This document shows, piece after piece, positions 1 through 47,965 of a stretch of DNA of 47,965 nucleotides. Position 1 is the stretch's first letter. Each line of letters starts with the position of its first letter. The notes under the pieces were generated by a model, which saw only the letters and a program-made list of their open reading frames with translations, did no database searches and was not told where the DNA came from. This stretch comes from a virus: positions 1 to 47,965 of the IMG/VR virus record IMGVR_UViG_3300029983_000036. One strand, written 5' to 3'. A program made the translations under genes and the position numbers.

Positions 1-198
1 ATGAGGCCTATTTTATATCCCATTTTTTCAGCACTCTACGAAGCATTAGGACATCATCCAAATATTCAATTAGGTAATGATTTCTTATACCCTTCAAATG
101 ATCATCCGTTTTGGTTAAATAATTCTGGTGATACTATTTTTGATCCACTTTCGTCTATTGAAGTGAACTTACAAAATTTATTAATACAAAAAGTTTAA
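1..198 (+). CDS. C-terminal part of a head-tail connector or tail-completion protein (partial)
   Basis: The frame is open from the window edge to a TAA at 196-198, giving 65 residues. The ATG at position 1 may be internal, because the gene is cut by the edge. I do not recognise the family. It lies 3 bases before the probable tail-tube gene, a slot that in siphoviruses usually holds a head-closure, neck or tail-terminator protein. The capsid frame at the right edge does not continue into this one, so it is not the capsid tail. Confidence 0.6.
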   Translation: MRPILYPIFSALYEALGHHPNIQLGNDFLYPSNDHPFWLNNSGDTIFDPLSSIEVNLQNLLIQKV

Positions 199-201
199 AA
201 T

Positions 202-1092
202 ATGAAAACGTTTAGATTTTCAGGTAACGGGCAAAGTAAAGTATTTTTGACTGACATTAAAGGTGTTATTGTTGAAAAGAAAAACACAGCCCAAACATTT
301 GTACAGGCTAAGACTGCCGCTGGATGGTCAACGCTGATGAATCCTGCTACTACCGCAGCTATTTCGGCTATATATCTCGACTTAGATCGTGGATTGGAAC
401 CAAAAAGTCAGGCACCGGAAATGACAACATCAAATACCGGGTTTATAGAAAAAACCAAAGATTTTCCGCCTCAGTTTGTTGGCAACGCTAATATTTCGTA
501 CGAGGATTATCAAACTTGGTTCGCAGCAGATACCCAGGAATTTGATTTTACGCTTGTTTTACAGAATGGCGATCTAATTAGTGCTGCAACTTCGGCAGGA
601 TTACAAAAAGGATTCTGCGGACGTTTATTTTTGACATTCGATATTCCTAAACCAGGAGGTGCTGAAAAACAAAAGGCAAGTCCCTTTGATATCATTTTTG
701 ACGATGTAGAGGAATGGAAGAACTATCAGATCATTAAAACTGATTTCACCCGTAAAGAGCTTGAAGCACTTACGCCTGCAGGTATCAATATCGAAGTTAT
801 AACTGCTTACAGCGGATCAACCGGTGTAGTCGTATTGAAAGCAACAAAACGGGCAACAGGTGAACCTTATGCAGGTTTTACCACTTATTCACAATGGGAA
901 GTTGTTTCTCTGTCAACTGATACCGGTGGCGCGGCAACTGCAATAGATGTAGCAAGCGCGGCACTCGGAATTTATCCGGTTACTTTCCTTAACACTACAC
1001 CAAAATTAACTGGTGACTTTGAGATACAGGCAGTAACAATTGCCGCTTCTCATGTGACCTACTTATCCAACGTTCTTAATATTCCTGTATAA
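202..1092 (+). CDS. Probable major tail (tube) protein
   Basis: This 296-residue protein has no membrane segment or signal peptide and is rich in Thr, Ala and Gly, as expected for a structural protein. It would form the stacked rings of the tail tube around the tape measure. The call rests mainly on position: it follows a connector-like gene and precedes small genes and the tape measure. Residues after about 195 look like an immunoglobulin-like beta domain, a common decoration of tail-tube proteins, but this is an impression rather than a match. Its stop overlaps the next start by one base. Confidence 0.6.
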   Translation: MKTFRFSGNGQSKVFLTDIKGVIVEKKNTAQTFVQAKTAAGWSTLMNPATTAAISAIYLDLDRGLEPKSQAPEMTTSNTGFIEKTKDFPPQFVGNANISYEDYQTWFAADTQEFDFTLVLQNGDLISAATSAGLQKGFCGRLFLTFDIPKPGGAEKQKASPFDIIFDDVEEWKNYQIIKTDFTRKELEALTPAGINIEVITAYSGSTGVVVLKATKRATGEPYAGFTTYSQWEVVSLSTDTGGAATAIDVASAALGIYPVTFLNTTPKLTGDFEIQAVTIAASHVTYLSNVLNIPV

Positions 1093-1268
1093 TGAAATTT
1101 GGAACGGTTGATATCAACCCGAATGGGTGGAATAAATGGACATTTGAGCAGTTCAAAGAGTTCTATGATCAATCCTTAAAGGGAAAAGTGACGGAAACAC
1201 CCGAAGAAATTGCAAAGGTTTTGGGTGTACCAATTCCGGTAAAGAAAAAGACTGAAAAGTCAGAATAA
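1092..1268 (+). CDS. Small protein between tail tube and tape measure genes (58 aa)
   Basis: ATG 1092 shares its A with the TAA of the tail-tube gene, so translation is probably coupled. The 58-residue product has an aromatic, acidic first half (WNKWTFEQFKEFY) and a lysine-rich end. Genes in this slot often act as tail assembly chaperones, but no family is recognised. A strong hairpin follows 6 bases after its stop, so it may be the last gene of a highly expressed capsid to tail-tube transcript. Confidence 0.6.
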   Translation: MKFGTVDINPNGWNKWTFEQFKEFYDQSLKGKVTETPEEIAKVLGVPIPVKKKTEKSE

Positions 1269-1274
1269 AACATA

Positions 1275-1298
1275 GGGGAAATGAGCGATTGTTTCCCC
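1275..1298 (+). terminator. Hairpin after the tail-tube unit (terminator or attenuator)
   Basis: GGGGAAA at 1275-1281 is perfectly complementary to TTTCCCC at 1292-1298 with a 10-base loop, followed by TTAATTTTAAAT. It lies between the abundant tail-tube unit and the downstream tail genes, where partial termination would lower their expression. It also spans the upstream ATG at 1281, which favours ATG 1314 as the true start of the next gene. Confidence 0.6.
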
Positions 1299-1313
1299 TT
1301 AATTTTAAATGTT

Positions 1314-1751
1314 ATGCTTGAAAGTATCATCGAAATTCAGAAGAGGTCAGCCTTATATGTTGCTAATTTGAACGCAAATATTGTTAGGGTTATTGAATCT
1401 AATCAGGATCAAATTATAGACGCTAATAGGTCACAAATGATAGGACATAAAGACGCTGAAGGAAAACCATTGATACACTCAAGAACGGGATCAGCTAATT
1501 TAAGCAAAGCATATGCCAGACGAATGAATAAGATAAAACCTGATTTATTTGTCAGTGGTGAATTTCAAAGTGCAATGTTTTTAACTATGCCAAAGATGGA
1601 GGAATACTTTATCAGTTCTAAAGATTACAAAACAAATTGGTTGGCTAAAAATTACGGTAATATTTTCGGGGTTGCTCCAAATAATCAGCCTAAAGTGAAG
1701 GCCAAAAACGACAAAGCAATTATAGACGACTACTTAACTATTTTCAAATGA
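1314..1751 (+). CDS. Tail-region protein of unknown function (145 aa)
   Basis: The frame opens at ATG 1281, but that codon lies in a GGGGAAA/TTTCCCC hairpin. ATG 1314, after an A/T-rich stretch, is the better start. The product is soluble and has a helical N-terminal half followed by a basic stretch (KAYARRMNKIK). No domain is recognised. Its stop overlaps the next start (ATGA at 1748-1751). Its position before the tape measure suggests a role in tail assembly. Confidence 0.65.
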   Translation: MLESIIEIQKRSALYVANLNANIVRVIESNQDQIIDANRSQMIGHKDAEGKPLIHSRTGSANLSKAYARRMNKIKPDLFVSGEFQSAMFLTMPKMEEYFISSKDYKTNWLAKNYGNIFGVAPNNQPKVKAKNDKAIIDDYLTIFK

Positions 1752-1909
1752 ATAAAGGAAATTACGATATTGATTTTAAAAAATTGGAAGATCATTATAA
1801 AATGATACGTGAATCATATTTAAAATCTGTCGATAAATTTATAAAATACTTAAAAATAGCTCTTTTTGTAACTGCTATTTTATTAATAGCTATAGTAATA
1901 TTGACATGA
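1748..1909 (+). CDS. Small membrane-anchored protein in the tail operon (53 aa)
   Basis: ATGA overlaps at both ends (1748 and 1906) place it in a translationally coupled chain. The first 33 residues are charged and helical. Residues 34-53 are a continuous hydrophobic segment (LKIALFVTAILLIAIVILT) that ends at the stop, so it looks tail-anchored with the charged part in the cytoplasm. Function is unknown. Confidence 0.6.
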   Translation: MNKGNYDIDFKKLEDHYKMIRESYLKSVDKFIKYLKIALFVTAILLIAIVILT

Positions 1910-2541
1910 TAAAACGACTATACGAAATAACTATCAAAGATGTGATTTTATTAGACTCTACAAAGTCAGCAAGCCACTTAAAAAAGGTTGGATTAATCCC
2001 GATTTGGTTTTTTCGTAAACGTCTGGAAAAACTCGCAAATGATATCTTTGATTTAATCGGAGACAGAAACATAGTCGATGAACTTGAAAATGATTTTGAT
2101 AGAATTATGTCTTATCGAAGATTACAGATATTGGAGGCACTTTATAAATTGGTAGTTATTGAAATCCGGTTAAAATCACGGATTAATGTTTGGAAAATAA
2201 TTATCGGTAAGGACTACAAAGAGTCAGAGCAATTAAAAGAGGTATTGGCCGAAGTTTTAAAACATACAGGTATTGACATTAAAGAACTTGAAGACATTAA
2301 AAAACTGAATGATTATATTGAATATCGAATTGATAAGCACAAAGAAATTTACCCAGACAAAAAACAGATATCAGAACAGGAAAAACAAACAGTAAGTCTT
2401 ATCAGGGTATTTTATTCAGTCTTTAATTTTATGGGTGAAATGTATAATGAAGATATGAGATTAATTACCTTCATTGAAATGAAAAAAGAAGCTGAGGATA
2501 GAGTAAAAAAATCTAAAGAACAAAACGATGGCCAAATCTAG
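1906..2541 (+). CDS. Possible tail assembly chaperone (211 aa)
   Basis: A helical, charged protein directly upstream of the tape measure gene, which it overlaps by 14 bases (2528-2541). In siphoviruses this slot encodes the chaperones that coat the tape measure during tail assembly. No sequence motif supports this beyond position and helical character. A run of seven A at about 2506 was noted, but no frameshifted extension is evident, because the other frame here is the tape measure start. Confidence 0.5.
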   Translation: MIKRLYEITIKDVILLDSTKSASHLKKVGLIPIWFFRKRLEKLANDIFDLIGDRNIVDELENDFDRIMSYRRLQILEALYKLVVIEIRLKSRINVWKIIIGKDYKESEQLKEVLAEVLKHTGIDIKELEDIKKLNDYIEYRIDKHKEIYPDKKQISEQEKQTVSLIRVFYSVFNFMGEMYNEDMRLITFIEMKKEAEDRVKKSKEQNDGQI

Positions 2542-5044
2542 CGAAATAACTAACCTTGAACAGGTAACCACCGCAATAGTCAATTCTGATAAGGCACTTT
2601 CAAACCTTGCAGGAACTTATTTAACCCTTGTTAAGAATATGGGTGACGCAACTGAAAAGGCCAAAACTCATACAAAAACCGTTGATGACTTAACCAAAGC
2701 GCAAAAGGAAGCTGCCGACGCTCAAAAAATACTTGATGCTGCAAACAAAGCACTGGCAGACTCAGAAGCAAAACTAAATAAGTTTGATAAAGATATTTAT
2801 GAACAAATTCAACGGAATAATAAAGCACTGGCAGATCAAAAGAAAGCCATTAATGATAAGATAAAAGCAGGTGACGCTGAAGAAGGTAGTCTTGTTAGGA
2901 TGCGTCAAAAGCTTTCTGAACTCACAAAGGAATACGATAAAACCGGAACAAGAACAAAGGCGGCAGCCGATGAAATAAATAAATTAAGTCGTGAAATTGG
3001 AAAGGCAGAGGCTGAAACAAATAGGCATCAACGCGGAGTTGGTGGTTATGCAGATCAATTAGGCCATTTAAGTGAAAAATATAGTTCGCTTCCGGGGCCA
3101 ATCGGAGATGTTGCCGAAGCATCTGGAAGATTTATGTCAATATTAACAAAGCTTGGACCAATAGGATTAATTATTGTAGGAGGTTTGACCGCAATTGGAG
3201 CCCCATTATATTCATTTCTTACAAAATCAGAAGAAGGAGTTGAACTATTAGAAAGAAAAGTTGCAGGATTTAAGGCTGCATGGGGTGTATTGGTTGGTGA
3301 AATGATTAGTGGTGGTGAAAAAATGGCAAGTGTTTTCAATAAACCGGAAGAAAAAATAGGTACTTTCTGGACAAAAATACTATCTCTTTTAGGGCCGGCA
3401 TGGCTAGGAGTTGGTGCAAACATGGATATAGCATCAAATTCAGCCGAAAAATATACAGGAAAACTTCAAGAGATGGAAAAATCAGAAATAAAATTGATTG
3501 TTCCACGTTCTGAGGCTAATCTCAAGATTAAAGAAGCTCGATTACTATACGCAGATGCAACAAAATCGTTAACTGAAAGAGTCGATGGTTTAAAAACAGC
3601 TGTTAAATTAGAAAATGAAACCGCAGAAGTTGAAGTAAATCATCAGCATGATGTAGTTGAAAATTTAAAGGTTATTAATAATTTAAAGAAAATATCCGGT
3701 CAACTCAGGAATGAAGATGATAGAAAATTACAAGAGGCTATTGCAAAAGAAAATGAACTTAGAACCGAAAGTGTAAGTAGACAAATTAGAGCTGCAAAAA
3801 GCATACAAACAGGAACAAAAGAACTTTTAGATCAGCAAAAAACTGATTTAGAAAAGGCTTTAAAGGATAAACTAAACATAATTGAACTAAACAACGATAA
3901 AGAGGTAAAATCAATTAATCAGGTACATATTGCCGGATTATCGACCGATGAAGAATATAAGAAAGATTTATCTAATCAGGAATCAAATTTTTTGAATGAT
4001 AAATTGAAATTATACAAGTCAGGGACTAAAGAATATGAAGACCTTGAACTAAAATTACAGGAATTAAGGATTAAATCAACAGACGAAAACGAAAAAGCAT
4101 TACTTGAAAAAGAAAAGGATGCAGCAAAAGAACGAATTGAAGTAAGAAAGGCCGAACAAAAAACTATTGAAGACTTGCTAAAAGAATCCGAGAAAGATGA
4201 AGAAAAAATAATGGATTCTTTGGACAAAGAAACTGAGGATAGAATCGCTAAAGAATTAAAAGATTCTGAAAAAGCAGCCGAAAAGAAAAAAGAGATAGCT
4301 GAAAAAGTCAAGGATATGCAAATACAGATTGCATCTGAGGCCGTAAATGGAGCCTTTGATTTAGGTTCATCAAAAAGAGATGCTGAACTTGACGCGCTCG
4401 ACAAGGAACGTGACAAAAAACTATCAAATGAAAAACTTACTGCTGCACAAAAAGAAAAGATAAATGAGGAATACGACAAAAAGGCCGCTGCAATAAAAAC
4501 AAAACAGGCTAAAGCTGATAAATTGCAGTCTATGTTTAATATTGCGCTTGATACATTTAAGGGATCGATGAAGGCTGTAGCAGAAAGTCCTGAAACTTTT
4601 GGGTTGCCATTTTTGCCTTGGGTTATCGCTCAGGGAGCATTGCAATTGGCTTTAGTTGCAGCCAAGCCTATTCCAAAATACAAAGACGGGGGAACTGCTG
4701 ATAAAGGCTTTGGAATATTTGGAGAAGCCGGACTCGAATTAATGTTCCCTAAAGCTGGAGGCGTGCTTATGGCAAACAAAGCCACCTACTTTGAAGGATC
4801 AAAATTCAAGGGGGCGCGAATTGTTTCAAATCCTGACACTGAAAAGATGATTGCAGCCGCTGAACGATCGGGGACTTCCGGGAGCCGGGGCATGACAGAC
4901 GATAGAATAGTAGAGGGGCTTGCAAGTTTGGAACGGACATTAAAAAACAAACCGGTTCAGATTGTCGACAAAGATCATAAAACTATTGGATTTGCAACAT
5001 CAAATAGTCAAACAATTTACTTGAATCGGATTTTAAGAAACTAA
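2528..5044 (+). CDS. Tail tape measure protein (838 aa)
   Basis: The protein determines tail length and is ejected with the DNA. The first 180 residues and roughly residues 310-680 are long charged coiled coils rich in Lys, Glu and Ala. A hydrophobic segment (about residues 203-232, LGPIGLIIVGGLTAIG) and a second one near 690-715 match the membrane-active parts of tape measure proteins. The end has the typical PKYKDGG, then FGEAGLELMFPK sequence, as in the C-termini of many tape measure proteins. At about 1.5 angstrom per helical residue, 838 residues suggest a tail of roughly 120 nm. Confidence 0.92.
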   Translation: MAKSSEITNLEQVTTAIVNSDKALSNLAGTYLTLVKNMGDATEKAKTHTKTVDDLTKAQKEAADAQKILDAANKALADSEAKLNKFDKDIYEQIQRNNKALADQKKAINDKIKAGDAEEGSLVRMRQKLSELTKEYDKTGTRTKAAADEINKLSREIGKAEAETNRHQRGVGGYADQLGHLSEKYSSLPGPIGDVAEASGRFMSILTKLGPIGLIIVGGLTAIGAPLYSFLTKSEEGVELLERKVAGFKAAWGVLVGEMISGGEKMASVFNKPEEKIGTFWTKILSLLGPAWLGVGANMDIASNSAEKYTGKLQEMEKSEIKLIVPRSEANLKIKEARLLYADATKSLTERVDGLKTAVKLENETAEVEVNHQHDVVENLKVINNLKKISGQLRNEDDRKLQEAIAKENELRTESVSRQIRAAKSIQTGTKELLDQQKTDLEKALKDKLNIIELNNDKEVKSINQVHIAGLSTDEEYKKDLSNQESNFLNDKLKLYKSGTKEYEDLELKLQELRIKSTDENEKALLEKEKDAAKERIEVRKAEQKTIEDLLKESEKDEEKIMDSLDKETEDRIAKELKDSEKAAEKKKEIAEKVKDMQIQIASEAVNGAFDLGSSKRDAELDALDKERDKKLSNEKLTAAQKEKINEEYDKKAAAIKTKQAKADKLQSMFNIALDTFKGSMKAVAESPETFGLPFLPWVIAQGALQLALVAAKPIPKYKDGGTADKGFGIFGEAGLELMFPKAGGVLMANKATYFEGSKFKGARIVSNPDTEKMIAAAERSGTSGSRGMTDDRIVEGLASLERTLKNKPVQIVDKDHKTIGFATSNSQTIYLNRILRN

Positions 5045-5047
5045 TTT

Positions 5048-7270
5048 ATGGCATTTCCAAACGACATACATTCAGCCACCCCATCAAAGTACTTATTCAA
5101 ACTGATAAGTAATACTGAAGAATTAATTTGCGACACAGAACCATGTGAGTGGGCATCTGGAAAGATCAATATCAAACGTGACTTAGAAGCTGGAGGTGTA
5201 TTCGTTTCATCCAACGCCGATACATTGACGTTTGTCGGAAATGCTGCAAAAATGCTTAAGGATTTATATATGACTTTTGGATTTAATGCAAAATGTACAT
5301 TAGTGCAGTATTGGTGGAAAGAGTTTGATTTTGTTGACCCCGAAAAAGGCAGAAAATACATTGAATTTCCATCTACCTATAACATTGACTTTAATTTCTA
5401 TCAGAAAGTTAAAATTGGAGGGTTCTCTTTTGGAATTAGGGTAAAAGCCGTTAATAGTTCGATGCAAACTAAACTGGATCAACGTCAGGATACTAACGTT
5501 GACTTGAATAAACTTGTTTCAATAGGCGATTATAATATTTTAGATAGACCACTTGGAGATAAAAAATTCATAAATTACCAGGCAACTAACCAGCGATTTT
5601 ATGCCGAACTAAAAACACCCGTTCAAAATGGAATACTTTACGATTTGCCCCGCGTAAAAGGATTCAATTGTTATGCCTCACTTCCTTTTGACGTTCAGAA
5701 AAACGACTTTGTCGGAGATGTTCAAGCCGTTAAGTTTACAAACAGAATTATAAATATCTCCGCAGTACCAAAAATACTTGAAAGTTCAGAGTTTGATAGG
5801 ACATTGACGGTAAAATATACTTTCCATTTTTGGATTACTAACGATAATAACCCTACTGCACCGTGGACGTTGATGTTTGTCGTTTCCGATCTTGCAGAGG
5901 TTATTTTTGATGAAATCGAACTAGCTACTTTCGGCAATGATACCGAAGACCTATTAATAGACGATTCGACAACTATTGACTTGAAAAAAGGTCAAAGTTT
6001 GCGATTAGTTGTAAAAACTGGTGATATTTCAGGAATAAAAGCCGGATTTTATAGCGACAGTAGTGACGAAAGTATGATTTCATTTTCTCAGGACATTATC
6101 ACTTCGCCAGCGCGAAAAGTTGAAGGTTGGCCAATTTACGAGACTTTTGAAAGATTATCACAACACATTTTTGACACTCAATATCCTTTTTATTCTGATT
6201 TTTTTGGCCGTCAGAATTTAAGTTATGCAGATGGTGTAAAATATTTGACCGAAAATCAATTGTCTTTTGCACATATACAAAATGGTTTAAACTTACGGGG
6301 GTTAACACTTGCTGATTTACCGCTTGCTGTCAATTTCAAAGACCTGTTTAAGACTGCTAGTGCTATATGGGGTCTAGGTTATTCATTTGAGATAATTGAA
6401 GGAACACTAAGATTAAGAATTGAAAAATATTCAGACTTCTTTAAAAGTGCTGATGAAGATGAAATAATATTTAACCCGCCACTTAAATCTAGATTCAATA
6501 AATATGATATTGAGTCACAGGTTATGATTGAATACGCACCTAGTAACATTAAATCAGGTTTTGATAAATATGAGTATCTTGAAATTAACGGACTTGCAGA
6601 ACCAAACACGACAATTGAAAGAACTACAATACTGAATACTGCTACCAAATTAGAAAATATTGCATCTTACAGAGGTGACACAAAAGGAATACTTTCAAGT
6701 TTAGCAACGCCGATTGACACAACCGATACTAAGCAAGATTCTGATATTTTCATTACTAAGACTCAGGCGGATGGATATGAATGGAAACCAGAACGAGACG
6801 AAAATATTACGATACTGAAAGAATCAAGCGTTTTTCGTGAAGATTTATTAAATAGATACTTTACACCTTCGCGAATGTTGAAGCGTCAACCTAATTTAAA
6901 GTCTGCACTCGAAAAACCGTATTTTTCCGGTACTACATTGAAGTTTCAAACATCAGACAAGCAACAAAACTTAAGAACACTGGGAACCCCTCAGTCCGGT
7001 TTTGATGAATATGCGATTACTGAAAATCAGGATATACCAGTTTCTACATTATCCGATCCTATAATTTTACCTATGAAGCACAAAGTTACTTGCATGTTTA
7101 TTTATGCAGATTTACAGGTTCTTCAAGATAATTTGTATGGTTGGATGGATTTCGGAATAGATATAGACGGTAATTCGGTACAAGGTTATTTATATAATAT
7201 TGATATGTCAATCGGTAAGGATGAAGCTGAAATAACAATAGTTGAAAAATACAAACCTATTGTAGTGTAG
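5048..7270 (+). CDS. Distal tail or tail-tip protein (740 aa)
   Basis: It starts 4 bases after the tape measure stop, the usual place for distal-tail and tail-associated tip proteins. The sequence is beta-rich with many aromatics and Asp/Asn turns, and has no signal peptide or catalytic motif that I can see. Phages of this group often fuse the distal-tail and baseplate-hub roles into one protein of this length. The stop codon is TAG, and the minus-strand cassette island begins almost immediately after it. Confidence 0.6.
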   Translation: MAFPNDIHSATPSKYLFKLISNTEELICDTEPCEWASGKINIKRDLEAGGVFVSSNADTLTFVGNAAKMLKDLYMTFGFNAKCTLVQYWWKEFDFVDPEKGRKYIEFPSTYNIDFNFYQKVKIGGFSFGIRVKAVNSSMQTKLDQRQDTNVDLNKLVSIGDYNILDRPLGDKKFINYQATNQRFYAELKTPVQNGILYDLPRVKGFNCYASLPFDVQKNDFVGDVQAVKFTNRIINISAVPKILESSEFDRTLTVKYTFHFWITNDNNPTAPWTLMFVVSDLAEVIFDEIELATFGNDTEDLLIDDSTTIDLKKGQSLRLVVKTGDISGIKAGFYSDSSDESMISFSQDIITSPARKVEGWPIYETFERLSQHIFDTQYPFYSDFFGRQNLSYADGVKYLTENQLSFAHIQNGLNLRGLTLADLPLAVNFKDLFKTASAIWGLGYSFEIIEGTLRLRIEKYSDFFKSADEDEIIFNPPLKSRFNKYDIESQVMIEYAPSNIKSGFDKYEYLEINGLAEPNTTIERTTILNTATKLENIASYRGDTKGILSSLATPIDTTDTKQDSDIFITKTQADGYEWKPERDENITILKESSVFREDLLNRYFTPSRMLKRQPNLKSALEKPYFSGTTLKFQTSDKQQNLRTLGTPQSGFDEYAITENQDIPVSTLSDPIILPMKHKVTCMFIYADLQVLQDNLYGWMDFGIDIDGNSVQGYLYNIDMSIGKDEAEITIVEKYKPIVV

Positions 7271-7297
7271 TTAAACAACGGCCCTATGTGAACCTTT

Positions 7298-7531
7298 CTA
7301 ATCATTGTCAATAATAAATTTTTGTCTTAATAAAATAGTTTGTTTATGCTTTCTTGCTGCCTGATAGCTTATTTTCCTACTGTCTGCATATTCCTGAATA
7401 GAAAGTGGATTAAGATAGTCTGAACCCAGTTCAATAAGTTTAACCAAACCTTCGTTGCTCCATTTACCTTTATGAATACTTTCACCCAATTTGTGTAAAG
7501 CAAGTTTTTCATATTATGATAATTGGCACAT
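7298..7531 (-). pseudogene. Small HTH-like protein, copy 1, interrupted by an in-frame TAA
   Basis: Read from ATG 7531, codons 7-78 match the paralog at 27820-28053 almost end to end (shared HKLG, I-H-x-G, SNxGLV, IIDND). Codon 6 is TAA (7514-7516) where the paralog has Glu. The homology includes the leader upstream and about 20 bp past the stop. A protein could restart at TTG 7489 (63 residues). The conserved middle (TIxxYAK-like in both) resembles a small helix-turn-helix regulator, but no family is recognised. Its leader is the insertion point of cassette array 1. Confidence 0.7.
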
Positions 7532-7544
7532 AGTTTAATTTTTT

Positions 7545-7564
7545 AAACTGTTGATATTTATAAG
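7545..7564 (+). other. attI-like left junction of cassette array 1
   Basis: The 20 bases AAACTGTTGATATTTATAAG end at the inferred crossover G|TT (7564/7565). Array 3 has AAACTGTTGATATAAACAAG, and array 2 ends in GATATTTACAAG at the same place. The site lies in the leader of the minus-strand HTH-like gene. The name attI-like is by analogy only; no integrase gene is nearby. Confidence 0.6.
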
Positions 7565-7585
7565 TTATACACAAGCATAAAGAGT

Positions 7586-8182
7586 CTACCTACGATAGCA
7601 CGGCATTAATAAAATAGTGAAATCGCCAACCGTGAAAATAGTTACCGAAGTTTCGTGAGTACCGTTTGAAATTTCAATCTCTTTAACGCCTGTATAAACT
7701 GCGGTTTTAATAATTAAATCCAAATAATTCAGTTTGTATTTTTTATTAAATAAAACGCAATCATGTTCGCTTGTTAATTCAAGTTCTTTGCCTGCTACTT
7801 GCCCAGTTCCACCACATTCTTTGCAATCACATTCAGAATTACAATGGTCGCAAACATATACGCCATCACCATCGCATTTGTCGCAATCAATCATTTTAGG
7901 TTTAAAACAGCACTCAATTTTCATTAAGTCGTTAAAAAGAGTATCAACGCTTACTGTTTTCTTTTCAACCGATTCATGTTCCTCAATTACTTTTTCTGCA
8001 TTTGGGTATTTTTCAATAGCAGTATAATTTTGAACACACAAATCCGCTTTTATTTTCCCAACTATATGGGCATCGGTAGAATATAAATATCCATCCTGTA
8101 AATTTACTTTAGTCATTGCAGGTCTTAATGTATCGCTGCTTACAAATTGTCTTATACAATAGTCGTTTTTAATTGTTTTCAT
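7586..8182 (-). CDS. Clamp-like protein with a DnaJ-type zinc-binding insert (198 aa), cassette 1.1
   Basis: Residues 17-46 (DTLRPAMTKV, then YSTDAHIVG) resemble the first repeat of the beta sliding clamp, where a tDaH-type turn is typical. Residues 100-127 hold CDKCDGDG, CDHC, CDCKEC and CGGTG, close to the CxxCxGxG repeats of the DnaJ zinc domain, likely binding two zincs. The fusion is odd, and the role could be DNA-associated regulation, but this is inference. The gene fills the cassette: its stop is 21 bases from the left G|TT border, and the hairpin lies upstream of its start. Confidence 0.7.
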   Translation of the reverse strand: MKTIKNDYCIRQFVSSDTLRPAMTKVNLQDGYLYSTDAHIVGKIKADLCVQNYTAIEKYPNAEKVIEEHESVEKKTVSVDTLFNDLMKIECCFKPKMIDCDKCDGDGVYVCDHCNSECDCKECGGTGQVAGKELELTSEHDCVLFNKKYKLNYLDLIIKTAVYTGVKEIEISNGTHETSVTIFTVGDFTILLMPCYRR

Positions 8183-8213
8183 TTTGTAATTATTTGAATT
8201 TTAAATAAATGCC

Positions 8214-8346
8214 TGTGTATAACACGTGGTATAAAACAGTTGGGTTTTAGTGGTTTGTCAAACTTGGTAGCCCGTAGCAAGTGTTTTGTAACTTGACATG
8301 GTTGTACTTCGAAATCCCAACCGATTTCATACCACCACCGTTATAT
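8214..8346 (+). repeat. attC-like site A (133 bp)
   Basis: Core R'' TGTGTATAAC (8214-8223) and core R' GTTATAT (8340-8346) bound an imperfect palindrome. GTGGTAT near 8225 pairs with ATACCAC near 8329, and GTTGGG near 8239 pairs with CCCAAC near 8315. The arms have unequal lengths, leaving an unpaired base. It follows cassette 1.1 in the plus direction. An integron attC site has this layout (R'', stem, loop, stem, R'). Confidence 0.7.
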
Positions 8347-8353
8347 TGCCATT

Positions 8354-8728
8354 TTAAAGCTCGCTGAACGTGAGTCCGTAAATCTGGCGTGACAGTCTAT
8401 ATGAATCAATTGTGAAAGACTCATAATGTTCTGCTTTTAGTTCGTGACGTTTTTCGTATCGTGGTTTTTGTGGTGGATTCTTTTTAAACCCATTTTCTAC
8501 CAAGTGTCCTAATTCGTGAGCAACGGTAGATAACAAGTCGTCGAAAGAGCAAAGTTTTGTAGTAAAAATTGCAATTTCTTTTCCTATAATATCTGCCATT
8601 CCCGCACTTTCAGGAACAGAACTTTTGTCTAAGATTGCGCCTTCAGGCATTCCAAACCAGTCGTTAGTATATTCGACTGCATCTGTATAAATTTTGACTG
8701 AAATGTCTTTGAATTGTATTTGTTTCAT
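8354..8728 (-). CDS. HExxH metallopeptidase-like protein (124 aa), cassette 1.2
   Basis: ATG 8728 is preferred over ATG 8755, because the extra nine residues come from the A/T-rich leader. HELGH at residues 71-75 (STVAHELGH) is a zinc-binding peptidase motif of the kind found in ImmA/IrrE and SprT-like proteins, with a downstream acidic stretch (KAEHYESF) that could give a third ligand. ImmA-like proteins cleave repressors, but the family here is not certain. It is the only gene of its cassette and is carried opposite to the inferred attC direction. Confidence 0.7.
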   Translation of the reverse strand: MKQIQFKDISVKIYTDAVEYTNDWFGMPEGAILDKSSVPESAGMADIIGKEIAIFTTKLCSFDDLLSTVAHELGHLVENGFKKNPPQKPRYEKRHELKAEHYESFTIDSYRLSRQIYGLTFSEL

Positions 8729-8750
8729 CGTATTGGATTTAATTAAAAAC

Positions 8751-8887
8751 GGCAAATAACTTGATGCTATGTGTCAAGTCTGGCAGTTCTGATTTTCGAG
8801 CCTTACCTTTCCGCCCGGGCTGCATCGCTGACAAATAACGGACACCGCCCGAAATCCAGCCCTGCACATAGCACTCGAGCGTTAGTT
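8751..8887 (+). repeat. attC-like site B (137 bp)
   Basis: Core R'' GGCAAATAAC (8751-8760) and R' GTTAGTT (8881-8887). TGCTATGTG near 8765 pairs with CACATAGCA near 8866. The left arm then has an extra T before CAAGTCTGG, while the right arm reads CCAGCCCTG without it. A single unpaired base at this position also occurs in sites D and G. Integron attC hairpins have such extrahelical bases, which set strand choice. Confidence 0.72.
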
Positions 8888-8907
8888 CAAAAAGGTATAT
8901 TCGTGAA
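8882..8907 (+). repeat. Right flank of array 1, identical to right flank of array 3
   Basis: The 26 bases starting TTAGTTCAAAAAGGTATATT and ending CGTGAA recur exactly at 30030-30055. Both copies begin right after the last G| crossover of an array. They would be the original right half of the insertion site. The left part also resembles the inverted repeat at 15358-15387 read on the minus strand. Confidence 0.85.
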
Positions 8908-8979
8908 GAATTTTAAGTCTGCAATTTACTACCAATAAAAATAACTATCAAATATAAACGTATGTTTGAAAACATTTTA

Positions 8980-8987
8980 TAAATTTG
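8980..8987 (+). promoter_or_regulatory. Promoter -7 box TAAATTTG for the fibre operon
   Basis: The box fits the Bacteroidota consensus TAnnTTTG and lies 15 bases before ATG 9003. A TTTG at 8965-8968 is too close for the usual -33 spacing, so the upstream element is uncertain. A new promoter makes sense here, because array 1 separates these genes from the upstream tail operon. Confidence 0.5.
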
Positions 8988-9002
8988 TGAAAACATTCGA
9001 TA

Positions 9003-10214
9003 ATGATATCAAGTTCAATATTAAATAGCGTCACATTTAAAAAGTTGGCAACCTATCCGACTGAATTTCCAAATATGTGGAATACACTACATGCGGATCG
9101 AAAACACTCTAATAATTTGATAATTCCATATTTTCAAAAGTTTAATAAAAACCATGTACTTTACTTGCAATTTGAATCAGATACAGACGCGACAATTACA
9201 CTTAAATCATTTTATAAACTTCCTATAATCACACAAATTGAAAGTATTTCGGCTGGTTATACTTCGCATTACGGATCAACAAATATGAGGTATTATACTA
9301 ATTTTGTTGTTACTTTAGATTCTGACTACTTCGACAAACATATCTATTTTACCGCTATACAGGGTTCAGATGTATTAACCAGCGAACCTGTTTTAGTCAC
9401 AGATTTGACAGAACAGATAAACAAAGGAACTATCAAATACATAAAATATTCAAACCTTGATAGGATTGAATCAGACTTAGATAATAGATTCATAGATTGG
9501 TCTGTATTGGCAAATACCGGGAATTATCTTGATTTTTATATCGAGGCGATGGATGTAGAAGTAAACGACATTGATAAATCAGAAGTGCTCGAAGGTTCAC
9601 AAAGCAATACTATTCTTTCAGCATCATACTACACAGGAAAAGTATTGAAAATTGCAGCAGTGCCGGATTACATGATAGCTAAAATAGGGATGGTAAGCAA
9701 TTTGGATTTATTTACAGTTAATAGTATTCAGTATATTAAGAAAAGTGAAATAGACCCTACTTTATTTGGAAACTCAACATCTTTTCAGGCAACCCTGAAG
9801 CTATCACAAAAGAACGCTATCGGTATTAATGTTGATAATTTAGGTATCATTGAATCAAATCCGATTATTCCGGATATCACTACTAAAATGTATGTCGGTG
9901 CTGTGACAAATAACCCGCCTTATGAATCAGAAGTCAAGGCAATGACTGAGTTATTAGCCGTTAAAGAAGATACAACAATCCAGTATTATAACGAACTTGG
10001 AACCCGAAACTGTTTTGCTTATCCTGCATCATTCGGGGAACTATCAAGTATTTTAATGTGGAACGTTTACGATCTTATGAGTGCATTTGAAAAAACACAG
10101 GCGACTTTTACTTTTGGATCAAACAGTGTATTAATGAACATTTACACTTTTGTTTGTCCTATAACTTATGCACCTGAACCAGCAACATTATTAACTTTAA
10201 CCTATAAATTTTAA
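9003..10214 (+). CDS. Structural protein, probably tail fibre or baseplate (403 aa)
   Basis: Long beta-rich protein without signal peptide, membrane segment or recognised catalytic motif. It lies between the tail-tip gene and a run of fibre-like genes, so a peripheral tail role is likely. The start follows a TAAATTTG promoter box. A 14-base tandem repeat covers its last codons and stop (10202-10229). No family is recognised. Confidence 0.55.
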   Translation: MISSSILNSVTFKKLATYPTEFPNMWNTLHADRKHSNNLIIPYFQKFNKNHVLYLQFESDTDATITLKSFYKLPIITQIESISAGYTSHYGSTNMRYYTNFVVTLDSDYFDKHIYFTAIQGSDVLTSEPVLVTDLTEQINKGTIKYIKYSNLDRIESDLDNRFIDWSVLANTGNYLDFYIEAMDVEVNDIDKSEVLEGSQSNTILSASYYTGKVLKIAAVPDYMIAKIGMVSNLDLFTVNSIQYIKKSEIDPTLFGNSTSFQATLKLSQKNAIGINVDNLGIIESNPIIPDITTKMYVGAVTNNPPYESEVKAMTELLAVKEDTTIQYYNELGTRNCFAYPASFGELSSILMWNVYDLMSAFEKTQATFTFGSNSVLMNIYTFVCPITYAPEPATLLTLTYKF

Positions 10215-10229
10215 GCTATAAATTTTAAG
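10202..10229 (+). repeat. Exact 14-bp tandem repeat at the end of a fibre gene
   Basis: CTATAAATTTTAAG occurs twice back to back (10202-10215 and 10216-10229). The first copy holds the last codons and stop of the 403-residue gene, and the second forms the leader of the next gene. It looks like a slippage duplication and would also give a new A/T-rich leader for translation. Confidence 0.9.
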
Positions 10230-10231
10230 CA

Positions 10232-10909
10232 ATGATAGGAATACCAATTGACATAGGTTTTAAATCAACTACCGGAAGACCAATCCAGGAAGCATATCTA
10301 AATAACAATGTTCCGTGGGCTTCGGAGGCTGAGGCGTTGGCGGGAATTGACATAGGATTAAGACATAAATTTATGCCTTTAATTATTGTTGATCAACTTT
10401 ATTGGTTTAAAGCAGATTGTACAACATTAGAACCTGTTACATTTCCTGCAACCGTCAAGGCAGAAGATGTAACGCTTGCTGATTTGGCCGGAATTTTTGA
10501 CGCTGAAAATGTAGAGGATGCACTCGCAGAAGTTATGGGATTTGCAAACGCCCTCTATATAATTATTCAAGACTTATTAAAACTTAAACAAAATCCTTAT
10601 ACTATTAACTTTACTTCATCTTCTGGAAGTGTTGCAACCAGAATATCCGCCGCAATTGAAACAACAGACTACCCTACCGGATGGACATTGGAGGTTGATG
10701 ATACTTACAACTTACTTGTAACTCATAATTTAACCGGAAGAAAGATAGTTGATATAAAAGTATTTGAAATCAACGGTTCGGCTGAACGTATGTTGAGCTT
10801 TGATCGTGGAACTGCTTATACGGGAGTTGTAGGAAATGGTTTAACAGTGCTAATAGAAGGTTTTGCACCTAATCCGCTACCTATGAGGGTAGAACTAATA
10901 TTTAACTAA
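10232..10909 (+). CDS. Probable tail fibre protein (225 aa)
   Basis: The N-terminal part (KSTTGRPIQEAYL, VPWASEAEALAGI, GLRHKFMPLIIVDQLYWFK) reads like attachment domains of Bacteroidota phage fibres, and residues 130-225 look like a beta-rich head domain. A helical stretch near 95-115 could be a trimer-forming coiled coil. It starts two bases after a duplicated leader and is followed at 2 bases by the next gene. The fibre role is from position and composition. Confidence 0.5.
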   Translation: MIGIPIDIGFKSTTGRPIQEAYLNNNVPWASEAEALAGIDIGLRHKFMPLIIVDQLYWFKADCTTLEPVTFPATVKAEDVTLADLAGIFDAENVEDALAEVMGFANALYIIIQDLLKLKQNPYTINFTSSSGSVATRISAAIETTDYPTGWTLEVDDTYNLLVTHNLTGRKIVDIKVFEINGSAERMLSFDRGTAYTGVVGNGLTVLIEGFAPNPLPMRVELIFN

Positions 10910-10911
10910 AA

Positions 10912-11592
10912 ATGAGTGATTTATCGAAATATAATACATCTTCGGCGTGGTTTACAATTGCTCAATCAGTTTATCAGATTGACAGGGAAACACCTTTAAC
11001 CGCAGCAACGTACGGAATAAAGGTAAATGCAATTGACACCAATAATATTGGGGCTAATCTCAAAGATGCTGATTACGCTTTCACTGATTTTGTCGGAGTT
11101 CCTTACTTAGTTATTTCTACCGGAGTTGGTACGATATTAGTAAGTGACGTTTTTAAACAGGGTTGCCCGACTTCCGGTAAAATGGGAATAGTTCACAAGT
11201 CAGCTTATAAGGGATATTCTATTTTACTTCCTACCGAACTACTTTATAGACTTCATCCAATTGCGGTCAGCAATAACAATAAATTTTCAATGTCAGTTCT
11301 TTGGGGCAATGATCCAAACGGGCGGAGAATAGAATTTACAGATGTTTATAGCCCAGAAATTTCAAATTATAGAGAATCATTGGAAGACTCAAACAATGTT
11401 TCTTTTAACCCGATGCAGGACTACGGCCAAAATCCTCAGTTTGAAGTCTGGCAATTTGTTGAAGCAGGTAAATATTCCAGACTTCCTATTGATCCGCAGT
11501 TAACGCTTTCTTCAATTGACGGATTAATAGATTCTGTGTTATTTTCTGGAACCGGCGAATTAATTTCAGGATACATTTTAATAAAAAATTGA
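10912..11592 (+). CDS. Probable fibre-associated structural protein (226 aa)
   Basis: Soluble, beta-rich and rich in Ser, Asn and aromatics, with no signal peptide. It sits tightly between the fibre-like gene ending at 10909 and an exported protein starting at 11594, in the same short-gap operon. No motif is recognised. The role is assigned only from its neighbours. Confidence 0.5.
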   Translation: MSDLSKYNTSSAWFTIAQSVYQIDRETPLTAATYGIKVNAIDTNNIGANLKDADYAFTDFVGVPYLVISTGVGTILVSDVFKQGCPTSGKMGIVHKSAYKGYSILLPTELLYRLHPIAVSNNNKFSMSVLWGNDPNGRRIEFTDVYSPEISNYRESLEDSNNVSFNPMQDYGQNPQFEVWQFVEAGKYSRLPIDPQLTLSSIDGLIDSVLFSGTGELISGYILIKN

Positions 11593-11593
11593 T

Positions 11594-12199
11594 ATGAAAA
11601 AATTATTCACAATTGTATTTATTTTGGTCGGATTCATTGCACATTCGCAAAATGCAAGTCCGTTACCAAATTCATCTATCAAAAAATTAATTGCTCCGAA
11701 CAATCCTATTTTTTACTACAATACTGCTGATTCTGCTGTTTGGATGTTCAAGGGGCAACACGCATGGAATAAGTTTGACTTAAGCAATACCAACGAACTC
11801 GATTCAATCTATTGTACAAATACATCACTTTGGTACAGTAATCGCGATACACTGACAATATTAACCGATCAAGATGTAACGCCATATTCTGCAACGGCAA
11901 ATACTAACTATACTCACAATGTTTCAGCACACATAAACGCGAACATTTCAACAAATACAAATATTTCAATCACGCTTTCAAATCTAAATAATGGAAAAAC
12001 TGGAAATATTGAAATAACATACACCGGGGCCGCTGTGGTTACTTTCATCGTTGGGTCGAGTTACACGCTGAATGTTTCACCAAACATTTTAGGAACTATC
12101 ACTAATGCCCACACAAATACTTTGAAATCAAAAAGTTCAGGTACTTATATTACAAGCTATTACAGATCAGGAAATAATATTTACATAAACGGAAGGTAA
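11594..12199 (+). CDS. Exported protein in the fibre region (201 aa)
   Basis: Residues 1-19 form a clear signal peptide (MKKLFTIVFILVGFIAHS followed by QN), so the product should be exported by Sec. The rest is Asn/Thr-rich and beta-like, with a repetitive stretch around 105-150. A secretion signal on a gene inside a tail operon is unusual. Possible roles are surface display during infection or superinfection control, both inferred. Its stop overlaps the next start. Confidence 0.6.
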   Translation: MKKLFTIVFILVGFIAHSQNASPLPNSSIKKLIAPNNPIFYYNTADSAVWMFKGQHAWNKFDLSNTNELDSIYCTNTSLWYSNRDTLTILTDQDVTPYSATANTNYTHNVSAHINANISTNTNISITLSNLNNGKTGNIEITYTGAAVVTFIVGSSYTLNVSPNILGTITNAHTNTLKSKSSGTYITSYYRSGNNIYINGR

Positions 12200-12942
12200 T
12201 GAAAAAGATATTTTTTTTAACTGTATTTTTTTTGATGATTATTTCATCATGTAACTGTCAACAATATTCTAACTTTTTTTGGAGTTACCCACAAGAACAG
12301 CAAATTACACCAGTAAAATATGGATATCTTTATAATTGGTATGCAGTAACTTACAGCACTGGAGGAGCAAGTATTGCTCCGGTTGGATGGCATGTTCCTA
12401 CTAGATTAGAATTTTATGCACTTGGCTTGACATTAGGTGGTGCAAATTACGCAGGAGGTAAGCTTAAAGAAACTGGATATGATTATTGGAATTCGCCAAA
12501 TACTGGCGCAACGAATGGATATAACTATGTTCTTCGAGGTACCGGATTAAGAAATGAAACAGGTTCGTTTTCAGGAATAAATCAGGTTTGTTATTTATGG
12601 GCTTCAAATAGCTACGATGCAACTTACGCATATTGTTGTCAGGCCGCTGTTTATAATTCATCATATTTTGGATGGCAGGCATTAATATTTAAGGTTCAGG
12701 GATGTCCTATCAGATTAATAAAAGATGATTCAATAGACCCTGGTATATTAATAGATTACGACGGTAATATTTATGCAACAGTAAAAATAGGTTCTCAAGT
12801 ATGGACTGTTCAGAATTTTATATGTACTCATTTTAATGATGGTACGTCAATAACAGAAGTTCAAAATTCAACTACTTGGAGTTCTTTAACTTCATCAGCA
12901 AGATGTGTGTATAATAATGATGAAAGCAACGCAAAAAAATAA
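12199..12942 (+). CDS. FISUMP-type lipoprotein with the domain in swapped order (247 aa)
   Basis: Residues 1-18 are a lipoprotein signal ending at Cys18 (IISSC), so the product should be lipid-anchored. Residues 41-180 match the second half of the Fibrobacter succinogenes major paralogous (FISUMP) domain: YGYLYNWYAV, IAPVGWHVPT, GGKLKETG, then W-rich blocks. Residues 186-245 match the first half (DYDGNIYATVKIG, QVWTVQNF, DGTSI, CVYNND). The halves are in reverse order, so this is either a permuted domain or a tandem array cut at both ends; the reading frame stops just after an A7 run. The C-type-lectin fold suggests ligand binding. Confidence 0.75.
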   Translation: MKKIFFLTVFFLMIISSCNCQQYSNFFWSYPQEQQITPVKYGYLYNWYAVTYSTGGASIAPVGWHVPTRLEFYALGLTLGGANYAGGKLKETGYDYWNSPNTGATNGYNYVLRGTGLRNETGSFSGINQVCYLWASNSYDATYAYCCQAAVYNSSYFGWQALIFKVQGCPIRLIKDDSIDPGILIDYDGNIYATVKIGSQVWTVQNFICTHFNDGTSITEVQNSTTWSSLTSSARCVYNNDESNAKK

Positions 12943-13016
12943 TAGTGCTTTATAACATACTTTAAAAAATATATTTACTTTTATAGTGTTTTTTTAACAT
13001 TAAATAATCATCAATC
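12943..13016 (+). promoter_or_regulatory. Intergenic leader with weak promoter-like box
   Basis: The 74-base gap is very A/T-rich. TACTTTTA at 12976-12983 differs from the TAnnTTTG consensus only at the last base, and it is one of few gaps in this operon. It could start a transcript for the genes from 13017. Confidence 0.3.
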
Positions 13017-13592
13017 ATGGCAGGATCAGTAACTTTAACAAAAACACCAAACGGAAATTTTTATATTTCAGTAGTTGGCGTCCCTAGTTATGAAAAACCA
13101 TTCACTTCAGGACACTTTACAGTAGCAGCAATATCTGGGTTAATTAAAATAGTTCCACCGGTTGGCGATGTTGATATTATGGTTACCGGACACTTACCTA
13201 CCGATTGGACTATTAACGGGGTAACTGGATTTACAACAGTCTTACAAGTAACTGAGTCACTAACGTTACTTGGACTAGGAATTGCTACCGGAGTTTCAAC
13301 AGCATCAAAACAAGATGATGCGCTTGGCAAAAAAGTACTAATCGTTACGGGAACGGCTAAAACAAGTATGCCAGCTAACTACTATGCTTATTATTGCACC
13401 TCGTGGTTTGATGGTTCTAAAATTGCATCATGTGAAAAAACAGTAGGTGTAACAGTTTCGGCCGATGTAGATGAGGGAATTGTAGGCGTTGGAATACCTT
13501 TAGGAATGGGTGGACCTTTGGTAAATAAAGTTACTTCAGTAACTCAAACAGCCGCTACAGATGTTATTTGTTATTATTTAAAACTATTATAA
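13017..13592 (+). CDS. Beta-rich structural protein (191 aa)
   Basis: Rich in Val, Thr and Gly with regular beta-strand patterns and no signal peptide. It lies directly before the receptor-binding esterase gene and is probably a virion or fibre protein. Its last 16 residues (TQTAATDVICYYLKLL) are echoed by a separate 20-residue frame just downstream. No family is recognised. Confidence 0.5.
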   Translation: MAGSVTLTKTPNGNFYISVVGVPSYEKPFTSGHFTVAAISGLIKIVPPVGDVDIMVTGHLPTDWTINGVTGFTTVLQVTESLTLLGLGIATGVSTASKQDDALGKKVLIVTGTAKTSMPANYYAYYCTSWFDGSKIASCEKTVGVTVSADVDEGIVGVGIPLGMGGPLVNKVTSVTQTAATDVICYYLKLL

Positions 13593-13593
13593 C

Positions 13594-13656
13594 ATGAAAA
13601 ATATAACTCAGACAGCAGCGACAGACATTATTAAATACTGGCTAAAACCCCTGTAA
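13594..13656 (+). CDS. Mini-ORF repeating the C-terminus of the previous protein (20 aa)
   Basis: It encodes MKNITQTAATDIIKYWLKPL, against TQTAATDVICYYLKLL at the end of the 191-residue protein. The match is at protein level while the DNA has diverged, so it is an old duplication rather than recent slippage. It could be a remnant of a lost paralog or a short translated peptide. ATG lies 1 base after the upstream stop. Confidence 0.45.
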   Translation: MKNITQTAATDIIKYWLKPL

Positions 13657-13657
13657 A

Positions 13658-15361
13658 ATGCCAGGAATAAACACACATATAGGTTTGGGGGTAGTTAAAC
13701 TAGGGACAAATATTAGCTATCCATCGATAGTTCCAACGGACTTATCAAACCTTGCATTGTGGTTAAGGTCGGATGATGTTGTTGATTCATCGGGCAAGGC
13801 ATCGCAGTTGACCGACCTGTAGGGTAACAATCATCATGCAGTTGGTGCAGGAGTTGATAATTATCCAACTATTACGGCAAATTCCTTAAACGGGCATAAT
13901 AAAATAACTTTTAATGGGGTGAAAAATAGGTTGATAACTGACATTTTTACAATCGCCCAACCATATACTATTTACATGGTTTCAAAGTTTTTATCGTCAA
14001 CACCAGACAGGGCGCAATGTGGCACACCAGCTACGCCTTACACTGCATTAATTTATCTTATGGGTGGAACCCCTGTTGGTAGATTTGGGATTAATGCTGG
14101 TGCATCTGCGGTGATCGAAACAGCATATTCTACCGATTTGAGTTGTTATTGTCAGGTGGTTAGAGCTGCAACTTCAGAATTTATTAGAAATGGCGCAAGT
14201 AAGGTTACTACAACAGTTGGCTCAAACAATATTACAAAAGGCATCGAAATAGGTGGTTATGCAAACTTGGATACAGCTTGTTGTAATTTCGATTTTTATG
14301 AATTAATAATTTACTCAGGAGCGCATACGGGATATGAAAAAATGCAAGTAATGGACTATTTGCAAGAACGTTATGCAACCAATTTTGGAGTAATGAAAGA
14401 TTCACCCTATAATCTCAAAGAAAAGTATGATGGAATAATGCTTAATTCTGTTGATTATAAGGATGAAACTACATATAAAAGAAAAATGGCATTTGCCAAA
14501 TATGAGTTTTACACGACCGATACTAATATTTTGATCAAAGCAAACCCCACGTTGCAACTAGGTGGTTCTGGGAGTTCTTTGCTTACCGTCTTTATTGATA
14601 ATGTATATTTTGCACAATATTATCTATATGCTTTCACCGAAAAAATTATATTCCTTCCTGTCGGTAATAAAAAAGTTACCTTAATGGAGGGTACTCAGGC
14701 GGGTGTATCAGGATTTGATTCTGTTGTGGGAACATTTTTGACATCGGTAAAGTGTAAGAATATCACAAAAATAAACGAGGTGTCACATCCTGAAAAACTG
14801 GTATGTATTGGCGATTCAATTTCTGTGAGTGATGCTGCAACAATACCTGAAACGCAGGGATTTGTAAGACTTTTTGAAATTGAAAATAGTAAAAATATTG
14901 CCTCTTTGGGATTTGGTTTTGGTCAAATAAAACATTTTGCAGGCACATCTCCACTTGTCACCAGAACAATAGGATATTTGACTTCATTATTTGCCCTTAC
15001 AACAACTCGAAAAATTGTACTAATTGAGGCAGCTACTAACGATTGGGGTGTCGCAAATACAGCAGCTGCAACTTTTGAGGGTTATTATGCGGCCTTATTG
15101 GATGCTATTCACACACTTGATGCAACTATTGAGGTATTTTGTTTGAGTCCACTTATAAGAGGTGACGCAAAAGAAGACGCAACACTTGATGATTACCGCA
15201 CTCGTATAGCTTCATTGTGTACAGCAAGATCAACTTATTGCACTCATATCGTAGGGAAAACAATTCTTACTTATCCTGATGATTTTGCAAATGCAGTACA
15301 CCCACACACGGCAGGGCATAAAAAATTGAAAGACGCTGTATATGCGGTAATTTATCCTTAG
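13658..15361 (+). pseudogene. LamG-like plus SGNH/GDSL esterase, probable receptor-binding protein, with in-frame TAG
   Basis: The frame from ATG 13658 to TAG 15361 has 567 sense codons apart from an amber at codon 55 (13820-13822, within TDL-stop-GNNHHAVG). Similar proteins usually have a sense codon in this DLxGNN turn. Residues 25-250 look like a LamG/concanavalin-type sugar-binding domain. The C-terminal domain is an SGNH hydrolase: GDS near residue 385, ATNDW near 460, and HPHTAGH near 550 with the catalytic His. It would deacylate a surface glycan at adsorption. A shorter product could start at GTG 13919. Confidence 0.75.
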
Positions 15362-15387
15362 TTCGTATAGGGAACTTTTTGAACTAA
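15358..15387 (+). repeat. Inverted repeat TTAGTTC-N16-GAACTAA
   Basis: It overlaps the stop codon of the esterase gene. The inner AGTTC/GAACT pair followed by TTTTT could act as a terminator. On the minus strand it reads TTAGTTCAAAAAG, identical to the first 13 bases of the right flank of arrays 1 and 3. A second copy with the same 16-base spacer length lies at 42586-42615. Confidence 0.55.
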
Positions 15388-15435
15388 ATTTCATAATAAA
15401 AACTTTCGGTTGACCCCAGAATTATAAATAACAGA

Positions 15436-15981
15436 ATGGACGAAACACAACAAAAATGCGAAGAGTGTTTTAACAACATCACAAAACGCTCAAATGATGT
15501 GTTTAAAGATTTTGAAATTAAATCTGAAAATGCAATTAAAAACTTTATTGGTGAAACGTCCGACATGTTTACTCACTTGAAAGCAGAATCAGCCGCTTAT
15601 TTTGCAGACCGTGAAGAAAAATCAGATTTATTTTATGAGAAGCAAGAAAAGAAGTATGATAAGCTTGAAAGTAAATTAACAGGAATGGTTAAATGGACAC
15701 TTGGAATAGTTTTATTTATAGTTACAATTTATGGAGGGGTTATCGCTTCAACATTTGCAAACAATACGGATAAAGCCGATAAAAAGGACTATTTAAGCCT
15801 CAAGGATGCTTATATTTTACGGACACTGGGTGATAAATATTACGATCAAAGATATGTTTTAAAGCCTGGTGAATCAATCGACAAATACACCTATCAATGG
15901 CACATGAATATTATCTTTGAAGAAATTCATCGGGGCACATCTCTGAAGGATTCTTTAATGCCAATGAATAAACAGTTTTAG
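15436..15981 (+). CDS. Single-pass membrane protein with coiled coil (181 aa)
   Basis: Residues 1-85 are charged and helical, residues 90-110 form one membrane segment (WTLGIVLFIVTIYGGVIA), and the rest is polar. The arrangement suits a protein anchored in the inner membrane, and its place at the start of the lysis region makes a holin-like or spanin-like role possible. No family motif is seen. The N-terminus has a CEEC pair. Confidence 0.55.
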   Translation: MDETQQKCEECFNNITKRSNDVFKDFEIKSENAIKNFIGETSDMFTHLKAESAAYFADREEKSDLFYEKQEKKYDKLESKLTGMVKWTLGIVLFIVTIYGGVIASTFANNTDKADKKDYLSLKDAYILRTLGDKYYDQRYVLKPGESIDKYTYQWHMNIIFEEIHRGTSLKDSLMPMNKQF

Positions 15982-16005
15982 TATTTACATTTAAAAATTA
16001 ACATC

Positions 16006-16095
16006 ATGCCAAATGAAGAACCGGAATTACCACCTATCAAAAAAGGGGTAACTCAATCTACTAAGAAGCCTAAAAAAGCAAAATCAAAAAAGTGA
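16006..16095 (+). CDS. Short lysine-rich protein (29 aa)
   Basis: An acidic, proline-containing N-terminus (PNEEPELPP) is followed by a tail that is almost all Lys. The stop overlaps the GTG start of the next gene by 4 bases (16092-16095), which supports real translation. Function unknown; such tails may bind nucleic acid or acidic membrane surfaces. Confidence 0.45.
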   Translation: MPNEEPELPPIKKGVTQSTKKPKKAKSKK

Positions 16096-16532
16096 AAAAG
16101 TTATCAGATATAGGTGCAATAGCTTATCTTGTAATGATCATTTTATCGTACATTGTTTTCTCTTTTGACTTTGAAATTACAAGGGAAAAACTAAATATAA
16201 TGTATGCCCTGACTGGTCACGTATCATGGATAGTTGTTGCACTTATACTTTTGATTGAATCAAATAATCACATAGTTAGATTTTTATCTCTTTACACAGC
16301 CATATTTTTCTTTTTGGCTATTTTACTTTTCGTTTATGTTGGAATAATTGAAAACAAAAGTTATTTCAATTATAAATTATGTATATATTTGTCTATAATT
16401 TTAGCATCTGTGTATGAGGCATTTTCTTTTATCCGAAAATACGCTGCTAGTCATAAATATGATTTTGGCCGTTGCTGCAAGTTCATCGTCTTTTGTCGCG
16501 GTATCTTTTTATCGAAGGATAAGGGAAAGTGA
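16092..16532 (+). CDS. Multi-pass membrane protein, candidate holin (146 aa)
   Basis: Starts with GTG overlapping the previous stop. Four hydrophobic segments are visible (about residues 8-26, 42-58, 62-84 and 92-110), followed by a basic Cys-containing tail. Its position four genes before the endolysin makes it a candidate holin, but four-segment holins are not the commonest class. The last 74 bases are shared with another frame, so the tail may be partly an overlap artefact. Confidence 0.5.
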   Translation: MKKLSDIGAIAYLVMIILSYIVFSFDFEITREKLNIMYALTGHVSWIVVALILLIESNNHIVRFLSLYTAIFFFLAILLFVYVGIIENKSYFNYKLCIYLSIILASVYEAFSFIRKYAASHKYDFGRCCKFIVFCRGIFLSKDKGK

Positions 16533-16611
16533 AAAGGAAAGGATGTTAAATCATAAAGACAAATTATTGAATGAGATTCATACAGATATAAAAAAACTTC
16601 TTAAAAATTAA
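16459..16611 (+). CDS. Small single-pass membrane protein overlapping the previous gene (50 aa)
   Basis: ATG 16459 lies inside the end of the four-helix protein in another frame. The product has an N-terminal hydrophobic segment (ILAVAASSSSFVAVSFY) and then a charged helix (KERMLNHKDKLLNEIH). Nested frames are common in lysis modules. A longer frame from 16414 exists, but its extra residues look like overlap. Confidence 0.5.
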   Translation: MILAVAASSSSFVAVSFYRRIRESEKERMLNHKDKLLNEIHTDIKKLLKN

Positions 16612-16613
16612 TT

Positions 16614-17000
16614 ATGAAAGCACTATTATTGAAAATCAAAAGTTTAATTATTAAATTGTTCGCATCTGCCGAAGCCTTTTTGCCAATTGGTATTGATGTA
16701 GTAAATAGGTTTAAAAAATGGATTGATAGTCCGGGTGCCGATCTTCTTACCGCACTAATTCCTGGAACGTTGGACGATGCAGTAAAAATATGGCTTCGTC
16801 AATGGCTTCCAGTTATCTTAAAGGATTTTGGTGACGTTCAGACCATTATTAGCCTACCAAAAGCTGCAAAAAATCAAGTGCTTTTAGGAATTGCCTCTAC
16901 TATCAATCAAGGATTAATAAATAATCTAACAAAAGAATCTGTGACATATTCACAAACAATGATTGCAACAGAAACCAAATACAATGAAACGCCCGCTTGA
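16614..17000 (+). CDS. Lysis-region protein of unknown function (128 aa)
   Basis: Amphipathic helices with hydrophobic clusters (LLTALIPG, LLGIAST) but no clear transmembrane span. It lies 2 bases after the small membrane gene and before an exported membrane protein, in the run that ends with the endolysin. A membrane-associated role in lysis is possible. No family is recognised. Confidence 0.5.
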   Translation: MKALLLKIKSLIIKLFASAEAFLPIGIDVVNRFKKWIDSPGADLLTALIPGTLDDAVKIWLRQWLPVILKDFGDVQTIISLPKAAKNQVLLGIASTINQGLINNLTKESVTYSQTMIATETKYNETPA

Positions 17001-17044
17001 AATTTCAATTACAGGAATCATAAATTTATTTAAAAAATTCAAAC

Positions 17045-17509
17045 ATGAAAAAGGTAATTTTCTTGATACTATTCAGCCTGACGTTGACAATGTATCAACC
17101 CGTGTTAGCTCAAGTATCGAACGTGCCACAACAGGAACAGGTTCAAACACAACAACCCGCGCCGGATGCTCCACAGCTGGGATTCTTTCAAAAGATTTGG
17201 AATAACGCAAAAGATAGTGGCATTTGGGTTTTAGTAATGTATGTGGCTGGTATTCTTTCAAAAAATGGAGTTACAAAGACTATTAAGCTTATTGCAGGTA
17301 AAACAACAATTGTGACTAAGGAATTAAGTGACGTTTCTTTGTCTGTATCCAACTTTGCCGGACTTGTAGATAATGCCATTAAAAACGACGGTTCAGTTGA
17401 TCAGAACTCATTAAAAGAGGCGGCAGCGGCCGGAAAGACTGTTATGGTTGAGGCCAAAGAAGCATGGGTACAGATTATACCAAAAAAACCTATTGTAACA
17501 CCTTCGTAA
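17045..17509 (+). CDS. Exported or membrane protein of the lysis region (154 aa)
   Basis: Residues 1-22 form a signal peptide (FLILFSLTLTMYQPVLAQ). A Gln/Pro-rich linker follows, then a weak membrane segment (IWVLVMYVAGIL, about residues 61-72) and a helical, charged tail. Phage spanins and envelope-spanning lysis proteins have similar layouts, but nothing specific identifies it. It lies 1 base before another signal-peptide protein. Confidence 0.5.
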   Translation: MKKVIFLILFSLTLTMYQPVLAQVSNVPQQEQVQTQQPAPDAPQLGFFQKIWNNAKDSGIWVLVMYVAGILSKNGVTKTIKLIAGKTTIVTKELSDVSLSVSNFAGLVDNAIKNDGSVDQNSLKEAAAAGKTVMVEAKEAWVQIIPKKPIVTPS

Positions 17510-17510
17510 A

Positions 17511-17873
17511 ATGAAGCCAATCCTATTAATTTCGGTTCTGCTTATTTGCCTTCAGTCTACGTCGCAGAACCGATTTGAAAAAGAGTTTGCTGAAGCTGAT
17601 TCTGTATTTTACTCGAAGGCAGAACCGAAAACGGTAAATGATTCGATTCCTGAAATGATCATGAGAAAGGCTTTTGACAACTTATTCAAAGCTCGTAAAG
17701 AATTGGAAAAAGCAATTAAGGCATATCAACGTAGAGACCTAGATGTTAAGGGCGACAAATACAATGCTATAAATTGCAAGGCTGCATTGAAACAGCTTGC
17801 ATATGCCTATAATGAATTATCTGCTATCTGGGAAAAAATGAAAGATGATAAACTAATAGGAACCAGTAAATGA
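17511..17873 (+). CDS. Exported helical protein, paralog of two genes near 42 kb (120 aa)
   Basis: A signal peptide (ILLISVLLICLQSTS) is followed by QNRFEKEFAEADSVF and then a helical domain ending LAYAYNELSAIWEK. The N-terminal part resembles the exported protein at 42208-42579 (QNRF...ADSAF), and the C-terminal part resembles the protein at 42006-42197 (AAYDEVSAIWEN). So this gene joins two modules that are separate and in reverse order elsewhere. It overlaps the endolysin start by 4 bases, which supports a role in lysis. Confidence 0.6.
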   Translation: MKPILLISVLLICLQSTSQNRFEKEFAEADSVFYSKAEPKTVNDSIPEMIMRKAFDNLFKARKELEKAIKAYQRRDLDVKGDKYNAINCKAALKQLAYAYNELSAIWEKMKDDKLIGTSK

Positions 17874-18340
17874 TTTACAACATTTCAGATCACATTACCT
17901 TTCAGGAGGCTATTTCTAGCTCAACAGCAGAGCGTTTAGGAATAAGTAACATTCCAGATGCCTCGCAGTTAAAAAACATGATAGAACTAGCTGAAAACAT
18001 ATTTGAGCCATTAAGGGCCGGACTAGGGAATAGACCTATACACATCAACTCTTTTTTTAGATGTGAAGAACTTAATAAAGTAGTTGGAGGTGCTAAGAAT
18101 AGCCAACACACAGCAATAAATGGAGCCGCAATGGATATCTGTTTACTTTTCGGAGGATCGAATAAAGACATATTCAATTACATCAAAAACAATCTTGCTT
18201 TCGATCAGTTAATTTCTGAATTTCCAGATGAACAAGAAAATCCTACATGGGTTCACGTTTCATGGAATACCGGAAATAACAGAATGAATATTTTAAAATC
18301 TGAAAAGAAAGACGGTAACACCGTATATGTTTCGATTTGA
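17870..18340 (+). CDS. Endolysin, M15-type peptidase (156 aa)
   Basis: A D-Ala-D-Ala or L-Ala-D-Glu type peptidase that cuts peptidoglycan cross-links. INSFFR (residues 59-64) and LNKVVGGAKNSQH lead to zinc ligands His80 and Asp89; FDQLISEF (residues 111-118) holds a likely catalytic acid, and WVHVSW gives His129. The spacing between His80 and the GxAxD block is longer than the usual SxHxxGxAxD by two residues. No signal peptide, so it needs a holin-like partner from the upstream membrane genes. Confidence 0.85.
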   Translation: MIYNISDHITFQEAISSSTAERLGISNIPDASQLKNMIELAENIFEPLRAGLGNRPIHINSFFRCEELNKVVGGAKNSQHTAINGAAMDICLLFGGSNKDIFNYIKNNLAFDQLISEFPDEQENPTWVHVSWNTGNNRMNILKSEKKDGNTVYVSI

Positions 18341-18349
18341 TTTTTGTTT

Positions 18350-18589
18350 TTAGTAAACTTCAATTACCTCATTAACTTCAATTTTTCGTTTTCTTAATTG
18401 TGCAAACGAAACATTTGCACCGTGATATTTAATTGTTTTCTTTTTATTAATGCCATTTTTAAACGGCTCAATTTTCTTAAAATATACTGTGCGCCGGTAA
18501 CGAAAATGAGGTGTTAAATACAAGTTACCATCCGAATCGGCAACTAAATAATCAAATCCCTTATACCTATATTTTATTTCTAAAATCAT
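18350..18589 (-). CDS. Small basic protein next to array 2 (79 aa)
   Basis: Basic and beta-rich (YRYKGFDYLVADSDGNLYL), with a Lys/Arg-rich middle. It converges with the endolysin gene, 9 bases apart. Its start is 45 bases from the left border of array 2, as the HTH-like genes are next to arrays 1 and 3, so all three arrays sit just upstream of a short minus-strand gene. No family is recognised. Confidence 0.6.
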   Translation of the reverse strand: MILEIKYRYKGFDYLVADSDGNLYLTPHFRYRRTVYFKKIEPFKNGINKKKTIKYHGANVSFAQLRKRKIEVNEVIEVY

Positions 18590-18612
18590 TAAATTTATTG
18601 GTATTTTGACTA

Positions 18613-18634
18613 TTTAGTTGCGGATATTTACAAG
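18613..18634 (+). other. attI-like left junction of cassette array 2
   Basis: The bases TTAGTTGCGGATATTTACAA end at 18633, then comes G|TT (18634/18635). GATATTTACAAG matches GATATTTATAAG and GATATAAACAAG at the left of arrays 1 and 3. The similarity is limited to about 15 bases, unlike the full duplication shared by arrays 1 and 3, so it points to a recognised site. Confidence 0.5.
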
Positions 18635-18671
18635 TTGTACGCCATTTAAAGACGTGCTTCGATTTAGCATT

Positions 18672-20855
18672 CTACCATGCTAATTTTAATTGTCCTTTTT
18701 CTTCTTTGGCTGCATTGTGGTTTCGTTTATTCAATTCAAAATAGCTTTCTTTAAGCTCAATTGAAATGCTTTTACGGTTCATTTTCAACGCTTGATAACC
18801 TTCGCTGCCAATTCCTCCGAAAGGGCTGAAAATCGTTTCGCCTTCATTTGAATAAAGCAATATTACTCTTTCAATCGTATCAAGTTGAAGCGGGCAAATA
18901 TGTTTCTCGTCATCTTGCGCCCTACCTTCTCTATAATTCAGAGTTCTTGAATAATCAATATCATACCAAACTGGCGAAGCTATTTTTTGCCACAAATCAA
19001 CTGGTATATTTGTATTTGTAATTGGTATTGTATTTTCGCCTTCATTTCTAAAAAATAAAATATAGTCAGGTATTCCAACACGGCTCATTACACTATCTTT
19101 TTTTACTTGTTTATGCAGCAATCCAAGTGCTTTAGTTCGCTGCATTTCAATTACAGGGTCTTTCCATATTGTTGCCCGACTGTGATAAATAAATCCGCAA
19201 TCCTGAAACCATTTAATCAACATTCCCGAAAAGTCCCTTAAACCAATATATCCTTCTTTTCCTTTTTGTATTGGTAAATCCATGCAATGAATAGCACAAA
19301 TACGCCCAGGTTTTAAAATCCTTTTTAGTTCAGGAATTAAGAATTTAAAATGTTGCTCGAATTGGTTATAGTTTGCTGAATTGCCCATATCTTCAACATG
19401 ACTCGAATATGTGTAAAGTTCGCTAAATGGAGGCGAAAATATAATCAAATCCGATTTATTTTCTTCAACTTCTTTTGATTTTTCAACACAATCCCCACGC
19501 ATTAAATGGTAAAATTCTGTTTTAACATCTTCACTATTCATGTTTTTAGTTGTTATTTGGTTAAGTAAATTTTTATTAACTGCCTTCGTCATTTCACTTT
19601 GCATAGTTTTAAATGAAAGGTGTTTATCTTGCTGTATTTTAATAACATTTATCATTCTGTCGGTTGTTATCATCCAGCATGTTACTTTTCTTTTTTGTCC
19701 AAACCTCCATGAACGCCTCATGGCTTGGTAGCTTTGTTCAAAGCTAAAATCAACTGAATTAAATATCTGATAAGCGCAATTTTGGTAATTCAATCCTTGA
19801 CTTGCAATTGATTGTTTTGTAATAAGTATTTGAAATTCATTATGCCCGAATCCTAATAAATCAGCTTCTTTCTTTTCATTTGAATCTGAACCTTGCACGT
19901 TTCGGCAATCATAACCAAGCAATTTTAAATGGTTGTATATGTTTTTTGCTTCATCATTTTGCTTTGTCCAAATAATTATCGGTTCGTTAAATCCAATACT
20001 TTTAACAATTTCTAAAGTTTGGTTAATGCGTTCTAATTCTGTTTCTCGTAAACTTGAATTGTAATCGGTAGCATTTACAGCCAATCCCGAAAATAGCATA
20101 CCTTCCGGTAATGTAGTTGCAACCTGTTTTTCAATTATCGAAAGTTCGGGCAAATCAAATCCATTCATTTCAAATCCTATATCCCTTGGGTGCGAATACA
20201 TAATTGCCCATGAACTAACAAACTCATAGAATCGTTCAACTGCATGCCCTTTAAGTCTCCATTTTTGCGTTTCTCCAGCATCATGTACAAAATACATTGC
20301 AAGCATTTCTGAAAATCCCATAACGTCTAAAAATTCTGCATGGTTTCCTAATTCCATAGGGTCGTTTGGGCTTGGTGTAGCTGAAAAGCAGTATTTGTAA
20401 GGTGTTTTTTTGAACTTTTCAATAAGTAAATTTCTATATTTTCCTGTTTCATTTTTTAAAATCGAACTTTCATCTAAAATTATGCAACCGTACAAACTAC
20501 AATCTATGTTATCAATTTGCTCATAATTGGCTATCTGTATATTTCCCGAAAGCCTTTTTACTTCTATTCCAAATTTCAATCCCTGTTCAATTGTTTGCCC
20601 TGTTACTGCCAAAGGTGCTAAAATTAAAACTGGTTCATTTGTGTATTTAAAAACTTGGTTCGCAATATCTAACTGCATTGGAGTTTTGCCTTGTCCAGTA
20701 TCAGCAAAAATCGCATATTTACCAGCCTTTAAAGCACGTTTTACGGTAAACCTCTGAAAATCGAAAAGCATCGGATTTAATTTAGTTTCATTTATTTCAA
20801 ATCCTGAATGAATAATGCTTTTGTGTTTTGTGTTTAAAAATTGAGTATAATCCAT
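18672..20855 (-). CDS. SNF2-type helicase fused to a DNA methyltransferase (727 aa), cassette 2.1
   Basis: ATG 20855 is chosen, because the ten residues from 20885 come from the core site. Helicase part: GQGKT Walker A at 54-58, DES at 128-130, and motif VI AMRRSWRFGQKRK near 380. Methylase part, from about residue 455: SPPF (motif IV, about 472) followed by SPFGGIGSEG (motif I, about 673), the permuted order of beta-class N6-adenine or N4-cytosine methylases. Such fusions occur in phages and may modify DNA against restriction. No endonuclease partner is nearby. It is far larger than usual cassette genes. Confidence 0.85.
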   Translation of the reverse strand: MDYTQFLNTKHKSIIHSGFEINETKLNPMLFDFQRFTVKRALKAGKYAIFADTGQGKTPMQLDIANQVFKYTNEPVLILAPLAVTGQTIEQGLKFGIEVKRLSGNIQIANYEQIDNIDCSLYGCIILDESSILKNETGKYRNLLIEKFKKTPYKYCFSATPSPNDPMELGNHAEFLDVMGFSEMLAMYFVHDAGETQKWRLKGHAVERFYEFVSSWAIMYSHPRDIGFEMNGFDLPELSIIEKQVATTLPEGMLFSGLAVNATDYNSSLRETELERINQTLEIVKSIGFNEPIIIWTKQNDEAKNIYNHLKLLGYDCRNVQGSDSNEKKEADLLGFGHNEFQILITKQSIASQGLNYQNCAYQIFNSVDFSFEQSYQAMRRSWRFGQKRKVTCWMITTDRMINVIKIQQDKHLSFKTMQSEMTKAVNKNLLNQITTKNMNSEDVKTEFYHLMRGDCVEKSKEVEENKSDLIIFSPPFSELYTYSSHVEDMGNSANYNQFEQHFKFLIPELKRILKPGRICAIHCMDLPIQKGKEGYIGLRDFSGMLIKWFQDCGFIYHSRATIWKDPVIEMQRTKALGLLHKQVKKDSVMSRVGIPDYILFFRNEGENTIPITNTNIPVDLWQKIASPVWYDIDYSRTLNYREGRAQDDEKHICPLQLDTIERVILLYSNEGETIFSPFGGIGSEGYQALKMNRKSISIELKESYFELNKRNHNAAKEEKGQLKLAW

Positions 20856-20873
20856 AGTTTTAAGAATAAAAAC

Positions 20874-21006
20874 GGCGTACAACACCCGCTCATACGTAAT
20901 GCGGGGTTATTCGTAATATCGAGCGTCCTGCCTCGCTCGTAGGCTTTGCGTAGTTTGATAGTGCGTACCACGTAATCCCGCACTACGCATAGCGGAAACG
21001 TTAGTG
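20874..21006 (+). repeat. attC-like site C (133 bp)
   Basis: R'' GGCGTACAAC (20874-20883) and R' GTTAGTG (21000-21006). CCGCT-C-ATACGTAATGCGGG near 20887 pairs with CCCGCACTACGCATAGCGG near 20977, leaving one C of the left arm unpaired. It is the longest stem of the set. In the plus direction it lies after the cassette, which means upstream of the minus-strand helicase-methylase gene. Confidence 0.75.
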
Positions 21007-21012
21007 GTAATG

Positions 21013-21402
21013 CTATTTCGCATCTTTCGACAGACAGTTCTTTATTTTAGTGTGCAGAATTGACCCGCTACCGACATAGTTTTTCGGGTTACTTGACAGA
21101 TATTCGTCAATTTCTTCGAGGACATTGAAAAGATTCATTATCCACTTTGGATGCTTCAAAATATCTGAGTCTTTATCCTGGTAGTTGTCGAGAAGGATTC
21201 CTAAATTCAATGGAACGATGAAAGCTCTGTTTGGATATTTTCTTGCTACATCAGCAATTTCTTTATTCACTTCAGAATCATCTTCATCGTAACCGTCATT
21301 CTCGTTGACAACTTGTTCAAGTTCTTGTAGATACGTTCTTACATTGTCGAGTTCTTCTTCTTCGCATTTTGCGACTGTAATTTGATGTGTTTCTGTTGAC
21401 AT
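21013..21402 (-). CDS. Acidic protein of unknown function (129 aa), cassette 2.2
   Basis: Strongly acidic (EEEELDNV, YDEDDSEVN), mostly helical, without membrane segment or known motif. It is the only gene of a 576-bp cassette with perfectly complementary 9-base borders. Small acidic proteins of unknown function are typical integron cargo. No closer relation is recognised. Confidence 0.6.
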   Translation of the reverse strand: MSTETHQITVAKCEEEELDNVRTYLQELEQVVNENDGYDEDDSEVNKEIADVARKYPNRAFIVPLNLGILLDNYQDKDSDILKHPKWIMNLFNVLEEIDEYLSSNPKNYVGSGSILHTKIKNCLSKDAK

Positions 21403-21449
21403 TTTATTGATTATTAATTAGTTTTAAATATTTGACTATGAAAGCACTA

Positions 21450-21582
21450 ACCACTAACTTCAGCTACCCGTCAATTTGGGCGTATGAAAGTTATTCAAGG
21501 CTTTCTTTTCGTATTTACGCTGTCGGGGCTTGACAGGCTTTCGCTCGTAATCCCAAACTGCGTGTAGCTTCCTACGTTATAT
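21450..21582 (+). repeat. attC-like site D (133 bp)
   Basis: R'' ACCACTAAC (21450-21458) and R' GTTATAT (21576-21582). AGCTACCCGTCAATTTGGG near 21462 pairs with CCCAAACTGCGTGTAGCT near 21552. The left arm has one extra T after CCG, at the same place as the extra G in site G and the extra T in site B. Confidence 0.72.
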
Positions 21583-21588
21583 GCCATA

Positions 21589-21936
21589 TTATTCGAATCC
21601 TAAGAAGCGATTGTGCTTTTCCAAAATCTCGAAAAGCTTTTCTTGATCAATTTCCTTTGACTCTTTTTTAAATAGATAATCGTCATCAGGCTCTCCATCC
21701 CAGAAAATAGATATTATTTCTTTCCTTAGTTCTTGCAACTTCTCTACATTTTTCCAGTAGCTTTCTTTCACTGACTTTGCTTTTTCCAAATCTTCAGATA
21801 TTGAAGTTCCTAGTTCTTTAACTAAAGAGTCAAAATCTTCTTTTTTAATACCAATTGAAATCCCATTAATGTTAATCGAATATTCAAGGGTTGGCATCCC
21901 ACCCATGTTGAAACTTGAATAAATTTTTACTGACAT
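21589..21936 (-). CDS. Acidic helical protein of unknown function (115 aa), cassette 2.3
   Basis: The N-terminal third looks like a beta hairpin (SIKIY-type strands, MPTLEYSININGISIGI), and the rest is an acidic helix-rich tail. No motif is recognised. It is the only gene of the last cassette of array 2 and lies antiparallel to the inferred attC direction. Confidence 0.6.
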   Translation of the reverse strand: MSVKIYSSFNMGGMPTLEYSININGISIGIKKEDFDSLVKELGTSISEDLEKAKSVKESYWKNVEKLQELRKEIISIFWDGEPDDDYLFKKESKEIDQEKLFEILEKHNRFLGFE

Positions 21937-21969
21937 CTTTATTTATTTTAGTGATTAGTAATGAAATAC

Positions 21970-22052
21970 GGCAAATAACTTTGGCTAACCCGGCAAGTCA
22001 GGCAACCGTGGTTTTCGAGCTTTGCAGCCCGTATAAACTTTGCCCGTTATGA
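21970..22052 (+). repeat. Degenerate attC-like site E (83 bp)
   Basis: R'' GGCAAATAAC (21970-21979) and R' GTTATGA (22046-22052) are present. The left arm (GGCTAACCCGGCAAGTCAGG) has the same pattern as sites D and G, including the extra G, but the matching right arm is missing. The site is about 50 bases shorter than the others, so it looks deleted in its second half. It is the last site of array 2. Confidence 0.5.
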
Positions 22053-22090
22053 CAAATATAAAGTTCAAATTTAAAATATATCTGGTTCTT

Positions 22091-22645
22091 TTATTGAAAC
22101 TTAAATTTATCTGCTAATTTATGAATTTGTTCAAATGATTCAATGTTAGCTGAACCCTTATATTGATCAGCCTCCCTCATTGATATATTCGCGGCTGCCT
22201 GACATCTTTCATCAAAATAGGTATCAAACCACCCTAAAAGCAATTGCCCATCTAATCGGTCATAAAACTGGCCAAATTTGCCAAGTTTAGCACGTTTAAA
22301 AACCAGGTTTATATCAGCAATATTCAATGAAGGGTAAGTTTCAATTATCAACATTGCCGTTTCTTGAGTCTGAACATCATTCATTCTTTTTCCTACGTTG
22401 ATAAATTCCCGAATGTTAACTATCCAACCTTCGATGTATGCCTGAGTAAAGTCAATTCCAAACTGTCGGTTAATTGATCCAAGTGTCGGTAATCCTGATT
22501 CAAATACAGCGGGGTAATCGTTAATTCCCCGGCATATTTTCTGAACCTCCGGTAACGCCAAGTCTTTCAAGAATTGACCTTTTGTAATCGTCGCTAACCC
22601 CTGAGTTTGAATTATTGCCAAACTGTTGTTTTGTTCCTGTTCCAT
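22091..22645 (-). CDS. Replication-region protein of unknown function (184 aa)
   Basis: Helical, soluble protein, the last gene of the minus operon before array 2. Its first 41 codons lie inside the end of the DUF1376-type gene in another frame, a 125-base overlap. If ATG 22645 is right, both genes share this DNA; a later start would remove part of the overlap. Helicase-loader proteins often follow such genes, but no motif supports that here. Confidence 0.55.
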   Translation of the reverse strand: MEQEQNNSLAIIQTQGLATITKGQFLKDLALPEVQKICRGINDYPAVFESGLPTLGSINRQFGIDFTQAYIEGWIVNIREFINVGKRMNDVQTQETAMLIIETYPSLNIADINLVFKRAKLGKFGQFYDRLDGQLLLGWFDTYFDERCQAAANISMREADQYKGSANIESFEQIHKLADKFKFQ

Positions 22646-23303
22646 TTGATCTTATTTTATTATCATCCTTAAACCAAACCATATTCGCTTTTTGTTTCCA
22701 GTTTTTTACCGGATTACCTCTTGAGTCAAACCAATCTGCAACTGAATATGATTTGAAAAATTTATTAGCTGAATCTTTAGTATAACCATTTTCAAAAAAG
22801 TAATCTTCCACTTCAAATAATTCAGGAGGAATAAAAATAGTTTTCCTTTTTCCCCCTGTACCCCCTTTTTTCTTAACTACAATTTCATTTTCATTTTCAA
22901 TTGCATTTTCATTTACTAAAGGAATAACGGTGGTTATTCCGTGGTTATTCCGTGGTATAATAATTTCTTCTTTTTTATCTTCTTCATTCTTTTTTTTATC
23001 CCAGTAATCCTGTATTCTTTTCCTTTGCTTTTCTGCATAATCCTTGCGATTTTCAATTGATATTTGAACCCATTCAATAAAATATATTCCTAAATCTGTT
23101 TTATAAAGAATAAGTTCAATTGCGGGCCAAACTTCATCAAAGTCTTTACCAAATATCTTCCGAATTTGTTCCACGGTACAACCACCGAATTTCCGTTGAG
23201 CTTGAATTAAATCAAAATATGCACCTCTTTCAAGTCTGTTCATATGAGAAACATCTCTGGCAGCATCGCCATCGTAGAATAAAAAGGCTGGATCTTTACT
23301 CAT
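22521..23303 (-). CDS. DUF1376-type replication protein (260 aa)
   Basis: The N-terminus (FLFYDGDAARDVSHMNRLERGAY) matches the DUF1376/YdaU pattern, in which a FyPgDw-type stretch precedes a winged-helix region. Members are phage replication initiator or helicase-loader-like proteins. Residues 95-150 are a charged linker, and residues 155-215 (ELFEVEDYFFENGY, WFDSRGNPVKNWKQKANMW-like end) form a second domain common in phage replication proteins. It overlaps the helicase stop by 8 bases. Confidence 0.7.
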   Translation of the reverse strand: MSKDPAFLFYDGDAARDVSHMNRLERGAYFDLIQAQRKFGGCTVEQIRKIFGKDFDEVWPAIELILYKTDLGIYFIEWVQISIENRKDYAEKQRKRIQDYWDKKKNEEDKKEEIIIPRNNHGITTVIPLVNENAIENENEIVVKKKGGTGGKRKTIFIPPELFEVEDYFFENGYTKDSANKFFKSYSVADWFDSRGNPVKNWKQKANMVWFKDDNKIRSNGTGTKQQFGNNSNSGVSDDYKRSILERLGVTGGSENMPGN

Positions 23304-24453
23304 AGTATTTATTCGTTAGTTGTTTATTTCCGCTAAAAATAGCCCAAATACCCGATTTTTCTGCCCGCAGTTCCAATTGCTCCACTTTTCCGAACCGTTT
23401 ATATGTCTGACACAAATCAACGATCCACGCGCTTGATTTTGATTTGTGCGGTCTCATTGCCCGGCCAATCATTTGATAGTACAAAGCAAGTGACATTGTA
23501 GGGCGCGCCAGTACAATTGTGGCCAATTCAGGAAAGTCAAAACCCGTAGTAAGAACCCCGACATTGGTAACTATTCTAATATAACCTGATTTGAAATCAT
23601 TCAATATCCTTTCACGTTCCTTTTTAGGTGTTTCCCCGGAAACCATTTCAGCTAGTCCATTAAAATAGTCTGATAATTCCTGTGCTTCTGCTACAAATCG
23701 AGTGAAAACTAAAATATTTTTCCGTCCTGACTTAACCAGTCTTTCAATTACTTCTTTAAGTTTGCGATTAAACTCAATATCCTTGTAATGTTTCTGAACC
23801 GATTTGTCTGTAAAATCTGCACCGGTTGCATTTACCTGTAATTTTGTAGGATCAACGATGTTGATCTGGTAATATTCCATTTTTGCCAAATAACCAGCGT
23901 CGGCCAATTCTTTGATCTGGACGTGGTAAATCATTTCTGAAAATATCCGAGGACGGGTCCTGGTTATGAATTTTAGGATTGAACCGCCATAACCATCTGA
24001 AGATAATCGGTAAGGTGTAGCTGTTAATCCTAATACCTTACAGTCAAGTTCTGAAATAAAATCATCATACATTCCACCTTTCGCGTTAACTCCATGACAT
24101 TCATCAATTATCACAAACTTAAAATGTGCGAATAATTCAGGTTTGTTTCGGACGCTTCCAATCATTGCAAAAGTTACCTTTGATATTTCTTTCGAGTTGA
24201 AGGATGCTGAATAAATCGAACAATCCCAAAATCCATAACTTTGAAGTTTAGCAAAATTCTGTTCTAAAATTTCCTTTGAAGGTTGAAAAATCAAAACATG
24301 ATCATTCAGTCTATTTGCAATTTCAGCAATTATCAAAGATTTACCCGAACCCGTTGGAAGTACCATTATTGCATTTCGTTTCTTCTTTGACTTAAAAAAT
24401 TCAATTGCCTTGTCGGATGCTTCGCTTTGATATGGTCTTAAAGTATAGTTCAT
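23296..24453 (-). CDS. Superfamily II DNA helicase (385 aa)
   Basis: ATG 24453 is chosen; the upstream extension would run through a tRNA-like element. Motifs in order: PTGSGKS (33-39), DECH (117-120), LGLTATPYR (142-149), and QMIGRAMRP for motif VI near 330. The set fits the UvsW/Rad25-like group of phage helicases that unwind branched DNA or remodel origins. It lies between the DUF1376-type protein and a 247-residue protein, and probably takes part in replication or recombination. Confidence 0.88.
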   Translation of the reverse strand: MNYTLRPYQSEASDKAIEFFKSKKKRNAIMVLPTGSGKSLIIAEIANRLNDHVLIFQPSKEILEQNFAKLQSYGFWDCSIYSASFNSKEISKVTFAMIGSVRNKPELFAHFKFVIIDECHGVNAKGGMYDDFISELDCKVLGLTATPYRLSSDGYGGSILKFITRTRPRIFSEMIYHVQIKELADAGYLAKMEYYQINIVDPTKLQVNATGADFTDKSVQKHYKDIEFNRKLKEVIERLVKSGRKNILVFTRFVAEAQELSDYFNGLAEMVSGETPKKERERILNDFKSGYIRIVTNVGVLTTGFDFPELATIVLARPTMSLALYYQMIGRAMRPHKSKSSAWIVDLCQTYKRFGKVEQLELRAEKSGIWAIFSGNKQLTNKYYE

Positions 24454-24470
24454 TAGTTTAATTTTTATTA

Positions 24471-24524
24471 GTTCCGTTTCAGGGATCGAACCTGAAAGGA
24501 TACCACCGATATCTGGTAACGGAT
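24471..24524 (-). ncRNA. tRNA-like element without anticodon arm
   Basis: On the minus strand, ATCCGTT (24524-24518) can pair with AACGGA (24478-24473) as an acceptor-like stem. Between them are a short CCA/TGG arm and a complete T-arm whose loop reads TTCGATC within GGTTCGATCCC. There is no anticodon arm, and no CCA follows. It fills the gap between two genes and starts at the stop codon of the upstream one. It may be a relic of a tRNA, an attachment-site remnant or an RNA structure. Confidence 0.5.
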
Positions 24525-25267
24525 TAAATTTCAATGATTGCAATATCAGAACAAGCCTCACGGATAGTCTTTAATTGTTCATCAACTGCTATATCTCGAA
24601 TTTCTTCAAGAATAGCCTGAGCACCCGGAGAAAGTAGTATAAATGAAACCTGACGGCCATCTATCTGTGCAAATGTTTCAACTTCTATTGTTTCAGCAGG
24701 TACGCCTTTGAAAATTGGAATTACAATATTGAATGATTTTGGAAGATTTGAATTGACTGTTTGTTCAAAATTATCAGTTTTATCACCTGTTTCCTTTACG
24801 GAACGTGTGATACCGCTATTAACTGTAGCGGTGAAATTCATCAAATCAGAAACAAGCTTCATGTTATCATCTCGAGAAGTGAAAAATGCCCTGTTCATCT
24901 TAAAGAATAATCCAAGTGCAGTTGGTGTCCAAACTTTTCCGGTATTAATTCCAAATTCTTTGAATTTTGGATATGATTCCAGTGTTCCGACAACCTCACC
25001 CCGATTGTATTCATCGTTTTCATTGAAAACAAGCTTAATACTTATTTCTTCACGATCAACGATAATATGACAGCGTTTTTGATTGATCTGGTCAAACTGA
25101 TCCATTCTCTTTAGTAAAAATTCTGCGGGCGCGCCAATGGTTCCAGAAAGTTTGATTCTTACAGGTTCCTTAACTTTAAGTTCATTTCTTTCTTTTACTT
25201 CACAAATTACTATTTCACCTTTGGTCTGACCTTCGGCAAAATTTACCTGAATTTTTTCTGTGTTCAT
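24524..25267 (-). CDS. Early protein of unknown function (247 aa)
   Basis: Two-part protein: a beta-rich first half (EGQTKGEIVICEVKERNELKV) and a second half with mixed strands and a helical end. It has no Cys and no membrane segment. The general look recalls phage DUF2303-type proteins, but I would not name it. It lies between the interrupted 142-codon gene and the helicase in one operon. Confidence 0.6.
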   Translation of the reverse strand: MNTEKIQVNFAEGQTKGEIVICEVKERNELKVKEPVRIKLSGTIGAPAEFLLKRMDQFDQINQKRCHIIVDREEISIKLVFNENDEYNRGEVVGTLESYPKFKEFGINTGKVWTPTALGLFFKMNRAFFTSRDDNMKLVSDLMNFTATVNSGITRSVKETGDKTDNFEQTVNSNLPKSFNIVIPIFKGVPAETIEVETFAQIDGRQVSFILLSPGAQAILEEIRDIAVDEQLKTIREACSDIAIIEI

Positions 25268-25269
25268 GA

Positions 25270-25695
25270 TTAATTATTTGTTCCCGTTTTACCAATTGGG
25301 AAAATTTTCAACTGTTTTTCGTCCGGCCTCATTCGTCTTGTTTCGATTTCAAGACCTTTTGAATTGTAGTAAGAAACAATCTGGTTTTCATAGTCAATAA
25401 ACTTGAAGCATTCTTCTTTTACATGTTCAGCTTTGTTTTTGATTTTTAAAAGAATAGATTTTTTCTGTTATGTGAGAGGTTCGAGTTTGTGTTTAAACTC
25501 AGCAGCAACTTCTTTCTTTTCAATTTCAATCTCATTGATATCAATTGAAACTTCAGCAAGATCATCTTTCATAAAAAGGATCTCTTCTTCGGTAAATGGC
25601 TTCATGTATCCAATTTCTTCGATACTTTCAGCATTGTCAGACAACATTAATACTCTCCGATCTTCCGGTACGTCTTGAAATAATGGTTTACCCAT
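25270..25695 (-). pseudogene. Early gene split by an in-frame TAA (75 + 65 codons)
   Basis: From ATG 25695 the frame runs 75 codons to TAA at 25468-25470 and continues open for 65 more codons to TAA 25270. The second part (QKKSILLKIKNKAEHVKEECFKFIDYENQIV) keeps the helical, charged character of the first, and its end sits 3 bases before the next gene, as expected for one original gene. A Glu codon GAA could become TAA by one base change. No function is recognised. The first part could be made alone. Confidence 0.6.
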
Positions 25696-25763
25696 GTGTT
25701 AAAATTTAATGGTTAAAAAACTATATTTACAATGTTAATAATTAACGATTTAAGTCAAAAAAA

Positions 25764-25925
25764 TTAAAGATGTATTAATTCAGCACCCTTTGCAACAACT
25801 ACAGTCAATTTCCCTTGATCAATCATTCTCTGAACTTGAACAGGGTTGGACTTTATCTGTTTTGCATATTCTGATTTTGTAATCAGCTTGGTTGAATCAA
25901 TATCTTTTGTCTTAATCTTCTTCAT
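25764..25925 (-). CDS. Small helix-turn-helix protein (53 aa)
   Basis: ATG 25925 is chosen over 25985, because the longer version includes the leader hairpin GCCGG-AAGTA-CCGGC (25958-25972). The product (KLITKSEYAKQIKSNPVQVQRMIDQGKL) has the spacing of an excisionase or MerR-like winged HTH. It is the first gene after a promoter, long leader and terminator-like hairpin, so it may be an early regulator. Confidence 0.6.
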   Translation of the reverse strand: MKKIKTKDIDSTKLITKSEYAKQIKSNPVQVQRMIDQGKLTVVVAKGAELIHL

Positions 25926-26005
25926 GTTACTATTTAACAAAAATTCAGTAAAAATTAGCCGGAAGTACCGGCAATGATCAAACACAAATTAAACCCTTTT
26001 AAATT

Positions 26006-26030
26006 AGCCCCGGACACGTTATCCGGGGCT
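26006..26030. terminator. Strong hairpin in the leader (terminator or attenuator)
   Basis: AGCCCCGGA (26006-26014) pairs perfectly with TCCGGGGCT (26022-26030) over a 7-base loop. The plus strand then runs TTTTATC, a good terminator; the minus strand has only a weak T-run (TAATTT). For the minus operon it lies between promoter (26211-26242) and first gene, so it could be an attenuator that needs antitermination. Confidence 0.7.
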
Positions 26031-26210
26031 TTTATCTGTACATTCTTTGGGAAACCTTCTACTAACTTTTTTTATTCTTGATTACATCGACTGTCCCTCG
26101 CTATTTACCCCGGATCAAACAGCGTTTCCGGTAGCTTATATGGCCTCCAATAATCACATTTTATAAAGTCAGTTTCCCCTTTCTCTGATGGGTGCTTCTA
26201 ATTTGTAAGA
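26031..26210 (-). other. Non-coding leader of the minus operon
   Basis: No frame longer than a few codons is convincing on either strand. Short complementary stretches are present (CCGGATC... with CCGG near 26110 and 26134). With the upstream promoter box it would form a 5' leader of more than 250 bases. It may hold a regulatory RNA or an origin-like region, but nothing specific is recognised. Confidence 0.4.
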
Positions 26211-26242
26211 CAAATATCAGAATACTTTTTGAATAAAACAAA
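26211..26242 (-). promoter_or_regulatory. Near-consensus minus-strand promoter
   Basis: On the minus strand, TTTG (26242-26239) is followed after 20 bases by GATATTTG (26218-26211), one mismatch from TAnnTTTG. Spacing fits Bacteroidota -33/-7 promoters. It would drive the genes from 25925 down to 22091. Confidence 0.45.
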
Positions 26243-26260
26243 CTTAAGTTTTTAAAAAAA

Positions 26261-26297
26261 ACTACCACGCTCAATCAATCAAATAAAACATGGTAGT
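26261..26297 (-). terminator. Terminator of the right-hand early operon
   Basis: ACTACCA (26261-26267) and TGGTAGT (26291-26297) form a 7-bp stem with a 23-base loop. On the minus strand it is followed by TTTTTTTAAAAA, which supports termination of the genes read from the right (ending at 26363). Confidence 0.6.
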
Positions 26298-26362
26298 AAA
26301 ACCTAAAAGTATGAAAAAAATCATTTACTTGGCATTAATACGAAAGGGTAATTTAAAAAGTT

Positions 26363-26581
26363 TCATTTATTTGAAAGTTTAAACGGCCAATGCTTTTCAT
26401 TTTTTAGTTTAACCACATACGAATTAAAACCGTGTGCGATATAAGTATTTTCTGTTATTGAAAGACAATTTAAATTAAAATCATCTTTCTCTAAAGTTCG
26501 TATATAATCTGGATTAACCGGAGTTGTTCCGCTTCCGTCCCGGTTAATTTGCGATATAAATATTAGTTTTAAACCCTTCAT
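26363..26581 (-). CDS. Small early protein of unknown function (72 aa)
   Basis: Last gene of the right-hand minus operon. Polar, mixed strand and helix (TYIAHGFNSYVVKLKNEKHW), no motif. Its start overlaps the previous stop by 4 bases (26578-26581), so it is translated in coupling. Confidence 0.6.
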   Translation of the reverse strand: MKGLKLIFISQINRDGSGTTPVNPDYIRTLEKDDFNLNCLSITENTYIAHGFNSYVVKLKNEKHWPFKLSNK

Positions 26582-26760
26582 AGCTTTTGAAATTTATGTC
26601 GTGACAAACAAAGTTTACAAGTAACTTTACTTTTATCGATAGTGAATCGACTTTTTTGTTTTTCAACATATCTCTCACAAAGTGTTACAACCATATCTCC
26701 ACATCCCAAATTCGTTGTATATCCAGTCCAAAAGTGAACTGCAAATGTTTTCTTTGCCAT
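26578..26760 (-). CDS. Small Cys/His-rich protein, possible zinc binder (60 aa)
   Basis: Three cysteine sites (LGCGD, VTLCERY, CKLC) and several His residues (AVHFW, SRHKF) suggest a single zinc ribbon-like fold of the type CxC/C...CxxC. Basic overall, so nucleic-acid binding is possible. It overlaps the next gene and follows the previous by 1 base. Confidence 0.6.
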   Translation of the reverse strand: MAKKTFAVHFWTGYTTNLGCGDMVVTLCERYVEKQKSRFTIDKSKVTCKLCLSRHKFQKL

Positions 26761-26761
26761 T

Positions 26762-26959
26762 TTAGAATAGTTTAAGGTTATTTTTTAATCTGTTTGTTTC
26801 TGAAACTTTTTGATGTTCTACTGAAGACCAGTAAAGAACGGCACGAAAGGCAAAAGTTAAAATCTGAACGTGTCCGGCATTGTAGTTGAATCCTTCCCGT
26901 TTCCATCGCTTGATGATTCGGTTGATGAAACGCTTCTCGGTGCAGTACCAGACTTTCAT
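26762..26959 (-). CDS. Small basic protein of unknown function (65 aa)
   Basis: Basic and aromatic (EKRFINRIIKRWKREGFNY). ATG 26959 overlaps the stop of the gene before it (ATGA), which supports this frame over the 79-residue frame from 27017 on the same strand. No family is recognised. Confidence 0.55.
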   Translation of the reverse strand: MKVWYCTEKRFINRIIKRWKREGFNYNAGHVQILTFAFRAVLYWSSVEHQKVSETNRLKNNLKLF

Positions 26960-27123
26960 TTTGACAATTCTTTGAGTTCTGAAAGTTCGTTTTGAATTGA
27001 TGAACGGACAACACCAATTAAATCATACTGTTCTTCTGACTTAATTCCTTTCAATTCATCCCTATCAACTTTTGAGATTTCATCCAATATCTTAATTAAC
27101 GATTTGACAGTTTTGATTTTCAT
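26956..27123 (-). CDS. Small helical early protein (55 aa)
   Basis: ATGA overlaps at both ends (27120-27123 and 26956-26959) fix the frame. The product is an amphipathic, charged helix bundle-like sequence (LIKILDEISKVDRDEL, VVRSSIQNELSELKELSK). Function unknown. Confidence 0.6.
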   Translation of the reverse strand: MKIKTVKSLIKILDEISKVDRDELKGIKSEEQYDLIGVVRSSIQNELSELKELSK

Positions 27124-27776
27124 TTATATATTCCAATTTGATTGTTTATTACTTCCCTTAAATTAATTCGTTCATCCGGTGTTCTCACCCTTAATTCCTT
27201 TTTTAACTGTTTCTTGATAGCTGATGCATGTATTTTAATATCCATTAGGTCTGATTTGTCTAATTTAATCGGTTTTATTAACGATAGAGCCTCAATTTGT
27301 TCCAAATAGTGTAATCCATACGTTTTGATGATACCTTCTCTATATTTGATATTATCGCCTCCTTTTGGCCCGTTACTTTGAAAACTCTGAATGTGGATAT
27401 TGTGAAGGTTTAGGCAAATTGTACGATTAGATCCAACAGAATGGTAATGTCCTCCGGCCATCTTGCCTTTATAGTTTCCGGTAGCAATACATGGCTGATT
27501 ATAATCTATCAATCTGGCAATTTCATTAAAAATAGGCTGAACGTATTTTTTCCGGTATCTATCAGTGGTAAGTAATTCAATCGTTTTTTCTTTGTTTTCC
27601 TTATTTTTAGCTCGAATAGTTTTATTTAGCTCTTTTGTGGATCTAACTTTAATCAAGGTAGCTGAAATTAAGTGACTATGGCAATAAGGAGAAAGAATAG
27701 ATTTGCCTGGATAGTTTACTCTTTCTTCATCGCATTTTTCAAGAGTCCACTTACAAAGTTTCGGTTTATTGCTCAT
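27120..27776 (-). CDS. ninG: NinG/Rap-type recombination protein (218 aa)
   Basis: In lambda, NinG (Rap) is a structure-specific nuclease that helps Red recombination. Here the core CIATG (about residue 97), AGGHYHS, LNLHNIHIQS, NGPKGGDNIKYREGI and YGLHYLEQIE follows the NinG order, in which the AGHY and NiHxQ blocks form an HNH-like metal site. The N-terminal part has fewer cysteines than lambda NinG. It shares the operon with NinB-like, YqaJ and RecT proteins. Confidence 0.8.
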   Translation of the reverse strand: MSNKPKLCKWTLEKCDEERVNYPGKSILSPYCHSHLISATLIKVRSTKELNKTIRAKNKENKEKTIELLTTDRYRKKYVQPIFNEIARLIDYNQPCIATGNYKGKMAGGHYHSVGSNRTICLNLHNIHIQSFQSNGPKGGDNIKYREGIIKTYGLHYLEQIEALSLIKPIKLDKSDLMDIKIHASAIKKQLKKELRVRTPDERINLREVINNQIGIYK

Positions 27777-27819
27777 GTTGAAAATTTAATAGGTTGAAAA
27801 CGGCCATTGTTGAACCTTT

Positions 27820-28053
27820 CTAATCGTTGTCAATTATCCACTTAACATCAAATAAATTTGTTATTTCTCTCGTTTTAACAACACCCGGATAAGTCTTTCC
27901 AACAGATTTTGCATATCTGGGTATCGTCTTTAAATTTAGATAATCTCCTTCCAGTTTAATAAGTTCAACCAACCCAGCATTACTCCACCGGCCTTCGTGT
28001 ATAGCCTGTCCGAGTTTATGAATTGCTTTTTGTTCGTACTCAGTAAGTTGCAT
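27820..28053 (-). CDS. Small HTH-like protein, copy 2, intact (77 aa)
   Basis: ATG 28053 is chosen by comparison with copy 1 at 7298-7531; the track-length extension to 28128 would run through the array border. The protein (HKLGQAIHEGRWSN, AKSVGKTYPGVVK) matches copy 1 nearly end to end but has Glu where copy 1 has TAA. It may be a small DNA-binding regulator. Its leader is the site of cassette array 3, just as the leader of copy 1 holds array 1. Confidence 0.65.
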   Translation of the reverse strand: MQLTEYEQKAIHKLGQAIHEGRWSNAGLVELIKLEGDYLNLKTIPRYAKSVGKTYPGVVKTREITNLFDVKWIIDND

Positions 28054-28068
28054 ATGGTTTAATTTATT

Positions 28069-28088
28069 AAACTGTTGATATAAACAAG
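28069..28088 (+). other. attI-like left junction of cassette array 3
   Basis: AAACTGTTGATATAAACAAG is followed by the crossover G|TT at 28088/28089. It matches the left junction of array 1 in 15 of 20 positions or more, and lies at the same distance from the start of the HTH-like gene. Confidence 0.6.
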
Positions 28089-28100
28089 TTATGCACAAGT

Positions 28101-29174
28101 TTAAGACAGTGCCAACTTTGAGAGCCATTGCAAATAAATTTCAGTCGCTATGTTTGCAGTCATTACTGGTGGAACACTCATTCCAATTAAATAGCCCCAT
28201 CCAGTTTTTGCAAAATCATAATCTTGTGGGTATGTTCCAACATTGCAAAATTCAGCCTTTGAAAGTCTAATAGGTTTTGAAAATAATAAACTTCCATGCC
28301 TACCTTTTGCAGTTAATGTTTGGCATACTTTATCTTCATAAACATAGCCTGTATTCATATCGCTTACTTTCATTCCACATCTTGCTTTACTTTCTGCAAT
28401 ATTGTTATCCCCATATTTTCGGTTATCCCATGCTTTTTTTGCATATTCTGTAATATTTTCGCCTTCGTAATCTGCAAATTCTTTAAAACATATTTCAGGT
28501 TCATTAAATTCCAGTTTTATTTCTGGCAAAATATCAAACAAGTTCATTTGCTTTAAAAAAGGTTTTGCCAAATCTTTACGCAATGCAATAAAAAATACCC
28601 TTTCGCGCCTTTGTGGTACACCCATTTTTGAAGCATCTAATAACCAATGTTGGCAATAATAACCAGCCAAATCAAATTCACGGTATATTTGTCTCACATA
28701 CTGTATTGCATCGCCTAAAAGCAAGCCTTTTACATTTTCAGCAACCACAACTTTTGGCTGTAATTTCTTAGCCAAATCAATAAAATCAAAAAACAAAGTA
28801 TCTAAAACCTGCATCGCCTGACCTTCTCTAAAAACTTTATCTTTGCCCCAGTCTTTTTCGCGGTTACCAGCCATTGAAAAACTACTACAAGGTGGTGAAC
28901 CGTCCAATATATCCAGTTCATAAAGTTCCTGCGGCAAATCTTCACGCATTTTAAAGGTCTGTATTGGTTCTAAAAAAGCATATTTAGGGTTGTGGTTTGC
29001 TTTGTATGCTTCAATCATTTTAGGGTCAATTTCATTGCATCCTATCACATCAAAACCAGCCAATTTATAACCCATAGTTGAGCCACCTCCACAAGCAAAG
29101 CAACTAAACACTTTACCTTTATCCTTTGTAAAGTTGGCATCTTTTAAAGTCCAACGATAAGAAAACCTGTGCAT
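28101..29174 (-). CDS. dcm: Cytosine-C5 DNA methyltransferase (357 aa), cassette 3.1
   Basis: Motif I FSCFACGGGSTMGYKLAGF, motif IV GSPPCSSFS (residues 92-100, catalytic Cys96), motif VI ENVKGLL (146-152) and motif VIII QRRERVFF (188-195) are all present, and the end GMSVPPVM resembles motif X. The start is set at ATG 29174, which lies inside the cassette core GTTATGCAC; the frame to 29219 would translate the hairpin. It probably methylates phage DNA against restriction. No paired endonuclease is seen. Confidence 0.9.
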   Translation of the reverse strand: MHRFSYRWTLKDANFTKDKGKVFSCFACGGGSTMGYKLAGFDVIGCNEIDPKMIEAYKANHNPKYAFLEPIQTFKMREDLPQELYELDILDGSPPCSSFSMAGNREKDWGKDKVFREGQAMQVLDTLFFDFIDLAKKLQPKVVVAENVKGLLLGDAIQYVRQIYREFDLAGYYCQHWLLDASKMGVPQRRERVFFIALRKDLAKPFLKQMNLFDILPEIKLEFNEPEICFKEFADYEGENITEYAKKAWDNRKYGDNNIAESKARCGMKVSDMNTGYVYEDKVCQTLTAKGRHGSLLFSKPIRLSKAEFCNVGTYPQDYDFAKTGWGYLIGMSVPPVMTANIATEIYLQWLSKLALS

Positions 29175-29300
29175 AACACCGTGTATAGGTAATGTGGGTT
29201 TTTGTGGTTGTTCAATCATTGTATCTCGTATTTAAGTTATTTGTAATTCGATAGGGTAGTGCTTCGTACTCCCACACTACCCATACACGAACCGTTATTG
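29168..29300 (+). repeat. attC-like site F (133 bp)
   Basis: R'' TGTGCATAAC (29168-29177) and R' GTTATTG (29294-29300). CGTGTATAGGTAATGTGGG near 29180 pairs with CCCACACTACCCATACACG near 29271, with two mismatches and no clear bulge. The core contains the methyltransferase start codon. The stem also contains the codons of a spurious N-terminal extension of that gene. Confidence 0.75.
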
Positions 29301-29305
29301 CCAAT

Positions 29306-29887
29306 TTAAAAAAAGTTCGCGGTGGTTACTTCTGTTCGCGTTTTGACTTTCCAAAAAAGACCACGTTCGTTTAATTCAGACTTTTTCTGATCATAGTAGC
29401 GGTCTGTCTTTGTCGTGCCTCCACCAGTTACATAATTATCGTAATTTTGATTTTTGATTAATTTCAAAATTGAATCACGATTATTGATAAGCATAAATTC
29501 AGCTTTTTGGAGTGAATATTCTTTACCAGTCATTGCACTCCATCTATCTATAGCATCAATATCCAATTCAATACCTGTAATTACTTCGTATTCGCGTTTA
29601 TCATTAACAAATGAAGATGCTGGATTTATTCTATACTCATTCAATCTGGTTCCTGCGTTGATCCCATTTTCATAAAGTAATTCAATGTCAAAATCATCGC
29701 ACGAAATAGAAACACATACATTTTCTTGCAGTTGATTTATCTTTTCACGGCTACACGAAACAGTAATTCCGTCTTTTTCAAAATCGCAAAAAGGTTCGCT
29801 TTCAAATAAGTCTAAAATAGACTCAATTTTTTTAAAGTTTTCCTCTCCAAATTCGACAATAAAATCTTCTTTTAAATCTTCAAACAT
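29306..29887 (-). CDS. Protein of unknown function (193 aa), cassette 3.2
   Basis: ATG 29887 is chosen, because residues from 29908 would come from the core site region. Acidic first half (FEDLKEDFIVEFGEENFKK), a Cys-containing beta segment, then a mixed C-terminal half that ends with KSELNERGLFWKVKT. No family is recognised. It fills a 735-bp cassette with exactly complementary 10-base borders. Confidence 0.6.
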   Translation of the reverse strand: MFEDLKEDFIVEFGEENFKKIESILDLFESEPFCDFEKDGITVSCSREKINQLQENVCVSISCDDFDIELLYENGINAGTRLNEYRINPASSFVNDKREYEVITGIELDIDAIDRWSAMTGKEYSLQKAEFMLINNRDSILKLIKNQNYDNYVTGGGTTKTDRYYDQKKSELNERGLFWKVKTRTEVTTANFF

Positions 29888-29902
29888 GACTGAAATGTAA
29901 AC

Positions 29903-30035
29903 TGGCAATAACTTCGCATACCCGGCAATAAGGGTAGCACTGGTTTGCCAACATTATAGGTACTTGTAAATTTATCGCTGACAGATAGGGAAGTACCATT
30001 TAAACCCTTACTGCGTGTATGCTACAATGTTAGTT
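29903..30035 (+). repeat. attC-like site G (133 bp)
   Basis: R'' TGGCAATAAC (29903-29912) and R' GTTAGTT (30029-30035). GCATACCCGGCAATAAGGGT near 29917 pairs with ACCCTTACTGCGTGTATGC near 30003, leaving one G of the left arm unpaired. The bulge position matches sites B and D. Confidence 0.75.
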
Positions 30036-30055
30036 CAAAAAGGTATATTCGTGAA
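30030..30055 (+). repeat. Right flank of array 3, identical to right flank of array 1
   Basis: The 26 bases starting TTAGTTCAAAAAGGTATATT are the same as 8882-8907. Here they end at the stop codon of the DnaA-domain gene (TAA in the minus direction at 30058-30056), so the original site was the short gap between that gene and the HTH-like gene. Confidence 0.85.
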
Positions 30056-30565
30056 TTATTCTTTGATGTTAATTTTGAAATTGCTTTCCATCTCACCGAT
30101 TTTGTATTTTAACAACAATGGAAAGTTAGTGAAAATATCCTTAAACTGTTCCCGATAAGTACGATTTGTTGAATAAAGATTCTGGATTGTTTTAATAGAG
30201 TGGCAGCAAGTTGCATGATCCTTTCCAAATTCAGCAGCAGCCGAAGCAAGCGACAACCCTAAATAAATTTTATTGTAAGCCATAATAAACTGTCTTGCTT
30301 GAACAACTTCACGTTTTCTAGTTTTTAGTTTTAATTCTGACGTACGGCAACCAGAGTCTACACATACGTCGTGACGAAAGTTATTTGTTACCATTTCAAA
30401 GGGTGCGTCTTCAAAAGTTAAATATAACCCTGAAAGCCTTAAAATAGAACCATAAGGTAGCTTTATTGGATTAAGTTCAAACGAACACCAACCGTTTTTA
30501 AGTCGAGTGGGTTGGTTATTGAAGATGTATTCATTCCCTAGTTGATCAACTGCTAGAAATGCCAT
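30056..30565 (-). CDS. Protein with a DnaA domain IV-like DNA-binding domain (169 aa)
   Basis: Residues 82-133 (TRKREVVQARQFIMAYN, LSLASAAAEFGKDHATCCHSI) follow the C-terminal domain of DnaA, in which GRDHTTVxHA contacts the DnaA box; here it is GKDHATCCHS. The AAA+ part of DnaA is absent, and residues 1-80 are a different, beta-rich domain. It could recruit host replication proteins to a phage origin or act as a repressor. It lies at the right edge of array 3. Confidence 0.75.
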   Translation of the reverse strand: MAFLAVDQLGNEYIFNNQPTRLKNGWCSFELNPIKLPYGSILRLSGLYLTFEDAPFEMVTNNFRHDVCVDSGCRTSELKLKTRKREVVQARQFIMAYNKIYLGLSLASAAAEFGKDHATCCHSIKTIQNLYSTNRTYREQFKDIFTNFPLLLKYKIGEMESNFKINIKE

Positions 30566-30578
30566 AGTTTATAATTTT

Positions 30579-31085
30579 TTATTGTTTTTGTTTTTTCCAG
30601 TCTTTTGTCGGGTCCGGGATCATATCATTTTCAAATCCCGTACTGAACGATTCTGCATATAACATTTGCATATTTTCATAGTAATGAACTGCATCTGATT
30701 TATGCATTTTTGTAGTTGTTAATCTGAAAGGTTCTTTGTATGTTTCGCTCGTTTTAAAGTTGATAATAGGCTCTACTTTCAACCATTCATCTAATATTCT
30801 TTGCTTATAATCTGGTGGCAAACAGTGAACCATACACCATTCATGCACCATCTTTTTTGATGGATCTTTGAATGTTCCACCTTCAACAAGTGCAGCCTCA
30901 AAGTATTTATAGGGTATTCCCCACATTGCGTTATTTTGCTCCAAAGAACGGATATTTTCAACTTTGCGAATGATATTAATATACCTTCCGTCGGGCAATA
31001 GTTTGATAAGCAATTTAAACTCACTAATATTTTCATAGGTGATTTTATCGCCTTGCTTATCAAACCAGGTCTCAATGTCTTTCAC
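30579..31085 (-). CDS. NinB-like recombination protein (168 aa)
   Basis: IRSLEQNNAMWG (about residues 45-56) and the following helices resemble the RTxxQNxxfW pattern of lambda NinB (Orf), a protein that loads recombinases on SSB-coated DNA. The end is basic (DWKKQKQ). Its place with NinG, YqaJ and RecT supports a recombination role. Moderately sure of the family. Confidence 0.55.
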   Translation of the reverse strand: MKDIETWFDKQGDKITYENISEFKLLIKLLPDGRYINIIRKVENIRSLEQNNAMWGIPYKYFEAALVEGGTFKDPSKKMVHEWCMVHCLPPDYKQRILDEWLKVEPIINFKTSETYKEPFRLTTTKMHKSDAVHYYENMQMLYAESFSTGFENDMIPDPTKDWKKQKQ

Positions 31086-31087
31086 TT

Positions 31088-32485
31088 TTACAATGAATTG
31101 ATTTGTGAATTAGCCCAAACCTTAAACGCTTCAAATTTTGCATTAATAACATTTGCAACGGCAATAGAAGTAGCGTCGTTAAGTTCAGGTATGGTTAATA
31201 AAATTGATTCAACCATTTTGACAAGCTTCTCTTTATCCGGTGCTTTTGCTGCTGCTTTTTCGGCTGCGATACGTTCAGATTCTTTCCGGGTTTCTTCATC
31301 CTTTTTGTCCTGAATTTCTTTTTCAAGAAGTAGCCTTTGTGATTCAGCCTTTAATCTTTCTGTTCTGGCTGCATCTTCAATGGTTTTTTGCTTTGTAATT
31401 GCCTCTTGTCTTTCTTTTTCAAGAATAGCATTTTGCTTTTGACGTTCAGCTTCAGCCTTTTCACGTTCAATTTTTGCAGCCAATTCAATAGCGTCCTGTT
31501 TTACTTTTGCTTCTGCGCGTTCCTTTGCTAAAACTGCATCATGTTTTTCTTTCTCAATACGTGCCTTTTCGTCAGCGTCAGCCTTTTGTTTTGCAATTAG
31601 TTCGGCCTGTCTTTTGCGTTCAGCTTCGAGTTTATCAGACTCTTCCTTTAGCTTGCGTTCAAACTCTGCTTGTTTTTGTTTGCGTTCTTTTTCTTCCTGT
31701 GCAATTCTTTCTTGAGTCAACCGTTCTTTTTCAATTGCCTCGGCTTTTAACCTTTCGTTTTCAAGTCTGATTCTTTCCTGTTCGGCTTCATAAGTTATTT
31801 TTTTTGCTTTGAGTGAATCAAGCAACGCTTTGTAGTTTTCATCCGACATTGAACCCATTGAAATTACAGAAACCAAATCATTTTGAAATTGATCGTATTT
31901 GTAAAGTTCAGAAATTCTTTCCCTTCCAAGTTTATCAATCCTTTCATTATCAATCCTGAGTTGTTCGGCTTCCCGTTCTGCCTTAATTTTAGCCTCATAA
32001 GCAACCTTCAATCCCAACAGATAAGAATCAAAAACAATATCAGCCATCAATCCCAAATTTGAAGCGGGATATTCAGTGAATTGTTTTGTCAATGTCAAGC
32101 GGTCGGCTTCAAGTTTTGCAATCCGTTCCTTTTCGATATTTTCAAAATGCTTTTCAATTTCAGATAGTTTTTCTTCCATCTGTTCAACTGGTGCAGTTTC
32201 TTTGTTTTTCCAAGCATCGACAAACTTGCCAGCAGCCAAAAAGAAAGCCTTTTGTGTTTTATGAATATCGGCGATTCCGGTTCGGGTTTTAACAAGCTTT
32301 AACCTTAATTCTCTTGCTTCGTTGCAAAGTTCTTTCGTCAGTTCTTTTGTGATTAATTGCTCATAAATTTGAGCGTATCCATCACGTTCGGTAATTTTAG
32401 GCAAAAAAGCCTGTTCAATTGTTGCTACTTGGACTTCTTCGAGTCCGTACTCTTTAGGATCAACTTTTACTAATTCGGTGTTCAT
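31088..32485 (-). CDS. Long coiled-coil protein of the recombination operon (465 aa)
   Basis: Residues 1-130 form a helical head, and roughly residues 165-420 are a continuous Lys/Glu/Ala/Arg-rich coiled coil reminiscent of TolA or SMC arms. A short helical tail follows (VESILLTIPELNDATS). No ATPase motif. Similar proteins sit beside RecT and YqaJ genes in other phages and may help single-strand annealing, but the function is unknown. Confidence 0.65.
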   Translation of the reverse strand: MNTELVKVDPKEYGLEEVQVATIEQAFLPKITERDGYAQIYEQLITKELTKELCNEARELRLKLVKTRTGIADIHKTQKAFFLAAGKFVDAWKNKETAPVEQMEEKLSEIEKHFENIEKERIAKLEADRLTLTKQFTEYPASNLGLMADIVFDSYLLGLKVAYEAKIKAEREAEQLRIDNERIDKLGRERISELYKYDQFQNDLVSVISMGSMSDENYKALLDSLKAKKITYEAEQERIRLENERLKAEAIEKERLTQERIAQEEKERKQKQAEFERKLKEESDKLEAERKRQAELIAKQKADADEKARIEKEKHDAVLAKERAEAKVKQDAIELAAKIEREKAEAERQKQNAILEKERQEAITKQKTIEDAARTERLKAESQRLLLEKEIQDKKDEETRKESERIAAEKAAAKAPDKEKLVKMVESILLTIPELNDATSIAVANVINAKFEAFKVWANSQINSL

Positions 32486-32590
32486 TTTGATTTAAGATTT
32501 TAAGTGTATGTAAATTTAATGTTTATAAACGTGTTAATAAAGTGTTTGTGTATGCTGTAAAACATCAAACAGTAAATAAGTTCGAGGTTT

Positions 32591-33196
32591 CTAAACCTGT
32601 AATTCTTTCTGAATATTTTCATTTTGCAGAAGGTTTCTAATCATTGATTCTCCAATTAAAAACCCCTTTGTAAGTGCATCAAATTTTGATAAGTCAGGAT
32701 AAAATCTTTTAATGAATAGACTTTGTTTGTAATTTGGGTTATATGAGCCAAAATCACACCATTTGCGCCCTGAAACCAACATGCCCATATTCATCTGCCA
32801 TATTGTTCCTGAGTCAATAGAATCACCCAAAAGTAACCCAAAATGAATTTCGTCATTTCTTGCTTTCAACTCAATAAGTCCATCATTAGAAACTAATCCA
32901 TCAGGTGAATAACCAACAAAATCAGAATGTTGAATAAATCCAACTTGCTTAACCGTATTTCCAGTTTCAAATTCATAGGTTAATCTTCCAATCGGCTCAA
33001 GTTCATTACCCCTTTCCATATCTTTGTTGGTGTATGATTGTCTTTCTACGATCATTTCACGGACAATCTGACGACAATAAGTTTCAAGTCCTTTGCCACA
33101 ATTCCCTATTGCCGTAGCATGAGAAGCAGACATTTTGCCTTTCTTTAACTCGAACCATTCGGGAGTTTGCTGAATAATATTTTCGTAAATTATCAT
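32591..33196 (-). CDS. YqaJ/lambda-type exonuclease (201 aa)
   Basis: TPEWFELKKGKMSASH (residues 11-26), GNELEPIGRLTYEFETG (63-79), and the PD-(D/E)xK site formed by YSPDGL (Asp99) and IELKA (Glu109, Lys111) match the YqaJ viral recombinase family. It digests one strand from double-stranded ends and feeds the RecT annealing protein encoded by the overlapping upstream gene. Length is typical. Confidence 0.88.
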   Translation of the reverse strand: MIIYENIIQQTPEWFELKKGKMSASHATAIGNCGKGLETYCRQIVREMIVERQSYTNKDMERGNELEPIGRLTYEFETGNTVKQVGFIQHSDFVGYSPDGLVSNDGLIELKARNDEIHFGLLLGDSIDSGTIWQMNMGMLVSGRKWCDFGSYNPNYKQSLFIKRFYPDLSKFDALTKGFLIGESMIRNLLQNENIQKELQV

Positions 33197-34131
33197 TGTA
33201 CTAAGGTTTTTGAAAATAAGGTAATCAATGATTCTTTTTGATCATCGGTAAATTTCCAGTTTAAAAGAAGTGAATCAAATTTACCATCGTATTTTTTCAG
33301 CAATTCCAATGCTTTCACTTCATTTTCTGGTTTGAAATTAGGCAATAAATTCATTAATTGTTCTTTACGTTCACCAAGCAAGCGAATGAAATTTACTTTA
33401 TCAGATACAGAATTTACATTTTCATTGTAAATCTTTGTAAGTTCGGCAAATTTTGTAGTTTTTTCAATTGCGGACTGAACAATAGTATCAACATTGGCCA
33501 GATTTAAATCATAGTTTTCATTGTCCAGCTTTTCAACATTGACAACGATATCACGAAAGTGACGCTTGCAGGCTCTTTTTATAACTGATTTTAAAACCAT
33601 TTCAGATTCCCATGCATCCCAAATGTTTTTTGTGGTTGCAACGGCTTTCATTTTTGCAATATCCTCCATATTGAGAGTTTCCAGAAATTCACCTCTGTTG
33701 TTTTTGATAATGCAATAAGTTCCAATAATTGTTTTATGATTTGCGAATGGATCTTTAAGCCGGTGGCTATAAATAACCCTTCCAGAGTCTTTAAAGAAAG
33801 AAAAATCATCGCCTTCATTTACAACTTGAATATCAAATGTTGATTCAGGATATACATTCAAAAGCAAGTTTTTATAAGCCTGATAATTATAACTTACTAT
33901 TATTTTACCTCTGTTTGAAATTGTGATAGTTTCACCGTCAATAAAAACATTATCCTTCGCAACCTTTTTATAAATATCAATTGCCTCATCTTCTTTGAAG
34001 AAAGGAAACCATTTGTTTTTTGGTGCATTATCTTTCTTTTCAGACTCCAAAAACTTTAGATAGTTAATGTATATTTCAACATTTACTTTATTATATTCTG
34101 AAAGTGATTCTGATACTTGTTTGTAATTCAT
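33193..34131 (-). CDS. recT: RecT single-strand annealing protein (312 aa)
   Basis: The segment YNYQAYKNLLLNV, KDPFANHKTIIGTYCIIK, and especially KNIWDAWESEMVLKSVIKRACKRHF (around residues 168-192) are characteristic of RecT. It binds single-stranded DNA and anneals it to complementary strands, working with the YqaJ exonuclease, whose start overlaps its stop by 4 bases. A helical tail follows. Confidence 0.88.
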   Translation of the reverse strand: MNYKQVSESLSEYNKVNVEIYINYLKFLESEKKDNAPKNKWFPFFKEDEAIDIYKKVAKDNVFIDGETITISNRGKIIVSYNYQAYKNLLLNVYPESTFDIQVVNEGDDFSFFKDSGRVIYSHRLKDPFANHKTIIGTYCIIKNNRGEFLETLNMEDIAKMKAVATTKNIWDAWESEMVLKSVIKRACKRHFRDIVVNVEKLDNENYDLNLANVDTIVQSAIEKTTKFAELTKIYNENVNSVSDKVNFIRLLGERKEQLMNLLPNFKPENEVKALELLKKYDGKFDSLLLNWKFTDDQKESLITLFSKTLVQ

Positions 34132-34144
34132 AATATTTTAGATT

Positions 34145-34480
34145 TTAAAAGTATTTTAACCAATCATAGTCCTTGATCAAGTCTTCAATATTCCACTGTT
34201 CTAATCCTTTAACCGGATTTCCCTTGTGGTACATATTGATCTTTTTAAGATTTGCGTAAACCGAAATAGGGTTACATTGATGATTACCGTCAAATTCATC
34301 GTATTCGACATTCAGGTCAAGAGTTGCGTAAACTTCAATTAGTTCGTTCAGGGGAAAGTTAATTTCAACACCCTTTAAGGATTCAGCAATGTATTGAGGG
34401 TCTAAAGAAAATAATTCTATTAACCTGTTATAGATGAATTTCTTTTCTTCATCGGATAGTTTAACTTCTTTGATAATCAT
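34145..34480 (-). CDS. Acidic early protein (111 aa)
   Basis: Mostly helical and acidic (KLSDEEKKFIYNRLIELF, DLIKDYDWLKYF). No motif is recognised. It lies 12-13 bases from both neighbours, between RecT and a coiled-coil protein, in the recombination operon. Confidence 0.6.
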   Translation of the reverse strand: MIIKEVKLSDEEKKFIYNRLIELFSLDPQYIAESLKGVEINFPLNELIEVYATLDLNVEYDEFDGNHQCNPISVYANLKKINMYHKGNPVKGLEQWNIEDLIKDYDWLKYF

Positions 34481-34492
34481 AGTGATTAAGAT

Positions 34493-35050
34493 TTAAAGTT
34501 CGTTATCAGAAGGCTTTATTGAACCCTTTATTGAACCCTTTAATAAACCAGTGAAAGGTATGTCTGCGGTATTATGATTCCATTCACCGACAGTAATATC
34601 AGAAGTAATAACACTACCATATTTTTTAACAATATAACTTTCAATAGCTTTTTTAATTTCGGCTTTATTTTTGCTATAATCATTATTGATTTTTTCAAGT
34701 GCTTCGATCCCTAAAGTGATTTCAGAAGTCATTGTATTGTATCTAATTTTACCAGAAAAACGATTAAATGATGAAGACAATTCCTTCACCCTACTTTCAA
34801 GTTCTCTTATCTTTTTATTTTCTTGGTATGAAATTGCTGTGTTGTTTGTTTCATTGATGGTTATTTCATCATTAACAATTTCAGTAATTTCAGAAACTTC
34901 AATAGATAGACCAGTGTATTTTTTGGAATAATAAGAATAAACCTGATTTTGGGTTTTGTCTGATTTAGCCACAAAGGTTACAATTGTGTTTAGATTTCCG
35001 GCACGAGTTCTTGTGCCAACATTAACGGTAAAAAATTTTGATTCGTTCAT
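34493..35050 (-). CDS. Early protein with central coiled coil (185 aa)
   Basis: Beta-rich first 60 residues, a short coiled coil (KIRELESRVKELSSSF, about 80-97), then a helical part. The C-terminus repeats KGSIKGSIK, encoded by a 12-base tandem repeat. It is the first gene after a minus promoter box at 35074. No family is recognised. Confidence 0.6.
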   Translation of the reverse strand: MNESKFFTVNVGTRTRAGNLNTIVTFVAKSDKTQNQVYSYYSKKYTGLSIEVSEITEIVNDEITINETNNTAISYQENKKIRELESRVKELSSSFNRFSGKIRYNTMTSEITLGIEALEKINNDYSKNKAEIKKAIESYIVKKYGSVITSDITVGEWNHNTADIPFTGLLKGSIKGSIKPSDNEL

Positions 35051-35073
35051 TTTATTTAAGGTTTAAAGTTTCT

Positions 35074-35104
35074 CAAAAGTACAAAACACGATTGATATAA
35101 ACAA
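35074..35104 (-). promoter_or_regulatory. Minus-strand promoter with consensus -7 box
   Basis: On the minus strand, TTG (35104-35102) is followed after 20 bases by TACTTTTG (35081-35074), a full match to TAnnTTTG. It lies 24 bases before ATG 35050 and would drive the recombination operon. Confidence 0.6.
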
Positions 35105-35129
35105 TGTTGTTAACATGTTTATAAACACA

Positions 35130-35642
35130 TTAAACTACTGTTCTTTTATCAATTGCAAGTCCGGCAGGTATGAGGTTTAAATGGTCAGCATGAATAGAAT
35201 ACAAGTATTCAAATAACCCAAGCTGATTGTGAATAATCCTGTATTCTTTTTTATACTTTAACAAGAACATGTGTTCAGTTGGAACATACTCAAAGAATGA
35301 TATTTCATTTCCAGCTTCATCGTATGAGTAAACTCCCATTTCTGAAAATTTACAGTGCTGAATGTCTTTTTGATAAAATGAGTAGCAGTCGGCTATTTTC
35401 AAGAGTTCGATAATTGGAAACGTGCCATCCGGAAGGGGTTGTATTAATGCTGAAATAGGAAGAAGAAGGATTTTTGATGAAATTATGTGATATCTTTTAC
35501 GAATTAAATCAGTTATGTTGTTTATTGTAACCTCATACAATGATTCAGTGTTTGGATCACATGAAAAAATACCTTTTGAAATTGTTAACATTTTTACCCC
35601 AGTGCCTAGATAACCTTTAAGATATTTTAATTCGAGTTTCAT
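35130..35642 (-). CDS. Early protein of unknown function (170 aa)
   Basis: Mixed alpha/beta, hydrophobic core patterns but no membrane span (ISSKILLLPISALIQPLPDGTFPI). No motif is recognised. It lies after the cluster of small membrane proteins and before the promoter at 35074, separated by an 79-base gap. Confidence 0.55.
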   Translation of the reverse strand: MKLELKYLKGYLGTGVKMLTISKGIFSCDPNTESLYEVTINNITDLIRKRYHIISSKILLLPISALIQPLPDGTFPIIELLKIADCYSFYQKDIQHCKFSEMGVYSYDEAGNEISFFEYVPTEHMFLLKYKKEYRIIHNQLGLFEYLYSIHADHLNLIPAGLAIDKRTVV

Positions 35643-35644
35643 AG

Positions 35645-35860
35645 CTAAAATATTACTTCGTTTTCATTAAGCGATTTCATCGCACGTAAATAGTCCTCAT
35701 TTTCAGAGTTAGTTTTACTTTCTTCTGAAAAGTGATATTCTTTCGGGGGATTCAATAGAATGAATGTTATCAAGACGATGAATATCAAAACCAAAGTCCA
35801 AACAATTCCTAAAATTATATAGGCAATTGTTAATATAATGTTTAAGATTAAGTCTATCAT
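35645..35860 (-). CDS. Small two-segment membrane protein (71 aa)
   Basis: Residues 2-37 are almost entirely hydrophobic (ILNIILTIAYIILGIVWTLVLIFIVLI), enough for one long or two short spans, followed by a polar, acidic tail. ATGA overlap with the previous 40-residue protein. Likely inner membrane; function unknown. Confidence 0.6.
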   Translation of the reverse strand: MIDLILNIILTIAYIILGIVWTLVLIFIVLITFILLNPPKEYHFSEESKTNSENEDYLRAMKSLNENEVIF

Positions 35861-35979
35861 TTAAATGATTTTAAAATGTTGCCAATAATGCTTTCTCCTG
35901 TGATAAGGAAAAACAGAATGAAAATTACACAGAGAATAATACCTACGTAGTTTAAGAACAGTTTGGTTTTAGGGTTCAT
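35857..35979 (-). CDS. Tiny membrane protein (40 aa)
   Basis: One membrane segment (FLNYVGIILCVIFILFFLI) and short polar ends. ATGA overlaps at both ends (35976-35979 and 35857-35860) confirm translation in coupling with its neighbours. It has the size of small phage proteins that bind host membrane proteins. Confidence 0.6.
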   Translation of the reverse strand: MNPKTKLFLNYVGIILCVIFILFFLITGESIIGNILKSFK

Positions 35980-36695
35980 AATTCAGAATCTTTAATTGGA
36001 TTGAACGTGTGTTTTTTAGCTGGCATAAATAAACGCTTGTCTACTAAATACTCAATACTATCATCCGCAATAAGACAAAGTAAATAATCTGCATACGATT
36101 TTTTTATTCCTTTTTTGTAGATTTTACCTATTTCAAATTGAGGATATATAGTTTTGTCGGTTGCAGGTGTCCACCAATCCGAATCAGGTATTTTTGATTT
36201 TGATGTTTGATGTTTTTTGTGTTCAATACGCTCAGTGAGGTGTTTAATACGGTCTTCAAGTTCTACTATTAATCCTTTGTGATATTCATTATCGTGATTA
36301 AGTTCAAACTTTTCGAGCATCATTTTTTTATTGCGCTCAATTTCTTTTTCGTATCTTCTGTTTAAATCAGAGTAATCACCACAAAGGGCTTGATGTTCTT
36401 TATCTATGAAATTAATAGTTTTTATTCGATCTTGATTGGCCTTTTTAAGCTTTGCAATTTCTTTCCTTAGTCCTTTATGCTTTATTGACTTTTCAGCCTG
36501 TTTAAGCTTGTCTTTAAGATCCTCTTTGTCAATATCATACATTATTAAACGAATTGACTTCTTTTCACTTTCCTTTTTCAACTCAAAGTTTTTCAGGGCA
36601 AAATGAATAGTTCCTACTACGCCGATAAGGGCGATTGATACTAATGCGACGATCCACGTTTGTAGATCGAAAATTGTGCTGATAATTGGTTCCAT
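35976..36695 (-). CDS. Membrane-anchored coiled-coil protein (239 aa)
   Basis: Residues 13-35 form one membrane segment (WIVALVSIALIGVVGTIHFAL). Residues 38-160 are a charged coiled coil, and the end is a small domain (YAYDYLLCLIADDSIEYLVDKR-like) of unknown kind. It is probably anchored in the inner membrane with the coil in the cytoplasm. One of three neighbouring membrane proteins in the early operon. Confidence 0.6.
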   Translation of the reverse strand: MEPIISTIFDLQTWIVALVSIALIGVVGTIHFALKNFELKKESEKKSIRLIMYDIDKEDLKDKLKQAEKSIKHKGLRKEIAKLKKANQDRIKTINFIDKEHQALCGDYSDLNRRYEKEIERNKKMMLEKFELNHDNEYHKGLIVELEDRIKHLTERIEHKKHQTSKSKIPDSDWWTPATDKTIYPQFEIGKIYKKGIKKSYADYLLCLIADDSIEYLVDKRLFMPAKKHTFNPIKDSEL

Positions 36696-36857
36696 TTAAG
36701 CTAGTTTAAAGGTTAATTTTCCAAATTTATTATAAATATGCCCTTTCATTTGAGCGAGCGTAAGACTTGAATGTTTTAAAAACATTGTGTTTTTACTTCC
36801 TGAGTAATTACTTTTACCACCCAGTTCGGTAATAAATTTTGATACTAGATTTTTCAT
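36696..36857 (-). CDS. Small basic early protein (53 aa)
   Basis: Encodes MKNLVSKFITELGG, then a basic, Ser/Lys-rich middle and a helical end (GHIYNKFGKLTFKLA). Its stop touches the start of the next gene (36695). No family is recognised. Confidence 0.5.
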   Translation of the reverse strand: MKNLVSKFITELGGKSNYSGSKNTMFLKHSSLTLAQMKGHIYNKFGKLTFKLA

Positions 36858-36862
36858 GTTTG

Positions 36863-36988
36863 TTACTTTTTACGATTAATTTTTACTTTCGCTTTTTCCT
36901 GCTCTTTAGCCAAAGCTAGCAATTTAATGGCTTGTTCGCGATGATCTTATTTTTGGGTATGTACCCAATTAACTGATATTTGTTTCAT
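36863..36988 (-). pseudogene. Small basic early gene with in-frame TAA at codon 14
   Basis: From ATG 36988 the frame reads MKQISVNWVHTQK, then TAA (36947-36949), then DHREQAIKLLALAKEQEKAKVKINRKK to TAA 36865-36863. The second part is a clean amphipathic helix with a basic tail, and the frame ends 6 bases before the next gene, so one original gene is likely. It is the first gene of the early operon. A GAA codon would give TAA by one base change. Confidence 0.5.
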
Positions 36989-37018
36989 AATGTAATTTTT
37001 TAAGGTTTAAATTTGATA

Positions 37019-37026
37019 CAAATCTA
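37019..37026 (-). promoter_or_regulatory. Minus-strand -7 box TAGATTTG of the early operon
   Basis: The plus strand reads CAAATCTA, the exact reverse complement of a TAnnTTTG box, 31 bases before ATG 36988. A CAA further right (37042-37044) gives a -33 spacing of only 15, so the upstream element is uncertain. It lies opposite the plus promoter at 37107, forming a divergent control region. Confidence 0.5.
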
Positions 37027-37106
37027 TAAATTCAAATAATACAAACACATTTTAAACATGTGTCTTACAACATATCGAAAAAGTTTTTAATGTAATGAGT
37101 AAAGTA

Positions 37107-37114
37107 TATTTTTG
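37107..37114 (+). promoter_or_regulatory. Plus-strand -7 box TATTTTTG
   Basis: Full match to TAnnTTTG, 22 bases before ATG 37136. No clear TTG at the expected -33 spacing. It would start the transcript of the genes at 37136-38317. Confidence 0.5.
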
Positions 37115-37135
37115 ACGAAATTTAAAATCGAAAAT

Positions 37136-37372
37136 ATGAAAAAGTTGACTTGTAAATTAAATGGTAAAAGATACCTACTTGTCAAGTGTCCGGTCACAAA
37201 GGATTCAGTTCAAAAAATAGAATTAGCTATTAATAAATTCGAGTGCCTGTATCAGGGCTTTGGATATGAAAAACCAAGGGACATAAATTTAAAGGAAAAA
37301 CAATTCATTAAAATTCTTATCCCTGAAGAAAATGTAATTTCCTTTAATAATGAAGCTTTTAAAACAACATAA
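37136..37372 (+). CDS. Small basic protein of unknown function (78 aa)
   Basis: ATG 37136 is preferred over TTG 37112, which overlaps the promoter box. The product is basic and beta-rich (KLTCKLNGKRYLLVKC), with three Cys. No motif is recognised. It is the first gene of the plus transcript that starts the divergent region. Confidence 0.6.
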   Translation: MKKLTCKLNGKRYLLVKCPVTKDSVQKIELAINKFECLYQGFGYEKPRDINLKEKQFIKILIPEENVISFNNEAFKTT

Positions 37373-37383
37373 AAATCGAAACC

Positions 37384-37521
37384 ATGAACGAAAAATTGAT
37401 AGAACACATAAAAAATTTCGACGGGGTTACTAGCGTCACTGAAATATATTGTGACGATCCTGAAACTGTTGTACTAGAGATTGAAGTAGGCAACAAAGAT
37501 TTAAAATTAAACAATGAATAG
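37384..37521 (+). CDS. Small acidic protein (45 aa)
   Basis: Encodes MNEKLIEHIKNFDGVTSVTE and an acidic beta-like remainder (YCDDPETVVLEIEVGN). Its stop TAG lies inside the next gene (8-base overlap), which supports coupled translation. No family is recognised. Confidence 0.55.
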   Translation: MNEKLIEHIKNFDGVTSVTEIYCDDPETVVLEIEVGNKDLKLNNE

Positions 37522-38317
37522 ACAAGAAAAAAGACAGGCCCGGATAGAACGTTTTCGGGAGTTGGCTGCCAAAGCAGACAAGGAATCAGATCAATCATTT
37601 GAACAAGCTACTAAAATGGCTGATTTTATCCCCTTTGGTCAGCCTATTTTGGTAGGTCATCATTCAGAACGTGGAGACAGGGCCTATCGGTCAAAGATTC
37701 ACAACAAAATGAATAAAGGTGTTGAATTAATGCACAAATCAAAATACTACGAAGAAAAAGCCGAGGCAGCAGAAAACAATACTTCAATTTATCTTGAAGA
37801 TGATAATAGTATTGAAAAACTGACAGAAAAGGTTGAAAAATTATCGAAACTTCAGGAAACCATGAAGGCTACGAACAAAATACTTTTCAGCAAAAGAACA
37901 AGCGAACTGCAAAAAGTTGAAGCACTTCAGGAACTTGGTTATTCAGAATCATCCGCGATAAAAGTAATGCAACCCGGATGTTATAATCAAATAGGGTTTG
38001 AATCATACCAGCTCACAAACAATAATGCCAGACTAAAAACTGCAAAAGAAAGGCTTGAAAAAGCTATTAATTTGAAAAGTACAGAAAGTAGTGAAATTGA
38101 AATAAACGGTGTCAGGATGTTATCAAATACTGAAAATAACCGGTTGCAATTATTCTTTAATGGCAAGCCCTCAGACGAAATTAGATCAGAATTGAAACAT
38201 TCCGGATTTCGTTGGACACCTTCAGTTGGTTGCTGGCAGAGTTATTTGAACAAATACCAGATTGACAGGGCTAAAAATTTACTGAAATCAATTAAAATTA
38301 ATCCTGTTGCTTCGTAA
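37514..38317 (+). CDS. DUF3560-type protein (267 aa)
   Basis: Residues 1-80 follow the DUF3560 pattern: RQARIERFRELAAKA, MADFIPFGQPILVGHHSERGDRAYR, then a Lys-rich helix. Residues 90-170 are a coiled coil. The C-terminus (LFFNGKPSDEIRSELKHSGFRWTPSVGCWQ) is a small module often found at the end of phage and plasmid DNA-processing proteins. Function is unknown; it may act on DNA. Confidence 0.8.
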   Translation: MNRQEKRQARIERFRELAAKADKESDQSFEQATKMADFIPFGQPILVGHHSERGDRAYRSKIHNKMNKGVELMHKSKYYEEKAEAAENNTSIYLEDDNSIEKLTEKVEKLSKLQETMKATNKILFSKRTSELQKVEALQELGYSESSAIKVMQPGCYNQIGFESYQLTNNNARLKTAKERLEKAINLKSTESSEIEINGVRMLSNTENNRLQLFFNGKPSDEIRSELKHSGFRWTPSVGCWQSYLNKYQIDRAKNLLKSIKINPVAS

Positions 38318-38368
38318 ATTTATGCTGAAAAACATTAAAAATAAACTTGTAAACATGTTTTTCAACAG

Positions 38369-38398
38369 TTGATATTTTAAAAATCCGGTGTATCTTTG
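38369..38398 (+). promoter_or_regulatory. Plus-strand promoter, TTG-N19-TATCTTTG
   Basis: TTG at 38369-38371 and TATCTTTG at 38391-38398 have the exact 19-base spacing of Bacteroidota promoters. It lies 34 bases before ATG 38432. One of the best promoters in the window. Confidence 0.7.
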
Positions 38399-38431
38399 AA
38401 TCATACAAAAACAATCTAAAAACTTGCTATT

Positions 38432-38521
38432 ATGAAAACTATCAATTTAATCAGAGACTTTGTATTTTGTTCTGGATTCGTGGTATTTGCCTATATCGCA
38501 ATAAGGTTGCTTTTATCATGA
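38432..38521 (+). CDS. Tiny membrane protein (29 aa)
   Basis: Encodes MKTINLIRDFVF followed by a hydrophobic segment (GFVVFAYIAIRLLL). ATGA overlap with the next start at 38518. It lies directly after a strong promoter, so it is probably made early and in quantity. Function unknown. Confidence 0.5.
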   Translation: MKTINLIRDFVFCSGFVVFAYIAIRLLLS

Positions 38522-38679
38522 AAAAGCTACTAATTTACGGCGTTGAACTTACTGAACTTGAAAATATGAAGTTCAGCAAATATCTTTCAAATGAGGGTAT
38601 CGCAATGAACACTAAGAAAGAATCTGAAAGGACCGTAATTACTCAAAACTGGAAAAATTCACAGAAATATATCCAGTAA
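38518..38679 (+). CDS. Small basic protein (53 aa)
   Basis: Basic, mixed helix and strand (KLLIYGVELTELENMKFSKYL), overlapping the previous stop by 4 bases. ATG 38518 is chosen over the longer frame from 38467, which lacks a leader. No family is recognised. Confidence 0.5.
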   Translation: MKKLLIYGVELTELENMKFSKYLSNEGIAMNTKKESERTVITQNWKNSQKYIQ

Positions 38680-38700
38680 AAATAATTTGATGTTTTTTAG

Positions 38701-38735
38701 CATGGAAACAAATAAAAATGTACTTTTGTTCCATG
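38701..38735 (+). promoter_or_regulatory. Promoter box TACTTTTG inside an inverted repeat
   Basis: TACTTTTG (38721-38728) fully matches TAnnTTTG. CATGGAAACA (38701-38710) and TGTTCCATG (38727-38735) form an imperfect inverted repeat around it, a good layout for an operator. No TTG lies at the usual -33 spacing, so activation may be needed. Confidence 0.5.
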
Positions 38736-38855
38736 CCAGAATACAGAATAAATATTGTCGATTCATTTCATAAGATATCCGGTAAAAGTACCGGTCTGTA
38801 CCTGGCAGTACAAAGATTTAAGCACTTCGATTTATTTCGGGGTGCTTTTATCATT
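38735..38855 (+). ncRNA. Candidate small structured RNA
   Basis: The predicted transcript starts just after the TACTTTTG box. TGCCAG (38734-38739) can pair with CTGGCA (38802-38807), enclosing a hairpin CCGGT-AAAAGT-ACCGG (38779-38794). A terminator-like stem (38821-38830 with 38836-38846, two G-T pairs) followed by TTTTATC ends it at about 120 bases. The overlapping frame from 38718 has no protein-like features at its start. Function unknown. Confidence 0.45.
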
Positions 38856-38860
38856 TTATT

Positions 38861-39128
38861 GTCTGGTTACACTCGAAGCCTTAACCAGAAACGAACTCCT
38901 TATTTCGCAAAAAGGCCGGAACTCTCTCAGAATATATTTAAGTCAGCTTCAAAGTGGAGTCAACGTAGTAACACCGGACGAACTCCGACGTGATCAGTAT
39001 TTTTATAGGTTGACTTAAATGAATGGCGGTACGGATACCGTTATCTGAATATGTAGGGTAGGAAAGACTAACAAGGTAAGCAAAAAGGTTTTTCAACTGG
39101 ATTAAAAGATCACGGATAAAAAGGTGTT
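38861..39128 (+). other. Structured region upstream of terminase, with a coding remnant
   Basis: Hairpins are visible: CTGGTT/AACCAG (about 38863-38888), TTTAAGTCA (38937-38945) with TGACTTAAA (39011-39019), and CGGTA/TACCG (39027-39040). The frame ending at 39018 (TRNELLISQKGRNSLRIYL, then VVTPDELRRDQYF) reads like a protein C-terminus but has no good start, so it may be a remnant. Cos or pac sites often lie next to terminase genes; this is a candidate only. Confidence 0.35.
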
Positions 39129-39148
39129 TTGGAAATAACTGAACAATA

Positions 39149-39179
39149 TTTGATATTGACAAAAAAAACTGTAATTTTG
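39149..39179 (+). promoter_or_regulatory. Terminase promoter, TTTG-N19-TAATTTTG
   Basis: TTTG at 39149-39152 and TAATTTTG at 39172-39179, with exactly 19 bases between. It lies 30 bases before ATG 39210 and should drive the late (packaging and head) genes. Confidence 0.7.
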
Positions 39180-39209
39180 AAAGTCAAACTATTTAATGAA
39201 AGACTTACA

Positions 39210-39674
39210 ATGGCACGACCAATAGAATGGACAGAAGATTTAAAGCAAGCGGCTATTGCAACTATTATAGACCGAATATCAGAGGGTGAAAGTGTTCGTT
39301 CTATACTAAATAAAGACCGCGAAAACCTACCCTCAAATTGGCAGTTTCTTAGATGGGTATCTGAAAATGAGGAGTTATCTAAACAGTACGAATATGCAAT
39401 GGAAGTCAGATCACATCTTTTATTTGATGAGATTATAAATATTGCTGATTCTGTTGAAGATGATCTAATCACTACCGAAGATGGCAGGGAAGTTGTAAAC
39501 AATGGAGTAATTCAAAGAGACAGACTTAGAGTAGATGCTCGAAAGTGGGTATTATCAAAAATGAACCCTAAAAAATATGGCGAAAAATTAACTCAGGAGT
39601 TAACCGGAGCTAACGGAAAAGACCTAATACCAAAATCGGTCAGAATAGAATTTGGTGATTCAGATAATGAATGA
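39210..39674 (+). CDS. Terminase small subunit (154 aa)
   Basis: ATG 39210 is chosen, 30 bases after a good promoter; the frame upstream to 39129 crosses that promoter. The region ISEGESVRSILNKDRENLPSNWQFLRWV is the HTH that recognises the packaging site, and YEYAMEVRSHLLFDEI follows as usual. The C-terminal half forms the oligomerisation part. It overlaps the large subunit by 8 bases. Confidence 0.85.
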   Translation: MARPIEWTEDLKQAAIATIIDRISEGESVRSILNKDRENLPSNWQFLRWVSENEELSKQYEYAMEVRSHLLFDEIINIADSVEDDLITTEDGREVVNNGVIQRDRLRVDARKWVLSKMNPKKYGEKLTQELTGANGKDLIPKSVRIEFGDSDNE

Positions 39675-40929
39675 AGATGTTATTAAAATATCAAATAAGT
39701 TTAAGCCGCTATTCAAACTACTTAATTCAAACTATCATCCTGAGGTTGATACTGTAATCATTACCGGCGGGAGATATTCGTTAAAATCATATTCTGTTTC
39801 AATACTTGCTTTAATTGCAATGGTTGATTATTCTTGGAATATTCTTTATACAAGGTTCACTAACTCAACTATAACAGACTCAGTTAAACCTGAAGTAAGC
39901 GATAAAATTGAACTCTTGGGCTATCAAGACAAGGTAAAAGACACTGAGTCACATATAGAGACAAAAAATAATAGAATAGCTTTTAAAGGCATTAAACCGG
40001 GCCAAAAAAGCCAGACAGCTAACCTTAAATCATTATCCGGATTCAACTGTTTTATCAATGATGAAGCTGAGGAACTTCCAGATTATAAGACTTTCAAAAA
40101 GATATTTTACTCAATTCGTGATACAGAAAAAAGGAACTTATCAATCCTTATTCTGAACCCTACAGACAAAGAACACTGGATATTTAAAGAGTTTTTTGAA
40201 AAAAAAGGAATCGAAGGAGGAGATAACTGTATAGTTGATAACGTTATGTATATTCATTCGAGCTATTTAGATTGTAATTTTTCATTAATGCCTAAAAATA
40301 TACTAGCAGACTACGAAAGAATGAAAATAGACGATCCTGATGGTTATGAAAATATAGTTATGGGTGGTTGGATTTCAGAACTTGACGGGCTGGCATTTCC
40401 TAAAACATCATTAAAACGATACAAAGAATTTCCTGAAAATGTTGAATATTTTACAATTGGGGCTATTGATGCAGCTGACGAAGGAACTGATAATTTTGCT
40501 ATGCCAATTGCAAGAGTTTACGGCAACCGTGTTTATGTTTTTGACTGTATCTTTGATCAATGTAACTTAACCATTCAGGAGGGTCAGGTACAGTCTAAGG
40601 TTAAAGAGTGTAATATTAATAACTTAGTGATTGAAACTAATTCATTCGGGGCTTATTTTAGTAGACGTATAAGGGAATTAATACCTACTATTGAGGTATT
40701 CGGACAATTTGCTAAGTCTAATAAAATAGGCAGGATACTTGCACAGTCAGGAATAATCAAACTTTACTTTTATTTCCCTGAAAATCCAAATCCAGATTTG
40801 CAAAGATTCATTAATCAGGTTACAAAATTGATGAAAACAAGTGATGATAACGACGATGCACCTGACTCATTGGCCATGTTATCGGCTTACCTTGAAAAAT
40901 ATTACGGTTTATTTAAGACTGGTGATTAA
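39667..40929 (+). CDS. Terminase large subunit (420 aa)
   Basis: ATG 39667 is chosen over TTG 39652. ATPase part: GGRYSLKS (34-41) in the Walker A position and CFINDEAEE (acidic pair 132-133) as Walker B. Nuclease part: AIDAADEGTDNF, VIETNSFG and DDAPDSLAM give the three acidic clusters. The family is PBSX-like (Terminase_3). The Walker A has Leu where GGRxSGKS is usual, which is odd but may be tolerated. It cuts and packages DNA into the prohead. Confidence 0.9.
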   Translation: MNEDVIKISNKFKPLFKLLNSNYHPEVDTVIITGGRYSLKSYSVSILALIAMVDYSWNILYTRFTNSTITDSVKPEVSDKIELLGYQDKVKDTESHIETKNNRIAFKGIKPGQKSQTANLKSLSGFNCFINDEAEELPDYKTFKKIFYSIRDTEKRNLSILILNPTDKEHWIFKEFFEKKGIEGGDNCIVDNVMYIHSSYLDCNFSLMPKNILADYERMKIDDPDGYENIVMGGWISELDGLAFPKTSLKRYKEFPENVEYFTIGAIDAADEGTDNFAMPIARVYGNRVYVFDCIFDQCNLTIQEGQVQSKVKECNINNLVIETNSFGAYFSRRIRELIPTIEVFGQFAKSNKIGRILAQSGIIKLYFYFPENPNPDLQRFINQVTKLMKTSDDNDDAPDSLAMLSAYLEKYYGLFKTGD

Positions 40930-40968
40930 ATAATATATACATTTACTAGCAATAATAAAAATAAAAGC

Positions 40969-40976
40969 TATATTTG
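40969..40976 (+). promoter_or_regulatory. Promoter -7 box TATATTTG
   Basis: Full match to TAnnTTTG, 49 bases before ATG 41025, in the 95-base gap after the terminase gene. It would give extra transcription of the small genes between terminase and portal. Confidence 0.5.
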
Positions 40977-41024
40977 TAGTTAAATTCACATTTAGACTAA
41001 TCTGAAACTTAATATTATAGTAAA

Positions 41025-41336
41025 ATGAAAACAGCAGAAGAATTTTTAATTGAGAATCAAGAGAAAATAAGAGCAAAATTAAATGGGGTTGGCGATTATA
41101 GAAAATTGTATCCAAAACCTATTGTATTGGAATTGATGAGGCAATTTTCAGAGCATAAAAACGAAGTATTAACGGATGAAACAGAAAACCTAAACCTAGA
41201 AATGTTACTTATTGAATTTTGTAACGATCTTAAAAATCATGACGTTATTAGCAAAGAATATACGCAATCAGATTTTGAAAGAATTGCGTATATATTTTTA
41301 AACGAAGGTGATGATCCTGAAAATATAGAATATTAA
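41025..41336 (+). CDS. Acidic protein of unknown function (103 aa)
   Basis: Acidic and helical (KTAEEFLIENQEKIRAKL, DETENLNLEMLLIEFCNDL). No motif is recognised. It lies after its own promoter, 4 bases before the zinc-ribbon gene, in the accessory block between terminase and portal. Confidence 0.6.
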   Translation: MKTAEEFLIENQEKIRAKLNGVGDYRKLYPKPIVLELMRQFSEHKNEVLTDETENLNLEMLLIEFCNDLKNHDVISKEYTQSDFERIAYIFLNEGDDPENIEY

Positions 41337-41340
41337 TATT

Positions 41341-41814
41341 ATGGAACAGTGTAATCATGGAGGGGTTAAAGCATGGTGTCCGGTTTGTAAATCAATGCCA
41401 ACTCTAAAACATAAAAAGAAAACAATAAAATTTCCTGAATGGGATGAAATTGAAATGAAACCAAAATCAAAAATGCCTAATTGTCCTATTTGCGGAGAAG
41501 ACGAATTAAGTATGATAAATAAAGACTTGGTAGTATGCAATAATTGTAATTTTAAACAAATAAAATTTAACATGGACATCGAAACTAAAAATCAAATTAT
41601 TCTTGACAAGATTTTTAATCTTGGGTTTATTACAGTTAGTTGTACTGATGAAACCCAAGTAAATGAATTAAAGACTAAGGCAATTAGTTTAATAGAGGCA
41701 TATCAGTCAGATAAAATATATTGTCCTAACTGTAAACTTCACGCCCTTGAAACAACTAAAAAGGGATACATTCATTGCACCCATTGCAATACATACTTTG
41801 AATCAACTAAATAA
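41341..41814 (+). CDS. Zinc-ribbon protein (157 aa)
   Basis: Three CxxC pairs or clusters: CNHGG...CPVC (residues 4-17), CPICG...CNNC (about 49-69) and CPNC...CTHC (about 130-150), consistent with two or three zinc ribbons. The middle is a basic linker and a helical part. Such proteins bind nucleic acids or partner proteins; no specific function is seen. Confidence 0.7.
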   Translation: MEQCNHGGVKAWCPVCKSMPTLKHKKKTIKFPEWDEIEMKPKSKMPNCPICGEDELSMINKDLVVCNNCNFKQIKFNMDIETKNQIILDKIFNLGFITVSCTDETQVNELKTKAISLIEAYQSDKIYCPNCKLHALETTKKGYIHCTHCNTYFESTK

Positions 41815-41822
41815 ATTAAATC

Positions 41823-41999
41823 ATGGAAAAACAAACTATTTTCGTTATTGTATCTAATGATACAGACTTACCTACTCATGCAGTAGATAAAGAGAGTGAA
41901 GCCATTGAGTTTTGCACCAATGAACAAAACTCAGAGTCAAGTTGGCTAACAATTCCTTTCTATAAATATATGACAGCCAATGAATTTGCAACACCATAA
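41823..41999 (+). CDS. Small protein of unknown function (58 aa)
   Basis: Encodes MEKQTIFVIVSNDTDLPTHA, an acidic middle and an aromatic end (WLTIPFYKYMTANEF). It lies 8 bases after the zinc-ribbon gene and 6 bases before the next gene. No family is recognised. Confidence 0.5.
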   Translation: MEKQTIFVIVSNDTDLPTHAVDKESEAIEFCTNEQNSESSWLTIPFYKYMTANEFATP

Positions 42000-42005
42000 G
42001 AATTA

Positions 42006-42197
42006 ATGAAAAAAGGTTTTGAAAGCCTGTCTAAAACTAGAGAATTGTTTGGTGAAGCTTTTAAAGCTTATAATACCAGAAGTGATTTTAAAAAAGCTGA
42101 TCCAGAAAATGCAGCAAATGTAAAAGCTTCAATTCACTATTTGTCGGCTGCTTATGATGAAGTAAGCGCAATTTGGGAAAATGACATTAACGTTTAA
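42006..42197 (+). CDS. Helical protein, paralog of the C-terminal half of the 17511-17873 product (63 aa)
   Basis: LSKTRELFGEAFKAY and SIHYLSAAYDEVSAIWEN align with LFKARKELEKAIKAY and LKQLAYAYNELSAIWEK. It has no signal peptide, so this copy is cytoplasmic. The neighbouring gene carries the other half of the same architecture, including the signal peptide. Function unknown. Confidence 0.6.
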   Translation: MKKGFESLSKTRELFGEAFKAYNTRSDFKKADPENAANVKASIHYLSAAYDEVSAIWENDINV

Positions 42198-42207
42198 CAT
42201 TTTAAAA

Positions 42208-42579
42208 ATGAAAAATTTACTATTAATTTTAGCAGTTTTATTATCGGTTAACTGCATCGCTCAAAACCGATTTACAAAAATAGTTGCTAGTGCCGATAGT
42301 GCATTTCATGAGCAATATAAGATTGCCGCAATTAAAGCAGCAAATAAAACAGATTCAATCTTAGGAATAAAAAAGCATCCATATTTTTATAGCTGTATTT
42401 GGGAGTGCTACTATTGTGATTATAAAAAGACTATCATCACAGATGGTGAAATTCTTAATATATTCATGGATGGATACATGGCTGGTCAACAATCATTTTA
42501 CTACAATAAGGATTTCAACTATGAATTACTGGAATTAAAGCTTAAAAAGATTAAGCGAGAATTAAATATAAAAAATTGA
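42208..42579 (+). CDS. Exported protein, paralog of the N-terminal half of the 17511-17873 product (123 aa)
   Basis: ATG 42208 starts a signal peptide (NLLLILAVLLSVNCIA followed by QNRF). ADSAFHEQYKI resembles ADSVFYSKAEP in the lysis-region protein. The rest (YFYSCIWECYYCDYKK, YMAGQQSFYYN) is a different Cys/Tyr-rich domain. It should act outside the cytoplasm. The two half-paralogs are adjacent and in reverse order to the fused gene. Confidence 0.6.
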   Translation: MKNLLLILAVLLSVNCIAQNRFTKIVASADSAFHEQYKIAAIKAANKTDSILGIKKHPYFYSCIWECYYCDYKKTIITDGEILNIFMDGYMAGQQSFYYNKDFNYELLELKLKKIKRELNIKN

Positions 42580-42585
42580 TTGAAT

Positions 42586-42615
42586 TTAGTTCACCTTTGA
42601 GAGTATATGAACTAA
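42586..42615 (+). repeat. Inverted repeat TTAGTTC-N16-GAACTAA (second copy)
   Basis: Same arms and same spacer length as at 15358-15387, with different spacer sequence. The arms extend by one more base pair here. It lies between two small genes and is a candidate protein-binding site; the array right flanks begin with the same TTAGTTC. Confidence 0.5.
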
Positions 42616-42627
42616 AAAAACTAAAAT

Positions 42628-42801
42628 ATGAAATACCCTAACATCAAATTAGCTAAACTTTCTCATTTTGAAATTGCAAAGGCGTTCGGATTTAAGAATG
42701 TTAAATCATTCAGATGTAGTTCTGCTCACAAGAGATATATGGCCGGACTGGATGAATGTTTGAGGCTTGGAGATAAAAATAAACTAATCACTAAAAACTA
42801 A
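42628..42801 (+). CDS. Small basic protein, possible DNA binder (57 aa)
   Basis: Encodes KLAKLSHFEIAKAFGFKNVKSF, which could be an HTH (LSHFEIAKAFGFKNVKS), then a basic helix with RYMAGLDECL. No family is recognised. It lies just after the inverted repeat at 42586-42615, which could be its own operator; this is speculation. Confidence 0.5.
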   Translation: MKYPNIKLAKLSHFEIAKAFGFKNVKSFRCSSAHKRYMAGLDECLRLGDKNKLITKN

Positions 42802-42806
42802 AAGCT

Positions 42807-43040
42807 ATGGCAAAACCGATTTTATTTGCAAAAATACCAGGTGAAATTTTTCAGAGTTATGATAGTTTCAGGGAAATTGAAGAACATCTTAGATTAGCTA
42901 CTAACAATGAATATCACATATTATTGACCCGTATTGATAAATATAGAGATATTGAAATTCAAGTGTTCTATGAAAAAGACTTTACGGAAGTCAATTATGA
43001 AGAATTAAAGAGATCATTAATGAATCATTCAAATACCTGA
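42807..43040 (+). CDS. Small protein of unknown function (77 aa)
   Basis: Mixed alpha/beta, acidic (FREIEEHLRLATNNEYHILL, KDFTEVNYEELKRSL). No motif is recognised. It is 5 bases after the preceding gene and 4 bases before the kinase gene, in one operon. Confidence 0.55.
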   Translation: MAKPILFAKIPGEIFQSYDSFREIEEHLRLATNNEYHILLTRIDKYRDIEIQVFYEKDFTEVNYEELKRSLMNHSNT

Positions 43041-43044
43041 AGAC

Positions 43045-43515
43045 GTGGAAATAATCAATCTAACAATCGAACAAGTTTTAAAATTAGACATTGAGAATAA
43101 AAATGTTCTGATAATCGGATGCCCGGCTTCGGGTAAAACGTGGCTAAGTAATCAATTTAAATCAAATCATACCATCATTCACACTGATGATTATATGCAA
43201 TTTGGTTACGAACAAAGCATGTACGAAGTATTGAATTACATCATAAAGTCTGAAACAAACACACTAGTCGAAGGAGTGCAAGGATACCGCCTATTGAGAA
43301 AAGGTATTCAGCTAGGTAATTACCATCCTGACATCGTTATTCAATTGATTATTTCAGAAGAAAGGATGATCAATACTTATTCCAGTGAACGCGATGAAAA
43401 GAAAATCAAGTATCTGAAAGGGTTTAATCGGATGTACGATAAAATTATTAGTGATTATTTTGAACTCGAAAACCCAAATCAACCAATTTGGATTAATGTA
43501 GAAAACGAATATTAA
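43045..43515 (+). CDS. P-loop kinase-like protein (156 aa)
   Basis: Starts with GTG. Walker A GCPASGKTWLS (residues 25-35), then HTDDYMQFGYEQSMYEVLNYI (46-66) and TLVEGVQGYRLL (about 74-85) follow the order of small nucleoside or polynucleotide kinases, where the HTDD and EG blocks hold the substrate. RMINTYSSERDEKK could be the lid. The substrate is not clear. ATP binding is likely. Confidence 0.75.
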   Translation: MEIINLTIEQVLKLDIENKNVLIIGCPASGKTWLSNQFKSNHTIIHTDDYMQFGYEQSMYEVLNYIIKSETNTLVEGVQGYRLLRKGIQLGNYHPDIVIQLIISEERMINTYSSERDEKKIKYLKGFNRMYDKIISDYFELENPNQPIWINVENEY

Positions 43516-43534
43516 TCTTAAAATTAGAAATAAC

Positions 43535-43708
43535 ATGGAAGAAACATTTGAATTTACAAAAAGTGATCTTATCGAGGCATTTATGAAATGGAATAAATCA
43601 ATCATTGATTATCCTGAAAATGTTGATAATATATTAACAATAATAGACTATGATTATTGTGTTGCTCGGGCTGATTGTCTACTTGGCTTCTTAAAAAATA
43701 ATTTGTAG
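43535..43708 (+). CDS. Small acidic protein (57 aa)
   Basis: Encodes MEETFEFTKSDLIEAFMKW and an acidic helical remainder ending FLKNNL. No family is recognised. A terminator follows 26 bases after its stop, so it is the last gene of this small operon. Confidence 0.55.
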   Translation: MEETFEFTKSDLIEAFMKWNKSIIDYPENVDNILTIIDYDYCVARADCLLGFLKNNL

Positions 43709-43733
43709 AACTCTGTGGTATTCTCTTACTATT

Positions 43734-43755
43734 CCCGTCTTTATGGCGGGTTTAA
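43734..43755 (+). terminator. Terminator after the kinase operon
   Basis: CCCGTC (43734-43739) pairs with GGCGGG (43745-43750, one G-T pair) over a 5-base loop, followed by TTTAATTTTT. It also lies inside the frame extension upstream of ATG 43779, which argues for that later start. Confidence 0.6.
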
Positions 43756-43778
43756 TTTTTAACTTAAAATATTATAAA

Positions 43779-43958
43779 ATGGTGACAAACTCACAAAAGA
43801 AGGTAATAAAAAGAGTAATCATAAAGCCTTCAAAAATGGTATTGGCAGATAATCACGACGACTTAGAACGAATAAGGAAAGAGCTTGCAGCAACTCTTAA
43901 AATTCAAACTTCTGATATTACGTTTTATTTTTCTGAAGTTGATAAAGGATTAAAATAA
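43779..43958 (+). CDS. Small basic protein (59 aa)
   Basis: ATG 43779 is chosen, because the frame to 43743 passes through a terminator stem. The product is basic at first (SQKKVIKRVIIKPSKMV) and then acidic helical (DNHDDLERIRKELAATLKI). No family is recognised. Confidence 0.5.
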   Translation: MVTNSQKKVIKRVIIKPSKMVLADNHDDLERIRKELAATLKIQTSDITFYFSEVDKGLK

Positions 43959-43970
43959 TTACTATATTTG
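43939..43970 (+). promoter_or_regulatory. Promoter, TTG-N21-TATATTTG
   Basis: TTG at 43939-43941 and TATATTTG at 43963-43970. It lies at the end of the small gene and only about 40 bases before a strong terminator, so most transcripts from it should be short. Confidence 0.55.
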
Positions 43971-44011
43971 AACTTATTTTTTCATAAGATTTAGGTTTAG
44001 GTTAGTTATCA

Positions 44012-44036
44012 GGGAGTCACTCGGCTCCCTTTTTTT
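44012..44036 (+). terminator. Strong terminator between two promoters
   Basis: GGGAG (44012-44016) and CTCCC (44025-44029) form a stem followed by seven T. It lies between the promoter boxes at 43963 and 44075, and so insulates the portal-side promoter or ends a short RNA of about 60 bases. Confidence 0.75.
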
Positions 44037-44051
44037 ATGCTCAAAAACATG

Positions 44052-44082
44052 TTGTGTATGTCAAAACTAAACTTTATATTTG
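44052..44082 (+). promoter_or_regulatory. Promoter, TTG-N20-TATATTTG
   Basis: TTG at 44052-44054 and TATATTTG at 44075-44082, 36 bases before ATG 44119. Good fit to the Bacteroidota consensus. Confidence 0.65.
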
Positions 44083-44118
44083 TTCATTCATTAATGTCTA
44101 ATCATTTAAGTTATTATC

Positions 44119-44442
44119 ATGAAAAAAGTAATTTTGTTTTTAATGTGTGCAATGTTAACCATGTTTTTAACGGTTATACCCGCACAAACAAAAGCCGTAG
44201 TTGGTTCAGATATGGGTATCCCCGTATGTTACAACCTACAAAACACCACTATTGATGTACCTGCCGTAATCCTATTTGCGCCACTGGCAGAATGGGGGCT
44301 ATTGTACATGCATAGATTAGAAGTAAATTATAATTTAACTGCCACTGAAAAGCCAATTCCGGTATTTGGAAAAATTAAAATTGAGCATTATGATCCTGGT
44401 TGGCAAAGCACTGTTTTAATTTCAAAGAACAAAAATATATAA
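44119..44442 (+). CDS. Small exported protein with its own promoter and terminator (107 aa)
   Basis: Residues 1-24 are a signal peptide (ILFLMCAMLTMFLTVIPAQTKA). The mature part is beta-rich with a hydrophobic stretch (PAVILFAPLAEWGLLYM). It forms a single-gene transcription unit, with a promoter at 44052-44082 and a terminator at 44478. An exported single-gene unit just before the portal suggests an accessory function, for example superinfection exclusion; this is inference. Confidence 0.65.
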   Translation: MKKVILFLMCAMLTMFLTVIPAQTKAVVGSDMGIPVCYNLQNTTIDVPAVILFAPLAEWGLLYMHRLEVNYNLTATEKPIPVFGKIKIEHYDPGWQSTVLISKNKNI

Positions 44443-44477
44443 AGTATAATCCCGGGATTCCACCGGCCAATAAAATG

Positions 44478-44506
44478 AAAGCCTACTTAAATCAGTAGGC
44501 TTTTTT
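44478..44506 (+). terminator. Terminator before the portal gene
   Basis: AAAGCCTAC (44478-44486) and GTAGGCTTT (44495-44503) form a 9-bp stem with an 8-base loop and a T-run of six. It separates the exported-protein unit from the portal promoter. Confidence 0.85.
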
Positions 44507-44557
44507 CATGTTAAAAAAATAATATGTGTTTTATAACACTGTTTTAAAACATTTTTT

Positions 44558-44565
44558 TACATTTG
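44558..44565 (+). promoter_or_regulatory. Head-operon promoter box TACATTTG
   Basis: Full match to TAnnTTTG, 21 bases before the portal ATG. No TTG at the usual -33 distance; the region upstream is a palindromic A/T-rich stretch (GTTTTATAACACTGTTTTAAAAC). It follows a strong terminator, so it is needed for portal expression. Confidence 0.55.
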
Positions 44566-44586
44566 TGAAACAAATTTAGTTAAAGA

Positions 44587-45954
44587 ATGTTTGAAAGTAC
44601 GTTTAGATCACTATCTCAATTCTTTGCAAAACAGGGAGGAATAAACAGAAGCGCAATTAACGCCCATAATTATCAATACCTAGTTGATAAACCTGCTTGG
44701 ATTTCGCTTTCAAATGCTCACGAATACAGAAAAGCAGTCGCTGAAAATCCGGTTTTATACGGATGTATTGACATTTTGGCAAGTGCAGCAACTAACGGGA
44801 AAAAATACTTAGTAGATTTAAGCGGAAATACTATTCCTTGGACATCTGGGAAAACAGGAGTTAAACAAGCCCGAAAGCTGTTTGTTGAAAGACCAAACCC
44901 TCTACAATCAGTAAAAGAGTTTAACTATGAACGGACCTATATGTTCTTTACGTATGGCAATAATTACGTTTATTTAAATAATCCACTTGAATCTTTTGGC
45001 ACTGATATAACCAATGTTCAGACAATGATAAGCCTACCTAGTGAGTGGGTAACTGTCCATCAAACAGGTAGAATATATGATCAAATAGACATTCAGGGAA
45101 TAATTGAAAAGTACAGTCTAGTAAATTATAACCCTGCAAAGGAATTTTTATCTAAAAACATTATCCATTTCAACGATATCAATATCTCTGAAATTGGTAA
45201 TTCAATAATCGGATCTTCACGAATTGAAAATCTTAAATGGCCGATTCAGAATACTCAATTAGCTTTCGAGGCTATGAATGTTATTTTGAAATCAAGAGGT
45301 ATGCAGGGCATTATTTCTGCAAACAATAAAGATGCTCAAGGCACACAGATAACAATGTCACCAACGGCAAGAACCGAATTGGACGCTACATTTAAGACTG
45401 AATATGGATTAAGACGTGACCAAAATCAATTCCTTATCAGTTATTCAGATATTACCTACACGAAGACTATTATGAACTCCGAAGAACTTGGAATTTATAA
45501 AGAGTTTTCAAATAATGCCATGATTATTTCAAATGGGTTTAAAGTACCTCCGGAGTTGTACAAGACCTATATGGAGGGTGCAACATTTGAGAATCAGGTA
45601 CAGGCTGAAAGAAGATTATATCAAAATGCAGTTATTCCAATGGTCGAAAACGAGGATCAATATTATACTGAGCGTTTAAAAATGCGTGATTATGGCTTTG
45701 AATTAAAAACTGATTGGTCACATGTAGGATGTCTTCAGGAAGCTTTTAAGGAAAAAGCAACTGCACTATTTATGGTTAGTCGTGCCTATGATATGGCATA
45801 TAAATCTAATGTAGTAACTAAAAACGATTATCTTAAATCATTGGATCAGGAACCAATTCAAGACGGTGATAAATACTTTTATGAATATCCAGAAAATGCA
45901 GTTCAGCCAAAAGTACAACCAGTTTCAGAACCAGTAAATACACCAATATCATGA
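44587..45954 (+). CDS. Portal protein (455 aa)
   Basis: HK97-type portal: AVAENPVLYGCIDILASAA near residue 50, TYMFFTYGNNYVYL, LPSEWVTV, FNDIN, then SSRIENLKWPIQNTQLAFEA and NEEFSNNAMIISNGFKVPPELY-like blocks in order. It forms the dodecameric ring for DNA entry and binds terminase and the neck. The C-terminal 40 residues are Pro/Gln-rich. It is the first gene of the head operon. Confidence 0.88.
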   Translation: MFESTFRSLSQFFAKQGGINRSAINAHNYQYLVDKPAWISLSNAHEYRKAVAENPVLYGCIDILASAATNGKKYLVDLSGNTIPWTSGKTGVKQARKLFVERPNPLQSVKEFNYERTYMFFTYGNNYVYLNNPLESFGTDITNVQTMISLPSEWVTVHQTGRIYDQIDIQGIIEKYSLVNYNPAKEFLSKNIIHFNDINISEIGNSIIGSSRIENLKWPIQNTQLAFEAMNVILKSRGMQGIISANNKDAQGTQITMSPTARTELDATFKTEYGLRRDQNQFLISYSDITYTKTIMNSEELGIYKEFSNNAMIISNGFKVPPELYKTYMEGATFENQVQAERRLYQNAVIPMVENEDQYYTERLKMRDYGFELKTDWSHVGCLQEAFKEKATALFMVSRAYDMAYKSNVVTKNDYLKSLDQEPIQDGDKYFYEYPENAVQPKVQPVSEPVNTPIS

Positions 45955-46199
45955 AAATAGGTCGAATTAAAATATCAGATAGTTTTTTTATTGAACATAG
46001 GTCGTTTGATTTATTGCCTATTTTTTCAAAGTTTATTCCAATTTTCATTGAGATAAAACCGATGGATAGATATTATATTTATTTGGGAATTTGTGATGAG
46101 TTTGAAGACATTACTGAAGAGCAAGAGTATCCTTTTTATGATGCTACGGTCAAAACAAATGAAGACAAATCAATTGAAGTTAATTTTAAAAAGCTATGA
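45951..46199 (+). CDS. Small protein between portal and protease (82 aa)
   Basis: Beta-rich and acidic (FSKFIPIFIEIKPMDRYYIYL, DEFEDITEEQEYPFYD). ATGA overlaps at both ends (45951 and 46196-46199) place it firmly in the head operon. No family is recognised. Confidence 0.6.
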   Translation: MKIGRIKISDSFFIEHRSFDLLPIFSKFIPIFIEIKPMDRYYIYLGICDEFEDITEEQEYPFYDATVKTNEDKSIEVNFKKL

Positions 46200-46291
46200 A
46201 AAATCAATTGACAAAAGAAGAAGTAAAAAAGATAAAAGCTTTAAAAAAGCTGAATTTAGATAGTAAAGAACTCAAAAAGCAAAAGAAATGA
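46196..46291 (+). CDS. Very short lysine-rich protein (31 aa)
   Basis: Encodes MKNQLTKEEVKKIKALKKLN and ends in Lys-rich sequence. ATGA overlaps with both neighbours indicate real translation. It may be a small assembly or DNA-binding factor, or only a coupling frame. Confidence 0.5.
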   Translation: MKNQLTKEEVKKIKALKKLNLDSKELKKQKK

Positions 46292-47253
46292 ACGGCAAAT
46301 TAGTTACCAAAGACGTAAATACATCCATTGAAGATGTAACAGATGAAGGAATTGTGACTATTTATGTCAATAAGTTTAATAATGTTGATTCAGCTGGCGA
46401 AATTTCAGACCCTAAAAGCTTTAATAAGACTATTGCTGATGGGATACAAAGAATTAAACACCTGAAAGACCACGATAAATATAAGCTTTTAGGACTTCCG
46501 ATTGAAATAAAACCAGACTCTTTTGGTTTATTGGTCCGTTCTGCCATGAATTTAAAAAAGGATTTAGCTCAAGATGTATTTGAAGACTATAAATTTTTTG
46601 CCGGATATAAAAGAACACTTGAGCACTCAATAGGAACTATTATTGTAAAACAGATTCAAGAAGGTAATTATTTAAGAAATCTTGAATATGCCCTATTTGA
46701 ATATTCTACGCTTTCTTTTTTGGGTGCAAATCCAGAAACCCCGCTTATGAGTTTCAAAAATGATACAGCCTTTCAGCAAATACAACTATTGAGTCAAATG
46801 TTGAAAGGAAACTACACAGATGAACGATTCAAAACAATTGAAAATAGTATCAATTTAATAAAGAAAAGTATGGAATCACAAATGATAGTAGAATGCCCGT
46901 GTTGTGGCTTAGTATTCGACTATTGCAGTGTTGAAGAGCGAACAGTTGAAACAATCGTAAATGAAGCAGTAGTAAACTACACACGTTGGACTATTGAAGA
47001 TACTGTACAGCAGGAAATGAACAAACTAAGACCTGACATCCAGAATCAGGTTATGGAAATGGTTCAATCAACCAAAAGCCTCGATTTAGGTGGGATGTAT
47101 AACCATGTCCGATGTCCTAAATGTTATTCAATTGTAACAAACAAATCACTCGTAAACAAAGAGCCGGTAATGATTACCACTCAATGCAATGAGCCGATAA
47201 CAACTAAAAAAATAAATTTCAAACAATTAACAAACAATTTTAAAATCTCGTAA
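46288..47253 (+). CDS. Prohead protease with a zinc-ribbon extension (321 aa)
   Basis: S78/HK97-type protease: KHLKDHDKYKLLGLPIEI contains the likely catalytic His, and LEYALFEYSTLSFLGANPETP holds the catalytic Ser in the usual ESTxVxxPANP-like block. It matures the capsid and scaffold. After about residue 195 comes an unusual tail with CPCC (about 203-206) and CPKC (about 275-278), a split zinc ribbon with a helical insert. The length exceeds typical proteases by over 100 residues. Confidence 0.82.
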   Translation: MNGKLVTKDVNTSIEDVTDEGIVTIYVNKFNNVDSAGEISDPKSFNKTIADGIQRIKHLKDHDKYKLLGLPIEIKPDSFGLLVRSAMNLKKDLAQDVFEDYKFFAGYKRTLEHSIGTIIVKQIQEGNYLRNLEYALFEYSTLSFLGANPETPLMSFKNDTAFQQIQLLSQMLKGNYTDERFKTIENSINLIKKSMESQMIVECPCCGLVFDYCSVEERTVETIVNEAVVNYTRWTIEDTVQQEMNKLRPDIQNQVMEMVQSTKSLDLGGMYNHVRCPKCYSIVTNKSLVNKEPVMITTQCNEPITTKKINFKQLTNNFKIS

Positions 47254-47256
47254 AAA

Positions 47257-47965
47257 ATGACTGAGGAAGAATTATTACTTGAAAAAGTAAACGCAGAAGC
47301 CACTGCCGCTGTGACAAAGTTCACAGAACAGTATAAAGACATCGCTATTAAATCGGCTGCCGGTAAAATGAGTAAAATAGAAGTTGACGCTGAACTTGCA
47401 AAACTGGAAACTAAATCGCAAGAGTTCACTAATCAACAGTTGTCAAAAGTCAACGAAGAATTGATCCGAGTATCTAGTGAATTGAAAGCAATGAAAGAAA
47501 CACCAAAGGTTTCAATCAACAAAAAGTCTGGTTTTGGAACCGTACTTCGTGACTCTTTGCAAAAAGATGGATTGATCGAAGAAATTGTAATTGATCCAAT
47601 TTCAAACAAGAAAGCTATCACAGTTAAAAACTGGGAACGTGCCGATTTGAAAATTCAGACCAAGGCCGCAATTGACATGACAAGTGCATTGACACTGTTG
47701 CCAGGTGCAACCCCTGGAACTGCTATTGGTTATTTGACCGATTATAGCAAAATGCAGGATGTACAAATCAACCTTAACAAAGACCAACACGTTGTAACTT
47801 TCATGCCTACTGACCCTATTACTGGTGAGTATATGGGTGTTCTGGTTGAGTATGCTTATTGGGATGGTGCAGCAGTTACCGCTCAGGGTGATGCTCCGGC
47901 AAAATCAAGCTTGAAATTCAAAACAGTTGAATACAAGGTTTTGGATTATGCCGCTATTATCCGCG
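47257..47965 (+). CDS. HK97-fold major capsid protein (partial, N-terminal 236 aa)
   Basis: The gene runs off the window. Residues 1-80 are a charged coiled coil (LLLEKVNAEATAAVTKF, ELIRVSSELKAMKE), the delta or scaffold domain that the protease should remove. The following part (WERADLKIQTKAAIDM, LLPGATPGTAIGYLTDYSK, QGDAPAKSSLKFKTVEYKV) matches the start of HK97-fold capsids. It starts 3 bases after the protease stop. The frame does not continue at position 1 of the window. Confidence 0.85.
   Translation, partial: MTEEELLLEKVNAEATAAVTKFTEQYKDIAIKSAAGKMSKIEVDAELAKLETKSQEFTNQQLSKVNEELIRVSSELKAMKETPKVSINKKSGFGTVLRDSLQKDGLIEEIVIDPISNKKAITVKNWERADLKIQTKAAIDMTSALTLLPGATPGTAIGYLTDYSKMQDVQINLNKDQHVVTFMPTDPITGEYMGVLVEYAYWDGAAVTAQGDAPAKSSLKFKTVEYKVLDYAAIIR

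Follow-up and report, generated by a model that had tools for sequence, protein, structure and literature searches.

Proteins with a FISUMP domain are common in Bacteroidota and Fibrobacterota and are little understood. A member of this sequence family is encoded at positions 12199-12942 of the viral DNA analysed here (47,965 nucleotides in all, hereafter the window). It resembles FISUMP/Fib_succ_major (PF09603, TIGR02145) in that both halves of the domain match, but it differs in that the halves stand in swapped order and in that most of its swapped phage relatives (75 of 80) carry no recognisable signal peptide. Another near relative is a phage protein already on record, WBC28475.1 of Rhodobacteraceae phage LS06-2018-MD05, which is annotated as a hypothetical protein and follows an annotated virion structural gene. 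It has the swapped order and the end point of the window protein, with which it shares 36% identity in an unbroken match covering 83% of the protein and 40% in a further alignment, but not the lipoprotein leader.

According to three reports, Fib_succ_major and DUF1566 domains are DGR targets in phages and bacteria and adopt a C-type lectin fold (PMC8143477, PMC4159848, PMC6642488). With DGR variable proteins of phages, such as Mtd of a Bordetella phage and the Fib_succ_major targets of Bacuni phages (PMC8143477), the window protein shares a probable fold and a probable adhesin role; unlike in those systems, the domain order is swapped and no reverse transcriptase was found. The RVT_1 search returned none in 50 records, the window included, and these records may be fragments. 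BLASTN of the gene against the window, likewise a possible fragment, gave no other match longer than 34 bases, and none of the 20 direct-repeat families shown, out of 35, lies over 12199-12942. Diversification by a DGR was set aside on these two grounds, the lack of a reverse transcriptase in the 50 records and the lack, within the window, of any repeat that resembles a template for the gene. A pairwise DNA comparison of close phages hints that certain FISUMP regions may have changed faster than the DNA on either side of them. Our searches of open-access papers brought up no account of FISUMP domains that are permuted or nested in one another.

The FISUMP domain of gene 12199-12942

The 247-residue product exceeds the cut-offs of both PF09603 (E 2.8e-24, 86.9 bits against a Pfam cut-off of 33.9) and TIGR02145 (E 9.2e-19, 68.8 bits against an NCBIfam cut-off of 41.65), yet its order departs from that of the profile, in which the N half comes first. 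The best PF09603 stretch aligns residues 28-175 with profile positions 37-187, and positions 1-55 are matched only downstream, at 12781-12987, in an alignment that extends a few codons beyond the stop. Since positions 37-187 precede positions 1-55, the two halves of the domain are swapped, and the product is accordingly a permuted relative of FISUMP rather than a plain member. No PHROGs family matches it. The half-domain HMMs that delimit the two halves in Table 1 were built from eight swapped proteins, that of the window among them.

The earlier note on this DNA, made from the letters and a list of open reading frames, had read a FISUMP domain in swapped order, preceded by a lipobox and ending just past a run of seven adenines. 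All of these readings hold: the family assignment and the order by the profile matches above, the lipobox as a lipobox-like ISSC recognised by eye and by a crude rule, and the end of the domain by the A7 run, after which come TAA and then TAG. The stop coincides exactly with the permutation point, and the domain therefore lacks no part.

Table 1. Features of gene 12199-12942 and of the three genes that precede it
Feature	Position	Strand	Basis or remark
Tail-fibre-operon gene	10232..10909	+	homologue at the same place in L027, E 4e-8
Tail-fibre-operon gene	10912..11592	+	homologue at the same place in L027, E 8e-22
Gene with type I-like signal peptide	11594..12199	+	the L027 protein with a swapped FISUMP domain has a match to its YYNTADSAVWMFKG part
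Swapped-order (circularly permuted) FISUMP protein, 247 aa	12199..12942	+	open frame; PF09603 and TIGR02145 over cut-off
Signal peptide with lipobox-like ISSC at its end (Cys18)	12199..12252	+	sequence; crude rule
Linker of 22 residues with NFFWS segment	12253..12318	+	by eye and alignment
S element (YGYLYNWYAV), with which the domain opens after the cut point	12319..12348	+	
C-terminal half of the FISUMP domain (S + c), standing first	12319..12735	+	half-domain HMM 1-133 of 134; PF09603 37-187
N-terminal half of the FISUMP domain, standing second	12751..12930	+	half-domain HMM 1-60 of 61; PF09603 1-55
A7 run	12933..12939	+	directly before the TAA stop at 12940-12942

AlphaFold2 (47 rows) returned a model of the protein with a mean pLDDT of 90.2 and a pTM of 0.82, the 10-residue blocks across residues 41-240 lying between 86 and 98. 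Judged by pLDDT and pTM, the model does not show two independent folds, and a single folded unit is predicted for the swapped domain. Structural matches to the model are weak. The top Foldseek match is the C-terminal domain of the Legionella adhesin Lcl (8q4e; E 0.34, Z 4.8 over 81 residues), and the likeness is qualified by the weakness of the match and by an identity of 12-14%. VIA-align gave Bd2740, Lcl, the phage tropism determinant Mtd and TvpA at a Z of 4-5 (best 5.3), and FGE is also among the weak matches of the predicted domain. We take the fold class behind these matches to be C-type-lectin-like. The FISUMP domain probably has a C-type-lectin-like fold, to which the weak matches to Lcl, Mtd, TvpA and FGE point, and the lectin-like fold that the note had mentioned is to that extent probable; the low scores may reflect aligners that keep chain order and so penalise a permutation. 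A search of the PDB with the permuted profile returned three matches, all to UHRF1 at E about 0.25, which we dismissed as chance.

Swapped and apparently nested domains in phages

Viral contigs were scanned with profiles seeded from WBC28475.1 and locus L008, from which we kept the best 80 of 111 relatives in one scan and the best 80 of 87 in a second scan that used double-domain proteins as well. Cellular loci, the best 80 of 177, came from a scan with the swapped-order query A2. To classify six-frame translations we treated the domain as three parts: S for the YGxLYNWY strand, c for what remains of the C half, and N. Identical domain stretches were removed before frames were counted. Within these best-80 lists the swapped-order queries, which favour swapped matches, yielded 81 distinct frames with c first and N last in 73 phage loci, together with 16 normal-order frames in 15 loci, 12 half-only frames and one mixed frame; with L005 added, the swapped frames number 82 and form 79 clusters at 90% identity. 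Among the 80 cellular loci (best 80 of 177, with A2 converted into peptide patterns that differed between the viral and cellular scans) there was no swapped frame, and 78 of these loci hold 115 frames of normal order, next to eight half-only frames and one mixed frame (NcN, in L226). A normal-order query on phages returned 66 normal frames in 54 loci, one half, one mixed frame and none that was swapped. The complete phage frames found by that query are all of normal order, and phages therefore carry both forms. Across 395 genomes from a single phylum (that of G050), with at most six candidates scored per genome, the swapped protein matched at E<=1e-25, a threshold that would miss distant swapped copies, in three places of two genomes, and all three are tandem genes of normal order. 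Of the 79 swapped frames whose stop falls inside the locus, 44 terminate no more than 15 residues from where the N half ends, and 14 encode a stand-alone protein with a single domain, as the window gene does.

On a tree of 152 domains, 84 of them swapped, the order label requires four changes against a mean of 50.1 after shuffling. The first tree search did not unite the swapped forms in one clade and left the inner branches poorly supported (90 of 149 open). When all swapped forms were constrained to one clade, the log-likelihood came out 113.75 higher than in the first search (AU p 0.984), and a single origin of the swapped forms is compatible with these results. The five rows nearest the window domain comprise four swapped phage domains and one cellular domain of normal order. 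Most likely the permutation arose once, in or near phages, and its source was probably a tandem array of normal-order domains. By sequence, the order S-c-N takes the place of N-S-c: a short loop connects the former ends, and the YNND / YGxLYNW junction is where the chain has been opened. The lineage as a whole may descend from an ancient tandem repeat.

Several relatives carry more than one copy. Wherever two c-N units follow each other with no S between them, two S strands stand in front, and this applies to all ten runs of this kind (L013, L014, L016, L018, L084, L087, L088, L090, L092 and L093). In L096 (5968-7932) and L097 (5318-7282), near-identical copies from two samples, three YGxLYNW strands are followed by three c-N units in both cases. 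Among the 78 one-unit runs the motif rule finds one S in 67, none in 10 and two in one; by eye, eight of the ten runs without a motif S show a variant, and the lone run with two is a chance match. In the double and triple runs the number of S strands in front equals the number of c-N units, which implies nested domains. Read directly from the order of the parts, S1 would pair with the last c-N unit, the other domain being inserted between them. AlphaFold2 gave no confident model of the L092 double, from 11 rows only (mean pLDDT 62.5, pTM 0.50). We regard as reasonably likely an account in which one ancient permutation gave rise to a phage-only lineage of tail adhesins with nested arrays of the forms S1[S2 c N]c N and S1[S2[S3 c N]c N]c N.

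Tail-cluster setting and leader

That the gene lies in a fibre operon, as had been proposed, is borne out by its surroundings. The four genes of Table 1, in the order listed, stand between a tape-measure gene (2528-5044) and an endolysin gene of M15 peptidase type (17870-18340). In L027, homologues of the first two follow each other in the same order and are succeeded by one fused protein, which joins a part similar to the product of gene 11594 (33% identity over 80 columns, E 1e-4 in a single comparison) to a swapped FISUMP domain. A more distant version of this gene order is found in L008, with a GH108 endolysin downstream. For gene 11594 itself, viral contigs yielded close matches in just two assemblies, the ones described below as identical to the window. 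This neighbourhood places the 12199-12942 protein in the distal tail cluster, so that both a position in the tail gene cluster and a link to fibre-like proteins are found for it. Terminase relatives at E<=1e-15 turned up in three of the 395 genomes scanned above, a kinship too remote to point to a host, and a tRNA search of the window phage found none.

Two other features of the window were seen in passing. At 13658-15361 on the plus strand, 54 codons are followed by a single in-frame TAG (13820-13822) and then by 512 codons with a GDSL/SGNH hydrolase domain; TAG closes 8 of the window's 44 long frames and so has not been recoded in general, and readthrough, a pseudogene or an internal start are each possible. 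Two pairs of direct repeats, 7268-7315/27790-27837 and 7520-7580/28044-28104, are 79% and 82% identical and share a spacing of about 20.5 kb. Their first copies lie between long frames and their second copies in or beside a short predicted frame (27820-28128), and they are possibly common regulatory regions.

The leader of the window protein, MKKIFFLTVFFLMIISSC, has a K-rich start and a hydrophobic run ahead of the ISSC. The crude rule mentioned above assigns a signal peptide to 96 of 112 normal-order cellular frames as against 5 of 80 swapped phage frames; it also finds one in 8 of 77 normal-order viral frames and in 66 of 778 phage-locus frames of at least 120 residues. A lipoprotein-type leader is present in two of the 80 swapped phage frames, those of the window and L099, and the leader-bearing swapped frames of L022, L027 and L108 are longer proteins. 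The window linker (SNFFWSYPQ) resembles the starts of leaderless relatives, MNFFWSYAK in L110 and MNNFFWS in L087, a likeness suggesting that an existing phage gene acquired the leader. A lipoprotein leader on a tail protein is odd, and phage DGR target proteins were without detectable signal peptides in another study (PMC6199706). The leader may well send some or all of the protein to the envelope of the infected cell, be it for delivery to the host surface or for assembly of fibres in the envelope.

At least two signal-peptide genes, often consecutive, lie at the distal end of the tail cluster in L022, L027, L099, L108, L111, L118 and the window (11594-12942); L118 has five, with the swapped FISUMP gene between the first and the second. 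To our knowledge, signal-peptide genes in the tail cluster are unusual for tailed phages. Near swapped FISUMP genes, the products of L118 9686-11221, L111 8029-12075 and L099 6654-7865 combine a signal peptide with starts resembling ATTYYVATNG or ATIYYVAKTG, and that of L099 matches a Pel9A-like beta-helix (PF22842, E 4.6e-7); these proteins are possible depolymerases.

Origin of the swap and role of the protein

The swapped order first noticed in the earlier note is real, and the two causes proposed for it are not supported. If a downstream half had been lost by frameshift at the A7 run, the position of the run directly before the stop would find an explanation. However, the domain does not restart in any frame after the run, the single swapped domain is predicted to be complete as it stands, relatives stop at the same point (the 44 of 79 given above), and two other assemblies are identical to the window over 12,741 bases; we give such a loss next to no credence. 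Two observations speak for recent capture of part of a present-day host tandem-repeat gene, the second weakly: bacterial tandem arrays do read c-N internally (NcNc frames, for example), and at third codon positions the gene has a GC of 0.19, the lowest value in a comparison of ten genes. The overall GC of the gene is nevertheless like that of the phage (0.333 versus 0.339), the 80 cellular loci (best 80 of 177) are devoid of swapped frames, one clade of swapped forms is compatible with the tree, and swapped phage domains make up four of the five nearest rows, all of which renders a recent capture very improbable. The swap is old and common to a phage lineage of probable tail adhesins, and is no recent accident.

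As to function, the operon position, the gene fusion and the fold argue that the protein is most likely a tail-fibre-tip adhesin, which would bind a glycan or protein on the host surface. The gene order and fusion in L027 and the weak matches to Bd2740, Lcl, Mtd and TvpA support this role, as does the absence of a leader from most swapped phage frames when only 16 of 112 normal-order cellular frames lack one. The lipobox-like leaders of the window and L099, together with the signal-peptide genes beside them in both, could also be accounted for if the phage encoded a host-surface lipoprotein for superinfection exclusion or receptor masking, in which the swapped adhesin domain was reused outside the virion. 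Against this, the L027 fusion links the domain to the operon's own fibre-like protein, the great majority of swapped frames are leaderless, and leaders also occur on the longer swapped-domain proteins of L022, L027 and L108, so that a leader alone is no mark of a surface lipoprotein. We consider such a surface lipoprotein rather unlikely, and hold it to be likely that the window protein belongs to a phage lineage founded by a single permutation, acts as an adhesin at the tail-fibre tip and, more tentatively, is directed in part or as a whole to the envelope by its leader. That the protein alters the host surface during infection, as the note had put forward, is possible.

The signal peptides of the tail cluster raise a separate question, namely where the fibres of these phages are assembled. 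If a single permutation marks the phage branch, the order of the halves would offer a simple way to separate phage adhesins from bacterial surface proteins in metagenomes. The nested array, if true, would be an unusual construction of a multi-domain adhesin, in which an outer domain becomes complete only once the inner one has been made, and the domains would thereby be held rigidly together.
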